Origin: Mucilaginibacter sp. OK098
Lineage (GTDB): Bacteria; Bacteroidota; Bacteroidia; Sphingobacteriales; Sphingobacteriaceae
DNA: 64,000 nucleotides
Reading direction: 5' to 3'
Assembly (NCBI RefSeq): GCF_900142915.1
Contig: NZ_FRCM01000007.1
Location: 248,001 to 312,000, forward strand
Shown here: positions 1 through 64,000 of the stretch, one piece after another
Layout: each line of letters begins with the position of its first letter
How positions within the stretch are numbered: position 1 is the stretch's first letter
Program-made: the position numbers and the translations under genes
Notes under the pieces: generated by a model
Seen by the model: the letters and a program-made list of their open reading frames with translations, nothing else
What the model was told of the DNA's origin: nothing
Databases searched by the model: none

Positions 1-1
1 C

Positions 2-145
2 GATGTATGCGATCGCATTTTACTGATGGAAAAGGGAGTGATCATAAAAGACATTGCCACTAGTTCATCAACTTTAAACGAACTGGAAGAATATTTTGGT
101 GTAGGACAAACCATCTCCATAGAAACAAAAGTTGACGCAGAATAA
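2..145 (+). CDS. ABC transporter ATP-binding protein, C-terminal end only
   Basis: The window opens inside this reading frame, so only the last 47 residues and the TAA stop are visible. The first residues (DVCDRILLMEKG) look like the segment after the H-loop of ABC ATPases, where a CDR followed by a hydrophobic strand and a glycine is common. The remaining 35 residues would be the short C-terminal tail seen in ABC-2 or GldA-type exporter ATPases. The transported substrate cannot be told from this fragment. The next gene starts 118 bases downstream, across a repeat-like gap. Confidence 0.6.
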   Translation, partial: DVCDRILLMEKGVIIKDIATSSSTLNELEEYFGVGQTISIETKVDAE

Positions 146-158
146 AATCATTAAATAA

Positions 159-245
159 TCTCTGTGAACTTTGCGCATCGCTTTGCGGCCTCTGTGGTAA
201 AAATTAACTACGGAGTTAACAGAGAAGGCATAGAGCGCACAGAGA
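159..245. repeat. Nested palindromic intergenic repeat
   Basis: The outer arms TCTCTGTG (159-166) and CACAGAGA (238-245) are perfect inverted copies. A small inner hairpin, TTAACT-ACGG-AGTTAA, lies in the middle. The text between contains repeated CTTTGCG and CTCTGTG words. It has the look of the short palindromic repeats scattered between genes in Bacteroidota. It may also serve as a transcription barrier after the ABC gene, but no clear U-tract follows. Confidence 0.45.
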
Positions 246-263
246 AAAGAATATACTATTAAC

Positions 264-758
264 ATGTACACTATCCGGAAAGCAACATTAAACGATGTTG
301 GAACAATAATAGACCTGGCCGAAAAAGTCTGGTGGCCCTCCTACTCGCCTATACTTGAAAAAGAACAGATCAGCTTTATGCTGGGCGAAATTTATTCGGT
401 TGAGAAGATCACTTCACAAATTGGAAATAACATTCAAAGTTATTTACTGCTGATAGAAGAGGACAAGCCAGTAGCATTTGCCGGGTATTCGCCACGCGAC
501 GAAAATCCTGAAATTTATAAGCTGCACAAACTTTACTGCCTGCCCGAAACACAAGGGAAAGGTTATGGCAAGATCCTGATAAACGAAGTGATCAATAAGA
601 CTATAGAAGCAGGTAAACACACCCTGGATTTAAACGTAAACCGCTACAACAAAGCCAAAAACTTTTACGAAAAAATGGGCTTTGAAGTGGCTTATGAAGA
701 AGATATTGCCATTGGTCCCTATTGGATGAATGACTTTGTGATGCGGAAAGAATTATAG
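264..758 (+). CDS. GNAT family N-acetyltransferase
   Basis: This 164-residue single-domain protein has the normal length for a GNAT enzyme, which moves an acetyl group from acetyl-CoA to an amine. The acetyl-CoA loop is visible as QGKGYG at residues 97-102, after the beta-4 strand HKLYCLPE. The C-terminal part has NRYNKAKNFYEKMGF (about 126-140), the usual final helix and strand of the fold. The ATG at 264 gives the MYTIRKAT start expected for beta-1. The substrate cannot be predicted. The next gene begins 18 bases downstream on the same strand, so the two may be co-transcribed. Confidence 0.85.
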   Translation: MYTIRKATLNDVGTIIDLAEKVWWPSYSPILEKEQISFMLGEIYSVEKITSQIGNNIQSYLLLIEEDKPVAFAGYSPRDENPEIYKLHKLYCLPETQGKGYGKILINEVINKTIEAGKHTLDLNVNRYNKAKNFYEKMGFEVAYEEDIAIGPYWMNDFVMRKEL

Positions 759-776
759 TTGTATATTTAACTCATT

Positions 777-1337
777 ATGAGCATAATATACAAATCATTC
801 CTGAATAAATTAATAGCTGTTGCTGGTTTAATTGCCTTTATGTTTACCGCGGCATCGGCACAACCAGCATTTGATTGTGCAAAATTGTTGAGTCGGGCCA
901 TAGCGGGTGATAGCGCACAAATTGCGGTAAATAATATTAAGCAACATGCTAATTGTTTTGGGCTTGACAGTGTCGACGTTAAAATTTGGGCTCAAGCTCC
1001 GGTTTTGGGTAGCCTTTTAGTAAAGCGAGCTTCAATGGGCAATGAAAATTTAACCTATAACGATCTGTTAACAGAGTTTAATACCGCTAAAAAAGATACG
1101 GGCTATTTATCCATGCGTAATTTAATAATTGCTCAAACCACGCTCGAAGCCACAAAAATATCCGTAGCCTCGTGGGACAACAGCGTGAAGCTTTTAAAAG
1201 TAATCGGAATGCCTGATAGCGAAATGGAAAATTTTCATCAATTTATGCTGGAGAAAAAAGATAAGAACTGGAACTACAGGCAGCTTGTTGTTGCTTACCG
1301 GATGAAACAAATGGACGCGCCAAAAGGCAAAAATTGA
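777..1337 (+). CDS. Exported hypothetical protein
   Basis: I do not recognise this 186-residue protein. It starts with a typical Sec signal peptide: a basic N-terminus (residues 1-11), a hydrophobic core (about 12-24) and an ASA-Q cleavage site near residue 28. The mature part is mostly helical-looking and has two early cysteines (FDCAKL and ANCFGL) that could form a disulfide in the periplasm. It has no transmembrane segment after the signal peptide and no lipobox. It follows the GNAT gene by 18 bases and meets the DoxX gene tail to tail with only 6 bases between stops. Confidence 0.6.
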   Translation: MSIIYKSFLNKLIAVAGLIAFMFTAASAQPAFDCAKLLSRAIAGDSAQIAVNNIKQHANCFGLDSVDVKIWAQAPVLGSLLVKRASMGNENLTYNDLLTEFNTAKKDTGYLSMRNLIIAQTTLEATKISVASWDNSVKLLKVIGMPDSEMENFHQFMLEKKDKNWNYRQLVVAYRMKQMDAPKGKN

Positions 1338-1343
1338 TCAATC

Positions 1344-1790
1344 CTACCCAAGTTTGTTTATCAACCATTGATCAATTGACATTGCACCGCTGCCTTTAAT
1401 AATAATTATGAGCAGCATAGCCAGCAGCATTACAAAGTACTCTATCCCTTCGCCTTTCTTTTTCCCAAACCAATTCAGCATCCACCCGTCGGGCGAGTGA
1501 ACTACCAGGGCGCCAGTAAATATAATGAACGCCCCACCGGCAGCAAAGCGGCCCAATAATCCTATTATTAACGCTACACTGCCAAAGGATTGACTGATAA
1601 TAATTAGCCATGCAATAAATTGAGGGACTTTTTTTGTCTTCAGATCCAATAGTGTAGCCTTAATTCCAACACCCCTAAATCCAAGTTTTTGCATGCCATA
1701 AGGCAATATAATTATCCCGCAAATTATCCGCAGAAAGGTGTACACATAATCAGCATCTGTTTGCAGCAATTTTTGAATAACATTGCTCAT
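1344..1790 (-). CDS. DoxX family membrane protein
   Basis: This 148-residue protein has about four hydrophobic helices. The first carries the RIICGIIILPYGMQKLGF pattern (about 21-38) that marks the DoxX family, where an arginine starts helix 1 and a glycine-rich turn ends it. Later segments (IAWLIIISQSFGSVALIIGLLGR and the VMLLAMLLIIII stretch near the C-terminus) fit the family topology. DoxX proteins are inner-membrane proteins often linked to quinone or sulfur redox chemistry, but this copy has no informative partner. The start follows an ordinary AT-rich leader. Confidence 0.85.
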   Translation of the reverse strand: MSNVIQKLLQTDADYVYTFLRIICGIIILPYGMQKLGFRGVGIKATLLDLKTKKVPQFIAWLIIISQSFGSVALIIGLLGRFAAGGAFIIFTGALVVHSPDGWMLNWFGKKKGEGIEYFVMLLAMLLIIIIKGSGAMSIDQWLINKLG

Positions 1791-1950
1791 TGCTTTGGTT
1801 TTTGTTGTTAACTGACGTTAAGCTCAGCTGCTTTACTATTTCTCTTTTGTAAAGATACATTAAGTGTTACTTTTAATAGGATCCAGGTTATAGCAATCAT
1901 TAATGCGGAATGTAAAGCTGTTGCTGCCTCAATTAGCATTTAAAAACAAA

Positions 1951-1983
1951 AAAGACAACCTGCAAATTAATGAGGTTGTCTTT
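1951..1983 (-). terminator. Rho-independent terminator after the transglutaminase-like gene
   Basis: AAAGACAACCT (1951-1961) pairs perfectly with AGGTTGTCTTT (1973-1983). On the minus strand the 11-bp stem is followed by a T-rich run. It lies 24 bases past the stop of the gene at 2007-3233, which fits an intrinsic terminator for that gene. Confidence 0.85.
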
Positions 1984-2006
1984 ATTAAATATGGAGTAAT
2001 TTAAAC

Positions 2007-3233
2007 TTATTCGCCTGTTGGTTTCTGCCAAAAAGAACCTGGGTTGTTAGTTGAATATTCAGCCTTATTGCCCCCGAATTTATTTGTGCTGTTTATTGTA
2101 GTAAACTTGCCGGGATATAAGTTTACATATTGAACGGCCGGTTTGCCTTTCTGCATGGTTTCCAGGTCCCACTCGCTTTTTGCGGCACATCTTATCCAGT
2201 AAAGATTTTTTGACATGTAATTAAGGTAAACCTCTTGTGTTTCTTTGTTCTTATGATTCCAGTTGGCATCTTCATTCAAAACCAGCGGACTGTCATTGAT
2301 CAACCGCTCCCTAACTTCTTCAATGCTTAAATAGTTCCCTTTGTCGTCTTTCATATATGCGCAGAAGGTAGGATCCATCCAAATCCATTTATTCAACGTT
2401 TTTGACCATACAACGGTAATTACATGGCAGTCAAAATCTGCGGTATCTTTTGGCATACAGGTTACCAGCCTTGCTTTAAAGCCTTCCGCCTGGTAAGCAT
2501 CTTTTAAAATGGTGGCCATCATGCGGCAGTTCACGCCGCGGTCATCCTTTTTGCAAACAGCTATCAGATCAATTGCATTTTTTGATGGCGGGTTATTTGA
2601 ATTGCCATCATGTCTTACAACATCATGTACCCAATAAAGCAGGTTTTTAATTTTGCTGATCTCATCACCATTACCACTCACAGAATCAAGGTTGAATTTG
2701 GTTTTAAAGTTAACCAGTTCAGGAGCGCTTGCAGCTTGATAAGTGAATACCGGAAGATCAGCTTTTTCCTTATTATAAGGACCAGCTTTTTTAAGTACAT
2801 AATTATAATCTCCTTTTTCTCTTAATTGGGTTAACACCTCTTTAAATTCCTTGTTGTCACGCAGAGTGTTCAAATCGCTGTCAATTTTAACCTGGGAATA
2901 GTCGGTAAATCCAGATGAACAGGCTTTTTTTAAGTATTCAATAGCTTTTTCTTTTTGCCCGTTCATTGCAGTATAACAAGCCATATTATAATACATGCCC
3001 GGCAAATAGCCGGGGTTATTTTTTTTAAAAGCCGGCGACAGCTTATCATACTTGTCAAACCATTCGTTTCCCAGCGCAATAGATTTAGGATAATCTTTTA
3101 AAGCATAGGCGGCATGCATACTGCTATCTGTTTTAATATAATAGGCATTAAAATCTGCCGCTTCTTTACTCTGCTGTGCATTAGCTAAAAGGGTTGCTAA
3201 GCAAATACCACATGCTAATAATAGTTTTTTCAT
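2007..3233 (-). CDS. Exported transglutaminase-like protein with helical N-terminal repeats
   Basis: The frame is open upstream to 3269, but the ATG at 3233 gives a clean signal peptide (MKKLLLACG with a hydrophobic core and ANA-Q cleavage near residue 20), so I start there (408 residues). Residues about 45-140 look like TPR helices (YYNMACYTAMNGQKEKAIEY). Residues about 190-295 form a transglutaminase-like fold with the full triad visible: Cys236 in GVNCRMMA, His270 in DCHVI and Asp287 in WMDPTF. Such domains act as cysteine peptidases or amide-modifying enzymes. The substrate is unknown. It follows the LytTR pair on the same strand after a gap of 120 bases. Confidence 0.8.
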   Translation of the reverse strand: MKKLLLACGICLATLLANAQQSKEAADFNAYYIKTDSSMHAAYALKDYPKSIALGNEWFDKYDKLSPAFKKNNPGYLPGMYYNMACYTAMNGQKEKAIEYLKKACSSGFTDYSQVKIDSDLNTLRDNKEFKEVLTQLREKGDYNYVLKKAGPYNKEKADLPVFTYQAASAPELVNFKTKFNLDSVSGNGDEISKIKNLLYWVHDVVRHDGNSNNPPSKNAIDLIAVCKKDDRGVNCRMMATILKDAYQAEGFKARLVTCMPKDTADFDCHVITVVWSKTLNKWIWMDPTFCAYMKDDKGNYLSIEEVRERLINDSPLVLNEDANWNHKNKETQEVYLNYMSKNLYWIRCAAKSEWDLETMQKGKPAVQYVNLYPGKFTTINSTNKFGGNKAEYSTNNPGSFWQKPTGE

Positions 3234-3353
3234 TGTTTTTATTTTTTGTAAGATGAAATATTTTGGCAATAGGTTGCTCGTTCGGAATAATTTTAAGGTT
3301 AATTCCGTTAGGTAATTCTTATTTTAATTAGATAGGAGGAAAAGAGAGTGGAA

Positions 3354-4109
3354 TTATCCTGTATCAAGCGCTTTTTTTACGTCATCCTTTTTATTTCTTG
3401 ACACTGGTATTTCCGTGCCGTTAAATAATAATAAATGGTCGCCGTATTCCTTTTTCCAGCTTTTTACAAACTTTTTATTTACCAGGTGCGACTGATGGCA
3501 GCGGATAAAACCGTAATCTTTCAGGATCTCTTCATACTCATAAATCGGCTTGCTAACCAAAAGCTCCTCGCCATCCTGCAAAAAGAAAGTGCTGTAATTG
3601 TTTGACGATTCGCACCTGATTATTTCATTTGTTTTTATAAACCTTGTTTCCTTAAGTGTGGTAAGCGCAATACGCTGATCTTCTTTATTCTGCTGACTTT
3701 TTAATAAATGGATCAGGTTTTCAAGCTGCTGGTTCTGCACCTTAAGCCGGCATTTCTTAACCGCTCTGTCAACTGCCGATTGTAGTTCATTAATATCAAT
3801 CGGTTTTAGTAAATAATCAATAGCAGCAAAGCGCATGGCCTGTATAGCGTAGTTGTCAAAAGCGGTAACAAATATTACTTCAAAATCATAATTGCTTAGT
3901 CCACGTAATAAATCAAAGCCGGTTTTATTAGGCATCTGGATATCTAAAAAAACAATGTCAGGCTGCTGTTTTAGTATAATGGATGTACCATCATCAGCAC
4001 TCAAGGCCGTATCACACACGGTTATTTGCGGGCAATAAGCATTCAGCAACTCCTGCAGGTTGTTTAAATTATGCCTTTCGTCATCTATTAAAACCGCCTT
4101 AATGCTCAT
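3354..4109 (-). CDS. LytTR-family DNA-binding response regulator
   Basis: This 251-residue regulator has a receiver domain (about 1-120) and a C-terminal LytTR domain (about 155-248). The acidic pocket is at residues 9-11 (DDE), the phospho-acceptor is Asp56 in VFLDIQMP, and the conserved lysine lies in LLKPI. The LytTR part has the FIRCHQSHLVNKKFV strand-turn typical of the family. An upstream in-frame ATG at 4118 exists. I chose 4109 because its ATG overlaps the kinase stop as ATGA, the usual sign of translational coupling. It should bind promoter DNA when phosphorylated by the kinase encoded just upstream. Targets are unknown. Confidence 0.92.
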   Translation of the reverse strand: MSIKAVLIDDERHNLNNLQELLNAYCPQITVCDTALSADDGTSIILKQQPDIVFLDIQMPNKTGFDLLRGLSNYDFEVIFVTAFDNYAIQAMRFAAIDYLLKPIDINELQSAVDRAVKKCRLKVQNQQLENLIHLLKSQQNKEDQRIALTTLKETRFIKTNEIIRCESSNNYSTFFLQDGEELLVSKPIYEYEEILKDYGFIRCHQSHLVNKKFVKSWKKEYGDHLLLFNGTEIPVSRNKKDDVKKALDTG

Positions 4110-5782
4110 AAAAACCAATTTTTAAAGGTGAGCTCTATTTTGGCTCCTGTTGGAACGTTCTTTTTTACTTCGAATGTTACAGGCTGATCTTTTGTAAACT
4201 CATTCAGCAATTTTATCCTGTCCTGCGTAAGCTTTAATCCAAAACCTTTGCTGTTTACATTCGCTAAAAAACCTTCGCCGTTATCTTTTATTGTTACTGC
4301 CATATTGTTCTGTTGCTTTGCAAAACCAATGGAAACCAACCCCTTCTCCTGCAAAGCAGAAACCCCATGCTTAACCGCATTTTCAACCATCGGCTGTAAT
4401 AATAATGATGGGATTTCTGTTTCATAAATATTGATCTCTTTATCTATGTGTATTTCATACTTAAACCCAAACCGCAATTGTTCCAGCTTTAAATAGGTCT
4501 CTAAAGTTAGTATTTCCTTATCCAGTGATGTTTGATCCTTATTACTGTTATTTAATGATTCGCGCATTAGTTTAGCAAAATCAGACAGGTATATGTTAGC
4601 TCCTTTTATATCCTGCTTATTTATAAGCCCCTGTATGGAGCTTAACGCATTAAAAATAAAATGCGGGTTAAGCTGGGCGTAAATACTTTTAAGCTCCAAT
4701 TGCAGCTTTGTTTTCTTCGCCAATTCCCTGTCGGCCTTCTGCTTTTGTTTAATATGCATTATTAAAAACAGGATAAACCCCATAAAAGCACATATTAAAA
4801 TACCCGCGATAATTTTAAACAAAGTTGATTGATACCAGGGTGTTTTAACTTCAAAAGGGTAACTTGTTACATTTTGGCGCTGTACATTATAGCGCATTTT
4901 TAACAAATATTGACCCGGCGTAAGGTTTTTGAGCCACACAAACTGGTTGTCAAAGTCATTTACCTTCCAGGGAATAAAAACTTCTCCATTTTTTTCAAGC
5001 TGGTACTCCACTTGCTTTCTGTTATAAATATCAGCCAGCAAATAAAATATAAGGTTATTATCGGTTGGCTCAAGTATCAACTTTTTAGGTCTTAAAGTCT
5101 GCGGATCAAGCTGATCAACCGTATAGTGTTTCTTCCATCTCCCTATCTCTTCATCAGTTGCCCTGTATGACCATGGCCGGCTAAGTCTTTTAAAAAACAA
5201 ATCCAATTCATTAGCGGTATAAATTTCGCCTACAACAGGTTTTATGGCCGGCCATGCAACAACAGAAGTGGCTACTATTTTATCGCTTCCCTTTTTCCTC
5301 ACATCAATTATCACCTTATTTCCTATACTCGTTCTATAACCACCCAGGTAGGCCATTTGCGGCATTCCGGAAACCGCCCCTACGCTGTAGTCAGTAAATT
5401 TTGTGATAGCGCCCCATGGCTCAATTACTTTGTTATCACCGTCCGTTACCCTGAACTCATACTCTGGGGCGTTGGTTTTATTTACACCATGTAACAGAAA
5501 TTGAGCCTTTGCTGTATCAAATGTTGTAATTGCTGTAAAATTGTGTGGCCTGCCTTTTTGAAAGGCAGCAGAATGGGATAACGAGGTAAAAAGGCCGTCG
5601 CCCGGGTTCATTATCCAAAAAGAATCATTGGTTTCATATACCGCAGTAATTATCCCCAGGTTGGAAGCTTTATCGGTTGTGCCATTCGGATAGCTTTGCG
5701 AGTACAAGCTGTAATTAAATTGCGCTTTAGTTGGCTTTGCTAACGCGATGAGTAGTAATAAGAGCAGGCTGATCTTTTTCAT
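4106..5782 (-). CDS. LytS-type sensor histidine kinase with a periplasmic beta-rich domain
   Basis: This 558-residue protein has a signal peptide (1-20), a large exported region (about 21-315), one membrane helix (about 322-344) and a cytoplasmic kinase. The His_kinase motif LNPHFIFNALSSIQGL (371-386) places the phospho-acceptor at His374. An HATPase region follows with MVENAVKHG and DNGEGF boxes. Residues about 240-313, ending PFEVKTPWYQSTLF, look like the Y_Y_Y domain that precedes the membrane in hybrid two-component systems, but the beta-propeller normally found before it is absent. Residues 21-235 are not recognised. It pairs with the LytTR regulator through a 4-base overlap. Confidence 0.88.
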   Translation of the reverse strand: MKKISLLLLLLIALAKPTKAQFNYSLYSQSYPNGTTDKASNLGIITAVYETNDSFWIMNPGDGLFTSLSHSAAFQKGRPHNFTAITTFDTAKAQFLLHGVNKTNAPEYEFRVTDGDNKVIEPWGAITKFTDYSVGAVSGMPQMAYLGGYRTSIGNKVIIDVRKKGSDKIVATSVVAWPAIKPVVGEIYTANELDLFFKRLSRPWSYRATDEEIGRWKKHYTVDQLDPQTLRPKKLILEPTDNNLIFYLLADIYNRKQVEYQLEKNGEVFIPWKVNDFDNQFVWLKNLTPGQYLLKMRYNVQRQNVTSYPFEVKTPWYQSTLFKIIAGILICAFMGFILFLIMHIKQKQKADRELAKKTKLQLELKSIYAQLNPHFIFNALSSIQGLINKQDIKGANIYLSDFAKLMRESLNNSNKDQTSLDKEILTLETYLKLEQLRFGFKYEIHIDKEINIYETEIPSLLLQPMVENAVKHGVSALQEKGLVSIGFAKQQNNMAVTIKDNGEGFLANVNSKGFGLKLTQDRIKLLNEFTKDQPVTFEVKKNVPTGAKIELTFKNWFL

Positions 5783-5881
5783 ATCTTTTTATTTATGATC
5801 AAATATCTGCTGCTCATTTTTAATATTTTTCAGCAATGTGAATCCTGCAAATTGTAATGTGAATTTGGTATTAAAGCTAAC

Positions 5882-5918
5882 AAAAAAGGCATCTGCAAAT
5901 AAATGCAAATGCCTTTTT
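5882..5918 (-). terminator. Terminator after the alcohol dehydrogenase gene
   Basis: AAAAAGGCATCTGCA (5883-5897) faces TGCAAATGCCTTTTT (5904-5918), with one mismatch in the stem. Read on the minus strand it ends in a T run. It lies 23 bases beyond the stop of the gene at 5941-6984. Confidence 0.8.
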
Positions 5919-5940
5919 GAGCATTATTATACCTTTTCGA

Positions 5941-6984
5941 TTATAACGTAGCCATATCAATAACAAACCTATACCTTACATCGCCTTTTTCCATGCGCTT
6001 GTATGATGGTGTGATATCTTTTATATCGATAATTTCAATATCTGATACGATATTATGTTCGGCACAAAAATCCAGCATTTCCTGGGTCTCGGCTAATCCG
6101 CCAATACCTGATCCTGCAAGACTCTTACGACCGGCAAGTAAGCTAAATGCAGCTACTTCAGCAGGCTTAGGCGGAACGCCAACGCAAATGTGTACCCCGT
6201 TTGTTCTTAATAATGATAAATACATATTAAAATCATGCTCGGCTGAAACGGTATCAAGTATAAAATCAAACGTTCCCTTTGCTGCTTTTACTTGTTCAGG
6301 ATCAGTAGTAACTACAAAGTGGTGTGCCCCTAACTTTTTAGCGTCTTCCTCTTTTTTAGGCGAGGTACTTAATACCGTTACTTCGGCGCCAAACGCAACA
6401 CCAAATTTAACAGCCATGTGGCCAAGGCCGCCAAGACCAAGTACTGCCAGCTTATGGCCCTTACCAACCTTCCAGTGTCTTAACGGCGAGTAGGTAGTAA
6501 TACCAGCACAAAGTAAAGGCGCCGTTGCAGCCAGGTCCAGTTTATCTGAAATATGCAGCACAAAATCTTCATTAACCACAATGGTGTTTGAATAACCGCC
6601 ATAAGTTGGTGTTTTGTGATCCTGCTCCAACCCGTTATACGTTTGCGAACTGCCATTTAAACAGTATTGTTCTAAATCCTGCTTGCAGTTCTCACATACG
6701 CGGCATGAGTCAACCAGGCAGCCGGTTCCGGCAAGGTCGCCAACTTTGAAATTCTTTACATGATCGCCAACCTTAATTACGCGGCCAACAATTTCATGCC
6801 CCGGAACCATTGGGAAGATCCCCGGGAACCAGTCGTTTTTAATCTGGTGCAGGTCTGAATGGCAAACACCGCAAAATAAAATATCAAATTGTACATCGTG
6901 TGGCCCTACTTCGCGGCGCTCAAAGGTCCAGGGTGCCAGGTCAGTATGTTCATCCTGAGCAGCATATGCTTTAGTTTCAATCAT
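5941..6984 (-). CDS. Zinc-dependent NAD(P) alcohol dehydrogenase (YahK/CAD-like)
   Basis: This 347-residue medium-chain dehydrogenase has full family length. Catalytic zinc ligands are visible as Cys41 (CGVCHSD) and His63-Glu64 (PGHEIVG), with a later cysteine in LLCAGIT. The structural zinc loop has four cysteines at about 89-108 (C-x4-C-x2-C-x2-C-x7-C). The nucleotide-binding turn is GLGGLGHMAVKFG. The CxxSDLHQI and TYGGYSN motifs are typical of the cinnamyl-alcohol / aldehyde reductase branch, so the likely job is NADPH-dependent reduction of aldehydes. It stands alone, with its own promoter-like element at 7040-7047 and its own terminator. Confidence 0.92.
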   Translation of the reverse strand: MIETKAYAAQDEHTDLAPWTFERREVGPHDVQFDILFCGVCHSDLHQIKNDWFPGIFPMVPGHEIVGRVIKVGDHVKNFKVGDLAGTGCLVDSCRVCENCKQDLEQYCLNGSSQTYNGLEQDHKTPTYGGYSNTIVVNEDFVLHISDKLDLAATAPLLCAGITTYSPLRHWKVGKGHKLAVLGLGGLGHMAVKFGVAFGAEVTVLSTSPKKEEDAKKLGAHHFVVTTDPEQVKAAKGTFDFILDTVSAEHDFNMYLSLLRTNGVHICVGVPPKPAEVAAFSLLAGRKSLAGSGIGGLAETQEMLDFCAEHNIVSDIEIIDIKDITPSYKRMEKGDVRYRFVIDMATL

Positions 6985-7039
6985 AGTAGTGTTTTTTTGT
7001 TAGTGAGGAATTACCAGGAACCGGAGCGATTCCTGATAA

Positions 7040-7047
7040 CAAATATA
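7040..7047 (-). promoter_or_regulatory. Candidate -7 promoter element for the alcohol dehydrogenase
   Basis: The minus strand reads TATATTTG, a full match to the Bacteroidota -7 consensus TAnnTTTG, 56 bases upstream of the dehydrogenase ATG. No clear TTG at -33 is seen, so this is a candidate only. Confidence 0.45.
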
Positions 7048-7196
7048 CAATTGCACTTATGTAATTAAAAATGTGCAGCCGTCTTTTAATGTATTGTTAA
7101 TGTCAGAATTAAGAGACGATCATAAAAGGTTATTTCTCCCTTTTAATTTTTACTATTACTGGGTGATATAATAAAGATATAACCAAAACTTAAGCA

Positions 7197-7228
7197 AAAA
7201 AGCTCCCGGAAATTAATCCGGAAGCTTT
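7197..7228 (-). terminator. Terminator after the small membrane protein gene
   Basis: The stem AAAAGCTCCCGGA / TCCGGAAGCTTT has one mismatch. On the minus strand it is followed by a T run. It lies 30 bases past the stop of the gene that ends at 7258. Confidence 0.75.
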
Positions 7229-7257
7229 ATATAAATATCAACATTAAACTATTTTTA

Positions 7258-7632
7258 TTAAATGGCAGGAAATATATTTTGGGCTAGTTTTCCCAAAACG
7301 GGTATAGGCTTTTCTTCTCCGTTTCTGGCACCAGTTAAACCAATTATCCAAAGAAGGATAAATAATGCGTTTACAAAAACAATAACATTAAAAGATGAGA
7401 ATATGCCTTCTAATAATCCCATCCTATCTAAAAATAAAAGCACTCCATATCTTATTGAGATATAAGTAATATATAAAAGAAGAGTTTGCCTCAATTGAAA
7501 ACTGCTTAAGCTTGTTTTCTCGGTTTGATGATATCCAAAATAAGATACCGACCACCCTAAAACAAAAAAATAACTGCACAACCCCGCTGTTTTCCCATCA
7601 TCCTGTACACCGAAAATTTCATTCCCTCTCAT
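7258..7632 (-). CDS. Small DUF4870-like membrane protein
   Basis: The open frame reaches 7674, but the second ATG at 7632 gives the more usual start just before the DDGKTAGLCSYFFVLGW segment (124 residues). Three to four hydrophobic helices follow. The pattern KTAGLCSY, a central SSFQLRQTLLLYI and a final GARNGEEKPIPVLGKLAQ strongly recalls DUF4870 / Tic20-like small membrane proteins of Bacteroidota. Their function is not known. It is monocistronic, with a terminator just downstream. The start remains uncertain by 14 codons. Confidence 0.7.
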   Translation of the reverse strand: MRGNEIFGVQDDGKTAGLCSYFFVLGWSVSYFGYHQTEKTSLSSFQLRQTLLLYITYISIRYGVLLFLDRMGLLEGIFSSFNVIVFVNALFILLWIIGLTGARNGEEKPIPVLGKLAQNIFPAI

Positions 7633-7674
7633 AAATTGCTGTCGATTTGATTTTAATAGTAAATTTCTTAACAA

Positions 7675-8128
7675 CTAACCCGTTTGTTTATAGTAGAATA
7701 TTTATTCCTTATAAACCGGCTGTTATACGAAAGAGCGAATGCTTTTGTTATCATATTTATGTAAAATATGCATTGAAGGGCCAAGGTCCGGCATAAACAA
7801 AATATGGCTAAAACCAGGCTTTATTTAGTGGTGAACTTAAGGCCGAACCGATGGCTTTTCAGATGATGCAGAATGGTTGTCACTCCGTTTTCAGTATTAT
7901 GGCATAGGTATCCGTCTGGTAAAAAAGCAAAGCAGATACAAACGGGAATTTATTCTTTGGCAGCAAATTTGAACCCGTGTAGTGGATATGTAGTGCTTAA
8001 ATTCACCTTAAATAACCATAACTTTTTAAGTATTGTATTTAAAAACTTGTTAGTTAGCCAATTTTTTTTGAGTTTTGTTAATTGGTTAATGCTATATTAA
8101 ATATAACATTAACATCCCATTATTGCCA
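7675..8128. other. Intergenic region upstream of the ECF sigma gene
   Basis: About 450 bases without a convincing gene. Frame 7841-7972 (plus) has no start codon but reads like the tail of a protein (FSDDAEWLSLRF, then YYGIGIRLVKK), so it may be a gene remnant. The last 90 bases are AT-rich and should contain the sigma-factor promoter, but I see no exact TAnnTTTG there. Confidence 0.4.
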
Positions 8129-8707
8129 ATGAGTGATTTTACTGAACTTTCTGATGAGGACCTTCTTTTACTAATAAAGCAGGATAAGCTTAGTGCGTTT
8201 AAAGAGTTGTATGGCCGTTATTGGAAAAAACTTTACAGCAATGCTTATAAACGCTTAAAAAGCAAAGAGCTGGCAGAAGAAATTGTACAGGAAATATTTA
8301 CTAACTTTTGGTTAAAAAGAGAATCACTACAAATAACCACTGTTTCTGGCTACATGCATTCGGCAATTGTTAACCGTGTAATTGACCAGTACCGTAAAGA
8401 ACTGGTAAGGGTAAAATACAGGGAGGCTTTTAAGGTTGTTCATTCGGAGGCCGATAATTCAACCGAGGATGCAATAATGCTGAAGGACCTGGCTTATTCT
8501 ATTGAAGCGGAGGTAAGCCAATTGCCAGACAAATGCCGATCGGTATATGAATTAAGCCGCAATGAACATAAAACCAATAAAGAAATAGCGCTGCACCTCG
8601 GCATCTCAGAAAAAACGGTTGAAAATCATTTAACCAATGCGCTGAGAAAACTCCGTATCGGTTTAAGCCACTACCTTTTCATCCTCATCATTTTCATCTA
8701 TAAATAA
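8129..8707 (+). CDS. ECF RNA polymerase sigma factor, FecI-like Bacteroidetes type
   Basis: A TTG at 8123 is also in frame, but the ATG at 8129 gives the standard MSDFTELSDEDLL start (192 residues). Region 2 spans about 20-92 with AFKELYGRYWKKLY, LAEEIVQEIFTNFW and the promoter-contact helix. Region 4 spans about 128-178, with a helix-turn-helix in NKEIALHLGISEKTVENH. This is the family that pairs with FecR and switches on SusC/D operons when the outer-membrane receptor senses its glycan. FecR lies 85 bases downstream. The C-terminus ends in an unusually hydrophobic run (YLFILIIFIYK). Confidence 0.93.
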   Translation: MSDFTELSDEDLLLLIKQDKLSAFKELYGRYWKKLYSNAYKRLKSKELAEEIVQEIFTNFWLKRESLQITTVSGYMHSAIVNRVIDQYRKELVRVKYREAFKVVHSEADNSTEDAIMLKDLAYSIEAEVSQLPDKCRSVYELSRNEHKTNKEIALHLGISEKTVENHLTNALRKLRIGLSHYLFILIIFIYK

Positions 8708-8792
8708 TTTTTTAAGAATTATTTTATCCGGGCTTAGGGGATACGCCTCAGTTAAACGTTAAGTATTATATAAACCCAATTATTTTCTTTTC

Positions 8793-9839
8793 ATGGAAGG
8801 ATCTAAACTAGCTGAATTGCTGGAGAAGTATATTGATGGCAATTGTACGGAGGCTGAAATAGCATTGGTTAAAGAATGGTATCAGTCCTTTGAACAAGAG
8901 CATGACCATATTTCGGGCATAAGCTTGTTTGAAGAAAATGAGCTTAAAGAACGGATCTATAACCACATCCTCCATAATACAGGTGAATCTGAAGATGAGG
9001 AAGAAGAATCCCCTTCAGAAAGATCTAATTGGCTGGTGCGCAGGTGGCCTGCCATTGCAAGTGCAGCTGCAATAATTGTAGCAATTGGAGCATTAGTGCT
9101 GTATCAGCATAATCAAATAAGAACAATGCAAATGGCTGCTGACGATGCTTCGCAGCAGCAAATGGAGTCTATTACCAATAACTCCGATCAGATCTATAAA
9201 GCAAAACTTCCTGATAACAGTTCTGTTTGGCTAAACCCGCGTTCGCAGTTAACATTTCCAAAGACCTTTGATTCAAAATCAAGGATTGTCTCTATATCGG
9301 GCGAATGTTTTTTTGAAGTAACCAAAAATCCAAAATGTCCTTTTATAATCAACAGTCGCTCCATTATTACAAAGGTTTGGGGTACCAGTTTTTTTGTTCG
9401 TGATAATGACCAAAGTAATACTGCAGAAGTTTCAGTACTTACCGGCAAGGTTTCGGTAAGTATTAAAACCGCTCATAACATCGACCAGCCTTCATTAAAG
9501 CTTGAAAAAGGCGAGGTGATGCTTTATCCCCATCAAAAAGCCATCTATTTAATTGATCAGCACATTTTAAAGCCCGAAACTGTAGAAAATGATGCCACGC
9601 TTCAGATCTGGAAACGCGTAAACCTGTTTTTTGATAATAAGCCACTTGGAGAAATAATCCCGGTGCTTAACTCAACATTTCATGTCCATATAAAGGTGAG
9701 GAGCGAGAAATTAAATCATTATATCCTGAATGCCGATATGGCTGGTTTTAATTTACCCGATGTATTGCAAGCATTAAAAAAGTCCCTGAATGTAAATTAT
9801 GAACTGGGGGACTATGAAACCGACATAGAATTAGAATAA
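8793..9839 (+). CDS. FecR family anti-sigma factor
   Basis: This 348-residue membrane protein has a cytoplasmic N-terminal domain (about 1-80) for sigma binding, with a very acidic stretch near 66-76. One membrane helix lies at about 86-105. A periplasmic FecR domain follows (about 130-240, with the KLPDNSSVWLNPRSQLTFP signature), then a DUF4974 domain at the end (about 270-345, FFDNKPLGEIIPVLNSTF). It should hold the sigma factor at 8129-8707 until the STN domain of the SusC protein touches its periplasmic end. Length and order are typical. Confidence 0.93.
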   Translation: MEGSKLAELLEKYIDGNCTEAEIALVKEWYQSFEQEHDHISGISLFEENELKERIYNHILHNTGESEDEEEESPSERSNWLVRRWPAIASAAAIIVAIGALVLYQHNQIRTMQMAADDASQQQMESITNNSDQIYKAKLPDNSSVWLNPRSQLTFPKTFDSKSRIVSISGECFFEVTKNPKCPFIINSRSIITKVWGTSFFVRDNDQSNTAEVSVLTGKVSVSIKTAHNIDQPSLKLEKGEVMLYPHQKAIYLIDQHILKPETVENDATLQIWKRVNLFFDNKPLGEIIPVLNSTFHVHIKVRSEKLNHYILNADMAGFNLPDVLQALKKSLNVNYELGDYETDIELE

Positions 9840-9938
9840 ACCAATTAGCTAACCTAATAAATAAGCAGATGAAAGAAAAATTGCAAACATAAACCTATAA
9901 AATCCAACCAACCTGGTGCATGGCATCAGCATAAAAAA

Positions 9939-10013
9939 ACTTAGAAGTGTTACGAGCACTTCTAAGTCAAAGTCGGCCCCGCGTGGAGAACACCAAACTA
10001 ATGGTGAAGGGGC
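9939..10013 (+). promoter_or_regulatory. Two consecutive hairpins in the susC leader
   Basis: Hairpin 1 has a perfect 11-bp stem, ACTTAGAAGTG (9939-9949) with CACTTCTAAGT (9957-9967), and a 7-base loop. Hairpin 2 has GCCCC (9976-9980) with GGGGC (10009-10013), enclosing CACCA (9991-9995) with TGGTG (10002-10006). The second is followed by TTTAATT, a weak U-tract. They fill the 215-base gap between fecR and susC and could terminate or attenuate read-through, or protect the susC mRNA 5' end. Confidence 0.6.
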
Positions 10014-10054
10014 TTTAATTGTCTCATTTTTAACAAAGAAACATAAACAAATAT

Positions 10055-13000
10055 ATGAAATTTCGTTTACGAAGCCCTATTCCCTGGTTTAAAATCATGA
10101 AGATTACATTTAGTCAGATCCTGATAGCCTTGATGTTAAGCGGCATAGCTTATTCAAGCCCATTGAAGGCCCAGGACGTTCTTGACAAGACGGTAAATAT
10201 GTCATTAAACAATGTTACGCTGCTGGACGCAGTAAACTATTTGCGAAAAAATAATAACGTAAAATTTATTTACAGTAAAAACGCTATTAATGTTTCGCAA
10301 AAGATCTCAGCAAATTTCACTAATCAATCTCTTAAAACCGTACTCGATCAGCTTTTTAAAAATAATGGCATTGATTACGAGGTATTGAAAAACAGGATAG
10401 TTCTTGGAAAATCAACTGATCTAACCGAGCCTTCAAATTCAACAGCAGCTACGGTTGATAAAGCCGATGGTATAAGCAATGCTGCAATAACTATCCCCGT
10501 ATCAGGTAAGGTTATTGATGAAAAAGGCTTACCAATACCGGGTGCAACAGTTCTTGAAAAAGGCACTACCAATGGTATTACCACAAATAGCGATGGTACA
10601 TTTAAATTAAATGTAAGCAGCTCAAATTCTGTTTTGGTTATAGCTTTTGTTGGTTACACAAGCCAGGAAGTACCGGCAAGCTTACAAATGCCAATTACCG
10701 TTACACTTATTGAAGACGTTAAGGGGATTAACGAAGTGGTGGTAGTTGGTTACGGTACACAAAAGAAAAGTGTTACAACAGGTTCTATCTCAGGAGTTAC
10801 CGCTAGAGAGTTTGAAGATCAGCCAGTTACCCGTATTGAACAAATATTACAGGGCAGAACCTCAGGTCTTACAGTCACTACAAATGACGGGCAGCCGGGT
10901 GATGGGTCTACAGTACGAGTAAGGGGTGTAACTACATTTAACAATAATGATCCGTTGTGGGTTGTTGACGGTGTGGTGGTTGATAATGGCGGTATTGGCT
11001 ACCTGAATCAGTCGGATATTGAATCGATCGAGGTATTAAAGGATGCCGCTTCATCAGCTATTTACGGTACGCGGGCTGCTGCAGGCGTTATCCTGGTTAC
11101 CACCAAAAAAGGTAAAGCCGGTAAAATGCAGATCAATTATTCGGGTTATGTTGGCACATCTGCACCTGCCAGAAAATTAGATCTGCTGGATGCAACACAA
11201 TATGCAACATTAAGAAACGAATCAAGTGTGGTGGCTGGGGCAAAAGGAAATGGAATACTATTTCCTAATCCCTCATCATTAGGAAAGGGTACCGACTGGC
11301 AATCTCTGATCTTTAATAATAGTGCGAAAGAAACAAACCAGGAATTAAGTTTCTCCGGAGGTAACGAAAAATCAACATATTATACTTCTTTTGGTTATTT
11401 AGATCAAAACGGTATTGTTGCCTCCCCAATTTCGAAATATAAAAGGGTAAATTTCAGAACGAACCAAACCTATAAACCATCAAAATATGTGAATTTTGGA
11501 GAAAATATTGGCTATACCTACAACAAATCAATTGGCCTGGGTAATACCAATAGCGTATTTGGTGGACCTTTAAGTTCTGCCATCAATCTTGATCCTACTA
11601 CTCCTGCCGTAATAACCGACCCTACCGCTGCCACCGCTTTATTAGCAGCTCATCCAACAGCTATTGTAAATGCGCAAGGGTTTCCTTATGGTATATCAAG
11701 CGCCCCATCATTGGTAGGGCAGGAAATTACCAACCCGTTGGCATACATCCAAACCCGGTTGGGAAATTACAGTTGGGCCCACAATATAGTTGGTAACGCT
11801 TACTTAGAAGTTAATCCAATAAAAGGGCTGGCTATAAAGTCAACTCTTGGTACTAAAATGGCATTCTACGGCGATGAAAGCTTTACGCCGGTTTCTTATC
11901 TTAATGCATCAACCTTTACCACTCAAAATAACTATAACCGTGATATGACCCGTGTTTTTAACTGGAATATTGAAAACACGGCATCCTACACACACAGCTT
12001 TGGTAAACATCATGCTAACGCGCTGTTGGGGCAAGGATCATATATTGACGCAGCCAACGTGCAATCAGGCGTAACATACTACAATTTACCTGTAACTACC
12101 TTTAAAGATGCTTCATTAAATTACAATATTCCGGCCGTCCAAAGAATAGGTTATGGAAGTGAAGGGCAGGCACATCATATCAGTTCATTATTCGCACGCT
12201 TAAATTATGATTATGATGAAAAGTACATCCTTCAGGCTGTGATCAGAAGAGATGGTTCATCACGCTTTGGAGAAAACCATAAATATGGAACATTTCCATC
12301 CGTATCATTAGGATGGGTACCCACAAAAGAAGCCTTCTGGCCACAAAATAATGTTGTAGACTTCCTAAAGCTTCGTGGGGGTTACGGTGTTGTAGGTAAT
12401 GACGCGCTTCGCGATAACGCATTCCTTTCAACAGTTAGTGGCGGCAGAAACTACAGTTTCGGCACAAATGATACCTATATTAGCGGTTATAGCCCGGATG
12501 CGCCATCAAATCCCAATTTGAAATGGGAACAAACTTCACAAACTAATATAGGTTTAGATGCGGTTTTATTTCATGATTTTAATTTAACACTTGAATGGTA
12601 TAAGAAAAAAACAACCGGCATCCTTCAAGCAGTCAACATTCCATATTATGTAGGTGCGATCAACAACCCTTATGCCAATGTTGGCGATATGGAAAATACA
12701 GGCGAAGAACTGACATTGGGTTATCACAAAAAAGTTGGTGATTTTAACATTGGTTTTGATGGAAACATATCTCACCTTAAAAACAGGGTTACCCGTTTAG
12801 CTCCGGGACAGCTTTATTTAGACGGAACAGGCGTTCAAAATGTTGAGGGCGGTGTAACCCGTTCAACAGTGGGACAAGCCTACGGCTCTTTTTATGGCTA
12901 TGATAACCTTGGAATATTCCAAACCCAGGCTGAAATTGACAGTTACATTTCGCCAAAAACCGGGCAAAGAATACAGCCTAACGCTAAGCCAGGTGATTTT

Positions 13001-13540
13001 AAATGGGCCGATTTAGATGGTAATGGAACTATAGATGATAAGGACCGTAAATATATAGGTAACTCATTGCCTTCCTGGCAGTATGGCTTAACCTTTACTG
13101 CGGCATACAAAAATTTTGACATTGTGATATTTGGACAGGGCCAGGCCGGAAATAAAATATTCCAGGGGCTACACCGCCTGGATATTCTTACTGCCAACTA
13201 TACTACAGCTGCCTTAGGAAGATGGACCGGACCGGGAACATCAACTTTTTGGCCGCGTTTAACTGATGATGATGTTAACAAGAATTTTGAACGTAACTCC
13301 AGCTTCTTCCTGCAGAGTGGCACTTATTTCCGGATCAAAACATTGCAGTTAGGGTATACCCTTACAAAGGATTTAGTGAAGAAATTAGGATTACAAAGAG
13401 TGCGGGTTTACGCAACCGGAGAAAATTTAATAACGTTTACGAAATATACCGGCTATGACCCGGATATCGCCGGAAGCATTGACCAGGGCTTTTATCCGCA
13501 GGCCCGTACATTCATACTTGGTTTAAGTGTAGGTATTTAA
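10055..13540 (+). CDS. SusC/RagA family TonB-linked outer-membrane glycan importer with STN domain
   Basis: This 1161-residue protein has a signal peptide (core about 15-35, cleavage near LKA-Q at 40). An STN signalling domain (about 45-118) comes first, then a carboxypeptidase-like regulatory beta-sandwich (about 148-220). The usual EVVVVGYGTQKKS segment follows (227-239), then the plug (about 245-345) and the beta-barrel, ending in an aromatic-rich final strand. The STN domain is what lets such receptors signal to FecR, which fits the upstream sigma/FecR pair. It would import oligosaccharides with the SusD protein encoded 11 bases downstream. A second in-frame ATG at 10097 is an alternative start. 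Confidence 0.95.
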   Translation: MKFRLRSPIPWFKIMKITFSQILIALMLSGIAYSSPLKAQDVLDKTVNMSLNNVTLLDAVNYLRKNNNVKFIYSKNAINVSQKISANFTNQSLKTVLDQLFKNNGIDYEVLKNRIVLGKSTDLTEPSNSTAATVDKADGISNAAITIPVSGKVIDEKGLPIPGATVLEKGTTNGITTNSDGTFKLNVSSSNSVLVIAFVGYTSQEVPASLQMPITVTLIEDVKGINEVVVVGYGTQKKSVTTGSISGVTAREFEDQPVTRIEQILQGRTSGLTVTTNDGQPGDGSTVRVRGVTTFNNNDPLWVVDGVVVDNGGIGYLNQSDIESIEVLKDAASSAIYGTRAAAGVILVTTKKGKAGKMQINYSGYVGTSAPARKLDLLDATQYATLRNESSVVAGAKGNGILFPNPSSLGKGTDWQSLIFNNSAKETNQELSFSGGNEKSTYYTSFGYLDQNGIVASPISKYKRVNFRTNQTYKPSKYVNFGENIGYTYNKSIGLGNTNSVFGGPLSSAINLDPTTPAVITDPTAATALLAAHPTAIVNAQGFPYGISSAPSLVGQEITNPLAYIQTRLGNYSWAHNIVGNAYLEVNPIKGLAIKSTLGTKMAFYGDESFTPVSYLNASTFTTQNNYNRDMTRVFNWNIENTASYTHSFGKHHANALLGQGSYIDAANVQSGVTYYNLPVTTFKDASLNYNIPAVQRIGYGSEGQAHHISSLFARLNYDYDEKYILQAVIRRDGSSRFGENHKYGTFPSVSLGWVPTKEAFWPQNNVVDFLKLRGGYGVVGNDALRDNAFLSTVSGGRNYSFGTNDTYISGYSPDAPSNPNLKWEQTSQTNIGLDAVLFHDFNLTLEWYKKKTTGILQAVNIPYYVGAINNPYANVGDMENTGEELTLGYHKKVGDFNIGFDGNISHLKNRVTRLAPGQLYLDGTGVQNVEGGVTRSTVGQAYGSFYGYDNLGIFQTQAEIDSYISPKTGQRIQPNAKPGDFKWADLDGNGTIDDKDRKYIGNSLPSWQYGLTFTAAYKNFDIVIFGQGQAGNKIFQGLHRLDILTANYTTAALGRWTGPGTSTFWPRLTDDDVNKNFERNSSFFLQSGTYFRIKTLQLGYTLTKDLVKKLGLQRVRVYATGENLITFTKYTGYDPDIAGSIDQGFYPQARTFILGLSVGI

Positions 13541-13551
13541 TATATAAGAAC

Positions 13552-15096
13552 ATGAAAAAGTATTTAAAATATTTATCAATTTGTGCTGTTGGGCTTCTGA
13601 TTGCCCCGGCATGTAAAAAAAGTTTCCTGACGGTAAATCCAAAGGGGACAAATCTTGAATCACAATATTACCGTAATCAAGCTGAAGCCTTTACCGGCCT
13701 GGTAGCTGTTTACGATATTGTTGGTTATCAAAGTGGTGGCCTTTTAACAAAGGAAGATGCGATGGATGCCGGTTGTGATGATCATGTAGCCGGTGGCGGT
13801 GGCGCAGGCGATATTACCGATTTGCAGGTATTTAATAATTATACCCTTAATGAAACACAAGGCCCATCAAGTGCCTTATGGCAGGGGAGTTATCAAGGGA
13901 TCTTTCGTGCTAATGTGCTTTTATCAAAGTTGCCGGGAGTACCTATGGATGCGGGGTTAAAGAAGAGGTATGCTGACGAAACTACCGCACTGCGCGCCTA
14001 CTTTTATTTTGACCTGGTTCGCCTTTTCAAAAACATTCCGTTAATATTAACCGAAGTTGCTTCAGATCAGATAGACAATGTTTTACAGGTGCCTCCGGCA
14101 ACAGTGTATAGCCAGATAGAGTCAGATCTGAAAGCTGTAATTGACTCAAAAAGCATCCCTGACAAAGTTGATGTTACAGCAGATGGCGGCCGGTTAACCA
14201 TGGGTGCCGTACACGCGCTGTTGGGCAAAGTATATCTTTTTGATAAAAAGTATACTGAAGCTGCTGCACAATTTGCCATTGTTAATGGTACACCTGGTCA
14301 GCCAAATTCTACTTATGGTTATCAATTGCTTGCTAATTTTGCTGATCTGTGGAAGGTTTCCAATAAATTCAATGCTGAATCCATACTTGAAGTAGGGCAT
14401 TCATCAAAATCAGGAGGTAGCTGGAGTTGCGCTGCATGTACTGAAGGAAATCTTTTAAACATATTGGTAGGCCCGAGAGGATATAACCCCAAAACTGCTG
14501 CTGCTCCTGATTATATCTCAGGTTACAGCTTCATTCCATTCACAAAAGAATTCTTTGATTTTATACATTTTGACCCGCGCAATAAAGCAACTGTTGCCAA
14601 TTTAGACAGCCTTAAAGCAAATGGGATAGCTGATTATTCTGCTGGTTATGCTAATACAGGGTTTTTTGTTGGAAAATTTGCGGGTCATCTTGCTGACAAA
14701 ACTACAGGTGGCGGTGCTCCTGAATTAAACTATCCGCAAAACATATATGAAATCCGATTAGCTGATACCTATTTAATGGAAGCCGAAGCGCTTATTATGG
14801 CTAATGGAGATTTAACCCGTGCCGCTGCTTTGATGACAGCTGTACATACCCGTGCGTATAATGATGGTAAAACACATGCGCTTGCAGCAACAATGCCCGT
14901 ACTTAAAAATGAGAGGCGTGCTGAACTTGCTGCCGAAGGCCATCGCTGGTTTGACCTTGTACGCTGGGGAGATGCAGCTTCAGTACTTGGATACAAAGGC
15001 TTTAAAGCCGGCAGGAACGAGATCCTTCCAATTCCGCTTAATGATTTGAATGCCACCAAATTAAAGCAAAGCAAAGAGTATGGTGGTACTCTGTAA
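13552..15096 (+). CDS. SusD/RagB family surface glycan-binding lipoprotein
   Basis: This 514-residue lipoprotein has a lipobox ending at Cys21 (LLIAPAC), followed by KKS. The N-terminal TPR-like part has FLTVNPKGTNLESQYYRN and the conserved ALRAYFYFDLVRLFKNIPL motif (about 147-165). The C-terminal part ends with NERRAELAAEGHRWFDLVRWG and EILPIPLNDL, both hallmarks of the family. It caps the SusC barrel and captures the glycan. Length and position directly after susC are standard. Confidence 0.95.
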   Translation: MKKYLKYLSICAVGLLIAPACKKSFLTVNPKGTNLESQYYRNQAEAFTGLVAVYDIVGYQSGGLLTKEDAMDAGCDDHVAGGGGAGDITDLQVFNNYTLNETQGPSSALWQGSYQGIFRANVLLSKLPGVPMDAGLKKRYADETTALRAYFYFDLVRLFKNIPLILTEVASDQIDNVLQVPPATVYSQIESDLKAVIDSKSIPDKVDVTADGGRLTMGAVHALLGKVYLFDKKYTEAAAQFAIVNGTPGQPNSTYGYQLLANFADLWKVSNKFNAESILEVGHSSKSGGSWSCAACTEGNLLNILVGPRGYNPKTAAAPDYISGYSFIPFTKEFFDFIHFDPRNKATVANLDSLKANGIADYSAGYANTGFFVGKFAGHLADKTTGGGAPELNYPQNIYEIRLADTYLMEAEALIMANGDLTRAAALMTAVHTRAYNDGKTHALAATMPVLKNERRAELAAEGHRWFDLVRWGDAASVLGYKGFKAGRNEILPIPLNDLNATKLKQSKEYGGTL

Positions 15097-15122
15097 TTTA
15101 AACTTATTTAATATTTAAATCA

Positions 15123-15983
15123 ATGAAATTAAATTTATTTAAAGCTTACGCCCTAATTTTAGGGGTATCGGCTATTGGAATATATGTTGGCTGTAAGCCT
15201 GAAAAATTTGGAGATGGAAACGGGTTAACACCTACCAACCAGGCATCATTTACTATTACGCCTGTTGCCGGCAAGGCTAATCATTATGTATTAAAAGCTG
15301 TTGAAACCGGTGTACTGGGTGTAAAATGGGATTTAGGCGACGGAGGAGGTTCAAACCCCGGAACCGCTGTTGACAGTGTGTTTATTCCGGATGCAGGAAC
15401 TTACAATATTACATTAACTACATTAGGTATTGGGGGCGCTACAAAAACAGCAACGCTTCCTGTTACTGTTCCCACATCCGACCCTGTATCAGGAAATCAG
15501 GTTTTAGGTGGTAAAATGGGTGCAGGTGATGATGCTTACTGGACACACTTTATTGTTGGCAGTGGAAATAATATGGTAATTGATCCGAGTAAAGGCGTAA
15601 TGGTTGCTAATGAAACGGGTTATCAAGCCGGTGCTATTTACCAGGCCTTTAACCTTACTGCCGGGAAAAAGTACATGGTTGATATGGTAGTTTCGGGCAG
15701 CGGCGCTACCAATAGCTGGTTTGAAGTTTGGGTTGATACCAAGAAGCCTGTTAACGGGCAGGATTACAATACCGGTACTAAACCAATTTCTTTAAATACA
15801 TTTGCGGGATGCGGCAAGTCGCCTTTCAATGGTAAACTATCAGCACTTTCATGTTCAGGTAGTGGCAATCCATTCACTGTTATAACCACCGGCAATTATT
15901 ACCTGGTAATTAAATGCGGTGGCCAGGATACAGGGCTTACCGGAATTTCTTTTACCAACGTAACGTTAAGAGGAGTTAATTAA
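15123..15983 (+). CDS. PKD-domain surface lipoprotein, probable glycan-binding protein
   Basis: This 286-residue protein has a lipoprotein signal with Cys24 (IGIYVGC). A PKD-like domain spans about 40-115, with VKWDLGDGG and an AGTYNITLTTLG strand. Residues about 125-286 form a second beta-rich domain that resembles a carbohydrate-binding module (FEVWVDTKKPVNG; the end GISFTNVTLRGV), though I cannot assign a family. Its place right after susD is where surface glycan-binding proteins sit in Bacteroidota loci. The gene is followed by a perfect hairpin before the GH16 gene. Confidence 0.75.
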   Translation: MKLNLFKAYALILGVSAIGIYVGCKPEKFGDGNGLTPTNQASFTITPVAGKANHYVLKAVETGVLGVKWDLGDGGGSNPGTAVDSVFIPDAGTYNITLTTLGIGGATKTATLPVTVPTSDPVSGNQVLGGKMGAGDDAYWTHFIVGSGNNMVIDPSKGVMVANETGYQAGAIYQAFNLTAGKKYMVDMVVSGSGATNSWFEVWVDTKKPVNGQDYNTGTKPISLNTFAGCGKSPFNGKLSALSCSGSGNPFTVITTGNYYLVIKCGGQDTGLTGISFTNVTLRGVN

Positions 15984-15996
15984 TAGTAATAATACA

Positions 15997-16030
15997 AACA
16001 ACAGGCTGTTTATTAAAGCAGCCTGTTGTT
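15997..16030 (+). terminator. Perfect hairpin between the PKD and GH16 genes
   Basis: AACAACAGGCTG (15997-16008) pairs fully with CAGCCTGTTGTT (16019-16030) over a 10-base loop. It is followed by ACAAAAAAAA rather than a T run, so it is a poor intrinsic terminator in the plus direction. It may instead be a partial terminator or an mRNA-stabilising stem that lets the susC-susD-PKD part exceed the enzyme part. Confidence 0.55.
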
Positions 16031-16047
16031 ACAAAAAAAATTACTTT

Positions 16048-16893
16048 ATGAAAAAATCAAACTTTATACTATTTCTATGTTTAGCATCAGGTATGCTATC
16101 ATGCTCAAAAAAACAGGCTGTATTACCTCCGTTTGTGCCGGTTACACAAACGCCTAAAGTATATACCTTTGATACAATAGCAGCCTGGGCAGATGAATTT
16201 GATACAAATGGTGCTCCCGACCCTAATAAATGGGGATATGACGTAGGTGGAGGCGGCTGGGGAAACCATGAGCTGGAATACTATACCAATACAGTTAACA
16301 ATGCAAGTATTACCAATGGCATACTAACCATAACTGCAAAAAAAGAAAGTATTGGCGGAATGAATTACTCTTCATCGCGCATGGTATCAAAAGCTTCAAA
16401 CGATTTGCTTTATGGCCGGATTGAAGTAAAAGCCAAATTGCCAGTTGGCAAAGGAACCTGGCCTGCAATATGGATGTTGCCAAATGATTATGCTTATGGT
16501 AACTGGCCAAACTCTGGCGAGGTGGATATTATGGAGATGGTGGGTTTTGATCCTAATAATGTTCACTTTAGTATTCATGATCAAACCAACTTTGGCGGAA
16601 ACTCTAAAACAAGCACTTTAAATATACCAACTGCCGAAACTGATTTCCACATTTACCGCGCTGATTGGACTCCGGATGGTATTAAAGGCTATTATGATAA
16701 TACGCTGGTATTTACTTTTTTAAATGATAAAACAGGAAACTCAGCAACATGGCCGTTTGATAAACCATTTCATATATTATTAAACCTGGCTATTGGCGGC
16801 GATTGGGGTGGTTCACAAGGTGTTGACGATTCCATTTTCCCTACCGCCATGCAGGTTGATTATGTGCGTTATTATAAAATGATCACCAATTAA
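16048..16893 (+). CDS. Glycoside hydrolase family 16, laminarinase-type beta-glucanase lipoprotein
   Basis: This 281-residue protein has a lipobox at Cys19 (GMLSC) followed by SKK. The GH16 active-site motif GEVDIMEM lies at 157-164, giving nucleophile Glu158, assisting Asp160 and acid/base Glu163. Upstream, WADEFDTNGAPDPNKW and the WGNHELEYYT segment match the subfamily that cleaves beta-1,3-glucans, and GTWPAIWMLP (136-145) lines the cleft. It would make the first cut in a laminarin-like chain at the cell surface. It lies within the SusC/D operon. The exact linkage (1,3 or mixed 1,3/1,4) cannot be fixed from sequence alone. Confidence 0.9.
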   Translation: MKKSNFILFLCLASGMLSCSKKQAVLPPFVPVTQTPKVYTFDTIAAWADEFDTNGAPDPNKWGYDVGGGGWGNHELEYYTNTVNNASITNGILTITAKKESIGGMNYSSSRMVSKASNDLLYGRIEVKAKLPVGKGTWPAIWMLPNDYAYGNWPNSGEVDIMEMVGFDPNNVHFSIHDQTNFGGNSKTSTLNIPTAETDFHIYRADWTPDGIKGYYDNTLVFTFLNDKTGNSATWPFDKPFHILLNLAIGGDWGGSQGVDDSIFPTAMQVDYVRYYKMITN

Positions 16894-16959
16894 TTATAGC
16901 GCTTTAGCTGTAAAACATTTCAAATCATCACAAATTAATTTGACACCGGGTCGAAAAAT

Positions 16960-16980
16960 CAGGCATAATCATTATGCCTG
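16960..16980 (+). repeat. Hairpin between the GH16 and GH30 genes
   Basis: CAGGCATAAT (16960-16969) and ATTATGCCTG (16971-16980) are perfect inverted copies around a single base. No T run follows. It sits in the 130-base gap between the two enzyme genes and is a second intra-operon stem in this locus. Confidence 0.5.
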
Positions 16981-17023
16981 CAATTATCTGCCGGGTATGT
17001 TTTCATTTATTTAAAAAATACTT

Positions 17024-18472
17024 ATGGAAAAGATCAGGAAATATACTTTAATGGTTACGATAGCAGGGCTTTTGGCTTTTGGGTTTGGATGCAGTAAAAA
17101 GTCGCCCATCGGCGGCGGCGAAACACCACCACCCATAAAACCGGTTACCCCGGTTAAAACCGATGTTTCAATGTGGGTTACCACTGCTGATCAGTTTCAG
17201 CTGTTGAACAAACAAAATGTATCGCTGATTTTTAGTGCCGGTTCAAATCAAAACACAACCATAAATGTTGATACCACGCAAACCTATCAAACAATTGACG
17301 GCTTCGGCTTTTGCCTGTCAGGCGGCAGCGCTTACCTGATTAATAGTTTAAGCGATGCAAAGAAAACTGCATTGTTAAGAGAGTTATTTGCTACAGACTC
17401 AACCAGCATTGGCATCAGCTATATCCGTATAACTATAGGTGCGTCTGACATGAGTGCAGGTACTTTTAGCTATGATGATGTTGCCGGCGATGTTTCCTTG
17501 CAGAACTTTAGTCTCGCTAAAGAACAAACGGACCTGATCCCCATCCTGCAGAAAATAATAGCTATCAACCCAAATATTAAAATTTTAGCCTGCCCATGGA
17601 GTGCCCCGGCCTGGATGAAGGATAGTAATAGCTTTACTGGCGGCAGTTTAAAACCCGCGTATTTTGATGCCTATGCAAATTATTTTGTAAAATACATCCA
17701 GGGAATGAAGGCCGCAGGGATAACTATTGATGCCATTACCCCACAAAATGAACCTTTAAATGCTTATAATACGCCTGCTATGCTGATGCTATCCGCAGAT
17801 GAAGGCTCTTTCATTAAAAACAATTTGGGGCCTGCATTTAAAACTGCCGGAATAACTACAAAAATTATTGTTTACGATCATAATGCCGACCACCCTGAAT
17901 ATGCGACTCAAATTTTAGCTGATGCGGCCGCCAATCCTTCTGTTGACGGGTCCGCCTTTCACCTTTATGGGGGCTCTATAAATGCTTTATCGCCAGTACA
18001 TGATGCCTATCCTGCTAAAAACATTTACTTTACTGAACAGGCAACATTCCAAAGCGATCGGTTTGGCAGCGCTTTAGCATGGCACATAAGCAACCTGATT
18101 GTTGGAGCAACCCGTAACTGGAGCCGTAACGTTTTGGAATGGGTGCTGGCTACCGACGCGAATAACGGCCCGCATACCGCAGGCGGGTGCAGTACCTGTT
18201 TGGGAGCAGTAACTATAAGCCCTGAAATTACGCGTAATGTTGCTTATTATATTATAGCACACGCATCAAAATTTGTAAGGCCCGGCGCAGTAAGGATAGC
18301 TTCTGATCAGCAAAACACCCTATTGAACGTAGCGTTTAAAAATACTGATGGCTCCAAGGTGCTCATCGTAATAAATACATCAACCGGCGATCAATCATTC
18401 AACCTGAAATTTAACTCAAAAATTGTTACCACAACACTGCCTGGCGGTGCTGTTGCAACTTATAAATGGTAA
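17024..18472 (+). CDS. Glycoside hydrolase family 30 lipoprotein, probable endo-beta-1,6-glucanase
   Basis: This 482-residue protein has a lipobox at Cys23 (LAFGFGC) followed by SKK. The TIM-barrel starts at YQTIDGFGFCLSGGSAYLI (about 88-106). ILACPWSAPAWMKDS (187-201) is a family signature. The acid/base is Glu243 in TPQNEP and the nucleophile is Glu338 in IYFTEQA. A C-terminal beta domain follows (about 410-482). GH30 members next to GH16 in Bacteroidota often remove or cut beta-1,6-glucan branches, which suits a laminarin or fungal glucan target. A glucosylceramidase-like or xylanase activity is possible but less likely here. Confidence 0.88.
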   Translation: MEKIRKYTLMVTIAGLLAFGFGCSKKSPIGGGETPPPIKPVTPVKTDVSMWVTTADQFQLLNKQNVSLIFSAGSNQNTTINVDTTQTYQTIDGFGFCLSGGSAYLINSLSDAKKTALLRELFATDSTSIGISYIRITIGASDMSAGTFSYDDVAGDVSLQNFSLAKEQTDLIPILQKIIAINPNIKILACPWSAPAWMKDSNSFTGGSLKPAYFDAYANYFVKYIQGMKAAGITIDAITPQNEPLNAYNTPAMLMLSADEGSFIKNNLGPAFKTAGITTKIIVYDHNADHPEYATQILADAAANPSVDGSAFHLYGGSINALSPVHDAYPAKNIYFTEQATFQSDRFGSALAWHISNLIVGATRNWSRNVLEWVLATDANNGPHTAGGCSTCLGAVTISPEITRNVAYYIIAHASKFVRPGAVRIASDQQNTLLNVAFKNTDGSKVLIVINTSTGDQSFNLKFNSKIVTTTLPGGAVATYKW

Positions 18473-18507
18473 TTACAGGCACTAATTAATAACATTGGCA
18501 CACTATA

Positions 18508-19749
18508 ATGAAAAGTAAGCGCATTTATTTTTTAATACTGATTTGTTTGGTGCCCATTGCTGCCATTTATATCCAATATATAAATCAGTCGGAAAAAACA
18601 GATGCCAGGGGGGATAACTATGCCGGTTCGGATAAATGCATAAAGTGCCATAAAGCCGTTTATACGGCATACTTGGAAACAGCGCATTATCAATCATCCA
18701 AACCGGCATCTGCCCATAACATACATGGAAGTTTTGATAATTACCACAACGTTTTTTCAATTACCGAGCACTCAAAAGTGATTATGGAAAAGCGCGGCAA
18801 CAGCTTATACCAGGTTGCTTATGAAGATGGGAAACAGGTAAGGGCCGAACGTTTTGATATTACATTTGGCGGCAGAAAGGCAGAAACATATTTATATTGG
18901 AAAGACAAACAGTTGTTTGAGCTGCCAATCTCATACTTCACCTCTTTGAAAAGCTGGACAAACAGCCCTGGCTATGTTCCAAAAGAGCATGCCTATTTTG
19001 ACAGGCCTGTAATACAGCGCTGTTTTGAGTGCCATAGCAGTTACATAGAACAATTGCCAATTACCAACCTGGAAAAGCAGGAAGCCGAGTTTAATAAAAG
19101 TTCAATTGTTTATAGTATTGATTGCGAAAGGTGCCATGGCCCTGCTGCTAACCATGTAAATTTTCATACGGCTAATCCGGATGAGAAAAAGGGAAAGTAT
19201 ATTGTTAAATATTCATCGTTAACAAGGGCACAAAAACTAGACGCCTGTGCAGTATGCCACGGCGGCGGTAAAGATGTTTACCTGGAATCGGTATTTAAAT
19301 TTAAAATGGGCGATACGCTGTCAAAATTTAAAGAACCAAGCTTTTCGTACCAGGACCCTAACCCGGCAACGCTTGATGTTCATGGCAATCAAAACAGTTT
19401 GCTGGCGGCAAGCAAATGCTTTTTAATGAGCAATATGGACTGCAATACCTGCCATAACGTACATGTAAATGAAAGCGCCGACCTGGTTGCTTACTCACAA
19501 AAATGCATGAAATGTCATAATGAAACCAATCATAATTTTTGCAAAATGGCCCCTAAGTTAGGTACATTGATCAAAAATAATTGTATTGACTGCCACATGC
19601 CGCTAAAACCATCAAACGAGATCTCAGTTGCATCAAAAGGCGGCAAAAAGGAAATACCTTACCTGGTACGAACACATCACATTACCATATACCCGGAAGA
19701 ATCAAAAAAGATATTAGCATTTGTAAGCGGTAAGGCAATTGGTAAATAA
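18508..19749 (+). CDS. Seven-haem cytochrome c, membrane-anchored
   Basis: This 413-residue protein has an N-terminal hydrophobic segment (about 6-24) that is either a signal peptide or an anchor. Seven CxxCH haem sites are visible: residues 44-48, 172-176, 206-210, 247-251, 312-316, 333-337 and 359-363. The gap between haems 1 and 2 (about 120 residues) holds a beta-rich insert. The layout resembles cytochrome c554-like multihaem proteins, with electron-transfer or oxidoreductase roles in the periplasm. It starts 35 bases after the GH30 stop on the same strand with no terminator between, so it is probably part of the glucan operon. Its partner and reaction are unknown. Confidence 0.85.
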   Translation: MKSKRIYFLILICLVPIAAIYIQYINQSEKTDARGDNYAGSDKCIKCHKAVYTAYLETAHYQSSKPASAHNIHGSFDNYHNVFSITEHSKVIMEKRGNSLYQVAYEDGKQVRAERFDITFGGRKAETYLYWKDKQLFELPISYFTSLKSWTNSPGYVPKEHAYFDRPVIQRCFECHSSYIEQLPITNLEKQEAEFNKSSIVYSIDCERCHGPAANHVNFHTANPDEKKGKYIVKYSSLTRAQKLDACAVCHGGGKDVYLESVFKFKMGDTLSKFKEPSFSYQDPNPATLDVHGNQNSLLAASKCFLMSNMDCNTCHNVHVNESADLVAYSQKCMKCHNETNHNFCKMAPKLGTLIKNNCIDCHMPLKPSNEISVASKGGKKEIPYLVRTHHITIYPEESKKILAFVSGKAIGK

Positions 19750-20157
19750 TCGCCATTCTTAAACAGGCAATGGGCCGCTGTTAATATATACCCTTTCTTT
19801 TAAGAGCCCACTGCAATAAATAATATCCTTTCTGATTGTTTTTAGCGTTTCAGGATTTTGGCCAAGCCGTTAATTGAGACAAAGAATTATTCCGTCATCT
19901 GTAATTAATTGATAGCTTAATACGTAGTTGTATAATCAGAAAGTATTTGAAGTACCACTCTGCATTTTTAACAAATCAGGTAGAAATTAATGTTAAAATT
20001 AGTTAAATGATTTTCTGGCAGGTGAAATACCAAAATAAACCAGAATTGATCCGGATGTTTATGTAACAAATCCATTACAATACTTACAGGTAATTCTATT
20101 TATCCCTGTTTAAAATTATTGGCAAGCTATTATTGAACACAAATAAAACAAATAAAT
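19750..20157. other. Intergenic region after the cytochrome gene
   Basis: 408 bases of AT-rich sequence. I see no gene on either strand, no strong hairpin and no exact TAnnTTTG. It should contain the end of the glucan operon and the promoter of the PepSY-like gene. Confidence 0.5.
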
Positions 20158-20586
20158 ATGAAGAAGATCATCTTAAGTATGTTAATGGGAGTGGCAGCAA
20201 TCACTGCTGTAAGTGCCCAGAGAGTAAAAAGCCCCTTTGTTCCGGCAACAGTAAAATCGGCGTTAACTGCAAAGTATCCCGCTGCTGCCGACGTAAGCTG
20301 GGAAAAGGAAAAGGGGAACTATGAAGCAAACTGGGGTGGTAAATCAGGGGAAGATATGTCTGTACAGTTTACACCGGATGGGGCTTTCGTTGAACAGGTA
20401 GTGGCTATAAAGGTGAGTAATTTACCAGCTGGTGTTATCACTTATGTTAAACAACATTATAAAGGGGTTAAAATAACTGAGGCCGGTAAACTAACTGATG
20501 CTAAAGGCACCCTAATGTACGAAGCCGGGGTAAAAGGTAAGGACCTTGTGTTTGATGAAAAAGGCAATTTTCTTAAACAAGATTAA
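20158..20586 (+). CDS. Periplasmic PepSY-like protein
   Basis: This 142-residue protein has a signal peptide (1-20, VSA-Q cleavage). Two repeats follow, about residues 28-80 and 82-140. Each starts with a helix (VKSALTAKYPAAADVSWEKE; LPAGVITYVKQHY) and continues as a short sheet, the pattern of the Bacteroidota PepSY-like family (PF11396-type). Their role is unclear, and they are thought to bind or inhibit periplasmic partners. It is monocistronic with a good terminator at 20615-20637. Confidence 0.8.
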   Translation: MKKIILSMLMGVAAITAVSAQRVKSPFVPATVKSALTAKYPAAADVSWEKEKGNYEANWGGKSGEDMSVQFTPDGAFVEQVVAIKVSNLPAGVITYVKQHYKGVKITEAGKLTDAKGTLMYEAGVKGKDLVFDEKGNFLKQD

Positions 20587-20614
20587 TTTCCATGATTAAT
20601 GATTCCACCTATTT

Positions 20615-20642
20615 TGGCAGCCTGTTATGGGCAGCCATTTTT
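20615..20642 (+). terminator. Terminator after the PepSY-like gene
   Basis: TGGCAGCC (20615-20622) pairs with GGCAGCCA (20630-20637) with one A-A mismatch, followed directly by a T run. It lies 29 bases past the stop. Confidence 0.75.
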
Positions 20643-20743
20643 AATTTCAGTAAATTCAATAAAGTTTTGCTTAACTTGAATATGTATTGCAATATTGACG
20701 GGCATATGCCTTTGCACCAAATTAACTTTTGCTAAAATCACCT

Positions 20744-23266
20744 ATGATAAAACTCTTTGCTGGATCATTGCTCTTCCTTTCCATTTTACTATTAGGAAGT
20801 CAGCAGGTTATTGGGCAAAAAGTAATTATTAAGGGTAAAATAACAGATGCAAAAACTGGTGAGCCTGTTACTTATGCTACCATTGGTGTTAAAGGAACAG
20901 AGATAGGTACAAGCACAAATTTTGACGGCTTTTTTAAATTGGAGTTTATAAAAAAGAGCGACTCTATTACAGTAAGCTGCATAGGATATTTGCAGCAATC
21001 ATTTCTGATTGGCCGTGCATCTGTACAAACTATAAATATTCAGTTAAAACCGTCCTCCCAATCACTGAACGAGGTCAGGATCACACCGAAAGGTTATATG
21101 AACCCGGCCTGGGCAATTTTAAAGGAAATGGTTAAGCATAAGCCGGTGAACGACCCGCGTAGTATAAAATCTTATCAGCTGGAAAGCTATAGCCGCATTG
21201 AATTGGACGCGAGCAACTTCAGTTCTAATTTACTGAAAAAGAAATTTATCCAGCAGGCAATTTCAATGGCAGATAGTATGAAAATAGCAGGGGTTGATAA
21301 TATGCCTGTGCTCCCGTTATTTCTTTCAGAAACCGTTTCTGATTTTTTTTATCAAAGTAATCCGGAGGCTAAGCGGGAGGACATAAAAAAAACAAAAACA
21401 AATGGCGTTGGTTTTGAAGACGGTGCCCTGCTTGCACAGTTAACAGGCAGTACTTTTCAACAATATAACTTCTATAAAAATTTCGTTAGCGCCGCAGGAA
21501 AGGAATTTGCATCCCCAATTTCTGACGGTTGGAAAAATTGGTATGACTATGAACTGGAAAATCGAAATGCCATAGTGGATGGAAAAACCTGTTACCAGAT
21601 CTCCTTTAAACCCAAGCGCTCCCGGGATCTTGCTTTTACCGGTACAATATGGATAGCGCAGGAGAATTATGCTTTATACCAGATCAAGGCAACTATTGAA
21701 CCATCAGCAAATTTAAATTTCATCCACCGGATCTCTGTTCAGCAACAGATGGACGGCAAGACACCTGACAGGCCATGGTTGCCGGTAAAAACCCGTATTT
21801 TAGTGGAGGTTGAGCAACTTTCGAGCAACTCAAGCGGCCTGCTGGCCAAATTTTACACTGTAAATAAAATAATAAATACCGACGGGGTTTATCCACCTGA
21901 CTTTTTTAAGGATAATATTACCGTAGACCCGGATGCACGACAATCCGATAATCATTTTTGGGACATGAACAGGCCCGATTCGTTAACGAACGCTGAAAAA
22001 TCGGTGTATAGTTTGATTGATACGGTTAAGACGCTTCCAACGATTAAAAACTACCTTACAGCTGCAGATCTGCTGATCAATGGCTATTACAGGGCTGGCA
22101 ATATCAGCCTGGGGCCTTTCCTGAATACTTATAGTTATAATAATGTGGAAGGAAACCGGATCAGGCTAGGGTTCAAAACAAATTCAGATTTTGATAAAAA
22201 ATGGATATTGGGCGGTTATGTTGCTTATGGTTCTAAAGATCTGGACGTAAAATATGGCGCTTCAATAGATTATATACTATCCCGGAAGCATTGGACAGAA
22301 GCGGGTATCAGCTTTACGCATGACCTGAACCAGGTGGCCTTATTGAGTGACAATTATTTGTACCAACGCAATAACCTATTTTCTGCATTTACGCGATTTG
22401 GCCGTATTGATAAACGAAAAGTATTTGATCAGGATTTGTTGAACTTCTATGTCCGCCGTGACCTGTTTAAAGGTTTTACAGAAAAGATCAGTTTTTCACA
22501 GTGGTCTTTAGATCCGTTATTCCAGTTTAACTTTAATGACCCAAAAGGTGGCATAAGCCAGCAGTTATTTGTTTCCGAATTTCAGTTTGAAACCAAATGG
22601 TCTCCTGGGGTTCAACCCCTGATTTCAGAAACTATCAATCGTCCGGTCAGTATTAAAACGGATGTTTCCAAGCCTGAATTTACTTTCAGGTACACATTGG
22701 GATTGAAGAATTTATTCGGCAGTGATGTTACCTATCACAAATTCAGTTTTAATATAACCCAGACCTTAAAAATGGGTAGTCTTGGAAGAGGGAAATATTC
22801 ATTTTCGTCGGGCTATATCCCTTCAAGTGTTCCTTTTCCTTTATTGGAAAATCACCTTGGCAATACCACCTTCATTTATAACCCAAATGCCTTTAACCTG
22901 ATGCGCTTTTTTGAATTTGCCAGCGACAAATACGCCAGTTTGAGTTATACGCAGCATTTTGAAGGGCTGCTATTAAACACGATACCCGTAATTAAGAATT
23001 TTAAATGGCGCCTGGTTGGAACAGCAAATATTTTGTATGGCAGCATATCACAAACTAACCAAAATAATATTCTTGACCGCAATACCCTTAAGTTACAAGG
23101 CCTGGGTACTACTCCGTACGTTGAAGCAGGTTACGGAATTGAAAATATCTTTAAATTCTTTAGGGTCGATTTTATCCATCGCCTTACTTACAGGGATAAT
23201 AACAATGCTTTGAATGGAAGTGCTAAAAACTTCGGGATTAAGATTTCAGCACAGATCAGGCTCTGA
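20744..23266 (+). CDS. DUF5686 / carboxypeptidase-regulatory-like outer-membrane protein
   Basis: A TTG at 20729 is in frame, but the ATG at 20744 gives a clean signal peptide (MIKLFAGSLLF with a hydrophobic core and IG-Q cleavage), so the protein has 840 residues. Residues about 27-110 are a CarboxypepD_reg-like beta-sandwich (GKITDAKTGEPVTYATIGV). The rest is DUF5686, a long beta-rich region that ends in a membrane-type strand and is thought to form a barrel. Its function is unknown. Such proteins are widespread and chromosomal in Bacteroidota. A promoter-like TGCCTTTG lies upstream (one mismatch to TAnnTTTG). Confidence 0.88.
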   Translation: MIKLFAGSLLFLSILLLGSQQVIGQKVIIKGKITDAKTGEPVTYATIGVKGTEIGTSTNFDGFFKLEFIKKSDSITVSCIGYLQQSFLIGRASVQTINIQLKPSSQSLNEVRITPKGYMNPAWAILKEMVKHKPVNDPRSIKSYQLESYSRIELDASNFSSNLLKKKFIQQAISMADSMKIAGVDNMPVLPLFLSETVSDFFYQSNPEAKREDIKKTKTNGVGFEDGALLAQLTGSTFQQYNFYKNFVSAAGKEFASPISDGWKNWYDYELENRNAIVDGKTCYQISFKPKRSRDLAFTGTIWIAQENYALYQIKATIEPSANLNFIHRISVQQQMDGKTPDRPWLPVKTRILVEVEQLSSNSSGLLAKFYTVNKIINTDGVYPPDFFKDNITVDPDARQSDNHFWDMNRPDSLTNAEKSVYSLIDTVKTLPTIKNYLTAADLLINGYYRAGNISLGPFLNTYSYNNVEGNRIRLGFKTNSDFDKKWILGGYVAYGSKDLDVKYGASIDYILSRKHWTEAGISFTHDLNQVALLSDNYLYQRNNLFSAFTRFGRIDKRKVFDQDLLNFYVRRDLFKGFTEKISFSQWSLDPLFQFNFNDPKGGISQQLFVSEFQFETKWSPGVQPLISETINRPVSIKTDVSKPEFTFRYTLGLKNLFGSDVTYHKFSFNITQTLKMGSLGRGKYSFSSGYIPSSVPFPLLENHLGNTTFIYNPNAFNLMRFFEFASDKYASLSYTQHFEGLLLNTIPVIKNFKWRLVGTANILYGSISQTNQNNILDRNTLKLQGLGTTPYVEAGYGIENIFKFFRVDFIHRLTYRDNNNALNGSAKNFGIKISAQIRL

Positions 23267-23469
23267 TCCAGTAAATATTAAGGGAATGATCCCTTGATGT
23301 TAATCTGACACAACTCTAAATATTCCAGAAAAATTGTTCGCCGGCTGATGAAAAAAAGACTTAAACCATGGCTTACGGCTATTTTCAATCCAAATAATTG
23401 TATTTTATATTGGGTTGGCTTGTTTTACTTGACGGGAAGTTTTGGAAAAATGTTTTACTTGAAAGAAAA

Positions 23470-23498
23470 AAGGCATTTACATGTTTCGTAAATGCCTT
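23470..23498 (-). terminator. Terminator after tRNA-Ala
   Basis: AAGGCATTTAC (23470-23480) pairs perfectly with GTAAATGCCTT (23488-23498). On the minus strand the 11-bp stem is followed by a TTTTTTC run, 12 bases past the 3' end of the tRNA. Confidence 0.85.
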
Positions 23499-23509
23499 GA
23501 TTATTTAAG

Positions 23510-23586
<77 letters not shown>

Positions 23587-23666
23587 ATTGTGGAGTGCAA
23601 ATATATATCTTTCGGGCAGAAATCCAAAGCTGTTTTAAATTCATTTATTACTTGCAGGCTATAGTC

Positions 23667-24962
23667 CTATTCAGCTTCAAGTACTCGTTCTTTCACCATA
23701 AATACAGGCAGCGAGCCAAGGTTAAGGATTCGGTCGTGAAAGTTTCTGATATTAAACTTAGTGCCTTCCTTTTTTTGCAGTATTTGTTTCCATTCCATTA
23801 TCTGGCCAGCTCCGTATTTATAGGTAATGCACTGCGCCGGCCAGCGCTTTACACGGGCTATTTCGCGCATGGCAATATCGTCCTGGTTTTTAATGTTCTT
23901 TTTCCAAAAAGAAAGGGCTTGCTCATCTGTCCAACCGTAATAATTAAGGCCGATATCCATTGGTACCCTTACAGACCTTACTATATCCCATTCCCATTTA
24001 CCAAGCTCGTCATACCGGGTTTTATAAGCGCCAAGGTCTTTTCCAAGTTCCTCCACATAAGCCCCCCAGCCTTCCTCTAATCCTAAATAATAAAAAAGCT
24101 GCTGCACCTTTGATTGTTTTATGGCAGCATTTATGGAAGATTTATAATGATGCCCAGGTACCGCTTCATGAATAAAAAGCCAGTCAACCTGTCTTTTATT
24201 ATAGGGTTTATTAAACTGGTTATAATAAAATACGTTGTTATCATAATAACCCGGGGCTTGCGCCATTGCTTCATTTGTGCTTTGTTCAATTTTTAAAGGC
24301 TGTATTTTGTGCTTATTGAACACATTACCCATATTTTTATAAATGACCGCCCGTGTTTGCTCAAAATACTTCAATACATCTTTTGGGTCGTTAATAAAAA
24401 ACTCCTTATCATTTAAGTGTTTGTAAAAACCGTCTTCGCTTAAACCGCTTTGACTACGGATGGCTTCGATATGTCCTTGCACCCTTTTTATTTCCGTTAG
24501 TCCGAATTGGTAAATTTCATCAGGCGTAACATTGGCGCTAAGCCATCTTTTTAAAAAATACTTATACCAGGCTTTCCCGTTGGGGATGGTGTACAATCCT
24601 CCTGCAGAAATTTCTTTTGGTTTATTTGCGTCCCATTGTTTTTCCAGGCTCAGCCGTTCCAAATTCATACTGGTTTCATAAGCTATAAGCTCATAGTCCT
24701 GTTTTTGGCTTTTGCTCAAGCCCTCTGCGGAGAGCTTTTTTTGTTCAGCCTTAATAGTTTCGAAAAAAGTTATCTGTTTTTGAATTTCATCTGCCGGTTT
24801 TATTTGTTTCAGGGCAGTTACATAACTAAGCTCCATTTGCGGAATTTTTAGCGCAGCATATCCTTTTACAAATTTATCAGCGAACTGATCAAAGGTTTCA
24901 GAAGCTTTAAAGCCGGTTAAGCAAAACAGGGAAACATATAAATAGATCAGTTTAAGTTTCAT
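23667..24962 (-). CDS. DUF885 family protein, putative zinc metallopeptidase
   Basis: This 431-residue exported protein has a signal peptide (about 1-20). The HEAVPGHH motif at 265-272 is the HExxxGH-type zinc-binding core of DUF885. Downstream acidic helices (EEGWGAYVEELG) supply the likely third ligand, and QCITYKYGAGQIMEWKQ near the end is also conserved. Members are thought to be peptidases, but substrates are not established. Family members are commonly near 550-600 residues, so this copy looks short at the N-terminal half. It is transcribed away from the MFS gene. Confidence 0.82.
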   Translation of the reverse strand: MKLKLIYLYVSLFCLTGFKASETFDQFADKFVKGYAALKIPQMELSYVTALKQIKPADEIQKQITFFETIKAEQKKLSAEGLSKSQKQDYELIAYETSMNLERLSLEKQWDANKPKEISAGGLYTIPNGKAWYKYFLKRWLSANVTPDEIYQFGLTEIKRVQGHIEAIRSQSGLSEDGFYKHLNDKEFFINDPKDVLKYFEQTRAVIYKNMGNVFNKHKIQPLKIEQSTNEAMAQAPGYYDNNVFYYNQFNKPYNKRQVDWLFIHEAVPGHHYKSSINAAIKQSKVQQLFYYLGLEEGWGAYVEELGKDLGAYKTRYDELGKWEWDIVRSVRVPMDIGLNYYGWTDEQALSFWKKNIKNQDDIAMREIARVKRWPAQCITYKYGAGQIMEWKQILQKKEGTKFNIRNFHDRILNLGSLPVFMVKERVLEAE

Positions 24963-25701
24963 TTTATAATTGTTGGGCTCTCTTAATTATTGCGGATCAA
25001 AGTTATAAATATACATGATAAGGTGAGCGGCCCGACGAATTACAAAAAACCCTTAAAACAAGTAAAGCCCCTGATGGGCAGGGGCCTTTACTAACCAATT
25101 ATAAACCTAAATTATGAGAAGACTTTTTTAATATTTTGATGGTGTAAAAATAACACTATCTTTTCATATAAATCGAATTTTTTTGTAATTTTTTTGTAAA
25201 AAACTTCTTTGCTGCTATTCGATTAACAAAAATACAAACATTTTGTTAAAAATATAATAATTAGCAAAAAAAAGTTAAAATTATTTATCACTTACTTATA
25301 TCTAACAATATTAAGCATGCAAAAACAATTTTATTTCACATAAAATAAGCTTTTATAAATTTTTTACTGAAAATAACAATAAAAAATTGCTGATTTTTCT
25401 TTTAAAAAACAGATAAGCAAGCAACATACTCTAAAAAACAATCTATAAATATAAAATTATCTGATTTTTCCTCTTTATATCACAAAATATCTACCAATCA
25501 ATTGAAAAACTAAATAATTTCAGACTTAACGGCAAAACTTTTTAATAATTGTCTCCGGCTTACCTTAATTAAATTTTCAAAAACAAGGCCCTCCTTTAAA
25601 AAGTCTCTTGAATTGGTATAATGCGTTGTAAAAAATTGCGCAAATCAAACATCATTTTAAAAATGCTTTATCACTTTTGCGGATAATTTTTTCAATTACC
25701 G
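24963..25701. other. Long AT-rich gap between divergent DUF885 and MFS genes
   Basis: 739 bases, extremely AT-rich from 25140 on, with no supported gene. At 25061-25092 there is a 13-bp hairpin with one bulge (AGTAAAG-CCCCTG pairing with CAGGGG-C-CTTTACT). It is followed by CTAACCAATTATAAACCTAA and a five-codon frame at 25114-25131 (MRRLF). This part looks like a leader or small-RNA element. The remainder holds many A/T runs and no clear promoter. Confidence 0.5.
24998..25005 (-). promoter_or_regulatory. Candidate -7 promoter element for the DUF885 gene
   Basis: The minus strand reads TAACTTTG, a full TAnnTTTG match, 36 bases upstream of the ATG. No matching -33 TTG at the usual spacing was found. 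Confidence 0.45.
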
Positions 25702-26907
25702 ATGAATAACAATGCCCTCCTTAAAAAACATCCGGAACTAACCACTTTAACGTTGTGGATAATGACTATTGCAACCAGCCTTGTAGTAGCTAATTTATAC
25801 TATAACCAGCCTTTGCTTGAAGATATTGCCCGCACTTTCAATACAACCCGCGCAAGGGCAGGCCAGGTATCCGTGCTTACTCAAATAGGTTATGCCACAG
25901 GTTTATTTTTCCTTGCTCCGCTTGCCGACATGGTGAAACGTAAGCGTTTAATGATAATTGTTTTTGCATTCATTATACTATCCCTTTTACTTACCGCCCT
26001 GGCTCCAACTATTAATGTGCTTATTTTTGCAAGTTTTTTGATAGGTGCAACCTCCATGATCCCCCAAATATTAGTCCCCATGGCTGCACACCTGGCCAAA
26101 CCTAATGAACGCGGAAAAAAGATCGGGGTTATTATGAGCGGCTTGTTAATTGGAATTTTGCTATCGCGAACCTTTAGCGGTTATATTGGCGAGTATTTTG
26201 GCTGGCGGGCAGTGTATTATATAGCTGCCGGTATAATGTTATTAATGTGGCTGATGATCGGTTTGTTTTTACCCGAGGTTGAGCCAGATTACAAAGGCAC
26301 CTACAAACAATTAATGGCATCACTCGCCCACCTGGTTAAGCACGAGCCTAAATTACGGCTGGCAGCTTTACGCGGTGCCCTCTGCTTTGCGTGTTTCAGT
26401 GCTTTTTGGACTACTATTGTGTTTTTACTAAAGCAAAACTTTAACATGGGCAGCAGCGTAGCCGGGGAGTTTGGTCTTATTGGCGCATTCGGAGCAATTG
26501 CCGCTGGATTAATGGGCAGGTTAAGCGATAAAATGGATGCCTATAAATTATCAGGCTTTACACTGTTACTGATCCTCATCTCATTTATCATCTTTATTTT
26601 TTCGGCACATAGTATTGCCGGTTTAATTATCGGGGTGATTATTATGGATATGGGCGTACAGGCAACCCATATTTCTAATCAGTCGATAATTTTCGCTTTA
26701 AAACCCGAGGCGCGGAACCGCATCAATACCGTTTATATGGTAACTTATTTTATAGGCGGATCTGTTGGAACCTTTTTTGCCACCCAGCTTTGGAAAAGCT
26801 ATCAATGGAATGGCGTATGTATTACAGGGATCACTATATCAATAATAACACTGGTTATCCATTTTCTAAATCATCCTAAACCCGTAAATAAACCTGTAAG
26901 CGCTTAG
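25702..26907 (+). CDS. MFS transporter, drug/metabolite exporter type
   Basis: This 401-residue protein has about 12 membrane helices. The motif-A loop between helices 2 and 3 is visible as LADMVKRKRLMI (about 74-85). The cytoplasmic half-way loop (about 190-215, EVEPDYKGTYKQLMASL) and a second motif-A-like GRLSDKMD also fit. Overall it resembles the YdhP/AraJ-like 12-helix exporters. The substrate is unknown. It starts at the far side of the AT-rich gap and ends with a clear terminator. Confidence 0.88.
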   Translation: MNNNALLKKHPELTTLTLWIMTIATSLVVANLYYNQPLLEDIARTFNTTRARAGQVSVLTQIGYATGLFFLAPLADMVKRKRLMIIVFAFIILSLLLTALAPTINVLIFASFLIGATSMIPQILVPMAAHLAKPNERGKKIGVIMSGLLIGILLSRTFSGYIGEYFGWRAVYYIAAGIMLLMWLMIGLFLPEVEPDYKGTYKQLMASLAHLVKHEPKLRLAALRGALCFACFSAFWTTIVFLLKQNFNMGSSVAGEFGLIGAFGAIAAGLMGRLSDKMDAYKLSGFTLLLILISFIIFIFSAHSIAGLIIGVIIMDMGVQATHISNQSIIFALKPEARNRINTVYMVTYFIGGSVGTFFATQLWKSYQWNGVCITGITISIITLVIHFLNHPKPVNKPVSA

Positions 26908-26963
26908 CTTTTGACTACTGTTTACAACAGGTGTACTAAAATATTATACATTAAACTACACAA

Positions 26964-26992
26964 ATAATCATCCTTCAATACAGGATGATTAT
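26964..26992 (+). terminator. Terminator after the MFS gene
   Basis: ATAATCATCCT (26964-26974) pairs perfectly with AGGATGATTAT (26982-26992), followed by CTTATTTAT. It lies 57 bases past the MFS stop. Confidence 0.7.
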
Positions 26993-27099
26993 CTTATTTA
27001 TGCTGTATATCACCACTTTGTAAAATAAACCTGAGCTAACAATGACTATTCTTTGCTTCAATCAAAATTTTGGCACTGAATTGGACTACTATAAATCAA

Positions 27100-27291
27100 A
27101 TGCAATACAGGATGGCACTTGACAGCAAAAAGAATCGCGAAGGCGAAGAGAAAGAATGGGAAAACCCTGTTGATCCGGCTAAGACTTCGGACGAGCGGGA
27201 TAAAGAGCAGCTTTTAAGACAATACAAAGAAGCCAAGCGCAGGAAAGATAACCTGACAGAAAACAACGAAACTGAAAAACAAACAAAATAA
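27100..27291 (+). CDS. Small hydrophilic protein of unknown function
   Basis: A 63-residue protein if the ATG at 27100 is used. A TTG at 27070 and an ATG at 27112 are also in frame. The sequence is highly charged (KKNREGEEKEWENP, KEQLLRQYKEAKRRKDN), with no hydrophobic segment, and would be a single helix or disordered. I do not recognise a family. A second tiny gene starts 26 bases downstream on the same strand. The two follow the MFS terminator, so they form their own unit. Confidence 0.5.
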   Translation: MQYRMALDSKKNREGEEKEWENPVDPAKTSDERDKEQLLRQYKEAKRRKDNLTENNETEKQTK

Positions 27292-27317
27292 ACCATTAAC
27301 TAAAAGAACACCTACCT

Positions 27318-27479
27318 ATGAAAACTTATAAAAAAACCACCCCCAGTAAATTATTAGCAAATTTTGATGCCGAATTAATGAACTTGCTAACTAACGATTT
27401 GAAGTTATTTATGGCAAGAAATCCATTTTTAATGAGCAAGAAACAGGCTATGGTACAATCTACCCTGTCAGTAGCCTGA
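27318..27479 (+). CDS. Very small ORF, 53 residues
   Basis: This ATG-started frame encodes 53 residues beginning MKTYKKTTPSKLLANFD, with a leucine-rich middle (ELMNLLTNDLKLFMARN) and a basic tail. No family is recognised. Support comes from its place 26 bases after another small gene on the same strand and from a strong plus-strand terminator about 55 bases beyond its stop. It could be a non-coding stretch by chance. Similar short Lys-rich ORFs are common in Sphingobacteriaceae (inference). Confidence 0.45.
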   Translation: MKTYKKTTPSKLLANFDAELMNLLTNDLKLFMARNPFLMSKKQAMVQSTLSVA

Positions 27480-27532
27480 CCATCATATATCTACCTGTTG
27501 AAAAACAGAACTAAAAATTACCTATGAAAACG

Positions 27533-27567
27533 ATAGCGCTTTGCAATTTGCAGAGCGCTATTTTTTT
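27533..27567 (+). terminator. Plus-strand terminator overlapping the 3' end of lpxB
   Basis: ATAGCGCT (27533-27540) pairs with AGCGCTAT (27554-27561) and is followed by a seven-T run. It ends transcription of the small plus-strand genes and overlaps the lpxB stop on the other strand. Confidence 0.8.
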
Positions 27568-28670
27568 GTAGCGTATTTGATGATGAGCGCTGCTGTTTTA
27601 GCCGAAGCGCCTGGTGTGCCCATTTTTACATCAAGCTCATCATAATCACCCATCATTCTGCTCCTGTAGTTTTTGTTATCTATGATCTTATCCAGCTCGG
27701 CAGTTATATTTTCTGTGGCGCAATCTTGCTGGATCAACTCTTTTACAACCAGCTTGTCCATTATCAGGTTCACCAGCGAGATGAATTTTATTTTTACAAC
27801 CAGCCGGGCAATACCAATTGATACCGGGTGCCCCTTATATACAACTACTTGCGGCACATTAAACAGGGCGGTTTCCAGCGTTGCTGTTCCGGATGCCACT
27901 ATTGCCGCATCTGCGTTATTGAGCAGATCATAAGTAGCGTTGAATAAAACCGGGATATCTTTTCCGATGATAAATTGCCGGTAATAGTCCTCCGTAAATG
28001 ACGGTGCGCCTGCAATAACAAACTGATGATTCGGAAACTGATCTGTCACGCCTAGCATTTCAGGCAACAAACGGCTGATCTCCTGCTTACGGCTGCCAGG
28101 GAGCAAAGCAATGATCTTTTTTGGAGGCAGCTTATTATTTATGATAAAGTTTTCGTCGGGTTTAAAAGCCGCCACTGCATCAAGCAAAGGGTTGCCAACA
28201 TAATCAACCTCCATTCCCCACGCTTTATAAAAATCAACTTCGAAAGGCAGGATACAAAACAGGTGATCAACTATCCGTTTTATTTTCAGCACCCGTTTTT
28301 GGTTCCATGCCCAAACTTTTGGCGAGATATAATAGCAAACCAATAGGTTATTATTTTTGGCGAATTCGGCAATTTTTAAATTAAAGCCGGGAAAGTCAAT
28401 CAAGATCAAAACATCCGGTTGCCAGGCGGCTATATCAGCCTTGCAAAACTTCAGGTTTTTTAAAATGGCATTCAGGTTAAGCACAACTTCAATAAAACCC
28501 ATAAAGGCCATATCTGCATAATGCTTTACCAGGGTTCCGCCTTCGGCCTGCATCAGGTCGCCGCCAAAAAAACGAAACTCTGCCTGTTCGTCGCGCTCTT
28601 TTAAGGCTTTCATCAAATTAGCCCCATGCAGATCGCCCGAAGCTTCGCCGGCTACCAGGTAATACTTCAT
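27558..28670 (-). CDS. lpxB: Lipid-A-disaccharide synthase
   Basis: This 370-residue GT19 enzyme joins UDP-diacylglucosamine and lipid X to make the disaccharide of lipid A at the inner membrane. The N-terminal GEASGDLHGANLM motif (about 7-19) is diagnostic. VLIDFPGFNLKIA, YYISPKVWAWNQKR and LLPGSRKQEI follow in order, as in the family, and the donor-site VASGTATLE is present. Length is normal. Its ATG overlaps the stop of the upstream small gene as ATGA, and surE lies before that, so surE, the small gene and lpxB form one operon. Confidence 0.95.
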   Translation of the reverse strand: MKYYLVAGEASGDLHGANLMKALKERDEQAEFRFFGGDLMQAEGGTLVKHYADMAFMGFIEVVLNLNAILKNLKFCKADIAAWQPDVLILIDFPGFNLKIAEFAKNNNLLVCYYISPKVWAWNQKRVLKIKRIVDHLFCILPFEVDFYKAWGMEVDYVGNPLLDAVAAFKPDENFIINNKLPPKKIIALLPGSRKQEISRLLPEMLGVTDQFPNHQFVIAGAPSFTEDYYRQFIIGKDIPVLFNATYDLLNNADAAIVASGTATLETALFNVPQVVVYKGHPVSIGIARLVVKIKFISLVNLIMDKLVVKELIQQDCATENITAELDKIIDNKNYRSRMMGDYDELDVKMGTPGASAKTAALIIKYATKK

Positions 28671-28930
28671 CGCAAATGAACTTTAAAAATGAATACCAGC
28701 AACATTATTATAAAAGTAGCCAGCATGATGCCACGGGCGGTTTGGTCAAGCTCTTTTTTAAGGATAAAACGCATCATTATCAAATTCAAAGCAATAGCTG
28801 CAAAATAGGGCAATGCAGGGCGATTGATGATCTCCACGTTAGTTTTTAATAAATATGCCGCACCCCATGCAATAACAGGAAATATAAGGGCGGCTAAAAT
28901 GCCGGTGATGAAACTATTTTTGTTTAGCAT
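28667..28930 (-). CDS. Small inner-membrane protein between surE and lpxB
   Basis: This 87-residue protein has three hydrophobic helices (about 9-27, 41-55 and 68-83) joined by short basic loops (ILKKELDQTARG). No family is recognised with certainty. It is translationally coupled to lpxB by a 4-base ATGA overlap and starts 3 bases after the surE stop. The context suggests an envelope role, but that is inference. Confidence 0.7.
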   Translation of the reverse strand: MLNKNSFITGILAALIFPVIAWGAAYLLKTNVEIINRPALPYFAAIALNLIMMRFILKKELDQTARGIMLATFIIMLLVFIFKVHLR

Positions 28931-28933
28931 GGC

Positions 28934-29707
28934 TTATATATTAAACTTCCATCCATTTAAAACCTGGATAGCATGGTGTGCCGTCATATCAAACTGTACC
29001 GGCACTACAGAGACATAATTATGTTCCAGTGCCCAAACATCTGTATCCTCGCCATTGTCGCTGGTTTGAAAAACACCGGTGAGCCAGTAGTACGGGCGGT
29101 TATGCGGATCCATCCGCTCATCAAACTCTTCTGCCCATTTGGCATTGGCCTGACGGCTGATCTTTATCCCTTTTATATTATTACCTGCCGGGAAGTTTAC
29201 GTTTAATAAAGTAGCTGTAGGTAAGCCATGCTCCAAAACCTGCAAAGCTATCTCCTTTACATATTTTAAGCAATGCGAAAAATCAGCCTGTAAGGTATAA
29301 TCGTCCAATGAAAACCCGATAGACGGGATGCTTTCAATAGCGCCTTCAACAGCTGCCGACATGGTACCGGAGTATAGTATATTGATAGAATTATTTAAAC
29401 CGTGGTTGATGCCCGAAACACACAGATCAGGCTTTTTCCCTTTAAAAATCTTATTTACTGCAAGCTTAACACAATCAACAGGCGTGCCGGAGCAACGGTA
29501 CATTTCAACCCCTTCGTAAATATCAACCTGGTCTAACCGTAATGGTTTGCCAATAGTAATGGCATGGCCCATCCCTGACTGCGGGCTATCAGGTGCCACA
29601 ACTACAACCCTGCCGATCTCGGCCATGGTATCCATTAAAGCTTTTATACCGGGTGCGGTTATTCCGTCATCATTTACAACAAGTATGGTGGGTTTGGATT
29701 TTTTCAT
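28934..29707 (-). CDS. surE: 5'/3'-nucleotidase SurE
   Basis: I start at the ATG at 29707 (257 residues). The frame is open to 29755 but the extra 16 residues precede the normal start. SurE hydrolyses nucleoside monophosphates. The metal site is visible: Asp13-Asp14 in VVNDDGITAPG, the serine in PDSPQSGMGHAIT (about 39-51) and the asparagine in SGINHGLN. The conserved YSGTMSAAVEG segment follows. Length is typical for Bacteroidota. It is the first gene of the surE - small gene - lpxB operon. Confidence 0.95.
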   Translation of the reverse strand: MKKSKPTILVVNDDGITAPGIKALMDTMAEIGRVVVVAPDSPQSGMGHAITIGKPLRLDQVDIYEGVEMYRCSGTPVDCVKLAVNKIFKGKKPDLCVSGINHGLNNSINILYSGTMSAAVEGAIESIPSIGFSLDDYTLQADFSHCLKYVKEIALQVLEHGLPTATLLNVNFPAGNNIKGIKISRQANAKWAEEFDERMDPHNRPYYWLTGVFQTSDNGEDTDVWALEHNYVSVVPVQFDMTAHHAIQVLNGWKFNI

Positions 29708-29766
29708 TTCATGCAAAATTAATACATTTAACTTATGCCAGCGGATGAAATGCACTAATGCTACCT

Positions 29767-29818
29767 GTTGCCTATCAGCTAGAGACGCGATGCATCGCGT
29801 CTCTAGCTGATAGGCAAC
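29767..29818. repeat. Perfect 52-base palindrome
   Basis: The two 26-base arms are exact reverse complements with no spacer, centred between 29792 and 29793. The core AGAGACGCGA-TG-CA-TCGCGTCTCT recurs in shortened form at 29847-29866. It lies between surE and the acyltransferase gene and looks like a REP-type intergenic element. Such a structure could also act as a barrier to transcription. Confidence 0.9.
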
Positions 29819-29846
29819 CCTGGAAAAACGGATAAATGGCGTATAA

Positions 29847-29866
29847 AGACGCGAAGCATCGCGTCT
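29847..29866. repeat. Second, shorter copy of the GACGCGA palindrome
   Basis: AGACGCGA (29847-29854) and TCGCGTCT (29859-29866) pair around AGCA. The core matches the 52-base palindrome 29 bases upstream, so the two are likely related. It lies just beyond the 3' end of the acyltransferase gene and could help stop that transcript. Confidence 0.75.
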
Positions 29867-29875
29867 CTACAATTA

Positions 29876-31024
29876 TTAAATCACCTTCCTCACTCCCGGG
29901 ATCCTAACAATCCCAGCAGCCAGCAAAAAACTCCCAACAACAGCCAGCGGCCCAACCACTAAAAGTTTTAACGCCGGATCAACTGACCAATCTCTAACTA
30001 CCATTGATAGCGAAATAAGCACCAGCGGGTGAAAAATATAAACAGCAAACGTGTACCGGGATAATTTATCAAGGATGGCTGATGGCTTGTTCCACAGTTT
30101 TTTGCCATAACAAAGTAGCATGGTTATTATTGAAAAGCCAATTACCTGTTCCCAAACTGCGTATAATAAGGACTGCCAGTGCCATCCGCCGGAGAACCAA
30201 CCGAGCGGCATATCCAGTTTTATTTTGATGATATAAAATAAAGGGAAACAAAGGATCAGGAATATTACCAGTATCAGCATTTGTTTACCTGTTTTTGGAG
30301 ATAAAGTATTTAACCAGTTGTTTTTATAAGCCATTAAACCAAATATAAACAGGGCAATATATTGCGAAAAATGCCCCGGCTGAAAGCCAAGCGGCTTTAA
30401 CACCCAGCCAACCGGGAATGTGGTTCTTACCAAGAAGCTAATAAAGCCTACTATTATGGCATGTAAAATGATGATGCCTCCTGACGGTGCCGGCAAGTTT
30501 TTTGAAGCGCTATTTTTTATAACTGCCCGCCATAGTACATAAATAAGCGTAAACAACAAAAGTGCAGCAACAAACCAAAGTACGCCAAAATCAATCCAGG
30601 AATGAAAACCACTTAAGTACTGCATGTAAGTAATATGATGACCTTCCGCAAAATAATAAACCAGGTAACTCAATATAGGTGATAAGATAAGCGAATAAAA
30701 CATCAGCGGCAAACCTAACCGCAGCAAACGATCGCTTATAAAGCGTACAGATCCTTTCTTTTCAAACGAAGGACCAATAAAGCAGGCTGATAGAAAAAAG
30801 AAAAAGCCCATAAAGAAAGCCTGGTTGATAGCCACAAACATCGTCATTGGAATAAGGGCACTTGCGTTGGTTGTTTTTTGACTATAGTACCATCCACCCG
30901 GAGCCCCATAAGTAATAAAAGAATGATGCAGGATCACCAATACGGTAAGCAACACTTTCAGGTGGTTGATATAATAGATCTTTTTAGGCTGTTCGGGAAT
31001 AAGAGCTGATTGTGAAGCAGACAT
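29876..31024 (-). CDS. Acyltransferase family 3 membrane protein
   Basis: This 382-residue protein has about ten membrane helices. The start YYINHLKVLLTVLVILHHSFI (about 17-37, with a histidine pair after helix 1) is typical of acyltransferase 3 / OafA-like proteins, which transfer acetyl or other acyl groups to sugars or lipids in the membrane. Other family features are FFLSACFIGPSFEKKG and the late FAVYIFHPLVLI helix. The acceptor cannot be predicted. It is not clearly in an operon with either neighbour. Confidence 0.85.
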   Translation of the reverse strand: MSASQSALIPEQPKKIYYINHLKVLLTVLVILHHSFITYGAPGGWYYSQKTTNASALIPMTMFVAINQAFFMGFFFFLSACFIGPSFEKKGSVRFISDRLLRLGLPLMFYSLILSPILSYLVYYFAEGHHITYMQYLSGFHSWIDFGVLWFVAALLLFTLIYVLWRAVIKNSASKNLPAPSGGIIILHAIIVGFISFLVRTTFPVGWVLKPLGFQPGHFSQYIALFIFGLMAYKNNWLNTLSPKTGKQMLILVIFLILCFPLFYIIKIKLDMPLGWFSGGWHWQSLLYAVWEQVIGFSIITMLLCYGKKLWNKPSAILDKLSRYTFAVYIFHPLVLISLSMVVRDWSVDPALKLLVVGPLAVVGSFLLAAGIVRIPGVRKVI

Positions 31025-31094
31025 AAGCTTTTGAAAAGGTTAAATAACATCCCAATAGACACTTAATACATTAGATAGTTACAACAAGCACAAA

Positions 31095-31120
31095 AAAAGG
31101 GAGACTCCCGCCTCCCTTTT
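31095..31120 (-). terminator. Terminator after the CsbD-like gene
   Basis: AAAAGGGAG (31095-31103) pairs with CTCCCTTTT (31112-31120). The minus-strand reading ends in a T run, 17 bases past the stop of the CsbD-like gene. Confidence 0.8.
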
Positions 31121-31136
31121 CAAAGTTTAAATGTCC

Positions 31137-31322
31137 TTATAAACTATTGAGCCACTTTACCAGCTCATCGCGCGTTTTTCCTGTTTTTTTCTGAAGCTTT
31201 CCTAAGGTTTCGTCATCCTTACCTTCTTCGTGGATTAGGTCGTCATCGGTTAGATCGCCGTAAGCTTGTTTTATTTTACCCTTCAACTCGTTCCAGCCGC
31301 CTTTTAATTCTAATTTGTCCAT
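31137..31322 (-). CDS. CsbD family stress-response protein
   Basis: This 61-residue soluble protein matches CsbD over its whole length. It opens with [20 protein letters not shown] and has an acidic middle ([18 protein letters not shown]), then a basic end ([13 protein letters not shown]). CsbD proteins are general-stress induced in other bacteria, but their action is unknown. It stands alone with its own terminator. Confidence 0.9.
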
Positions 31323-31382
31323 GATGTTTTTTATTTAGATGTGTTTGAATAACATCCGGGACATCATTTTGGTTTGAGAAAA

Positions 31383-31482
31383 GAGAGACAAGAAGTCAAG
31401 AATCAGGATTCAAGATTAAAAATACAGGGATGGTTCTCATCATTCTTTCTTGATTCCTGACTCTTACAATCTTATCTCTTTC
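31383..31482. repeat. Imperfect inverted repeat rich in TCAAGA/TCTTGA words
   Basis: The left arm (about 31383-31418, with AGTCAAGAATCAGGATTCAA) is complementary with mismatches to the right arm (about 31443-31482, with TTGATTCCTGACTCTTACA). It lies between CsbD and acs. Related word patterns occur at 46069-46215, so this may be a family of intergenic elements. It could also serve to end acs transcription. Confidence 0.55.
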
Positions 31483-31486
31483 CTTC

Positions 31487-33400
31487 CTACAACGCTCCTG
31501 CTTTTATCTCATCAACAACGGCCGGATCAAGCAGTGTAGAGGTATCGCCCAAATTACTGGTATCGCCCTCTGCTATCTTCCTTAAGATGCGTCGCATTAT
31601 CTTGCCAGACCTTGTTTTAGGCAAACCGCTTACAAACTGGATCTTGTCGGGTTTAGCTATAGCGCCGATGATCCGCTGAACGGTCATTACTATATCCTTA
31701 CGCGCAAGTTCTTCATCGCCATGCTGGTTAGGGCAAACCACAAAGGCATATACACCCTGGCCCTTTATATCATGGGGGTAACCAACTACAGCCGATTCAA
31801 CCACGCTGCTGTGCATATTAATAGCATTCTCCACTTCGGCAGTGCCAATCCTGTGACCGGACACGTTCAGCACATCATCAACACGACCAGTTATCCGGTA
31901 ATAACCATCATCATCACGCAGACAACCATCGCCGGTAAAGTATAAGTTTTCGTAGGTAGCAAAATAAGTGGTACGGCAGCGTTCATGATCGCCATACGTG
32001 GTACGCAGCATACCAGGCCATGGGAAACGAATACATAAATTACCGCTTACACCATTACCTTCAACCACTTTTCCATTTTCATCAACCAGAACAGGCTGTA
32101 TCCCAGGCAGCGGCAATGTAGCATATCCGGGTTTGGTTGGGGTGATGCCTGCAATTGGCGAGATCATAAAACCACCGGTTTCCGTTTGCCACCAGGTATC
32201 AACAATGGGGCATTTACCAAGTCCTATTTTTTCATCAAACCAGTGCCAAGCTTCTTCGTTGATGGGTTCGCCTACCGATCCCAATTTTTTTAGCGAGCTA
32301 AAATCTTTTCCTTTTAAAACATCATCGCCAAAGCTCATTAATGAACGGATTGCGGTTGGCGCCGTATATAATATGTTTACTTTATATTTTTCAACTATGT
32401 CCCAAAACCTTCCGGGGGTAGGCCATGAAGGAATTCCTTCAAACATAACTGTTGTTGCGCCCTGGCTTAATGGCCCGTAAGCAATGTATGAATGCCCGGT
32501 TATCCAACCGATGTCGGCGGTACAAAAATAAACTTCGCCCTGGTTATATTGAAAGGCATTGGCAAAGGTATAACCGGTATAAACCATATACCCGCCGCAG
32601 GTATGCACCACACCTTTTGGCTTGCCGGTTGAGCCGGATGTGTAAAGAATAAATAACATATCTTCCGCATCCATCTCTTCTGCAGGGCATTCTAAATTTC
32701 CCTGTGTTTCAACTTTCTTTATTTCATCTTCCCACCAAACATCACGGCCCTTGATCATTGAAACCGGCGTGCGGCTGCGGGTAAGCACAATAACTTTTTC
32801 AATGGTAGGGCATTGTACCAATGCATCGTCAATAATGCCTTTTAAAGGAATAGGTTTATTACCGCGAAAGCCACCATCGGCAGTAATAACAAGCTTACAG
32901 GTGGCATCATTGATCCGGTCGGCAATTGATTGTGCCGAAAAGCCGCCAAATACTACGGAATGGATAGCACCTATGCGGGCGCAGGCTAAAACCGCAATTG
33001 CCAGCTCAGGCACCATGGGCATATAGATACAAACCCTGTCGCCTTTTTTTACGCCGTTATTTTTTAGCACATTGGCAAACTGGCAAACTTTATTATGCAG
33101 CTGGCGGTAGGTTAAAACCCTGTGATCTTCCTGCGGATCATTAGGTTCCCATAAAATAGCAGGCTTATCGCCTAAAGTTTCCAGGTGACGATCAAGACAA
33201 TTCTCGGTAATATTAAGTTTTGCGCCCTGGAACCATTTAATGTTTGGTTCTTTAAAATTCCATTCAAGCACTTTGTCCCACTTTTTGCGCCACAAAAAAT
33301 TGCTGGCTATGCCTTCCCAAAACTCTTCAGGATTAGTTACGCTTTGCTGGTAAACTTGTTTGTATTCTTCAAAAGATGCGATCTTCATTGCGGTTTTCAT
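31487..33400 (-). CDS. acs: Acetyl-CoA synthetase
   Basis: This 637-residue enzyme activates acetate with ATP and CoA. The AMP-binding core has YTSGSTGKPKG at 253-263, WWQTETGG and YFTGDGCLRDDDGYY. The C-terminal TRSGKIMRRILR has Lys600, the usual acetylation-regulated lysine. The N-terminal ACAS_N region is present (FWEGIASNFLWRKKWDKVLE). Length and motifs are complete. It is divergent from the ribosomal protein genes across a 283-base gap. It lets the cell use acetate and recycle acetyl units. Confidence 0.97.
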   Translation of the reverse strand: MKTAMKIASFEEYKQVYQQSVTNPEEFWEGIASNFLWRKKWDKVLEWNFKEPNIKWFQGAKLNITENCLDRHLETLGDKPAILWEPNDPQEDHRVLTYRQLHNKVCQFANVLKNNGVKKGDRVCIYMPMVPELAIAVLACARIGAIHSVVFGGFSAQSIADRINDATCKLVITADGGFRGNKPIPLKGIIDDALVQCPTIEKVIVLTRSRTPVSMIKGRDVWWEDEIKKVETQGNLECPAEEMDAEDMLFILYTSGSTGKPKGVVHTCGGYMVYTGYTFANAFQYNQGEVYFCTADIGWITGHSYIAYGPLSQGATTVMFEGIPSWPTPGRFWDIVEKYKVNILYTAPTAIRSLMSFGDDVLKGKDFSSLKKLGSVGEPINEEAWHWFDEKIGLGKCPIVDTWWQTETGGFMISPIAGITPTKPGYATLPLPGIQPVLVDENGKVVEGNGVSGNLCIRFPWPGMLRTTYGDHERCRTTYFATYENLYFTGDGCLRDDDGYYRITGRVDDVLNVSGHRIGTAEVENAINMHSSVVESAVVGYPHDIKGQGVYAFVVCPNQHGDEELARKDIVMTVQRIIGAIAKPDKIQFVSGLPKTRSGKIMRRILRKIAEGDTSNLGDTSTLLDPAVVDEIKAGAL

Positions 33401-33473
33401 AGTATCTGGAATTGGTGGGCGAAAATTACTAATTTCCGGTTTAATAGCTTGTATTAAATAAAGATTTATATAA

Positions 33474-33504
33474 ATTTTAAAAAGTATTACTATCTTTTTA
33501 AAAT
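33474..33504. promoter_or_regulatory. AT-rich inverted repeat in the acs/rpmB divergent gap
   Basis: ATTTTAAAAAG (33474-33484) and CTTTTTAAAAT (33494-33504) are perfect inverted copies with a 9-base spacer. It lies 74 bases upstream of the acs ATG, so it could be an operator, but such AT-only words also arise by chance. Confidence 0.35.
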
Positions 33505-33613
33505 ATCAACATAAGCTATCTCTCCTTTGCCTTATATAAACAATGCTTTTACCAGTCAGTTTTTCCACTGAAACAACCGAATAAATATATTTTCAAATAT
33601 TTTCAAAACTGTA

Positions 33614-33644
33614 TTGCCTATTTCACATAAAATCCTGATATTTG
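33614..33644 (+). promoter_or_regulatory. Candidate promoter for the L28-L33-bL38 genes
   Basis: TTG at 33614-33616 and GATATTTG ending at 33644 have about the right spacing for the Bacteroidota -33/-7 elements. The -7 word has one mismatch to TAnnTTTG. It leaves a leader of about 35 bases before the L28 ATG. Confidence 0.45.
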
Positions 33645-33683
33645 CAAACTCTTTACAAAAAGGGATAATTAAAAAGATTTGTC

Positions 33684-33917
33684 ATGTCAAGAATTTGTGA
33701 TCTAACAGGAAAAAGATCTTTAGTAGGTAACAACGTTTCTAACTCAAACGTTAAAACCAAACGCAGATTTCATCCAAACTTAAAACTTAAGAAGTTTTAT
33801 ATTCCTGAGGAAGATAAATGGATAACCTTAAAGGTATCTACTTCAGCTGTTAAAACTATCAGCAAAAATGGTATAACTGCTTGTATCAATAAATTTGTAA
33901 AAAAAGGATACATTTAG
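33684..33917 (+). CDS. rpmB: 50S ribosomal protein L28 (bL28)
   Basis: This 77-residue protein starts [11 protein letters not shown] and continues with [19 protein letters not shown], the two signatures of bL28. It has the four-strand layout and the [16 protein letters not shown] segment near the end. It is the first of three small ribosomal genes followed by ftsY, a common order in Bacteroidota. The gap to L33 is about 100 bases and contains repeated ATTGGTTGATTAAG words. Confidence 0.97.
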
Positions 33918-34022
33918 TAGAAGGTTAATTGGTTGATTAAGTTTATTGGGTTGATTAAGTTCAGGATACCAATTGCTACAAATCACTAATTCACTCATTC
34001 GCTAATTCAATAAATAAAGAAA

Positions 34023-34205
34023 ATGGCTAAGAAAGGCAATAGAGTTCAGGTAATTTTAGAATGCACCGAGCATAAAACAAGCGGCATGCCTGGTATGTCT
34101 CGTTATATTACCACTAAGAACAAGAAAAATACAACAGAAAGACTGGAAATGAAGAAATTCAACCCGGTTTTAAGAAAAGTAACTGTTCATAAAGAAATTA
34201 AGTAA
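34023..34205 (+). CDS. rpmG: 50S ribosomal protein L33 (bL33)
   Basis: This 60-residue protein matches bL33: [15 protein letters not shown], then [23 protein letters not shown]. The CxxC pairs of the zinc-binding form are missing: position 14 has a lone cysteine and no second pair is seen, so this is the zinc-free type. It sits between L28 and bL38. Confidence 0.96.
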
Positions 34206-34270
34206 TTAACTGATTAAGCTGATTGAAAATCGCTAATTCATTAAATCACTAATTCAAAAAATAAAAAGAC

Positions 34271-34432
34271 ATGGCAAAGAAAGTAGTTGCAACGCTAAAA
34301 GTAGCAGGTAAAGGCAAAGAATATTCAAAAGTTATAACAATGGCTAAATCACCACGTACCGGTGCTTACTCATTTAAAGAACAGATCGTAGCTAACGATT
34401 TCGTTAAGGATGCGATAGCCGGAAAATTATAA
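34271..34432 (+). CDS. DUF4295 protein, ribosomal protein bL38 of Bacteroidota
   Basis: This 53-residue protein is short and basic: MAKKVVATLKVAGKGKEYS, then SPRTGAYSFKEQIVAND. It matches the DUF4295 family, which is confined to Bacteroidota and has been described as ribosomal protein bL38 in the Flavobacterium johnsoniae ribosome (from memory). Its place directly after L28 and L33 supports this. It is too short for most ORF cut-offs. A weak terminator-like stem follows. Confidence 0.9.
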   Translation: MAKKVVATLKVAGKGKEYSKVITMAKSPRTGAYSFKEQIVANDFVKDAIAGKL

Positions 34433-34454
34433 TAATAATTTTTGATCAAAATAT

Positions 34455-34488
34455 AAAGCCATCTTGTATATACGGGAAGGCTTTTTTT
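34455..34488 (+). terminator. Weak terminator after the ribosomal genes
   Basis: AAAGCC (34455-34460) pairs with GGCTTT (34479-34484), followed by a T run to 34488. The stem is short and the loop large, but the place (23 bases past the bL38 stop) and the T run fit. Confidence 0.5.
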
Positions 34489-34614
34489 GTTGAAGAGATT
34501 TTGATGCGAATGAATTTAATAAAAACAGATTTAAACTGATTATGTCTATATACTTACAATCAGCACATATTAAATCCGCACATTTGCATATCCGCACATT
34601 CGCACATTAAAAAC

Positions 34615-35580
34615 ATGGGATTATTCGATTTTTTCAAAAAAAAGGAAAGCACTCCACAAGAGCAAGAGGCGCTGGATACCGGTTTAGAAAAAACAAAGGA
34701 TAACTTTTTTTCAAAAATAACCAAGGTAGTTGCCGGCAAATCATCTGTAGATGATGATGTACTGGACGACCTGGAAGAGGTGCTGGTAACATCAGATGTG
34801 GGTGTAAAAACCACGTTGAAAATCATCGAGCGCATCCAGGCGCGAGTTGCCCGTGATAAATATATAAGCACATCTGAGCTGAATTCCCTGTTAAAGGATG
34901 AAATTCAGAAACTCCTCGCCGAAAATAACAGTAACGATTTTACCAGCTTTGAGTACGGTACACATAAACCATATGTAATAATGGTAGTTGGCGTAAATGG
35001 CGTAGGCAAAACTACCACTATAGGTAAGCTGGCCCATAAATTAAAACAGGCGGGCAATAAAGTGGTATTAGGTGCTGCGGATACCTTCCGTGCCGCCGCG
35101 GTTGCGCAGATCCAGTTATGGGGCGAGCGGGTAGGTGTAAAGGTTGTGGCGCAGGCAATGGGTTCAGATCCTGCTTCAGTAGCTTATGATACTTTGCGTT
35201 CAGCTGTTGCCAATGGCGATGACGTTGCAATTATTGATACTGCGGGCCGTTTACATAATAAAGTAGGCTTAATGAATGAGCTTACCAAGATCAAAAACGT
35301 AATGCAAAAGGTTGTTCCCGGCGCCCCGCACGAGATCTTGCTGGTACTGGATGCCTCAACCGGGCAAAACGCTATTGAGCAATGCAAGCAGTTTACAGAA
35401 GCCACCGATGTTAATGCATTGGCTTTAACCAAGCTCGACGGCACTGCAAAAGGTGGTGTGGTGATAGGAATTTCGGATCAGTTTAAGATCCCGGTAAAAT
35501 ATATAGGCGTTGGTGAAAGCATGAATGATCTGCAGTTGTTTGACAGGCAGGGATTTGTAGATTCACTTTTTAAGAATTAA
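34615..35580 (+). CDS. ftsY: Signal recognition particle receptor FtsY
   Basis: This 321-residue SRP GTPase docks SRP-ribosome complexes at the membrane. The NG domain has the P-loop GVNGVGKTTTIGK (126-138), then DTFRAAAVAQ, DTAGRLHNK and TKLDGTAKGG. The acidic A domain of E. coli FtsY is missing: only about 40 residues precede the N domain, as usual in Bacteroidota. The first residues (MGLFDFFKKK) are a likely amphipathic membrane anchor. It follows the ribosomal protein genes and precedes rimO. Confidence 0.97.
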   Translation: MGLFDFFKKKESTPQEQEALDTGLEKTKDNFFSKITKVVAGKSSVDDDVLDDLEEVLVTSDVGVKTTLKIIERIQARVARDKYISTSELNSLLKDEIQKLLAENNSNDFTSFEYGTHKPYVIMVVGVNGVGKTTTIGKLAHKLKQAGNKVVLGAADTFRAAAVAQIQLWGERVGVKVVAQAMGSDPASVAYDTLRSAVANGDDVAIIDTAGRLHNKVGLMNELTKIKNVMQKVVPGAPHEILLVLDASTGQNAIEQCKQFTEATDVNALALTKLDGTAKGGVVIGISDQFKIPVKYIGVGESMNDLQLFDRQGFVDSLFKN

Positions 35581-35584
35581 AGGA

Positions 35585-35676
35585 TTGTCATTGCGAGAAA
35601 GAACGACGAAGCAACCTCTTACCTTGCAATTTCCGCCATGCACAGTTCGCGATTGCTTCGTTCCTCGCAATGACAA
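35585..35676. repeat. Palindromic repeat with TTGTCATTGCGAG ends
   Basis: The outer arms TTGTCATTGCGAG (35585-35597) and CTCGCAATGACAA (35664-35676) are perfect inverted copies. The inner arms ACGAAGCAA (35606-35614) and TTGCTTCGT (35653-35661) also pair. This GTCATTGCGAGGAACGAAGC-type element is a frequent intergenic palindrome in Bacteroidota as I recall. It fills most of the gap between ftsY and rimO. Confidence 0.85.
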
Positions 35677-35703
35677 GTTGTGCATTGCATTGAGTTCTGA
35701 ATT

Positions 35704-37038
35704 ATGAAAACAAAATCAATTAGCAAGCCAGTAATTACAAACAAGCCACGGGTAAACGTAGTTACTTTAGGTTGCAGCAAAAATATTTACGATTCTGAGA
35801 TCTTAATGGGTCAGTTGAAAGGCAACCATTTTGACGTGGTGCATGAGGCTGAAAAGGTAAACAGTGATGATATCATTGTAATAAACACCTGTGGCTTTAT
35901 TGATAACGCCAAGCAGGAATCTATTGATACCATTCTTCAGTACAGTGAACTGAAGGAACAGGGAAAAGTTGGAAAAGTGATTGTTACCGGTTGTCTTTCT
36001 GAACGTTACAAGCCCGAGCTTGAAGCCGAGATCAGTAATGTGGATTCATGGTTTGGCACCAATGACCTGCAAAACCTGTTAAGCTCCGTTGGCGCTGATT
36101 ACAAACACGAGCTGATAGGCGAACGCCTGTTAACTACTCCCAAACACTTTGCTTATTTTAAAATAGCCGAAGGATGTAACCGTCCGTGCTCATTTTGCGC
36201 TATCCCGTTGATGCGCGGTAAGCATTTAAGCTCCCCTATTGACCAATTGGTTAAGGATGCGAAGGTTTTAGCCAAAAACGGCACAAAAGAACTGATACTT
36301 ATTGCCCAGGACCTAACCTATTATGGTTTGGATCTTTATGGCAAACGTAACCTGGATGAATTGCTTCGCCGCTTATCTGATGTTAACGGCATTGAGTGGA
36401 TCAGGCTGCAATATGCTTATCCTTCAGGCTTCCCGATGGAGATCCTGGATGTAATGAATGAGCGTGATAATATTTGTAAGTACATGGATATGCCATTGCA
36501 GCACATCAGCGATGATATGCTAAAATCTATGCGCCGCGGCATCACTAAACAAAAAACCATCGATGTGGTAAACCAGATCCGTGACAAAGTTCCGGGGATT
36601 GCTATGCGCACCACGCTGATAACGGGCTATCCCGGTGAAACCGAACGTGATTTTGAGGAAATGCAGCAATGGGTTGAGGATACAAAGTTTGACCGCTTAG
36701 GTTGCTTTACCTATTCGCACGAAGAAAAAACGCACGCCCATTCATTGGTTGATGATGTACCGGAGGAAGTGAAACAACAACGTGCAGATGCCATAATGGA
36801 AATTCAGCAGGCAATCTCATTCGATAAAAACCAGGAAAAAATAGGCAATACCTATAAAGTGTTGATTGATAAAAAGGATGGCGGCTATTTTGTTGGTCGT
36901 ACGGAATATGATTCGCCGGAGGTTGATAACGAGGTTTTAATTGATGCCAAAATTGATTATGCTACCATAGGCAGCTTTGTAAACGTGCAAATTGATACCG
37001 CCGAAGACTTTGATCTTTATGGACATATTGTAAAATAA
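35704..37038 (+). CDS. rimO: Ribosomal protein S12 methylthiotransferase RimO
   Basis: This 444-residue radical-SAM enzyme adds a methylthio group to an aspartate of ribosomal protein S12. The N-terminal UPF0004 domain has its three cluster cysteines at Cys24 (TLGCSKN), Cys63 (NTCGF) and Cys97 (TGCLSE). The radical-SAM CxxxCxxC is at 158-165 (EGCNRPCSFCAIP). A TRAM domain ends the protein. The TLGCSKNIYDSE start distinguishes RimO from MiaB. It lies in the same direction as ftsY, separated by the palindromic repeat. Confidence 0.96.
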   Translation: MKTKSISKPVITNKPRVNVVTLGCSKNIYDSEILMGQLKGNHFDVVHEAEKVNSDDIIVINTCGFIDNAKQESIDTILQYSELKEQGKVGKVIVTGCLSERYKPELEAEISNVDSWFGTNDLQNLLSSVGADYKHELIGERLLTTPKHFAYFKIAEGCNRPCSFCAIPLMRGKHLSSPIDQLVKDAKVLAKNGTKELILIAQDLTYYGLDLYGKRNLDELLRRLSDVNGIEWIRLQYAYPSGFPMEILDVMNERDNICKYMDMPLQHISDDMLKSMRRGITKQKTIDVVNQIRDKVPGIAMRTTLITGYPGETERDFEEMQQWVEDTKFDRLGCFTYSHEEKTHAHSLVDDVPEEVKQQRADAIMEIQQAISFDKNQEKIGNTYKVLIDKKDGGYFVGRTEYDSPEVDNEVLIDAKIDYATIGSFVNVQIDTAEDFDLYGHIVK

Positions 37039-37175
37039 AGCCTTTTTGATTTATAGGATGTTTATTTTATAATTTTAAAGTATAAATTCGACACCTTTAA
37101 CAATGGATGACATTTGATGTTTACACCGGGTTTCCCTAAATCCGAAATGGAACATCCGACATCCGAAATCAAAAA

Positions 37176-38768
37176 ATGGACTCAGCCTGTATAAACTATA
37201 AAGACACGGGATCTTTCTCCCCAACCGTTATTGATTACCTGGAAGATGCCCCTGCGCTTCGTCCGTTTTATGGTTACCGGCCGGATCTCAATGGCTTTGC
37301 TAAAATGCTGAAAAGCAAAAAGGTAATTGCCGACCGTGAGATGCTGGTAAAGATCGTGACAGACCAATACAGCAAAATGCCCTACCAGGATGAGGTTCAA
37401 AACAATATATCCCTTCTCAAAAAAGACAACTCATATACTATTACTACAGGCCATCAGCTAAATATATTCGCAGGCCCCCTGTATTTTATTTATAAAATTG
37501 TTACGGCTATAAAATTGGCCGGTCAGCTAAAAGCGCAATTTCCAGATAAAGATTTTGTACCGGTTTACTGGATGGCATCTGAAGATCATGATTTTGCCGA
37601 GATAAACTATACCAATATCGGTGGAAAAAAAGTGCATTGGTGGTATGAGGCTTCTGGTGCTACCGGAAGGATAAACCCGGATACCATGCGCCAGGCGCTT
37701 AATCAATATAAAGGCGCTTTGGGTATTGAGCGCCATGCTAATGAGCTTGCCGAAATTGTTGAAACTGCCTACACAAAATTTGATAAGCTGGCCGACGCTA
37801 CCCGGTATTTGGTGAATGCTTTGTTTGGCCAATATGGCTTAGTAATTATTGATGCTGACGATCACCGTTTTAAACAATCATTTGCACCGATAATTGAGCA
37901 GGATATAATTGAGCAGAACAGCTTTAAAAACATTGAAGCTACCAATAAGCAATTGCATGATTTGGGCATACACATCCAGGTTAATCCCCGCGAGATCAAT
38001 TTCTTTTATTTGATGGATGGCCTGCGCGAGCGGATAGTTTTTGAGCATGATAGTTACAATGTATTAAATAGCGAGATCAGTTTTACAGAAGCTGAATTAA
38101 AGGCCGAGATCAGTCAGTACCCGGAACGGTTTAGCCCAAATGTGGTGATGCGCCCACTTTACCAGGAGTGTATTTTACCAAACATTGCCTATATAGGCGG
38201 CGGCGCTGAGGTAGTATACTGGCTGGAACTAAAATCAAATTTCGAGCATTATAAGGTTGATTTCCCAATCCTGATCCTGCGTAATTCTGGTTTGGTGATA
38301 GGCAAGGAAACTGCTTCAAAAATTGCTAAAATGGATCTGCAACCTGCCGACCTGTTCAAAACCAGTGATACCATAAAAAACGACTGGATAAAAAAGCATA
38401 GTCAGCATAATTTAACGCTTACAGAAGAGTGGCGCGAACTGACCAGTGTTTTTGAAAAAATAAAGCTGCGCGCCTATAAAATAGATAGCACTCTTGCTCC
38501 ATCAGCAGATGCGGTACAGACCCGGTTAAAACATGCGGTTGATAACCTGGAGAAAAAACTGATAAAGGCCGAAAAACGCAACTACCTTACCCGTCTTGAG
38601 CAGGTTGAACATATCAAGAGCGATATTTTCCCAAAAGACAGCCTTCAGGAACGCTCCGAAAACTTCGGCCTGTTTTATGTAAAATGGGGGCAGGAATTTA
38701 TTGATGAACTCATCCGCCACTTTGAGCCACTTGATTTTAAGTTTACAGTGCTGACGGAGAAATCCTGA
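37176..38768 (+). CDS. bshC: Bacillithiol biosynthesis cysteine-adding enzyme BshC
   Basis: This 530-residue protein matches BshC over full length. The motif TITTGHQLNIFAGPLYFIYK (about 86-105) and the VYWMASEDHDFAEINYT segment (about 128-144) are diagnostic. The C-terminal coiled coil (LKHAVDNLEKKLIKAEKRN) and the final SLQERSENFG are also typical. The enzyme is proposed to add cysteine to glucosamine-malate, so the organism should make bacillithiol as a low-molecular-weight thiol. No other bsh gene is in the window. It stands alone in transcription. Confidence 0.95.
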   Translation: MDSACINYKDTGSFSPTVIDYLEDAPALRPFYGYRPDLNGFAKMLKSKKVIADREMLVKIVTDQYSKMPYQDEVQNNISLLKKDNSYTITTGHQLNIFAGPLYFIYKIVTAIKLAGQLKAQFPDKDFVPVYWMASEDHDFAEINYTNIGGKKVHWWYEASGATGRINPDTMRQALNQYKGALGIERHANELAEIVETAYTKFDKLADATRYLVNALFGQYGLVIIDADDHRFKQSFAPIIEQDIIEQNSFKNIEATNKQLHDLGIHIQVNPREINFFYLMDGLRERIVFEHDSYNVLNSEISFTEAELKAEISQYPERFSPNVVMRPLYQECILPNIAYIGGGAEVVYWLELKSNFEHYKVDFPILILRNSGLVIGKETASKIAKMDLQPADLFKTSDTIKNDWIKKHSQHNLTLTEEWRELTSVFEKIKLRAYKIDSTLAPSADAVQTRLKHAVDNLEKKLIKAEKRNYLTRLEQVEHIKSDIFPKDSLQERSENFGLFYVKWGQEFIDELIRHFEPLDFKFTVLTEKS

Positions 38769-38884
38769 TAACTTAATTATCCAGCACTTTTCACCAATAA
38801 ATTACTCTTATTTATCTGGTAGTTATCGAATTAGTAAATTATATTTAGCAATTGGTAAATATAACTTCACAAGTCAAATTCGGA

Positions 38885-40219
38885 ATGATATATAAGCACA
38901 TAAAGTCAGGCAGTGTTATTCGCATCCTTGTATTTTTAACAGTCTCATTTTTGATATCCTGCTCTAAAAAAACTGCGGATACTCCCAATAAGCCAGTAGC
39001 TATTACGTCTTTAAGCGTAAACACAGGGCCATACAATACTAGTGTAACTATTAACGGCACAGGTTTTAGCGCTGCCATTGCCGAAGATAAAGTATTATTT
39101 AATGGAAAGCCCGCTGAAATTAAAGCCGCATCAGCCACAAAGATAATAGCTACTGTTCCAGTGGGCGCTGGCACCGGAGTTGTTAGTGTTTCCGTAAAAG
39201 ATGCTACCGCAGTACCAGGCCCTGTATTTACTTACCAGTTTACTGCTGTAGTAAGCGCATTTGTGGGTAGCGGTAAATCGGGATATGATGATGGGCAGGG
39301 TGCCGCAGCTTCCTTTTCAACTATCTCTTCGCTTGAATTTGATGCAGACGATAACTTATATGTAACTTCCGGCAACGCCATCAGGAAGGTTAGCCCTGAT
39401 GGGCTGGTAACTACTTTAGCCGGCAGCAGCAAAGAAGGAAGTGATGACGGTAAAGGAGCGGCCGCATCTTTCAAATATCCGCAATGTACTGCAATTGATG
39501 CAGCCCATAATATCTATGTTGGCGACACCGAGAATAGACTGATCCGTAAAATAAGCCCTGATGGGGATGTTACTACTATTAGCGGCCACATTGGGGGAGG
39601 CTATGCCGACGGAAAATTAAGTGATGCTTTGTACGTTGACCCCGATGGGATGGCCTTTGATAAAGCAGGCAATCTTTTTGTAAGTGATGGCCGCAATAAT
39701 GTTATCCGAAAAATCTCGACTGATGGAATAGTAAGCACATTTGCAGGCGGCGGCCCGTTTGCGAGAGGTTCAAAAGACGGAAATGGCACCAATGCTACTT
39801 TTACTGAGCCATTCTCAATCGCGTTTAATTCTTCAGGAAATCTGTTAGTAGCAGATTTCTCCAGAAGTTTAATCAGGGAGATTGCACCTAATGCCGATGT
39901 TACAACATTTGCAGGTGGTAATAGCAAGGGCACCTTTATTAACGGGAAAGGAACTTTAGCATCATTTTTTTCTCCCTGGGGTGTTGCTGTAGATGCAAAA
40001 GATAATATCTATGTAACCGACTTTGGTAACAATGTGATCAGGATGATAACGCCCAACGGTGAAGTAAGCACGCTAGTGGGTAGCGGTGCTTCAGGCGCTG
40101 CAAACGGACCGGCTGACAAAGCCTCATTTAACTCCCCCGGCGGAATAGCGATTGATAAGTCGGGGAATATATACGTGGCTGATTTTAATTATTTGATTCG
40201 AAAAATAACTTTGAAATAA
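38885..40219 (+). CDS. IPT/TIG and NHL-repeat lipoprotein
   Basis: The ATG at 38885 gives a lipoprotein signal with Cys26 (VSFLISC) followed by SKK. A TTG at 38852 is also in frame but lies before the signal. The 444-residue protein has an IPT/TIG Ig-like domain (about 35-125, ITSLSVNTGPYNTSVTINGTGF), then about six NHL-type repeats with the phrases DDNLYVTS, NNVIRKIS and GNIYVAD. NHL repeats fold as a beta-propeller used for protein or glycan binding. The following RBBP9-like gene starts 6 bases after its stop. Function is unknown. Confidence 0.85.
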   Translation: MIYKHIKSGSVIRILVFLTVSFLISCSKKTADTPNKPVAITSLSVNTGPYNTSVTINGTGFSAAIAEDKVLFNGKPAEIKAASATKIIATVPVGAGTGVVSVSVKDATAVPGPVFTYQFTAVVSAFVGSGKSGYDDGQGAAASFSTISSLEFDADDNLYVTSGNAIRKVSPDGLVTTLAGSSKEGSDDGKGAAASFKYPQCTAIDAAHNIYVGDTENRLIRKISPDGDVTTISGHIGGGYADGKLSDALYVDPDGMAFDKAGNLFVSDGRNNVIRKISTDGIVSTFAGGGPFARGSKDGNGTNATFTEPFSIAFNSSGNLLVADFSRSLIREIAPNADVTTFAGGNSKGTFINGKGTLASFFSPWGVAVDAKDNIYVTDFGNNVIRMITPNGEVSTLVGSGASGAANGPADKASFNSPGGIAIDKSGNIYVADFNYLIRKITLK

Positions 40220-40225
40220 AAGTAT

Positions 40226-40762
40226 ATGCAATTCAATTCTACAATCCTTATCATTCCTGGCCTTGGCAATTCAGGCCCGCAGCATTGGCAATCTATTTGG
40301 GAAAACAAGTTTAATTTCACCCGTGTTGAACAGAAAGAATGGGAAACCCCTGTTTGCGCTGACTGGATAGAAGCTATTAACAATGAAGTAAGCAAACATG
40401 ACCCTGCTAATGTGATATTGGTTGGCCATAGCCTGGCTTGCTCAACAATAGCCTATTGGGCGCAAAAATTTAACATTAAAATTAAAGGCGCCTTATTGGT
40501 TGGGCCAAGCGATACCGAGGCAGATACCTACCCACCCGGAACAACAGGATTTAAACCTGTACCTCTGGTTAAACTACCATTCAAAACAATAGTGGTAGCC
40601 AGCACAAACGATTTTTATGTAAAATTTGACCGCGCCGAACTTTTTGCCGATAGTTGGGGTAGCGAATTAATTAATATTGGGGATGCGGGGCATATTAACG
40701 TGTCATCGGGTTTCGGAGAGTGGGATGAAGGGTTGGAGATATTGAAGGAGCTGGATAAATAA
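40226..40762 (+). CDS. RBBP9/YdeN-type serine hydrolase
   Basis: This 178-residue alpha/beta hydrolase has the full triad: Ser69 in VGHSLAC, Asp129 in STNDFY and His156 in DAGHIN. The start ILIIPGLGNSGPQHWQSIWE (8-27) is the family signature (RBBP9, DUF676/PF06821 type). Such small hydrolases act on short esters, and physiological substrates are unknown. It starts 6 bases after the NHL lipoprotein, so the two are co-transcribed. The protein has no signal peptide and stays in the cytoplasm. Confidence 0.92.
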   Translation: MQFNSTILIIPGLGNSGPQHWQSIWENKFNFTRVEQKEWETPVCADWIEAINNEVSKHDPANVILVGHSLACSTIAYWAQKFNIKIKGALLVGPSDTEADTYPPGTTGFKPVPLVKLPFKTIVVASTNDFYVKFDRAELFADSWGSELINIGDAGHINVSSGFGEWDEGLEILKELDK

Positions 40763-40774
40763 TTAATTCCCAAA

Positions 40775-40807
40775 AGATTTACGAAGTTTTTGAAACTTCG
40801 TAAATCT
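40775..40807. repeat. 15-bp stem palindrome, copy 1
   Basis: AGATTTACGAAGTTT (40775-40789) pairs perfectly with AAACTTCGTAAATCT (40793-40807) over a TTG loop. A near copy lies at 49728-49760. It sits 13 bases past the hydrolase stop and could act as a terminator, but without a long T run. Confidence 0.85.
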
Positions 40808-40825
40808 GGCTGAATGCAAACCCGC

Positions 40826-40833
40826 TATATTTG
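40826..40833 (+). promoter_or_regulatory. Candidate -7 promoter element for the dehydrogenase
   Basis: TATATTTG is a full TAnnTTTG match only 3 bases before the ATG at 40837. If used, the transcript would start at or near the start codon (leaderless). No -33 TTG at the usual spacing is visible. Confidence 0.4.
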
Positions 40834-40836
40834 CCC

Positions 40837-41916
40837 ATGCTAATCTCTCAATCAGCTCTCCGTAATTTCACCCAAAATATCTTCCTTTCCATGGGCTGCA
40901 GTAATGAACATGCTGTTCTGGCTGCGGATGTATTGTTGCAAGCAGATCTTCGCGGAATTGATTCGCACGGTGTTGCACGCCTGGTGGGCTATGTGCGCCT
41001 GTGGGAAAGCAAACGGATAAACACTAACCCAAATATCACCATTGTACACGAAACACCCACCACAGCCACTGTTGATGGCGATGCGGGTTTAGGTCTGGTC
41101 GTTGCTCCCTTTGCTATGCGTTTAGCCATTAAAAAGGCTGAGCAATACGGCTCCGGCTGGGTGTCTGTACGAAACTCCAACCATTTTGGGATTGCAGGTT
41201 ATCACAGCTTGCTGGCGGTTGAAAAAGACATGATCGGTTTTGCCATGACCAATGCCAGTCCGCTGGTTGCACCAACTTACTCAAACGAAAGATTACTGGG
41301 AACCAACCCCATGTGCTACGCTTTTCCGGCGGGTAAATATCCACCGGTAGTGGTTGATATGGCTACTTCGGCGGCTGCAAACGGCAAGCTGGAGATTGCG
41401 CAGCGTGCCGGAAAACCGGTTCCCGAAGGTTGGATCCAGGATGCTGATGGTAATTATACCACCGATCCGCATGCTTTAAAATCCGGTGGCTCGCTTTTAC
41501 CATTAGGTGGCGATAAAGAACATGGCAGCCATAAAGGATTTGGACTAAGCGCAACGGTAGATATTCTTTCGGCAGTATTATCTGGGGCTAATTATGGGCC
41601 ATGGGTGCCCCCGTTTGTTGCTTTTTTACAGCCTCCGACAGACCCTGTTGGCCTGGGCATCGGTCATTTTGTTGGGGCTATGCGGGTGGATGGCTTCCGC
41701 CCTATTGATGAATTTAAAGCACATTTGGATAACTGGATCACCCGTTTTAAATCGGCACAAACAGTTGATCCTGATCAAAAAGTTATTATCCCCGGTGAGC
41801 CGGAGCTGGAAGCCGAAGCAGATAGAAAAGTAAACGGCATCCCGTTAGTTGATGCTGTTGTGGAGGATTTGAATGGGCTGGCTGAGAGGTTTGGGATAGG
41901 CCCCCTGGCCCCCTAA
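40837..41916 (+). CDS. Malate/L-lactate dehydrogenase family oxidoreductase (type 2)
   Basis: A TTG at 40831 is in frame, but the ATG at 40837 is preferred (359 residues). This NAD(P)-dependent family is unrelated to classical lactate dehydrogenase. Visible signatures are DLRGIDSHGVARL (about 38-50), VDGDAGLG, VSVRNSNHFGIAGYH (about 111-125) and the LLPLGG-KGFGLS segment. It oxidises 2-hydroxy acids such as malate, lactate or ureidoglycolate; which one cannot be told. The last residues (GIGPLAP) and the stop codon lie inside a C/G-rich repeat, which is unusual. Confidence 0.92.
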   Translation: MLISQSALRNFTQNIFLSMGCSNEHAVLAADVLLQADLRGIDSHGVARLVGYVRLWESKRINTNPNITIVHETPTTATVDGDAGLGLVVAPFAMRLAIKKAEQYGSGWVSVRNSNHFGIAGYHSLLAVEKDMIGFAMTNASPLVAPTYSNERLLGTNPMCYAFPAGKYPPVVVDMATSAAANGKLEIAQRAGKPVPEGWIQDADGNYTTDPHALKSGGSLLPLGGDKEHGSHKGFGLSATVDILSAVLSGANYGPWVPPFVAFLQPPTDPVGLGIGHFVGAMRVDGFRPIDEFKAHLDNWITRFKSAQTVDPDQKVIIPGEPELEAEADRKVNGIPLVDAVVEDLNGLAERFGIGPLAP

Positions 41917-41922
41917 CGGGGG
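41901..41922. repeat. C/G-run hairpin overlapping the 3' end of the dehydrogenase gene
   Basis: CCCCC (41909-41913) pairs with GGGGG (41918-41922) around TAAC. The loop contains the stop codon of the dehydrogenase gene. A second CCCCC run at 41901 suggests a tandem CCCCCTGG unit. Confidence 0.6.
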
Positions 41923-41981
41923 AATGCTTGATTGAGATTTAACTTAATCAACCACTCTCTTAATCAATTCAATCAACCAAT

Positions 41982-43409
41982 TTACCTTATCCACTTAAAG
42001 ATCCTTCTCCAACGGGTCTGGTGTAAAAAATCTGCGATTTCATCGGTGCTCATCCATATAAACAGCGCTTTGCCAACAATATGATCCTCTGGCACAAATC
42101 CCCAAAAGCGCGAATCTTCCGAGTTATGGCGGTTATCGCCCATCATCCAGTAATAATCCTGTTTAAAGGTATAGGTTGCAGCTTTTTTTCCATTGATTAT
42201 AAGATCCTTGCCTGAGATAGTAACCTTGTTGTTTTCATACACCTCAATAGCCCGTTTATACATTGGGATAGTTAAGTCATTCAATGTAATTGTCCAGCCT
42301 TTTTTAGGGATGATGATTGGGCCAAGGTTATCTAATGTCCATCTGAAGTGTTTGTCGTGCGGAAAGATTGATTCTTCAAACCCTGAGATATTCTGGTAAT
42401 ATTCAGTTACCGATTTAACGTTAGCATAAGCGCTCATTGCTTTGGCAGATTGGCGGGTCATCAGCATTTCATAGTCATTATCACCAAATTGCTGCCGTAC
42501 ATCAATATGCAGTTCCCGTAAAATAAGCGAATCAAGCAGTTGGCCGTTTGTATGTACAATATATGCAGGCTGCCCATCCACTGGGTTTAGCGCTTTTTTA
42601 CCATTTATGTAAACCTGCGCATTGATGATCGTCAGTGTATCTCCGGGAGTCGCCTGGCAGCGTTTTATATAGTTTTCGCGTTTATCAACAGGCCGGTAAA
42701 ACGGTGAATCAGCATCCATCGGATAATTAAAAACAACAACATCACCCTTTTTAACAGTGCTTAACCCTGGCAGGCGAAAATAAGGCAATTTAATGCCGTC
42801 CCAGTAAGCTTTAGTATTAATAAGCGGCATGGTATGATGGGCAAACGGAAAAGAAACCGGGGTAATTGGCGTACGCGGACCATAGTTAACCTTACTCACA
42901 AATAAATAATCGCCAATTAAGAGCGAACTTTCCATTGATCCGCTTGGGATAACGTAAGCCTCAATAAAAAAGGTACGGATCAGCGTGGCGGCAAGCATGG
43001 CAAACAATATTGCTTCTGTCCACTCCCGGGTTGATGATTTAACTAACTTTTCCCGGTGTGCTTCCTTAAACCCAATATTTGCAGATTGCCCAAGGTATTG
43101 GGTCTTTTTCTCAAAACCCCATTTTGGGAGAAATATAAATGGCAATAGTATTGCAGCGGCCTGCTGCCTTATGGTAAATTTTCCATATGACTTAACAAAA
43201 TCCATATAGATCCCGATACCAACAATAACATTAAATACCGGGATAAAAAGCCAGAAAAGCCACCAGGCGGGCCTTCCGCTTAGCTTTAGCATGATGTAGG
43301 TTGAATAACCCGGGATCAGCGCTTCCCAGCCCGGGCGGCCTGCTTTTTTAAACAGTTTCCAGGAACCGGCCCATATTAATACCAGGAACGCGACAACAGC
43401 ATATACCAT
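41982..43409 (-). CDS. Signal peptidase I with N-terminal membrane domain (third in the tandem)
   Basis: This 475-residue protein has an N-terminal region (about 1-105) with several membrane helices of the DUF5684 type (KAGRPGWEALIPGYSTYIML and SGRPAWWLFWLFIP). A helix at about 131-148 precedes the S26 catalytic domain. The serine nucleophile is Ser158 (IPSGSMESS) and the general-base lysine is Lys249 (IKRCQATPGD). The box-E motif MGDNRHNSEDSRFWGFVP is intact. The insert between lysine and box E is shorter than in the two upstream copies. It should cleave Sec signal peptides at the inner membrane. It begins 9 bases after the stop of the middle copy. Confidence 0.92.
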   Translation of the reverse strand: MVYAVVAFLVLIWAGSWKLFKKAGRPGWEALIPGYSTYIMLKLSGRPAWWLFWLFIPVFNVIVGIGIYMDFVKSYGKFTIRQQAAAILLPFIFLPKWGFEKKTQYLGQSANIGFKEAHREKLVKSSTREWTEAILFAMLAATLIRTFFIEAYVIPSGSMESSLLIGDYLFVSKVNYGPRTPITPVSFPFAHHTMPLINTKAYWDGIKLPYFRLPGLSTVKKGDVVVFNYPMDADSPFYRPVDKRENYIKRCQATPGDTLTIINAQVYINGKKALNPVDGQPAYIVHTNGQLLDSLILRELHIDVRQQFGDNDYEMLMTRQSAKAMSAYANVKSVTEYYQNISGFEESIFPHDKHFRWTLDNLGPIIIPKKGWTITLNDLTIPMYKRAIEVYENNKVTISGKDLIINGKKAATYTFKQDYYWMMGDNRHNSEDSRFWGFVPEDHIVGKALFIWMSTDEIADFLHQTRWRRIFKWIR

Positions 43410-43418
43410 TACAAAACC

Positions 43419-44882
43419 TTAATTTATTCCTTTAAATAACCTGTCCCAGCGAATTTGACTAAATAGCGGCGCTTTATCATCTGCACTCATCCAGATAAAA
43501 GATGCCTTTCCTATAATATGATCTTCCGGAACGAAACCCCAAAAGCGTGAATCATCCGAATCGTGCCTGTTATCGCCCATCATCCAGTAATAATTCAATT
43601 TAAAAGTATAGCTCTTGGTTTTTTTGCCATTTATGAATATGTCATTCCCTTTAACTTCCAGTCTATTGTTTTCATAAATATTTATGCAGCGCTCATATAG
43701 CGGGTAGGTCATACTATCAAGTTTTACTGTCCAGCCTTTCTTGGGAATAATTATAGGACCGTAATTATCCACGTTCCATTTATAATCAGGCTGTCTGCCA
43801 TTAAGCATTAAACTTGCGGGACCTACCGGATGGATGGAGTTTGTTGGATAAACCGGACTCTCTGGGTCTGTTAATCCTTTTGGTGAGATATGCGGCTTTA
43901 TTGATTTAACGTTTGAATATCCCTTTAATATCTTAGCTGCCTCAGCTGTCATGGTCGGGTTTGGATTACCGTCATACATAGAAACATGCAGGTCTTTTAA
44001 AATTTGTGGATTAAGATCGGCTCCTGTTGTAACATAAGTATAATCTATTTCCCCTTCAGATGGATTTTGTGAAGGCCTGTTATTTATATATACCTGTCCA
44101 TCAACCACGCTTAAAGTATCTCCGGCAATTCCTTCGCACCGCTTTAAGAAAATTTCGCGCTTATCAACCGGGCGATAGTAAGGTGAATCGGCATCCATAG
44201 GATAATTAAACACCACAACATCTCCTCTTTTTATGCTGCTGAAACCAGGCAACCTTAAATAAGGAAGCTTTAATCCATCCAAGTATATTTTAGTAAACGG
44301 GAATGATACGGGCCGCATTGGTGTGCGCGCTCCATAGCTTAGCTTGCTTACAAAAAAGTAATCCCCTGTAAGTAAAGTACGTTCCATTGAAGATGTTGGC
44401 ATAATGTACGACTCTATAAAAAAAGCACGAATAAATATCGCAGCGGCAACAGAGCATAAAAAAGGGACACCCCACACAATAACAGTAGGCGTTTTTGCAG
44501 GCTTTCCAAATTTTTCTTTAAACTCCGCAGTTGCAGATGGGCCTAAATATCGGGTATCATCAAAGCCCCATTTGGGTAAATAAATAAACGGGAAAAATGA
44601 GGCTGCAAGTTGTTTACGGATAGTAAATTTTCCATATGATTTTATAAAATCAATGTAGATACCCAATCCGGCAACTAAGTTTAATATTGGGATAAAAAGC
44701 CAAATGAGCCACCACGCAGGTCTACCACTTATTTTAAGCATTACGTAGGTTGAGTAAAATGGAACGAGTGCCTCCCATCCTTGCCAGCCTGCTTTTCTGA
44801 ATAATTTCCAATAACCAGGAAGCATTAAAACAAAAAAAGGGGCAGCTAATATGCATACCCCTATATAATAAGCTATTCCCAT
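43419..44882 (-). CDS. Signal peptidase I with N-terminal membrane domain (middle, apparently chimeric copy)
   Basis: This 487-residue protein combines parts of both neighbours. Residues about 1-115 match the DUF5684-type start of the downstream copy (KAGWQGWEALVPFYSTYVML and SGRPAWWLIWLFIP). From about 255 on, it matches the upstream copy closely, including a long insert with YPTNSIHPVGP and the KLDSMTYPLYERCI segment that the downstream copy lacks. The catalytic residues are present: Ser165 (MPTSSMERT) and Lys247 (LKRCEGIAGD). The segment AHHTMPLINTKAYW found in both neighbours is missing. It starts 3 bases after the stop of the upstream copy. Confidence 0.9.
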   Translation of the reverse strand: MGIAYYIGVCILAAPFFVLMLPGYWKLFRKAGWQGWEALVPFYSTYVMLKISGRPAWWLIWLFIPILNLVAGLGIYIDFIKSYGKFTIRKQLAASFFPFIYLPKWGFDDTRYLGPSATAEFKEKFGKPAKTPTVIVWGVPFLCSVAAAIFIRAFFIESYIMPTSSMERTLLTGDYFFVSKLSYGARTPMRPVSFPFTKIYLDGLKLPYLRLPGFSSIKRGDVVVFNYPMDADSPYYRPVDKREIFLKRCEGIAGDTLSVVDGQVYINNRPSQNPSEGEIDYTYVTTGADLNPQILKDLHVSMYDGNPNPTMTAEAAKILKGYSNVKSIKPHISPKGLTDPESPVYPTNSIHPVGPASLMLNGRQPDYKWNVDNYGPIIIPKKGWTVKLDSMTYPLYERCINIYENNRLEVKGNDIFINGKKTKSYTFKLNYYWMMGDNRHDSDDSRFWGFVPEDHIIGKASFIWMSADDKAPLFSQIRWDRLFKGIN

Positions 44883-44885
44883 ATA

Positions 44886-46034
44886 TTAATGAATGCCATT
44901 GAATAACCTGCTCCAGCGGATCTTGCTGAAGAATGGTGCATTATCATCCCAGCTCATCCAGATAAACAAGGCTTTGCCAACAATGTGGTCTTCAGGCACA
45001 AAACCCCAAAAGCGTGAATCGTCTGAATCATGACGGTTATCGCCCATCATCCAGAAGTAATTCATTTTAAAGGTGTAGCTGTCGGTCTTTTTGCCGTTAA
45101 TAAAAATATCGTTGCCTTTAACTTCCAGCTTGTTGTTCTCATAGGTTCTGATACAACGCTCATAAAGCGGATAGGTCATACTGTCAAGCTTTACTGTCCA
45201 CCCTTTTTTAGGAATAATTATAGGGCCATAATTGTCAACGCTCCATTTAAAGTCAGGCTGTTTGCCGTTAAGCATCAGGTTAGGCGGACCAACCGGGTGA
45301 CCCGGATTTGTAGGATAAACCGCGCTATTAGGATCACTTATCCCTTTTTGAGAAAGGATCGGTTTAAGTGATTTTATGTTTGAGTATCCTTTTAATTTAT
45401 CGGCAGATTCCTTCGTCATGGCCTGATAAGTATGCCCTTCATAAAGTGTTATGTTAAGCTCATCCGTAATTTGCGGGTTAAGATCAACACCGTTGGTTGA
45501 ATAACTGTATTCCATTTGCTCGCCCGGTGGGTTGGGAGCGATTTTGCGGTTTACATATACCTGTCCGTCAACAACACTTAAAGTATCGCCGGGAGCACCC
45601 TGGCAACGTTTTATAAAGTTTTCACGCTTATCAACCGGCCTGTAAAACGGTGAATCTGCATCCATAGGATAGTTAAATACCACCACATCGCCTTTTTTAA
45701 CATCACTTAAACCAGGTAAGCGGTAATAAGGAAGCTGGATCCCGTCCCAATAGGCCTTGGTATTTATAAGCGGCATGGTATGGTGGGCAAATGGGAATGC
45801 AATTGGTGTTATAGGTGTGCGGGCTCCGTAATTAACCTTGCTTACAAACAAAAAGTCGCCAACAAGCAGCGATCTTTCCATTGATGGGGTAGGTATTACA
45901 TAGGCTTCTATAAAAAAAGTACGGATCAAAGTTGCCGCTATTACAGCGAAAACGATAGCATCAGTCCACTCGCGTACAGCGCTTTTCTTTTTTTTAGGGG
46001 TATCTTTCTTTTTACTCCAGAATTTCCAGTTCAT
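44886..46034 (-). CDS. lepB: Signal peptidase I, short form (first in the tandem)
   Basis: This 382-residue protein lacks the extra N-terminal membrane domain. It starts with a basic segment (MNWKFWSKKKDTPKKKKS) and a single membrane helix (about 25-42). Catalytic Ser51 (IPTPSMERS) and Lys142 (IKRCQGAPGD) are clear, as is box E (MGDNRHDSDDSRFWGFVP). A long insert (about 160-270) carries DPNSAVYPTNPGHPVGP. It is the first of three tandem paralogues transcribed away from dapB, across a repeat-filled gap of 187 bases. It is the best candidate for the ancestral housekeeping leader peptidase. Confidence 0.93.
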   Translation of the reverse strand: MNWKFWSKKKDTPKKKKSAVREWTDAIVFAVIAATLIRTFFIEAYVIPTPSMERSLLVGDFLFVSKVNYGARTPITPIAFPFAHHTMPLINTKAYWDGIQLPYYRLPGLSDVKKGDVVVFNYPMDADSPFYRPVDKRENFIKRCQGAPGDTLSVVDGQVYVNRKIAPNPPGEQMEYSYSTNGVDLNPQITDELNITLYEGHTYQAMTKESADKLKGYSNIKSLKPILSQKGISDPNSAVYPTNPGHPVGPPNLMLNGKQPDFKWSVDNYGPIIIPKKGWTVKLDSMTYPLYERCIRTYENNKLEVKGNDIFINGKKTDSYTFKMNYFWMMGDNRHDSDDSRFWGFVPEDHIVGKALFIWMSWDDNAPFFSKIRWSRLFNGIH

Positions 46035-46068
46035 GTTTACAATATTGGTAATTTATTTTAGGAATACA

Positions 46069-46215
46069 GAATCAAGAGTCAAGAAATCAAGAGTCAAGAT
46101 GAAAAACTTTTCTGTCAATGCTTAAATCTTTTCTTATTTCTTCTAATCTTGATCCTTGTTTCCTGTTTATCTTTATTCTTATCTCTTGATTCTTGATCTC
46201 TTGCTTCCTGACTCT
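46069..46215. repeat. Cluster of TCAAGAGTCAAG / TCTTGATTC words
   Basis: Two direct copies of AATCAAGAGTCAAGA occur at 46069-46098 on the left. The right part (about 46140-46215) has several TCTTGATTC and CTTGATC words complementary to them. The whole can fold as an imperfect long hairpin and resembles the element at 31383-31482. It lies between dapB and the signal peptidase tandem. Confidence 0.55.
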
Positions 46216-46221
46216 CTTCTC

Positions 46222-46971
46222 TTATTTAAAGTCAAACATATCTTCAACCGAGTGGAATCCTGTTTTTCCCTGGATCCATTCAGCAGCCAATACGGCACCT
46301 AATGCAAAGCCGTTACGGTTATGGGCGGTATGTTTAAATTCTATCGAATCGACCTCTGAATCATAGATAACGGTATGCGTACCCGGAACGCTGTCAATCC
46401 GAAAGGATTCTATCAGCAGTTGATCGCTTTTTACATTATCATCCGCAGTTTCGGCGCCGTCGGCAGTAAGAGAATTAACCCATTCTTTTTTCGAGTGGAG
46501 GTTTTCAACTATTCCTTCAGCAATGGTTATGGCTGTACCACTTGGCGAATCAAGCTTTTGGGTATGGTGGATCTCTTCAACCTGCACATCATAATACGGG
46601 TAATTGTTCATCAGCCTGGCAAGCACCTTATTAACGTGGAAAAATATATTTACGCCAACACTAAAATTTGTGGCATATAACAGGGCTGTGCTGCTGCGTT
46701 CATATTGCTCTTTTAACTTTGGCAGGTTACTATACCAGCCGGTTGTACCAACAACAACAGGCACACCTGCATTAAGGCAGTGCTCAATATTACTTAATAC
46801 GGTACCGGGGGTGCTAAACTCAATGGCAACATCGGCCATTTGCAGGTTTTCGGCAGTTAGCTCATCCTGGTTATCCTGGTCAATTTTTAATACGATTTCG
46901 TGCTTGCGGTCGGTGGCAATTTTTTCAATTATCTTGCCCATTTTCCCGTATCCTAATAATGCGATCTTCAT
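46222..46971 (-). CDS. dapB: 4-hydroxy-tetrahydrodipicolinate reductase
   Basis: This 249-residue enzyme makes tetrahydrodipicolinate for lysine and diaminopimelate. The nucleotide-binding turn GYGKMG is at 7-12. The catalytic region EIHHTQKLDSPSGTA (133-147) has the His pair and Lys139. Residues 75-77 (GTT) fit the substrate loop. Length is typical. It sits between the DUF5683 gene and the signal peptidase genes on the minus strand, in an order common in Bacteroidota. Confidence 0.96.
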   Translation of the reverse strand: MKIALLGYGKMGKIIEKIATDRKHEIVLKIDQDNQDELTAENLQMADVAIEFSTPGTVLSNIEHCLNAGVPVVVGTTGWYSNLPKLKEQYERSSTALLYATNFSVGVNIFFHVNKVLARLMNNYPYYDVQVEEIHHTQKLDSPSGTAITIAEGIVENLHSKKEWVNSLTADGAETADDNVKSDQLLIESFRIDSVPGTHTVIYDSEVDSIEFKHTAHNRNGFALGAVLAAEWIQGKTGFHSVEDMFDFK

Positions 46972-47050
46972 TCCGGTTTTTATTTTTTTGATGTGATGCT
47001 AACAACCATACTGCCTGATGATTGACAAGATCTGTAACCTTGAACAATTA

Positions 47051-47746
47051 TCAAAGTGTAAAGGTAATTTTTATCCCCGGAATATATGAACCGATAGAAT
47101 TTTGAGCATAAATAGTTGGCTGATTGATCAGGCCGGGCGTTATCCGCATTGAAAAATTATTGTCAAGCGTATAGCTATGGATAAATTTGGCGTCGATATA
47201 AGCGTCAACAGCATTTATACCCCAAAAAGCTACAGCTCCTAATATACAAAGGTCACGGTTGCGGCGGTAGCCATCTTTTGCATCATAAATTGCCTGATCG
47301 CTAACATTTGCAGCTTTATATTGGTTATATTCAGTATAATAAGGATCACCAGCCTTTGGCGTTATTAAATGATTGCGATATATTGACAGTTGCAAAAACT
47401 CCTTGTAATACTGGGCATTAAATACTATTCCCCAGCCAAAAAGACCAAGTGCGCCATAAATAACAGGCACTTTCCAAATTTTGTGATTATATATCTGCCC
47501 CAGTCCCGGAACAAGCAGGGAGCGGATAACCGCCTTATGCGGGCTGTGCAAAGTATCGGGATGATAAACTTTCTCTTTCCGTATTTTAGGTGCGTCTGAT
47601 CTTATTATATCGGTATCCTGCCGCATTGCCTTAAGTGAATCCATTTTACTTTTTACAACAGTTTTGATTGTTGTATCGGGCTTTTGTGCCCTGGCAGTAA
47701 AAACAAATCCGGCAAGCAGCCAGGTAATAAGCAAATATTTATACAT
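47051..47746 (-). CDS. DUF5683 domain exported/membrane protein
   Basis: This 231-residue protein has a signal peptide (about 1-20, ARA-Q cleavage). A linker with repeated charged residues follows (about 22-65). The conserved part starts at HKAVIRSLLVPGLGQIYNHKIWKVP (about 68-92), with GLGQIYN diagnostic of DUF5683, and contains two membrane helices and FWGINAVDAYIDAKF. The function is unknown. It lies between parB and dapB, 40 bases after parB, as in many Bacteroidota. Confidence 0.88.
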   Translation of the reverse strand: MYKYLLITWLLAGFVFTARAQKPDTTIKTVVKSKMDSLKAMRQDTDIIRSDAPKIRKEKVYHPDTLHSPHKAVIRSLLVPGLGQIYNHKIWKVPVIYGALGLFGWGIVFNAQYYKEFLQLSIYRNHLITPKAGDPYYTEYNQYKAANVSDQAIYDAKDGYRRNRDLCILGAVAFWGINAVDAYIDAKFIHSYTLDNNFSMRITPGLINQPTIYAQNSIGSYIPGIKITFTL

Positions 47747-47786
47747 CTGTTACATTAAAAAACCCTTTGTTGTAAGGGAATATAGT

Positions 47787-48704
47787 TTACCAATCCATAA
47801 TTTCGAGGATCCGGCTAAGATCACTTTCTGATAAAAAGGGAATCTCAATTGTACCCCGGCCCTGACCGCCAATTTTCAGCTTAACTCTTGAGCTGAATTT
47901 AGATGCCAGGTCGTCCTGTATTTTTTGAACCTGGAACGAGATCGGCTCAGGCTGTTTACCTTCCTTTTTTACAGGCGCCCTTTGCATATCACGAACCAGT
48001 TCTTCTGTCTTACGAACGGATAAACCCTGCTGAATAATATGTTGATGGATATATATTTGTTTTGTGGGATCGTCAATAGTGATCAATGCCTTGGCGTGGC
48101 CCATGGTAATTTCGCCTTCGCGGATAGAAGCCTGGATAGCCGGGGGTAATTTTAACAGGCGCAGGTAGTTAGTAACAGTCGACCGGTTCTTACTTACGCG
48201 CTCACCCAATTCATCCTGTTTAAGGTTACATTCCTCAATCATCCGCTGCAAGCTAAGTGCTACTTCAATAGCATTCAGATTTTCGCGCTGCAGGTTTTCA
48301 ATAAGCGCCATTTCCAGCATTTGCTGATCATTGGCACTACGGATATAAACCGGGATGTGTGTTAAACCGGCAAGCTTTGAGGCACGTAAACGGCGTTCGC
48401 CGGATATCAACTGGTAGCTATGTGCGTTTAGCCGCCTAACAGTAATTGGCTGAATAAGTCCCTGTAGTTTTATTGAATCAGCCAGTTCTGTCAAAGCTTC
48501 CTGGTCAAAATCAGTACGGGGCTGAAACGGATTAACTTCTATTTCAGATAATTTTATCTCGTTTACCGAACCCAGGCTGTTAACTTCAGGGCCGGATGAA
48601 ACGTTATTTGCTTTATTATTATTTTGACTTTGATTAACACTTTCCGAATCATTCAGCAATGCACTTAATCCTCTTCCTAAAGCGTTTCTTTTTTCTGCAC
48701 TCAT
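47787..48704 (-). CDS. parB: Chromosome partitioning protein ParB
   Basis: This 305-residue protein has a ParB/Sulfiredoxin-like CTPase domain (about 45-140) with EVNPFQPRTDFDQEAL and the SGERRLRAS motif that binds CTP. The helix-turn-helix DNA-binding domain follows (about 150-205, LKQDELGERVSKNRSTVTNYLRLL). The C-terminal dimer domain closes the protein (KLKIGGQGRGTIEIPF). It loads at parS and clamps DNA during chromosome segregation. It starts 7 bases after parA. No parS-like palindrome was noticed in the window. Confidence 0.96.
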   Translation of the reverse strand: MSAEKRNALGRGLSALLNDSESVNQSQNNNKANNVSSGPEVNSLGSVNEIKLSEIEVNPFQPRTDFDQEALTELADSIKLQGLIQPITVRRLNAHSYQLISGERRLRASKLAGLTHIPVYIRSANDQQMLEMALIENLQRENLNAIEVALSLQRMIEECNLKQDELGERVSKNRSTVTNYLRLLKLPPAIQASIREGEITMGHAKALITIDDPTKQIYIHQHIIQQGLSVRKTEELVRDMQRAPVKKEGKQPEPISFQVQKIQDDLASKFSSRVKLKIGGQGRGTIEIPFLSESDLSRILEIMDW

Positions 48705-48711
48705 CTTTTAA

Positions 48712-49515
48712 TTATACTATTGCTGTATTTGTTGTGGCTTCTTCTCTAACCAAACCATTTTTGCGTAAAATTTCGCGGGCCAGGTTAAGATAATTTATTG
48801 CCCCTTTGCTGGTAGCATCATGCATAATTACTGATATGCCAAAGCTTGGAGCCTCGCTTAAACGCGTGTTACGCTGAATAATGGTATCAAACACCATATC
48901 TTCAAAATGGCTCCTCACCTCTTCAACTACCTGGTTTGATAAACGCAGCCTTACATCGTACATCGTTAATAATATGCCTTCAATCTCCAGTTTAGGGTTT
49001 AACCTCGACTGTACAATTTTTATGGTGTTTAACAGCTTGCCTAAACCTTCCAATGCAAAATACTCGCATTGTACAGGTATAATTACAGAGTCGGCTGCTG
49101 TTAAAGCGTTAATGGTGATCAAACCCAGTGAAGGCGAGCAGTCAATTATAATAAAATCATAATCATCCCTTATGCTGTTTAACACCGCTTTCATTTTATA
49201 CTCGCGGTCGGTAAGATTTATCATTTCTATCTCGGCGCCCACCAGGTCAATATGGGCAGGCAACAGATCCAGATTCGGGGTCTCGGTTTTTTGAATAGCT
49301 TCACGCGGGTCTATCTGGTTAATGATACACTCATAAATGCTATTCTTTATGTTCCTCGGATCAAACCCAATACCCGAGGTTGAATTGGCTTGCGGATCGG
49401 CATCAACCAATAATGTTTTAAACTCCAATACGGCTAAACTTGCAGCCAGATTTATTGATGACGTAGTTTTACCTACACCGCCTTTTTGGTTGGCTAAAGC
49501 AATAATTTTACTCAT
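48712..49515 (-). CDS. parA: Chromosome partitioning ATPase ParA (Soj)
   Basis: This 267-residue MinD/ParA ATPase has the deviant Walker A KGGVGKTT at 11-18, Walker A' DADPQANST and the Walker B-like DFIIIDCSPSLGLIT. It carries no extra DNA-binding N-terminal domain, so it is the short chromosomal Soj type rather than a plasmid type. It forms a gradient that moves ParB-bound origins. It is the first gene of a minus-strand cluster parA, parB, DUF5683, dapB and signal peptidases. The upstream TATATTTC is a near match to TAnnTTTG. Confidence 0.96.
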   Translation of the reverse strand: MSKIIALANQKGGVGKTTSSINLAASLAVLEFKTLLVDADPQANSTSGIGFDPRNIKNSIYECIINQIDPREAIQKTETPNLDLLPAHIDLVGAEIEMINLTDREYKMKAVLNSIRDDYDFIIIDCSPSLGLITINALTAADSVIIPVQCEYFALEGLGKLLNTIKIVQSRLNPKLEIEGILLTMYDVRLRLSNQVVEEVRSHFEDMVFDTIIQRNTRLSEAPSFGISVIMHDATSKGAINYLNLAREILRKNGLVREEATTNTAIV

Positions 49516-49727
49516 TTTATACGTTAAAAAAATTTATAAATGGGTTTTTCACTAACAACGAAATATAGGAACAGCAATTTATACTTTCCTAAGGTTTTTT
49601 ATGCGGGATAAAGATACATATTTAAATAATTCCGAAATCCACAGGTTTTGCCTATTTACAAACAGTTTTGGGTCCGAAAGTCGAGAAAGTCCGGAAGTCC
49701 GAAAGAAAAAGCTTGCGAATGTATACA

Positions 49728-49760
49728 AGACTTACGAAGTTTTGAAAACTTCATAAGTCT
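49728..49760. repeat. 15-bp stem palindrome, copy 2
   Basis: AGACTTACGAAGTTTT and AAAACTTCATAAGTCT pair with one C-A mismatch around G. The sequence is a close relative of the palindrome at 40775-40807. It lies in the gap between parA and the FMN reductase gene. Confidence 0.8.
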
Positions 49761-49826
49761 TTCCATGATTATTTATTTACTTTGTTCATTCGTGATTTTT
49801 TAATTCACAAATTCAATAACCCAAAC

Positions 49827-50348
49827 ATGGTTACTATCATATCAGCCACTAATCGCCCAAACAGTTCAACGTATAAGCTGGCACAGTATTATCAGAAAAA
49901 ATTAAAAGAAAAAGGATTTGAGGCCGGGATCTTATCTTTAACCCAATTGCCGGCAAATATAATTGAAAGCGATCTGTACAAAAAAAGGAGCGAAGAATTT
50001 ATGCCGATACAGGATCTTGTGTCAAAAACCGATAAGTTCCTGTTTATTATCCCCGAATATAACGGCAGCTTTCCCGGAGTTTTAAAGGTTTTTATAGATG
50101 CCTGCAGCTTTCCCGAAAGCTTTTATGAAAAAAAAGCAGCGCTTGTTGGTTTATCATCCGGTAAATATGGAAACATTAGGGGCATTGATCACTTTACCGG
50201 TGTTTGCCATTATATGCACTTAAACATTATGCCGTTAAAAATTCATATCGGCAGTATTAATAAAGAGTTTGACGCGGATAATAATCTTTTTCAGAAGGAT
50301 ACCCTGAAGTTTACTGAAGAGCAAATGGATAAATTTATTTTGTTTTGA
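49827..50348 (+). CDS. NADPH-dependent FMN reductase family protein
   Basis: A TTG at 49782 is in frame, but the ATG at 49827 gives the family start MVTIISATNRPNSSTYKLAQ (173 residues). It has a flavodoxin-like fold: SATNRPNSST (6-15) binds the FMN phosphate, and IIPEYNGSFPGVLKVFIDA supplies the isoalloxazine loop. The family includes quinone, azo and FMN reductases; the substrate is unknown. It stands alone. Confidence 0.9.
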   Translation: MVTIISATNRPNSSTYKLAQYYQKKLKEKGFEAGILSLTQLPANIIESDLYKKRSEEFMPIQDLVSKTDKFLFIIPEYNGSFPGVLKVFIDACSFPESFYEKKAALVGLSSGKYGNIRGIDHFTGVCHYMHLNIMPLKIHIGSINKEFDADNNLFQKDTLKFTEEQMDKFILF

Positions 50349-50493
50349 TTGGGAGATTACACCGATTTTTGTTGATTTCACCGATTGGAATAATCATATA
50401 AAGCTTATTAAATAATTTCACGCAAATCAATACTATTGATAATCAAATTTTTAGCCTTTAGCTTTACGCATTCTGCTTTTAGCTTTTATATAA

Positions 50494-52437
50494 TCACCTT
50501 ACAATAAACACCCATCCTGAAAGTTTAGGCGTGTTGTTTTTCAAATCGATAACATAGTAATAAGTGCCTTCGGGCAGGGCCGAACCGTTATAAGTACCAT
50601 CCCAGGCTTTGGAATAGCCTATACTTTGGTAAACTTTTTTGCCATAACGGTCAAATACCAGGGTCGAGCTTTCGGGATAGGTAAATAAGGCTTCAATGTT
50701 CCATTGGTCATTAATGCCATCGTTATTTGGCGAGAAAGTATTTGGTATGATTATCTTTTTATAAACCTTTACAAAAACAGGAGCGCTGACGGAGATGCCA
50801 CAGCTTTGCGATGTTACCGTCATGGTATAAGTAATATCATCAGTAGGATTGGCAATTGGCGTGGCTGATGTCGGGTCGTCAAGCGCGGTAGCCGGCGACC
50901 ATAAAATGCTGCTGATCTTATCCCCTTTTACCGTTCCACTTAACTTTACCGATTGTCCCTCAAAGATGTTTTTATTTCCGCCGCCATTGGCTACCGGGTT
51001 CTGATTTACGGTTACTATTATTGATTTGGTATCGGTACAATAATCATTGCTCACATTAACATTATAGGTAGTTGTTACAAGCGGTGTGGCTATTGGGTTT
51101 GGCACATCATCATGATTAAGCCCGGTGGATGGCGTCCATTTGTAATACAATCCGCCCGATGCGCCAAGCTGTGTGTGTTCGCCGGCACATATAGGTGCAA
51201 CGGCAATTACATTTGCTACAGGCTTTGGAATAATACTAACCTGCACATTTGCAGGCGCCCCTGTGCAATTTTGAGCTGATATGGGTACAACTGTGTAAGT
51301 ACCTGCATCTGCCAGGGCAATGTTATTAATAACCAGCGGGTTTTGCAAAGTTGGCGCCAGGTCGGGCCCCGACCATATATATGTTGCCCCGCCAGAAGCG
51401 GTTAAGGTTAAGGTAGTGCCTTCACAGAAGGTTTGCGGCGCAATGGCTGCAGCAACAGGAAGCGGGATTACCGTAGCGGTTAATGGCAATGAGTAAACCC
51501 TGCAGTTAAGTGATGAGATATCCCCGCCATTTGCCACAACACCAACCCGGTATAAATAGGTCCCTAAAACGGTGTTATCAGCAGGCCTTATATAGGTATC
51601 GGAATTGGCTCCAGGTATGTCGGCCCAATTATTGCCGCCGGTATTATACTGCCATTGATATACCGGGTTGCCATTAACTTTGGCTTGTAGGGTAACCATG
51701 GTATTACTTCCTATACATACATCCTGCGCTGCTGAACCACTGAAAGATCCAAAACCAGCCTGCACCACCTGGCCGCAGGCACGAAAGGTAATGTCATCCA
51801 AAGCCAGGTCATTCCCGCATCCTCCCGGTGCATTGTTTATCATTTTTACAATAACGTTGGTAACATTAGCGGGGGTAGTAAAAAAGGTGCCGTATTGTGC
51901 CCATACCGTTTCGTCTGTAGGCGGTATATTACCTGTATTATAGGTTTTAAGTACCTGCCCGGTAGTTGTTTCGATTGAAAATGTAATATTAGGTTGGGAA
52001 GAAGCGCCTCCACAAGCTGATGGAATGATAAGATTAGTTATATAAGCAGCAAACTCATAAGTAGTATTGGGGCATAACTGGCCGGCATCTGCACTTTGGG
52101 TATAAAACAACCCCGGATTATTTGATGCATTAACTATCATCATATACCCGTTAGGGTTACCTGTGTGGTCATGTGAAAGGGTGTGCCAGGTTTGGCCAAA
52201 GCAGCCGTTAGTACTACTGGCAATGGTATAACTTCCATCATTAGGGCAATCGCTTCCAAAGTAGTTGTAATTGGTTACATTACTACCTAATGGGGCTCCC
52301 TGGTTAGTACCCGATCCAAAATCCTGGTTAATAACTGGATCGCCCAGGCTCCCGGTACAAACCTGCGCCTGGCTTTTGATGGCAAGAGTTATACAAACTA
52401 CCAGTAAAAATAACTTAAGCCAAATTGGTTTCATCAC
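50494..52437 (-). CDS. T9SS type B sorted exported protein (gliding-motility C-terminal domain)
   Basis: This 647-residue protein has a signal peptide (about 1-24, SQA-Q cleavage). Several Ig/PKD-like beta domains follow in the middle (about 230-545), with repeated ITVTVNQNPVA-like linkers. The C-terminal ~90 residues (NTFSPNNDGINDQWNIEALF, then the FDRYGKKVYQS segment and final VFIVR) are the CHU_C / gliding-motility domain used by the type IX secretion system for export. The N-terminal part (YEFAAYITNL) resembles an adhesin-like jelly-roll. It is probably a surface protein or secreted adhesin. The minus-strand gene stands alone. Confidence 0.88.
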   Translation of the reverse strand: MMKPIWLKLFLLVVCITLAIKSQAQVCTGSLGDPVINQDFGSGTNQGAPLGSNVTNYNYFGSDCPNDGSYTIASSTNGCFGQTWHTLSHDHTGNPNGYMMIVNASNNPGLFYTQSADAGQLCPNTTYEFAAYITNLIIPSACGGASSQPNITFSIETTTGQVLKTYNTGNIPPTDETVWAQYGTFFTTPANVTNVIVKMINNAPGGCGNDLALDDITFRACGQVVQAGFGSFSGSAAQDVCIGSNTMVTLQAKVNGNPVYQWQYNTGGNNWADIPGANSDTYIRPADNTVLGTYLYRVGVVANGGDISSLNCRVYSLPLTATVIPLPVAAAIAPQTFCEGTTLTLTASGGATYIWSGPDLAPTLQNPLVINNIALADAGTYTVVPISAQNCTGAPANVQVSIIPKPVANVIAVAPICAGEHTQLGASGGLYYKWTPSTGLNHDDVPNPIATPLVTTTYNVNVSNDYCTDTKSIIVTVNQNPVANGGGNKNIFEGQSVKLSGTVKGDKISSILWSPATALDDPTSATPIANPTDDITYTMTVTSQSCGISVSAPVFVKVYKKIIIPNTFSPNNDGINDQWNIEALFTYPESSTLVFDRYGKKVYQSIGYSKAWDGTYNGSALPEGTYYYVIDLKNNTPKLSGWVFIVR

Positions 52438-52764
52438 CAGGTAAACAACTGTAAAATAATTGGTTTTATTCCAAAAGTAATTTAATTACTCAATGCGCGA
52501 CCCGTAATTTGAAAAAACGGCCAATTATTAGTGAATTTGATAGAGAAAGGACTGATATCGGCAATAAGATATAGCAAGTGATGGCATTGAAGGGCAAACT
52601 AACCCCAACAATTAATTATATTGCGGGGGTTGCGCCCCTGGTTTATCTGTGTCATCCATTATTGTGACTATCCTTCTAAAATTCTGTTGATATTTACTCT
52701 TAAAGGAATACTAAGCTGCATTAATTTATAATTAAATAAGCTATTTTTGTGTTCCATAACTCCT
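52438..52764. other. Divergent gap between the T9SS protein and the TonB receptor
   Basis: 327 bases without a gene. A GGGGTTGCGCCCC hairpin occurs near 52625-52640. The end holds a TATTTTTG promoter-like word. No other structure is evident. Confidence 0.45.
52742..52749 (+). promoter_or_regulatory. Candidate -7 promoter element for the TonB receptor
   Basis: TATTTTTG matches TAnnTTTG exactly, 15 bases before the ATG at 52765. No -33 TTG at the usual spacing is seen. Confidence 0.4.
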
Positions 52765-54852
52765 ATGATAAAACACTGCCTTAGCTTATTTATTACGCTT
52801 TCTATTGCTTCAGGGGTTAGCGCTCAAAACATTCACATTAAACAAAAAAAAGATACTGCTAAACAGTTAGAGCCGGTTATTATCAGGGGCTATTTGTCTG
52901 ATCAGCCCTTACTAAGTGTGCCCGCATCTGTAAGTGTTATCAGTAAGGCGCAATTGAGCCTGCAGCCCGATAATTCATTTGTTTCGGCATTAAACAGTGT
53001 GCCCGGTGTAAGAGCCGAGGAACGGTCGCCGGGTAGTTACCGACTGTCTATAAGGGGGAGCCTGCTGCGTTCGCCATTTGGCATCAGGGATGTAAAGATC
53101 TATTACGATGAGATTCCGCTTACTGATGCGGGTGGCAATACTTATCTCAATGCTATTGATATTAACAGCATCAACCATATTGAAATATTAAAAGGACCTG
53201 ATGGCAGCTTGTTTGGTGCAAATTCAGGCGGGGTAGTTTTGTTAAGCCCGGTTAACCTGCACACGGATAGCAATTCTGTTTTGCTTGGTTTAAACGGGGG
53301 GAGTTACGGGCTGGTACATGAAAATGTGGCTATCCAGAATCAAATCGGCAATTCCCGTTTAAGTTTAAACCAGGGTTATGAAAGCTATGGGGGCTACCGC
53401 CAGCATAGCTATATGCAACGTCATTTTATACAGGCGGTAAACCGGTGGACCTATAATGGCAAAGACGAGCTTCGGGCATTGGCCTTTTACTCCGATTTGA
53501 ATTATCAAACTCCCGGGGGACTTACCTTAGCACAATACCAGGCAGATCCGCAATCTGCACGGTTGCCTACCAAGTTTGTTCCGGGGGCCATCGCTCAAAA
53601 AATAGGCATCACTACAAAAATGTTGCTGGGTGGCGTGGTTAATGAACTGCATATAAATAACAGGCTGCGCAATGTACTGTCGGTTTTTGGCTCTTATGTT
53701 GATTTTTCCAATCCCTTTATTACCAATTATGAGCAGCGCTACGAAAGCACCTATGGCTTGCGGACCTATTTTGAACTAAGCAGCGAAAAGCATACAGATT
53801 ACGGGTGGAAGCTGAATTTAGGACTGGAATGGCAGCAAACCAAGGCTGATATTAATAATTATGGCAACAGAAAAGGCGTGAGAGATACGGCCCAAACGCT
53901 CGACAAGATCAACACCAACCAGCATTTCTTTTTTACCCGGTATGTGTTCGATCTGTATAAGCGCTGGCATGCAGAAGCGGCTTTGAGTCTTAATTTTTAT
54001 GATTACAAATTCAGGAACGTTTACCCAAATGCCGAAGCGGATTTTACCAACAGGCATTTTACCCCGCAACTAATGCCGAGGGTAGCCTTATCATACGATG
54101 TAACGGATAATTTTATATGGCGTGCATCTGTAAGCCGGGGTTACTCCACACCTACTACTGCCGAAATAAGGCCCACCAATAATATCATCAACACCAATTT
54201 ACAGGCGCAATATGGCTGGAACTATGAAACAGGTTTCCGCCTGCGTAATGCCGACCAAAGTATGTTTTTGGATGCTTCAGTATTTTATTATGTTTTGCAT
54301 AATGCCATTGTGCTGCGCCTTAACCCGGACGAAACTGAATATTATATAAATGCAGGTGGCACACATCAGCCGGGCATTGAGCTTTATTTTTCAGATTGGA
54401 TCATCAGTCAAAATGGTTCCGGCTTTATAAGGGGGTTGCAGTTTAATGAATCGTTAACGCTCAACAAATTTACCTTCAGCGGTGATTACCATAATGCTAC
54501 TGCTAACTACCCGGACAATAAATTAACAGGGGTGCCGGGGCAGGTAATTGTTTCCAGCTTTCAAATTAAATTCCCGGATCGCTTTTACCTTTTTATTGAG
54601 CATAATTATACCGGGCGCATTCCGCTTACTGATGCCAATACCGTTTTTGCATCGCATTATAACCTGTTACAAACTAAAGCAGGCTGGCAATTTACAGTTA
54701 ACCGCAAAAGTAAATTTGAAATATACGCAGGTGCAGGCAATCTGCTTAATGAAAAATACAGCCTTGGGAATGATTTGAATGCTGTTGGAAACAGATTTTA
54801 TAACCCTGCGCCGCTGCGCAATTATTTTATTGGCTTTAACGCAGGGTTTTAA
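52765..54852 (+). CDS. TonB-dependent outer-membrane receptor
   Basis: A TTG at 52747 is in frame, but the ATG at 52765 gives a clean signal peptide (about 1-21, VSA-Q). The 695-residue protein has a plug domain (about 45-155, SVPASVSVISKAQLSLQPDN, IKGPDGSLFGANSGGVV) and a beta-barrel ending in an aromatic strand (NYFIGFNAGF). It lacks the CarboxypepD_reg and STN domains of SusC proteins, so it is of the FecA/FhuA-like iron or small-metabolite type. The substrate is unknown. No SusD partner follows. Confidence 0.92.
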   Translation: MIKHCLSLFITLSIASGVSAQNIHIKQKKDTAKQLEPVIIRGYLSDQPLLSVPASVSVISKAQLSLQPDNSFVSALNSVPGVRAEERSPGSYRLSIRGSLLRSPFGIRDVKIYYDEIPLTDAGGNTYLNAIDINSINHIEILKGPDGSLFGANSGGVVLLSPVNLHTDSNSVLLGLNGGSYGLVHENVAIQNQIGNSRLSLNQGYESYGGYRQHSYMQRHFIQAVNRWTYNGKDELRALAFYSDLNYQTPGGLTLAQYQADPQSARLPTKFVPGAIAQKIGITTKMLLGGVVNELHINNRLRNVLSVFGSYVDFSNPFITNYEQRYESTYGLRTYFELSSEKHTDYGWKLNLGLEWQQTKADINNYGNRKGVRDTAQTLDKINTNQHFFFTRYVFDLYKRWHAEAALSLNFYDYKFRNVYPNAEADFTNRHFTPQLMPRVALSYDVTDNFIWRASVSRGYSTPTTAEIRPTNNIINTNLQAQYGWNYETGFRLRNADQSMFLDASVFYYVLHNAIVLRLNPDETEYYINAGGTHQPGIELYFSDWIISQNGSGFIRGLQFNESLTLNKFTFSGDYHNATANYPDNKLTGVPGQVIVSSFQIKFPDRFYLFIEHNYTGRIPLTDANTVFASHYNLLQTKAGWQFTVNRKSKFEIYAGAGNLLNEKYSLGNDLNAVGNRFYNPAPLRNYFIGFNAGF

Positions 54853-54899
54853 AATAGTTATAACAAAGGCAAACCTCAAAATGCCCCTGTTACTTTTTG

Positions 54900-57449
54900 T
54901 TAGGGAGTAACAGGTTCTGAAACGTTGCTACCCCGGCCTTTAGTATCAAAAGCTTTAAATTTCACGTTGTTATTATCAATTTTAACACCATCGTTATATA
55001 ATGCGCTTTTAGCATCGGGATCTTTTCCGTTTGTTGTATAGCGGATGGTTAAGCCCGGGAACTGGATATTGGCAACATATTTACTATCCTGTAAGGCAAC
55101 ACCCGGCTTTGGTACCCTATAATTATAGCCGCCGTTATAATAGCTTAAACGGGGCAGCTCTCTTTTGCCTAATACATTTAAAAAATTTACCCAATCCTTT
55201 TGGTAAAGCGAATCGCTTTTTGCGACATTTTTTTCAGTTGCCCAGGCGGGATCCTGGCTCCAGGCGCGTTCGGCAAAGCCTAATACTCTTGGTAACAGCA
55301 TGTATTCAAGGCGTTCGGTGCTTTTTATATTTTCGCCCCAAACAGCACTTTGCAAGCCTAAAATATTGCTTTTTCCATAATCTGTAAGGCGTTGTTTACC
55401 GATGAAAATGTTCCTGTTTAACGGCAAGCCATCTTTATCAACCTTTGAGTTTTTAAAGTAATCATATGGGATGAACGAAAAGGGCTTGTCGATATCAGAG
55501 AATGCACCCCAATAATATCCCGGCTCATCAAATGATTTATAGTTTGCCATATCAAAATACAAATTGGTTACACAGGTAAGCACTGTTTTATAGCCTGCAT
55601 TTGCCAGTTTATACGCCAGGTCCTCATTACCGCCGCCCAATGTGTTGTTCCAAACTTCGGCCTGCAAATGTTCAGGCATAAAATCAGGGTTTGGCACGTA
55701 AACAGGCTGACCATCAAGCGCGGTTTTACGCAATGCCATTTCTTCCCATCCCGACAGGTAAAGCCCTTTTGCTTTTACAAGCTGGTTAACCCGGCCATAA
55801 AAGTAGTACCACAGGTCGGCGGTGCTTCCAATTTCGGGATGTGTAGCTTTTAAAGCTAAATATGCCGGAGATTTCTCCCAAACGTGTGCCGGCACCTCGT
55901 CACCACCAAAGTTGATGGTTTTTAAAGGGGCACCTGCTTCTTTATACATACTAACAATATCGCCTATTACGGTTTCAACAAAGTTGTAGGTTGATGGCAG
56001 GGATACGTCAATAATATTATCTGTCCAGTATTGGTTGGAGCTATATTCTGATTTGTCGTTCAGATCATAAAGCAAATATTTTTCTGCTTCTGCCTTTTTA
56101 CCTTCCGCCATTAACCGGGTGTACCGGGCATTCATTGATTTAATGGCTGCACGTGCATGGCCGGGAGCCTCAATTTCGGGGATCACCATAATATGCAGCT
56201 TATCTGCATATTTCAGGATCTCAATATAATCGGCCCTGGTATAAAAGCCGGTGCCGGTTTTATTATCTACTTCACCGCCTGAGCCGTGTGACGGTGGTAA
56301 AAATTGCTTGCTATCTAATGTATGGCCGCGTTTTGAACCAACTTCTGTTAGCTCAGGTAACGATGGTATTTCCAAACGCCATCCTTCATCTTCAGTTAAA
56401 TGAAAATGGAACACATTTATTTTGTAAAGCGCCAAAACATCAAGCACCCTGAAAATTTCTTTTTTTGGCTGAAAGTTACGGCCAACATCAAGCATAAAAG
56501 CGCGGTAGCCAAAGCGTGGTTCGTCTTTGATTTCTACACAAGGTATTTGAATTTCTTTTTGCGGATGAGCGTATGCTGATGGGGGGATTAAGGTTTTGAG
56601 AGATTGAATAGCATAGAAAATACCTGTTGCGGTAGTTGCATTAACATCTATCCGGTCGGCCTTAACGGTTAACTCATATGCTTCGGCACCCAGGCCCTCT
56701 TTAAAACTAAAATTTATAAAACCGGATGCCTCAACCTGATGGGTTCGGCCCGAAGTCTTGTTAATTACCTGCGCGAGCCATGTGTTGAAACGCATTACTT
56801 CACCGGCAAAGTGATCATCAAAATGAGTGCTCACATTTTTATCAAGAACAAAAAAGCCCCCGGTTTCTTTATAACTCACCGGTGTAGGGAACACTTTAGT
56901 TAACTGTTGCTCCGGCACATCGGTTATATTTTTATTCTGATCATAAATTATAGCCGTTGTTACCAGTCCCGGGTAATTGGGTTTAAAGGGTTTAATGGTA
57001 AATGCGCCGGTGTTGTATCCTTTATCGGGCTGGCTGTCCCAAACCACATAAAATCCTTCCGGGCCGTCGGTATTGGTAATTACCGGTTCTTCATCAACAA
57101 ACTCTATCCGTAATGATTGCCCGGGCTTTATTTCGGTAAATGTGGCTGTTGGGGTTAAACTAAAAAGATCGCCATTTACAAATTTGATGATTGCGTTGCC
57201 GGTAACGGTTTGCTCGGCCATTAAACGGGCTGAGTTAAAGTACATTTTCCAGCCGGTGGCTGGGAATGTTGCTTTACCATTGTTGGTAATGGTTAACGCA
57301 TTTAATGATTGCGGTTTGTTCTGATAATTATTTTGCAGGGCTTCCCATGCTATACTCAAATCGCGGGTATTAAACTTTGGTTCATCAATGGGTTTGGCGA
57401 CCAGGTTTAAACAAAAGGCAGCCATTAAAATAACGAGAAAATATCGCAT
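54900..57449 (-). CDS. Beta-N-acetylhexosaminidase (GH20)
   Basis: This 849-residue exported enzyme has a signal peptide (about 1-18), an N-terminal CHB_HEX carbohydrate-binding domain (about 28-160), a GH20b alpha/beta domain (about 185-305) and the GH20 TIM-barrel (about 312-700). The catalytic pair is Asp517-Glu518 in FGGDEVPAHVW. The HLTEDEGWRLEIPSLPELT segment (about 350-368) and the EIEAPGHARA motif are family marks. A C-terminal chitobiase-type domain ends it. It removes terminal GlcNAc from chitin-like oligosaccharides. It stands alone, divergent from the GIN-domain gene. Confidence 0.94.
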   Translation of the reverse strand: MRYFLVILMAAFCLNLVAKPIDEPKFNTRDLSIAWEALQNNYQNKPQSLNALTITNNGKATFPATGWKMYFNSARLMAEQTVTGNAIIKFVNGDLFSLTPTATFTEIKPGQSLRIEFVDEEPVITNTDGPEGFYVVWDSQPDKGYNTGAFTIKPFKPNYPGLVTTAIIYDQNKNITDVPEQQLTKVFPTPVSYKETGGFFVLDKNVSTHFDDHFAGEVMRFNTWLAQVINKTSGRTHQVEASGFINFSFKEGLGAEAYELTVKADRIDVNATTATGIFYAIQSLKTLIPPSAYAHPQKEIQIPCVEIKDEPRFGYRAFMLDVGRNFQPKKEIFRVLDVLALYKINVFHFHLTEDEGWRLEIPSLPELTEVGSKRGHTLDSKQFLPPSHGSGGEVDNKTGTGFYTRADYIEILKYADKLHIMVIPEIEAPGHARAAIKSMNARYTRLMAEGKKAEAEKYLLYDLNDKSEYSSNQYWTDNIIDVSLPSTYNFVETVIGDIVSMYKEAGAPLKTINFGGDEVPAHVWEKSPAYLALKATHPEIGSTADLWYYFYGRVNQLVKAKGLYLSGWEEMALRKTALDGQPVYVPNPDFMPEHLQAEVWNNTLGGGNEDLAYKLANAGYKTVLTCVTNLYFDMANYKSFDEPGYYWGAFSDIDKPFSFIPYDYFKNSKVDKDGLPLNRNIFIGKQRLTDYGKSNILGLQSAVWGENIKSTERLEYMLLPRVLGFAERAWSQDPAWATEKNVAKSDSLYQKDWVNFLNVLGKRELPRLSYYNGGYNYRVPKPGVALQDSKYVANIQFPGLTIRYTTNGKDPDAKSALYNDGVKIDNNNVKFKAFDTKGRGSNVSEPVTP

Positions 57450-57788
57450 AGAATAATTATTAGGTTGTAAATGAGGTAGTAAATATAAGCTATTTATGAA
57501 AATTCACTAACTTTTTAAAATATTTTAAAAAGTGTATTTATTACAGATAAAATTGCTCCAATAGCCGACAGAAAACCATAAAATACCGATAAATGGCCAT
57601 TGGCAACCGATATACCCCTTTGAAACCGACTATAAATCAATATAATATGACTTGCCGACTAAAGCAGCGTATTTGTCTACAATAGGTGCCTAATGGTCTA
57701 TTTTGTTTTTTTAGGAGATGAAATGGTTGTTGCTTTGAACATTGAAAACAACAAACAAGCAAAAATCAACCATTAAAATATTAAGAAA
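57450..57788. other. Divergent gap between GH20 and GIN-domain genes, with an AT palindrome
   Basis: 339 bases without a gene. At 57510-57533 there is a perfect 24-base palindrome, ACTTTTTAAAAT followed by its reverse complement. It could be a regulator site between the two divergent genes. The rest shows nothing more. Confidence 0.5.
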
Positions 57789-58394
57789 ATGAAAACATTA
57801 ATTTTAACCATCGCTATCCTGTTCGCAACACTGTTAGGCATCAGCCAGTCAACCTATGCAGCAGGCAACACCACTGAAGAAAGTACTACTTTAACAGTTG
57901 TAAGCAATATCAGTGAAATTGAGATCCACGGTAATGTTGAGCTTTATGTATCAGACGGCCCCGCCGACCAGGTAAAAGTTTACAACAAATACTATTCAGA
58001 TAATGCATTGGTTCAGGATGATAAAGGTGTGTTGCGCATTTCATCATACAATACGCAAAAGCTAAAAGTATGGGTTACCGTTAGCCAGCTACAAAAACTA
58101 AGCGTATATGACAATGCCGAAGTAAAGTCATTCGGAAAGCTTTCAGCAATTGATCTTGATGTAAGAATCTACAACAACGCATCGGCGCAACTAGATCTGG
58201 AAGCTTATGCTGCCAGCATCACTTTAAATGATTACGCCAAAGCTGATCTGACAGGTAACGTGAGCGAAGGCAGCCTGCAATATGATCCAACCGCACGCTT
58301 AAACACAAGTAATTTTAACATAATACGCCTAACCAACTCTCGGAAATTTCGCAGTGCTAAAAGTGATAGTAGTGATGAGCTGTCAATAATTTAA
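57789..58394 (+). CDS. GIN-domain (DUF2807) exported protein
   Basis: This 201-residue protein has a signal peptide (about 1-24). The rest forms a right-handed beta-helix of short repeated strands (VSNISEIEIHGNVELYVSD, KLSVYDNAEVKSFGKLSAI, NASAQLDLEAYAASITL), the pattern of the GIN / putative auto-transporter adhesin head domain. The function is unknown, and these are often periplasmic or surface exposed. It has a strong terminator at 58416-58453. Confidence 0.85.
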   Translation: MKTLILTIAILFATLLGISQSTYAAGNTTEESTTLTVVSNISEIEIHGNVELYVSDGPADQVKVYNKYYSDNALVQDDKGVLRISSYNTQKLKVWVTVSQLQKLSVYDNAEVKSFGKLSAIDLDVRIYNNASAQLDLEAYAASITLNDYAKADLTGNVSEGSLQYDPTARLNTSNFNIIRLTNSRKFRSAKSDSSDELSII

Positions 58395-58415
58395 TCCCCT
58401 ATATTTATATTTGGC

Positions 58416-58453
58416 AAAAGCGCGCATAGAATTAATTTTCAATGCGCGCTTTT
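58416..58453 (+). terminator. Terminator after the GIN-domain gene
   Basis: AAAAGCGCGCAT (58416-58427) pairs perfectly with ATGCGCGCTTTT (58442-58453). The stem is 12 bp and ends in T residues, 22 bases past the stop. Confidence 0.85.
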
Positions 58454-58632
58454 CATTTATCAGGCTTTTCAGCATACTTAAAAAATAAGATGCCGGTTGT
58501 TTTTTACCTTAAGCCAATGTTAAATATTGCCCCATAGCATTATGGAATACATTTGTTTCGTTATTTTAGCTGTGTTAAATCTAAAAATCGGGATTTGATC
58601 AGCCAGATTTTTGCCGGTCACAACTAACGCTT

Positions 58633-61600
58633 ATGAGCCTATCCATCAAAAAAACAATATTTAAAACTTTAAAAATAACAGGTATAACCGTTGGAAGCTT
58701 GCTGATACTTTTATTTGCTTTGCCCATTTTATTCCCGCAAACGGTTAGCAATAAAATCAAACAATGGGCTAATGGCAGCATAAACGGGCAACTGGAGTTC
58801 TCTAAAACAAGGCTCTCGTTCTTTAAGCATTTCCCAAGCCTTACACTAACCCTGTATGACTTAGACCTAAAAGGAAGCGCACCGTTTCAAAAAGACACGC
58901 TGGTGGCAGCAAAAGAGGTTTCCTTTGGGATTGATTTGAGCACGCTGTTTCAAAAAAAACTTACCATTAATAAAATTTTCCTTAACACTGCTTTTATCAA
59001 TATCCAGTCGGACAGTGCGGGGCATGTAAACTATAATGTTTATAAGGGTAAAAATACAGCCTCATCTCCTGCGGATACCAGCAGCGCATCGTTAGGTATA
59101 AACCAGATCCTGATAGAAAACAGCAGGTTTGTATACAATGATCCATCGTTGCCTGTAAAATTTGTTGCCCGCGGTATTAGCTATACGGGGCAGGGCGATC
59201 TAACTAAAGATGTTTTCGACCTGCATACCCATACCGAAATGCAGGCAGTTGATTTCTATTATAACAATGTGCCTTATGTAATATCGAAGAAGTTGAACGC
59301 TGACCTGATCACACAGATAAATACCAAATCGCTGGCGTTCGTTTTCCAGAAAAACGACTTATTATTAAATACATTACCCGTTAATTTCATTGGCAAATTT
59401 GCGTTCCTGAAAAATGGTTACAGCATGGATTTTAATATTAATTCGAAGGATAGCCAGCTGCATGACATTATCACAGCACTGCCCCCATCCTATTTAAAAG
59501 GGCTGGATAAAGCAGATATAAAAGGTACCGGGAATATCAAATTCAGGCTTGCCGGTTTATACAATGCTGCTGACAGTACACTGCCCAATCTGAGCCTGAA
59601 TATCAAGATCCGCAATGGCTACATCAATAGCCCAAAAACGCCAACCCCAATCAGTAATTTATACATGGACTTTGATACCCAATTGCCGGGGCTTGATCCG
59701 GACAGTTTGAAGATCAATCTGGATTCACTGCACTTTAATATGGGTAAGGATTATTTAAATTCTGTTGTTCGCGTTAAGGGAACCAAAGCGCCTATTGTTT
59801 ATGCCAAACTGAATACCGAGATGGATCTTGCAAAATGGAATGCTGCGTTTGGTAAAATGCATGTAAACCTGAAGGGGCAATATGCATTACATTTACTGGC
59901 GCAGGGTAAGTATGCCACCACTATCCATCGTGTAAAAAATCGCAAACCGGATACGGTTATTACCAGCATCCCCCAATTTAATGTGCAATCCACTTTTCGC
60001 AATGGTTACATAAAGTATGCAAGCGTGCCCGAGGCTGTAAAAAATATCAGCTTTGATATGAGCGCAGTTTGCCCGGATAACAATTACCAGCATACCAGTT
60101 TTTCGATAGATAATTTGAATGCCAGCGTGCTGGAAAACTTTATTAAGGGCCATTTTAAAATGAATGCCGAACCCGGTTTTCCGATGGATGCCGATTTAAA
60201 GGCAAAGTTTAATATGGCCGATATTAAAAAGGTTTACCCGATTGACAGCCTGGGTGTATCGCTCGCGGGTAACCTTGTTGCCGACCTGCAAACAAAGGGC
60301 AAATACCTGCCTGCAAAAAAGATTTATCCAACTACCAAAATTAATGTTCAGCTTAAGGACGGGGTGATCCAGACAAAATACTATCCGCACCCTATCCAGA
60401 ATATCCAGGTAAATACCAATATTGTAAACAGTACCGGAACACTGGCAGGAATGAAAGTTAATATTAAGCCTGTTTCGTTTGTGTTTGAAGGGAATCCGTT
60501 TACGTTTAGAGCAAACCTAAAGAACTTTAATAATATTGAATATAACATTGCGTCGCAGGGCACGCTTGATGTGGGTAAGATTTACCAGGTATTTGCTATT
60601 AAAGGATATAATGTAAAAGGGCAGATAAAAACTAAACTTTCATTAAAGGGCAAGCAAAGCGATGCTGCCGCAGGTAACTATGCGAAGCTTAATAACTCGG
60701 GGAGTATGCAGGTAAAAGAGCTTGCTGTTAAGTCTGATCTTTTCCCAAAACCTTTCCTGATTAAGAATGGTACATTTAGCTTTAAGCAGGATAAGATGAA
60801 CTTTGATGCCTTTACGGCAACATATGGTAAATCAATAATTACTTTAAACGGTGCATTGTCAAACGTTATTGAGTATGTAACCAAACCGGGCGCTGTACTT
60901 AAGGGGGACCTGAATTTTGGCAGCCCCAACATTGTGGCAGATGATTTTATGGCTTTTGCCAGTGCATCGCCAACTCAAAGCGGACACCCGGGATCGGCAA
61001 GCACCGGTGTGATCATGGTGCCAAAAACACTTGACCTGAACTTTACCGCGGATGTTAAAAAGGTAAAGTACAATGGCCTTGAATTAACAGACGCTAAGGG
61101 GCAAATGGCTATTACAAATGGTAACATCGTTTTAAAGCAAACCGGCTTTACCATAATAGGAGCCCCTGTGACCATGGATGCAACCTATAGCAGCCAAAGC
61201 GCAAAAAAAGCAGTTTTTGATTATCATATAAGCGCTAAGGAGTTTGATATAAAAAGAGCATATAACGAGATCAAGCTTTTTCACGATATGGCCTCTTCGG
61301 CAAAAAGCGCGTCGGGCCTGGTAGCGCTCGATTATAAGCTAGGCGGCAGGCTTAACAGTAATATGCAGCCGGTTTATCCATCATTAAAGGGTGGCGGCGT
61401 ATTGTCGGTTAAAAAAGTATCCGTACATGGGTTTAAGCTTTTCGGCGCGGTAAGCAATAAAACCGATCATAAAATTGACAGCGGCGATGTTTCAAAAGTG
61501 AATATAGAAACCACCATTGCCAATAACATCATCACCATAAAACAAACCAAAATGCGCATGGCCGGGTTCAGGCTAAAATTTTCGGGCCAGGTAAGTTTTG

Positions 61601-61758
61601 ACAATGTGCTGAACCTGCAGTTCAGGCTGGGCCTGCCGCCGTTCGGCATATTCGGCATCCCGATGACCATCACAGGCACACAGGCAAACCCGAAGATCCG
61701 TTTGGGCAAGGCTAAGAAAGATGATGAGATTAAGGAGACGGATGATAATGGGGAGTGA
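58633..61758 (+). CDS. AsmA family envelope protein
   Basis: This 1041-residue protein has an N-terminal membrane anchor (about 12-36) and a very long periplasmic part of repeated beta strands with AsmA-type patterns (LPILFPQTVSNKIKQWANGS at the start, then FSGQVSFDNVLNLQFRLGLP near the end). AsmA-like proteins form bridge-like grooves that carry lipids between the inner and outer membranes, or affect outer-membrane assembly. The closing segment (FGIFGIPMTITGTQANPKI) is the typical AsmA C-terminal part. It is monocistronic. The exact role in this organism is not known. Confidence 0.88.
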   Translation: MSLSIKKTIFKTLKITGITVGSLLILLFALPILFPQTVSNKIKQWANGSINGQLEFSKTRLSFFKHFPSLTLTLYDLDLKGSAPFQKDTLVAAKEVSFGIDLSTLFQKKLTINKIFLNTAFINIQSDSAGHVNYNVYKGKNTASSPADTSSASLGINQILIENSRFVYNDPSLPVKFVARGISYTGQGDLTKDVFDLHTHTEMQAVDFYYNNVPYVISKKLNADLITQINTKSLAFVFQKNDLLLNTLPVNFIGKFAFLKNGYSMDFNINSKDSQLHDIITALPPSYLKGLDKADIKGTGNIKFRLAGLYNAADSTLPNLSLNIKIRNGYINSPKTPTPISNLYMDFDTQLPGLDPDSLKINLDSLHFNMGKDYLNSVVRVKGTKAPIVYAKLNTEMDLAKWNAAFGKMHVNLKGQYALHLLAQGKYATTIHRVKNRKPDTVITSIPQFNVQSTFRNGYIKYASVPEAVKNISFDMSAVCPDNNYQHTSFSIDNLNASVLENFIKGHFKMNAEPGFPMDADLKAKFNMADIKKVYPIDSLGVSLAGNLVADLQTKGKYLPAKKIYPTTKINVQLKDGVIQTKYYPHPIQNIQVNTNIVNSTGTLAGMKVNIKPVSFVFEGNPFTFRANLKNFNNIEYNIASQGTLDVGKIYQVFAIKGYNVKGQIKTKLSLKGKQSDAAAGNYAKLNNSGSMQVKELAVKSDLFPKPFLIKNGTFSFKQDKMNFDAFTATYGKSIITLNGALSNVIEYVTKPGAVLKGDLNFGSPNIVADDFMAFASASPTQSGHPGSASTGVIMVPKTLDLNFTADVKKVKYNGLELTDAKGQMAITNGNIVLKQTGFTIIGAPVTMDATYSSQSAKKAVFDYHISAKEFDIKRAYNEIKLFHDMASSAKSASGLVALDYKLGGRLNSNMQPVYPSLKGGGVLSVKKVSVHGFKLFGAVSNKTDHKIDSGDVSKVNIETTIANNIITIKQTKMRMAGFRLKFSGQVSFDNVLNLQFRLGLPPFGIFGIPMTITGTQANPKIRLGKAKKDDEIKETDDNGE

Positions 61759-61860
61759 GAGACTTTTTTCTATTTATGTTATTCCGGAAGGAACCTGAAC
61801 TAAGACAAAAGGGTCTCGACACACCAACTACTAATCCCGGGTTTCGTTCGATTTAGTAAG

Positions 61861-61944
61861 GCACATGTATAGAAAAGTGCCCTTTCGTATACATATCGTA
61901 GTGCACATGTATAGAAAAGTGGCATTTTCTATACATATCAATCT
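61861..61944. repeat. Two 42-base tandem repeats, each with an internal inverted repeat
   Basis: Units start with GCACATGTATAGAAAAGTG at 61861 and 61903. In the second unit, ATGTATAGAAAA (61907-61918) and TTTTCTATACAT (61925-61936) are perfect inverted arms. In the first the right arm carries an extra G. It lies between the AsmA gene and the 3' end of the BtuF-like gene. Confidence 0.8.
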
Positions 61945-61970
61945 ACAAGTCTGAGTAACTTAATCGTCTT

Positions 61971-62897
61971 CTACACCCCAAACCTGATCCAACCATCCCC
62001 CTCATATCCAAAAATAAATTGCTTTGGGTGGATAATCTCGGCAAGGATCTCAATTGAATCAACAATCCGCGGACCAGGGCGGTTAAAGTATTGGTTGCCA
62101 TCGGCAATATAAACGCGGTTATTTTTTACCGCTTTCATATCGTTAAAACCGGGCAGCTGTAATATAATATCAACTTCTTTTAAAGTGCGCTCAATTGAAA
62201 ATCCGCAGGGCATTATGATGATAACTTCGGGGTTTTGTAAACGGATCTCACCCCATTGTATATAAGGCGAGTGTTTTCCTGCTTCGGTTAATACATTTGT
62301 TCCCCCGGCAATGCTTACCAGCCCGGGCACCCAGTTACCGGAAAGCATCATAGGTTCCAGCCACTCAATACAGGCAACCGTGGGCTTGTTATCGCTGAAT
62401 TTCAGTTTATGGCGGATGATATCAACCCGCTCCTGCAGGTCTTCAACCAGGGTATCACCTTTATCAGCCACGTTCAATGCTACTGCAACGGTTTTAATAT
62501 CATTAAAGATCTCGTCAAGACTGTTGGGCTGAAGCGATACGATATGTGCTTCTTTATCCAGGTAGTTTTCCAACGCCTGCTCTACCTCTTGCAATGATAC
62601 CGCACAAACTTCGCATTGTGCCTGGGTGATCACCACATCGGGCGCCAGTTCCTTTACCACATCGCGTTTTACGGTATAAACCGACAAGGCATCGGCAAGG
62701 ATCTCTTTTACCTTAACATCAATAGCGGCGCTGCTTAAATTATCAGGGAAGTTTGCTTCAGAACATACCGGTAATTGTTTAACCGATTCGGGAAAATCAC
62801 ACTCATGCGACCGCCCAACAAGGCTTTGTTCGAGGCCTAAGGCACAAACTATTTCTGTTGCGGATGGCAGTAAGGAAACTATTTTAAGTGAGCTCAT
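61971..62897 (-). CDS. BtuF-like cobalamin/metal-chelate binding protein without signal peptide
   Basis: I start at the ATG at 62897 (308 residues). The frame stays open to 63140, but that stretch covers a repeat and the promoter element. The protein matches the TroA/BtuF helical-backbone binding fold: IVSLLPSATEIVCALGL (6-22), LVGRSHECDFP, then VITQAQCEVCAVS. No signal peptide or lipobox is present, so it seems cytoplasmic, which is unusual for a periplasmic solute-binding protein. No btuC or btuD gene is in the window. Similar signal-less copies exist in Bacteroidota (inference). The ligand could be cobalamin or another corrinoid or metal chelate. Confidence 0.8.
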   Translation of the reverse strand: MSSLKIVSLLPSATEIVCALGLEQSLVGRSHECDFPESVKQLPVCSEANFPDNLSSAAIDVKVKEILADALSVYTVKRDVVKELAPDVVITQAQCEVCAVSLQEVEQALENYLDKEAHIVSLQPNSLDEIFNDIKTVAVALNVADKGDTLVEDLQERVDIIRHKLKFSDNKPTVACIEWLEPMMLSGNWVPGLVSIAGGTNVLTEAGKHSPYIQWGEIRLQNPEVIIIMPCGFSIERTLKEVDIILQLPGFNDMKAVKNNRVYIADGNQYFNRPGPRIVDSIEILAEIIHPKQFIFGYEGDGWIRFGV

Positions 62898-62906
62898 ATT
62901 AAGGCG

Positions 62907-62914
62907 CAAAGGTA
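62907..62914 (-). promoter_or_regulatory. Candidate -7 promoter element for the BtuF-like gene
   Basis: The minus strand reads TACCTTTG, a full TAnnTTTG match, 9 bases upstream of the ATG at 62897. It supports the shorter start and gives a very short leader. Confidence 0.45.
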
Positions 62915-62977
62915 GGGATTGTAAATAAAAAGGAAATGTAATTATTTGTAGTAAGATATACTTGGCCTCATTCTTTC

Positions 62978-63148
62978 CCTCTTTGCGCAGCAGAGAGGGT
63001 GGTCGAGCGAAGCAATGACCGGGTGAGTAGACTATGCATGCGACGTTAACGTAAATGCATTGGCGCAAATGCGTGGCGTATAGACTCACCCCGACGACTC
63101 CGCTAGCCAGCGGATGGTCGGCCCTCTCTTTGCTTCGCATAAAGAGGG
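62978..63148. repeat. Large imperfect inverted repeat element
   Basis: CCCTCTTTGCG (62978-62988) and CGCATAAAGAGGG (63136-63148) are terminal inverted arms with one extra base. A second pair, GGGTGAGTAGACTATGC (from 63021) and GCGTATAGACTCACCC (to 63091), pairs with mismatches. It is about 170 bases with no coding potential, probably a member of a Bacteroidota intergenic repeat family or a small non-autonomous mobile element. Confidence 0.65.
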
Positions 63149-63208
63149 CAAAAAAATTTGTAACAATTGCCTGATCTAACCGTCAAAACTTTCACAAACC
63201 CTTGCGTT

Positions 63209-64000
63209 ATGAAATGGAAGCTTCCTTTTACAAAGAAAACCGATAGCACTAAACCGAAAAAATCAAAAACACGCGAGTGGGTTGATGCTATATTATTTGC
63301 AGCTATTGCCTCTACCATTATTCGGGGATTGCTGTTTTCGGCATATGCAATACCATCAGGATCAATGGAAGGCACTTTGTTAACCGGCGACTATTTATTT
63401 GTAAGCAAAATAAGCTACGGCCCAAGGATGCCGTTTACACCGGTTTCAATCCCATTTTTAGAATCAACCATAACAAGATATAACGTTAAAACCTACTGGG
63501 ATGGGATTAAGCTGCCTTATTTCCGCCTGCCGGGTTTAACCGAAATAAAGAAAGGCGATATAGTTGTCTTTAATAAACCTGAAGAAGCCGATCCGTCATA
63601 CAACAGGCCGGTTGATGTGCGCACAAACCTGATAAAACGCTGCCAGGCAACCCCGGGCGATGTTTTTACCATTGTAAACGGCCAGGTATTTATAAACGGT
63701 AAAGCAGCGCCTAATGCCGAAAAAGCACAAACATCATACGAAGTAGTTACCAATGGCACCGATATTAATCCGCAGGTATACCATGATATGAGCATTGAGC
63801 TGCTTGGGCAAAAAGACGCCAATACTTATGTGATGATAATTCCGAAAGCTTATGTGGCAACACTAAAAGGCTACTCTAATATAAAGAGCATTACACCTGT
63901 TATTCAATCTGCCGGAGAATATGCGGCTGATGTTTTTCCGCATAACGAAAAATTTAAGTGGAACCAGGATAATTTCGGTCCGCTGGTTATGCCAAAACGC
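63209..64000 (+). CDS. Signal peptidase I (fourth copy), cut by the window end
   Basis: The visible 264 residues start MKWKLPFTKKTDSTKPKKSK, then one membrane helix (about 25-45). Catalytic Ser52 (IPSGSMEGT) and Lys143 (IKRCQATPGD) are present. It is of the short form, like the gene at 44886-46034, and lacks the extra membrane domain. The box-E region lies beyond the window. It is unlinked to the three-gene tandem and faces the BtuF-like gene. Confidence 0.9.
   Translation, partial: MKWKLPFTKKTDSTKPKKSKTREWVDAILFAAIASTIIRGLLFSAYAIPSGSMEGTLLTGDYLFVSKISYGPRMPFTPVSIPFLESTITRYNVKTYWDGIKLPYFRLPGLTEIKKGDIVVFNKPEEADPSYNRPVDVRTNLIKRCQATPGDVFTIVNGQVFINGKAAPNAEKAQTSYEVVTNGTDINPQVYHDMSIELLGQKDANTYVMIIPKAYVATLKGYSNIKSITPVIQSAGEYAADVFPHNEKFKWNQDNFGPLVMPKR

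Follow-up and report, generated by a model that had tools for sequence, protein, structure and literature searches.

Three neighbouring signal peptidase paralogues, SipX, SipY and SipZ, have been described in Listeria, where one of them does most of the work (PMC4010754), and concerted evolution of gene duplicates is known to leave islands of divergence (PMC3728101). The locus reported here resembles both systems. In a 64,000-nucleotide stretch of the genome of the soil bacterium Mucilaginibacter sp. OK098 (contig NZ_FRCM01000007.1, positions 248,001 to 312,000; hereafter the window), three neighbouring paralogous signal peptidase genes form an array, here termed A-B-C, like that of Listeria, which belongs to a different phylum and for which the available part of PMC4010754 makes no mention of exchange between the copies. 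The middle gene, B, is like the island-of-divergence duplicates in having one part homogenised and another diverging, and differs from those in the available part of PMC3728101 in being bacterial and in encoding a protein-export enzyme.

The initial annotation had described three signal peptidase I genes lying head to tail with 3- and 9-base gaps, and the ORFs on the minus strand agree with this arrangement. The array and its parts are as follows.

44886..46034, minus strand: gene A, signal peptidase I of 382 aa, without DUF5684, with a long insert containing PGHPVGP
43419..44882, minus strand: gene B, mosaic signal peptidase I of 487 aa
41982..43409, minus strand: gene C, signal peptidase I of 475 aa, with DUF5684 and a short insert
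44538..44777, minus strand: DUF5684 of B, residues 36-115, belonging to the lineage of C
43086..43328, minus strand: DUF5684 of C, residues 28-108
43422..44150, minus strand: A-like rear of B, residues 245-487, comprising the end of box D, the insert, box E and the C-terminus; in relatives, repeated overwriting from A affects mainly residues 224-461
44388..44390, minus strand: S165 codon of B; alignment with E. coli LepB makes this serine the nucleophile
44142..44144, minus strand: K247 codon of B
44292..44297, minus strand: site between F196 and T197 where B lacks AHHTMPLIN

The domain assignments also agreed with the initial annotation: DUF5684 was found in C and B and was missing from A, the HPVGP phrase of the long insert was present in both A and B, and C combined DUF5684 with a shorter, different insert. 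In a three-way alignment, identity to A was 68% for B and 63% for C. At the DNA level, A and B were 63% identical over B residues 301-340, as against 39% for B and C, and over residues 41-80 B and C were 72% identical while A had nothing alignable. Promoter and Rfam scans added nothing to this picture. A fourth signal peptidase gene, absent from the initial annotation, starts near window position 63209 and extends past the window.

All three proteins can be assigned to the family of E. coli LepB. Scores for Peptidase_S26 (PF10502) were 148 bits for C, 134 for B and 138 for A, against a cut-off of 22.9, and TIGR02227 was likewise matched over its cut-off. The Ser-Lys pair is kept in A, B and C; in B, S165 aligns with the SM of LepB, and both S165 and K247, the latter presumably the general base, are invariant in 68 sequences. 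LepB was also the top solved-structure match of a structure model (pLDDT 85.7, pTM 0.75), with probability 1.00, and the match is a local one because the TM score was 0.28 by query and 0.55 by target, with an rmsd of 11.5. What distinguishes the array from LepB is a large insert separating box D from box E, along with the DUF5684 domain at the front of B and C. From knowledge of the family, A, B and C would all be expected to cleave Sec signal peptides.

B, recognized by at least 75% identity over its front, was found in 3 of 149 Mucilaginibacter genomes, namely the window genome, G112 and G016. Genomes with only two copies do exist, since the close relatives G104, G146 and G095 are A-C only, and the three-gene layout, whose conservation throughout the phylum would have spoken against the initially proposed origin of B, varies across the relatives read. 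In five genomes (G130, G062, G136, G027 and G121), no third gene of the array was seen; there, A is followed by a gene, here called B', that carries DUF5684 and is A-like in its middle. Two of the genomes considered, G112 and G104, come from metagenome bins, with figures of 7% contamination and 86% completeness. DUF5684 had been viewed as the mark of the last gene; it is rather the old layout. DUF5684-plus copies are usual among the relatives, so that the combination of this domain with an insert is a phylum-level variant rather than one peculiar to this genome. The domain is old and has been lost from A.

We then compared the histories of B part by part. Trees came from quick searches with SH-aLRT support only and used 56 rows hand-picked from 166; the alignment omitted five distant rows, the 135-row set omitted other distant rows, and the second gene of L024 (G069), which is partial, is absent from the 56-row trees. 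The groups submitted to AU tests were partly picked after the trees had been seen. For DUF5684, 18 of 30 rows formed a clade (support 98) that contained B, C, the B-like genes and some further copies, and the AU test spoke against excluding B from it (p=0.044). Within this clade, C and the B-like genes excluded B at a support of 84, and a grouping of B with C, at an AU p of 0.24, was neither established nor rejected. In the core (residues 136-244), the three B genes formed one clade with a support of 97, B grouped with B' at 88, and the AU test accepted both an affinity with A (p=0.54) and one with C together with the B-like genes (p=0.44), the two trees disagreeing. By contrast, over residues 245-440 B lay inside the A clade and a grouping with C was rejected (AU p=0.0001). 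Diagnostic cells of B were 48 A-like and none C-like over this part, and 18 A-like and three C-like over residues 441-487. Rather than staying together, the B genes were scattered over residues 245-440 among A genes by host lineage, a single B clade being rejected with both 56 rows (AU p=0.0012) and 135 rows (p=0.0215).

These trees bear out the initially predicted switch of sister relationship along B in that its front goes with C's lineage and residues 245-440 lie inside A; the switch point itself cannot be placed because the core is equally compatible with A and with C. The AU tests make long-branch error an unlikely cause of the switch for residues 245-440, while the core leaves room for it. 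The description of B as the membrane domain of C joined to the insert and C-terminus of A likewise holds for its second half, which is A-like up to the stop, but the DUF5684 domain does not group with C alone.

Tracts of A-like sequence were located directly in two of the B genes. For the B of G112, its own A was matched over the window's B at 110 of 153 sites within residues 224-426 and at 40 of 133 outside (p=0.0005). For the B of G016, the A of G095 was matched at 153/169 sites within residues 241-461 and 40/115 outside (p=0.0005). Both tracts are bounded on both sides, with B-like sequence beyond them, and the ends of B are 91% identical between the window and G112. Synonymous divergence between the B of G016 and the A of G095, a measure that was often saturated, was 0.44 over residues 245-440, 2.13 over 136-244 and 1.14 over 441-487. 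The window's own B gave the weakest sign, with residues 303-482 A-like at 120/149 sites inside and 73/127 outside against its own C (p=0.0035), and 78/137 against the B of G016 (p=0.021). As for direction, B is nested in A in the tree, yet the A of G016 used as the test gene gave a segment like its own B at 93/140 sites. As negative controls, C was set against its own A in four triplets, with A-like fractions inside of 12/34, 48/111, 47/109 and 25/73 and p values of 0.44, 0.057, 0.0135 and 0.37. One of the four thus reached p=0.0135 and none had an A-like majority inside; p alone is therefore unsafe, and we also required an A-like majority. In the DUF5684 part, comparison of B with its own C gave p values of 0.001, 0.04 and 0.11 with C-like fractions inside of 27/56, 33/89 and 25/89; since less than half was C-like, we claim no conversion there. 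Windows for exchange between genes 2 and 3 of G125-type arrays gave no clear picture. A scan of 27 pairs of close species for exchange of a gene's middle part singled out only the A of G095-G016, with a middle-to-core dS ratio of 4.4, the next pair having 2.9.

Since the B genes share one core lineage but are scattered by host A over residues 245-440, these comparisons of sequence indicate that gene conversion, probably from A to B, has recurred over bounded tracts roughly 200 codons long. Our preferred reading, to which we assign a probability of about 0.72, is a recombining A-B-C tandem in which B came from an A-C pair and conversion then replaced its rear with A sequence on more than one occasion. 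The origin would most simply be an unequal crossing-over that joined a C-type front to an A-type rear. A, the probable donor of the rear half, would then have converted mainly residues 220-460, covering box D, the inserted domain and, in G016, also box E. Repeated conversion is shown by the trees and by the tracts for G112 and G016 in their B genes; the A copy within the window's B is older or more diverged. The front of B, with DUF5684, the membrane helix and the nucleophile region, has escaped conversion and is inherited as a single lineage, and sister genomes without B have most simply lost it.

A possible though doubtful alternative is that the whole of C was duplicated and A subsequently converted the rear of the first copy, with no crossing-over between A and C. 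Conversion at the locus is demonstrated, and the A-B' genomes, with their DUF5684 gene after A, fit this scheme. It requires two steps, however, and the conversion must reach the stop codon, residues 441-487 being A-like; the end of B' is ambiguous, with an AU p of 0.46 for a grouping with A and B and cells that are 22 A-like and 5 C-like. That B arose through a single unequal crossing-over between the two genes of an A-C pair, with only point mutation since, is improbable, even though it accounts for the C-lineage front and the A-like rear up to the stop. The start of B equals that of C in A-C genomes, just behind the stop of A, and C in B-carrying genomes is preceded by an A-like 3' end; by eye, the A-B junction resembles the A-C junction of G104, and the start of C is altered in B-carrying genomes. 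Against it, the B genes of three genomes form one clade in the core and not in residues 245-440, and the middle of the B of G016, which is 0.44 from the A of G095 when the core stands at 2.13, is too young to date from the founding event. The unequal crossing-over initially proposed fits the origin of B, but one event is insufficient, as the middle parts follow the host A lineage and need repeated transfer. We consider it very unlikely that B is an old independent DUF5684 paralogue predating the split of the G130 group, with its A-like rear by common descent: DUF5684 is indeed old and B goes with B' in the core, but the middles of B and B' go with different A lineages and a common clade is rejected (p=1e-50). 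An assembly artefact is scarcely credible, for although similar tandem genes are prone to misjoined reads and G112 is a metagenome bin, the same layout recurs with diverged sequences in three genomes.

Two further remarks on B in the initial annotation, a lost segment and an unusual active-site context, carry little weight. AHHTMPLIN is deleted, but TKAYW, which follows it, is present in B as TKIYL; among the three B genes only that of this genome has the gap, since the other two, in G112 and G016, retain a diverged version of the segment. PTSSME recurs in the B of G016 and in four Bacteroidales enzymes (L139, L140, L141 and L143), and EGIAGD in the B-like gene of G130 and the second gene of G037, and neither is the mark of a special active site; the comparison behind the gap and EGIAGD left out loci L125 and L134.

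B is under purifying selection (omega 0.03-0.15 between B genes where computable), and its front is fast-evolving. A, the slowest copy, is probably the housekeeping copy. B is probably a variant with a differing anchor and substrate-facing front whose remainder is held like that of A. Ten residues are common to the three B genes and found in none of 20 A and 6 C sequences; four of these ten lie at 161-176 around the nucleophile, which makes this part of the front the place to test altered specificity. That conversion keeps refreshing B's periplasmic insert and its boxes D-E with A sequence, and that selection meanwhile lets the anchor and the surroundings of the nucleophile diverge, giving B client proteins of its own, is an unlikely extension. 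The mosaic B clearly exemplifies, in a bacterium, a process already known. Within this single export enzyme the front has had another history than the rear, and copies of this kind would be misrepresented by a tree of the whole gene or by a name based on domains.

Three signal peptidase I genes, A, B and C, stand head to tail in that order, with 3 bases between A and B and 9 between B and C; each matches signal peptidase I, and only B and C carry DUF5684.

44886-46034, minus strand: gene A, signal peptidase I, 382 aa, transcribed first, without DUF5684
43419-44882, minus strand: gene B, signal peptidase I, 487 aa, second, with DUF5684
41982-43409, minus strand: gene C, signal peptidase I, 475 aa, third, with DUF5684
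46222-46971: gene ahead of A, behind which the array stands; we take it to resemble dapB
about 63209 to past the window end (L010:5210-6319), plus strand: one more signal peptidase gene, the fourth, separated from the array by about 17 kb; it lacks DUF5684 and, counted from ATG, encodes 369 aa

Between A and the preceding gene (46068-46210) lie two adjoining repeats of 15 bases, AATCAAGAGTCAAGA, and an inverted partner. Second-site copies like the fourth gene occur in several genomes.

DNA identity windows showed that the front of B is C-like and its rear A-like. Sites at which the A and the C genes of six genomes are each fixed for a different state were scored in the three B genes (from the window's own genome, G000, and from G016 and G112): residues 245-440 gave 48 A-like and no C-like cells, residues 441-487 gave 18 and 3, residues 136-180 gave 3 of each, and residues 181-244 gave none. 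The mosaic described in the initial annotation is thus borne out. Trees were built part by part from 56 hand-picked rows (30 for DUF5684), with SH-aLRT support. In the DUF5684 tree, one group with support of 98 contained B together with C, some other copies and B', our label for the B-like genes found in the G130 group. In the core (136-244), the B genes made up a single clade with support of 97, which fell on the C side (83-89); a 144-row tree placed them on the A side (81). In 245-440 they fell within the A clade, separate from one another, and in 441-487 they stood together (86) beside A genes. The predicted switch of sister relationship therefore holds for 245-440 and for the C lineage as a whole in DUF5684, but C and B' together exclude B there (84). 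AU tests of 245-440 gave p = 0.0012 for the B genes as one clade (0.0215 on 135 rows), 0.0001 for B with C, 0.0004 for B' with C and 1e-50 for B with B'. For DUF5684, p was 0.044 for a group of C, B' and related copies that leaves B out, and 0.24 for B with C; for the core, 0.54 for B with A and 0.44 for B with C and B'; for 441-487, 0.07 for B with C and 0.46 for B' with A and B.

Matches to A were found in 146 of the 149 genus genomes searched. Among the matches listed, the first 266 residues of B were matched at 75% or more in three of the 149 (G000, G016 and G112), and the next best of these score-ordered matches reached 64%. The 60 chosen neighbourhoods held one copy in 33, two in 14 and three in 13; the single-copy loci include L024, where a further gene, C-like with DUF5684 by reading, is cut by the contig end. 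The window's own locus was added for the count of layouts below; the three-gene layout is not conserved across the loci read.

Layouts of signal peptidase genes at 61 loci, front to rear (DUF, with DUF5684; no, without)
no alone: 22/61
DUF alone: 10/61
DUF/no/DUF: 11/61
no/DUF: 9/61
no/no: 4/61
no/DUF/DUF: 3/61
DUF/no: 1/61
with contig-cut gene: 1/61

The DUF/no/DUF loci (L050, L052, L053, L055-L058, L069, L076-L078) form a distinct three-gene array. Arrays without B, which the initial annotation had proposed to seek, exist in G104, G095 and G146, whose C genes are the best matches to the front of B; we infer losses of B or strain-to-strain replacement.

DUF5684 is an old feature that was lost from A: all four relatives outside the genus that were tested by Pfam, namely one Olivibacter, one Bacteroidales and two Chitinophagaceae, have it ahead of the peptidase. 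Fourteen Chitinophagaceae-type and Bacteroidales rows fill this part of the alignment, and some other genus members keep the domain in their first or only gene. Short frames of 146-191 residues resemble C in its DUF5684 part alone, with identities near 40% (G114:C22:10026-10334, G146:C1:4393309-4393617, G095:C12:30292-30597, G016:C22:30598-30903 and others), and are apparently stand-alone DUF5684 proteins. No paper on DUF5684 was found in the open-access literature.

A single unequal crossing-over in a two-gene tandem had been proposed as the origin of B. Unequal exchange between tandem genes would place B in C's position behind A, and C behind the A-like end of B. By eye, C of G104 and G146 has a TTG start immediately behind A's stop, and for C of G069 the distance is two bases. 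B takes this starting place in G000 and G112, where C, with a shorter, changed start, follows the A-like end of B. The junctions fit this origin, but duplication of C followed by conversion could have given the same layout.

A-like tracts cover residues 224-426 in B of G112 and 241-461 in B of G016, the latter fitting A of G095 best. The 3.6 kb upstream places G000 with G104, close to G112 and G146, and G016 with G095. Between B of G016 and A of G095, dS reached 2.13 in the core and 1.14 at the end, against 0.44 in 245-440. A of G016 (L025:7998-9149) gave dS of 1.33 in 245-440 and 0.30 in the core against A of G095, so this part of G016's own A has probably itself been exchanged. The signal was weaker in the window's B (p = 0.0035 against its own C, 0.021 against B of G016 and 0.0005 against B of G112). 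Its middle lies within the wider A clade of the 56-row tree. The tracts end before the gene does, which favours conversion as the process at work afterwards, in which A-type sequence would have entered the rear of B after its origin.

Searches of the open-access literature found no paper combining signal peptidase I with Mucilaginibacter and, among the titles listed, none on signal peptidase mosaics. Streptomyces has SipW, X, Y and Z (PMC8724576), and SipXYZ of Listeria are three neighbouring paralogues (PMC4010754), as A, B and C are.

S165 and K247 of B are invariant in 68 sequences. Omega was 0.00-0.19 wherever computable (0.03-0.15 for B-B pairs), many values being saturated. In the structure model of B (pLDDT 85.7), the front is helical and the body resembles LepB; among solved structures the best match, a local one, is E. 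coli LepB. We place box B at 162-174, box C at 220-228, box D at 237-255 and box E at 431-449; by these positions, the tracts span box D or its end together with the insert, and that of G016 also includes box E. In the core tree, B branches measure 0.14-0.31 on a stem of 0.34, longer than the 0-0.05 of the A rows shown. Ten residues that the three B genes have in common occur in none of 20 A and 6 C genes; four of them lie at 161-176. We would guess that B may have a client set of its own.
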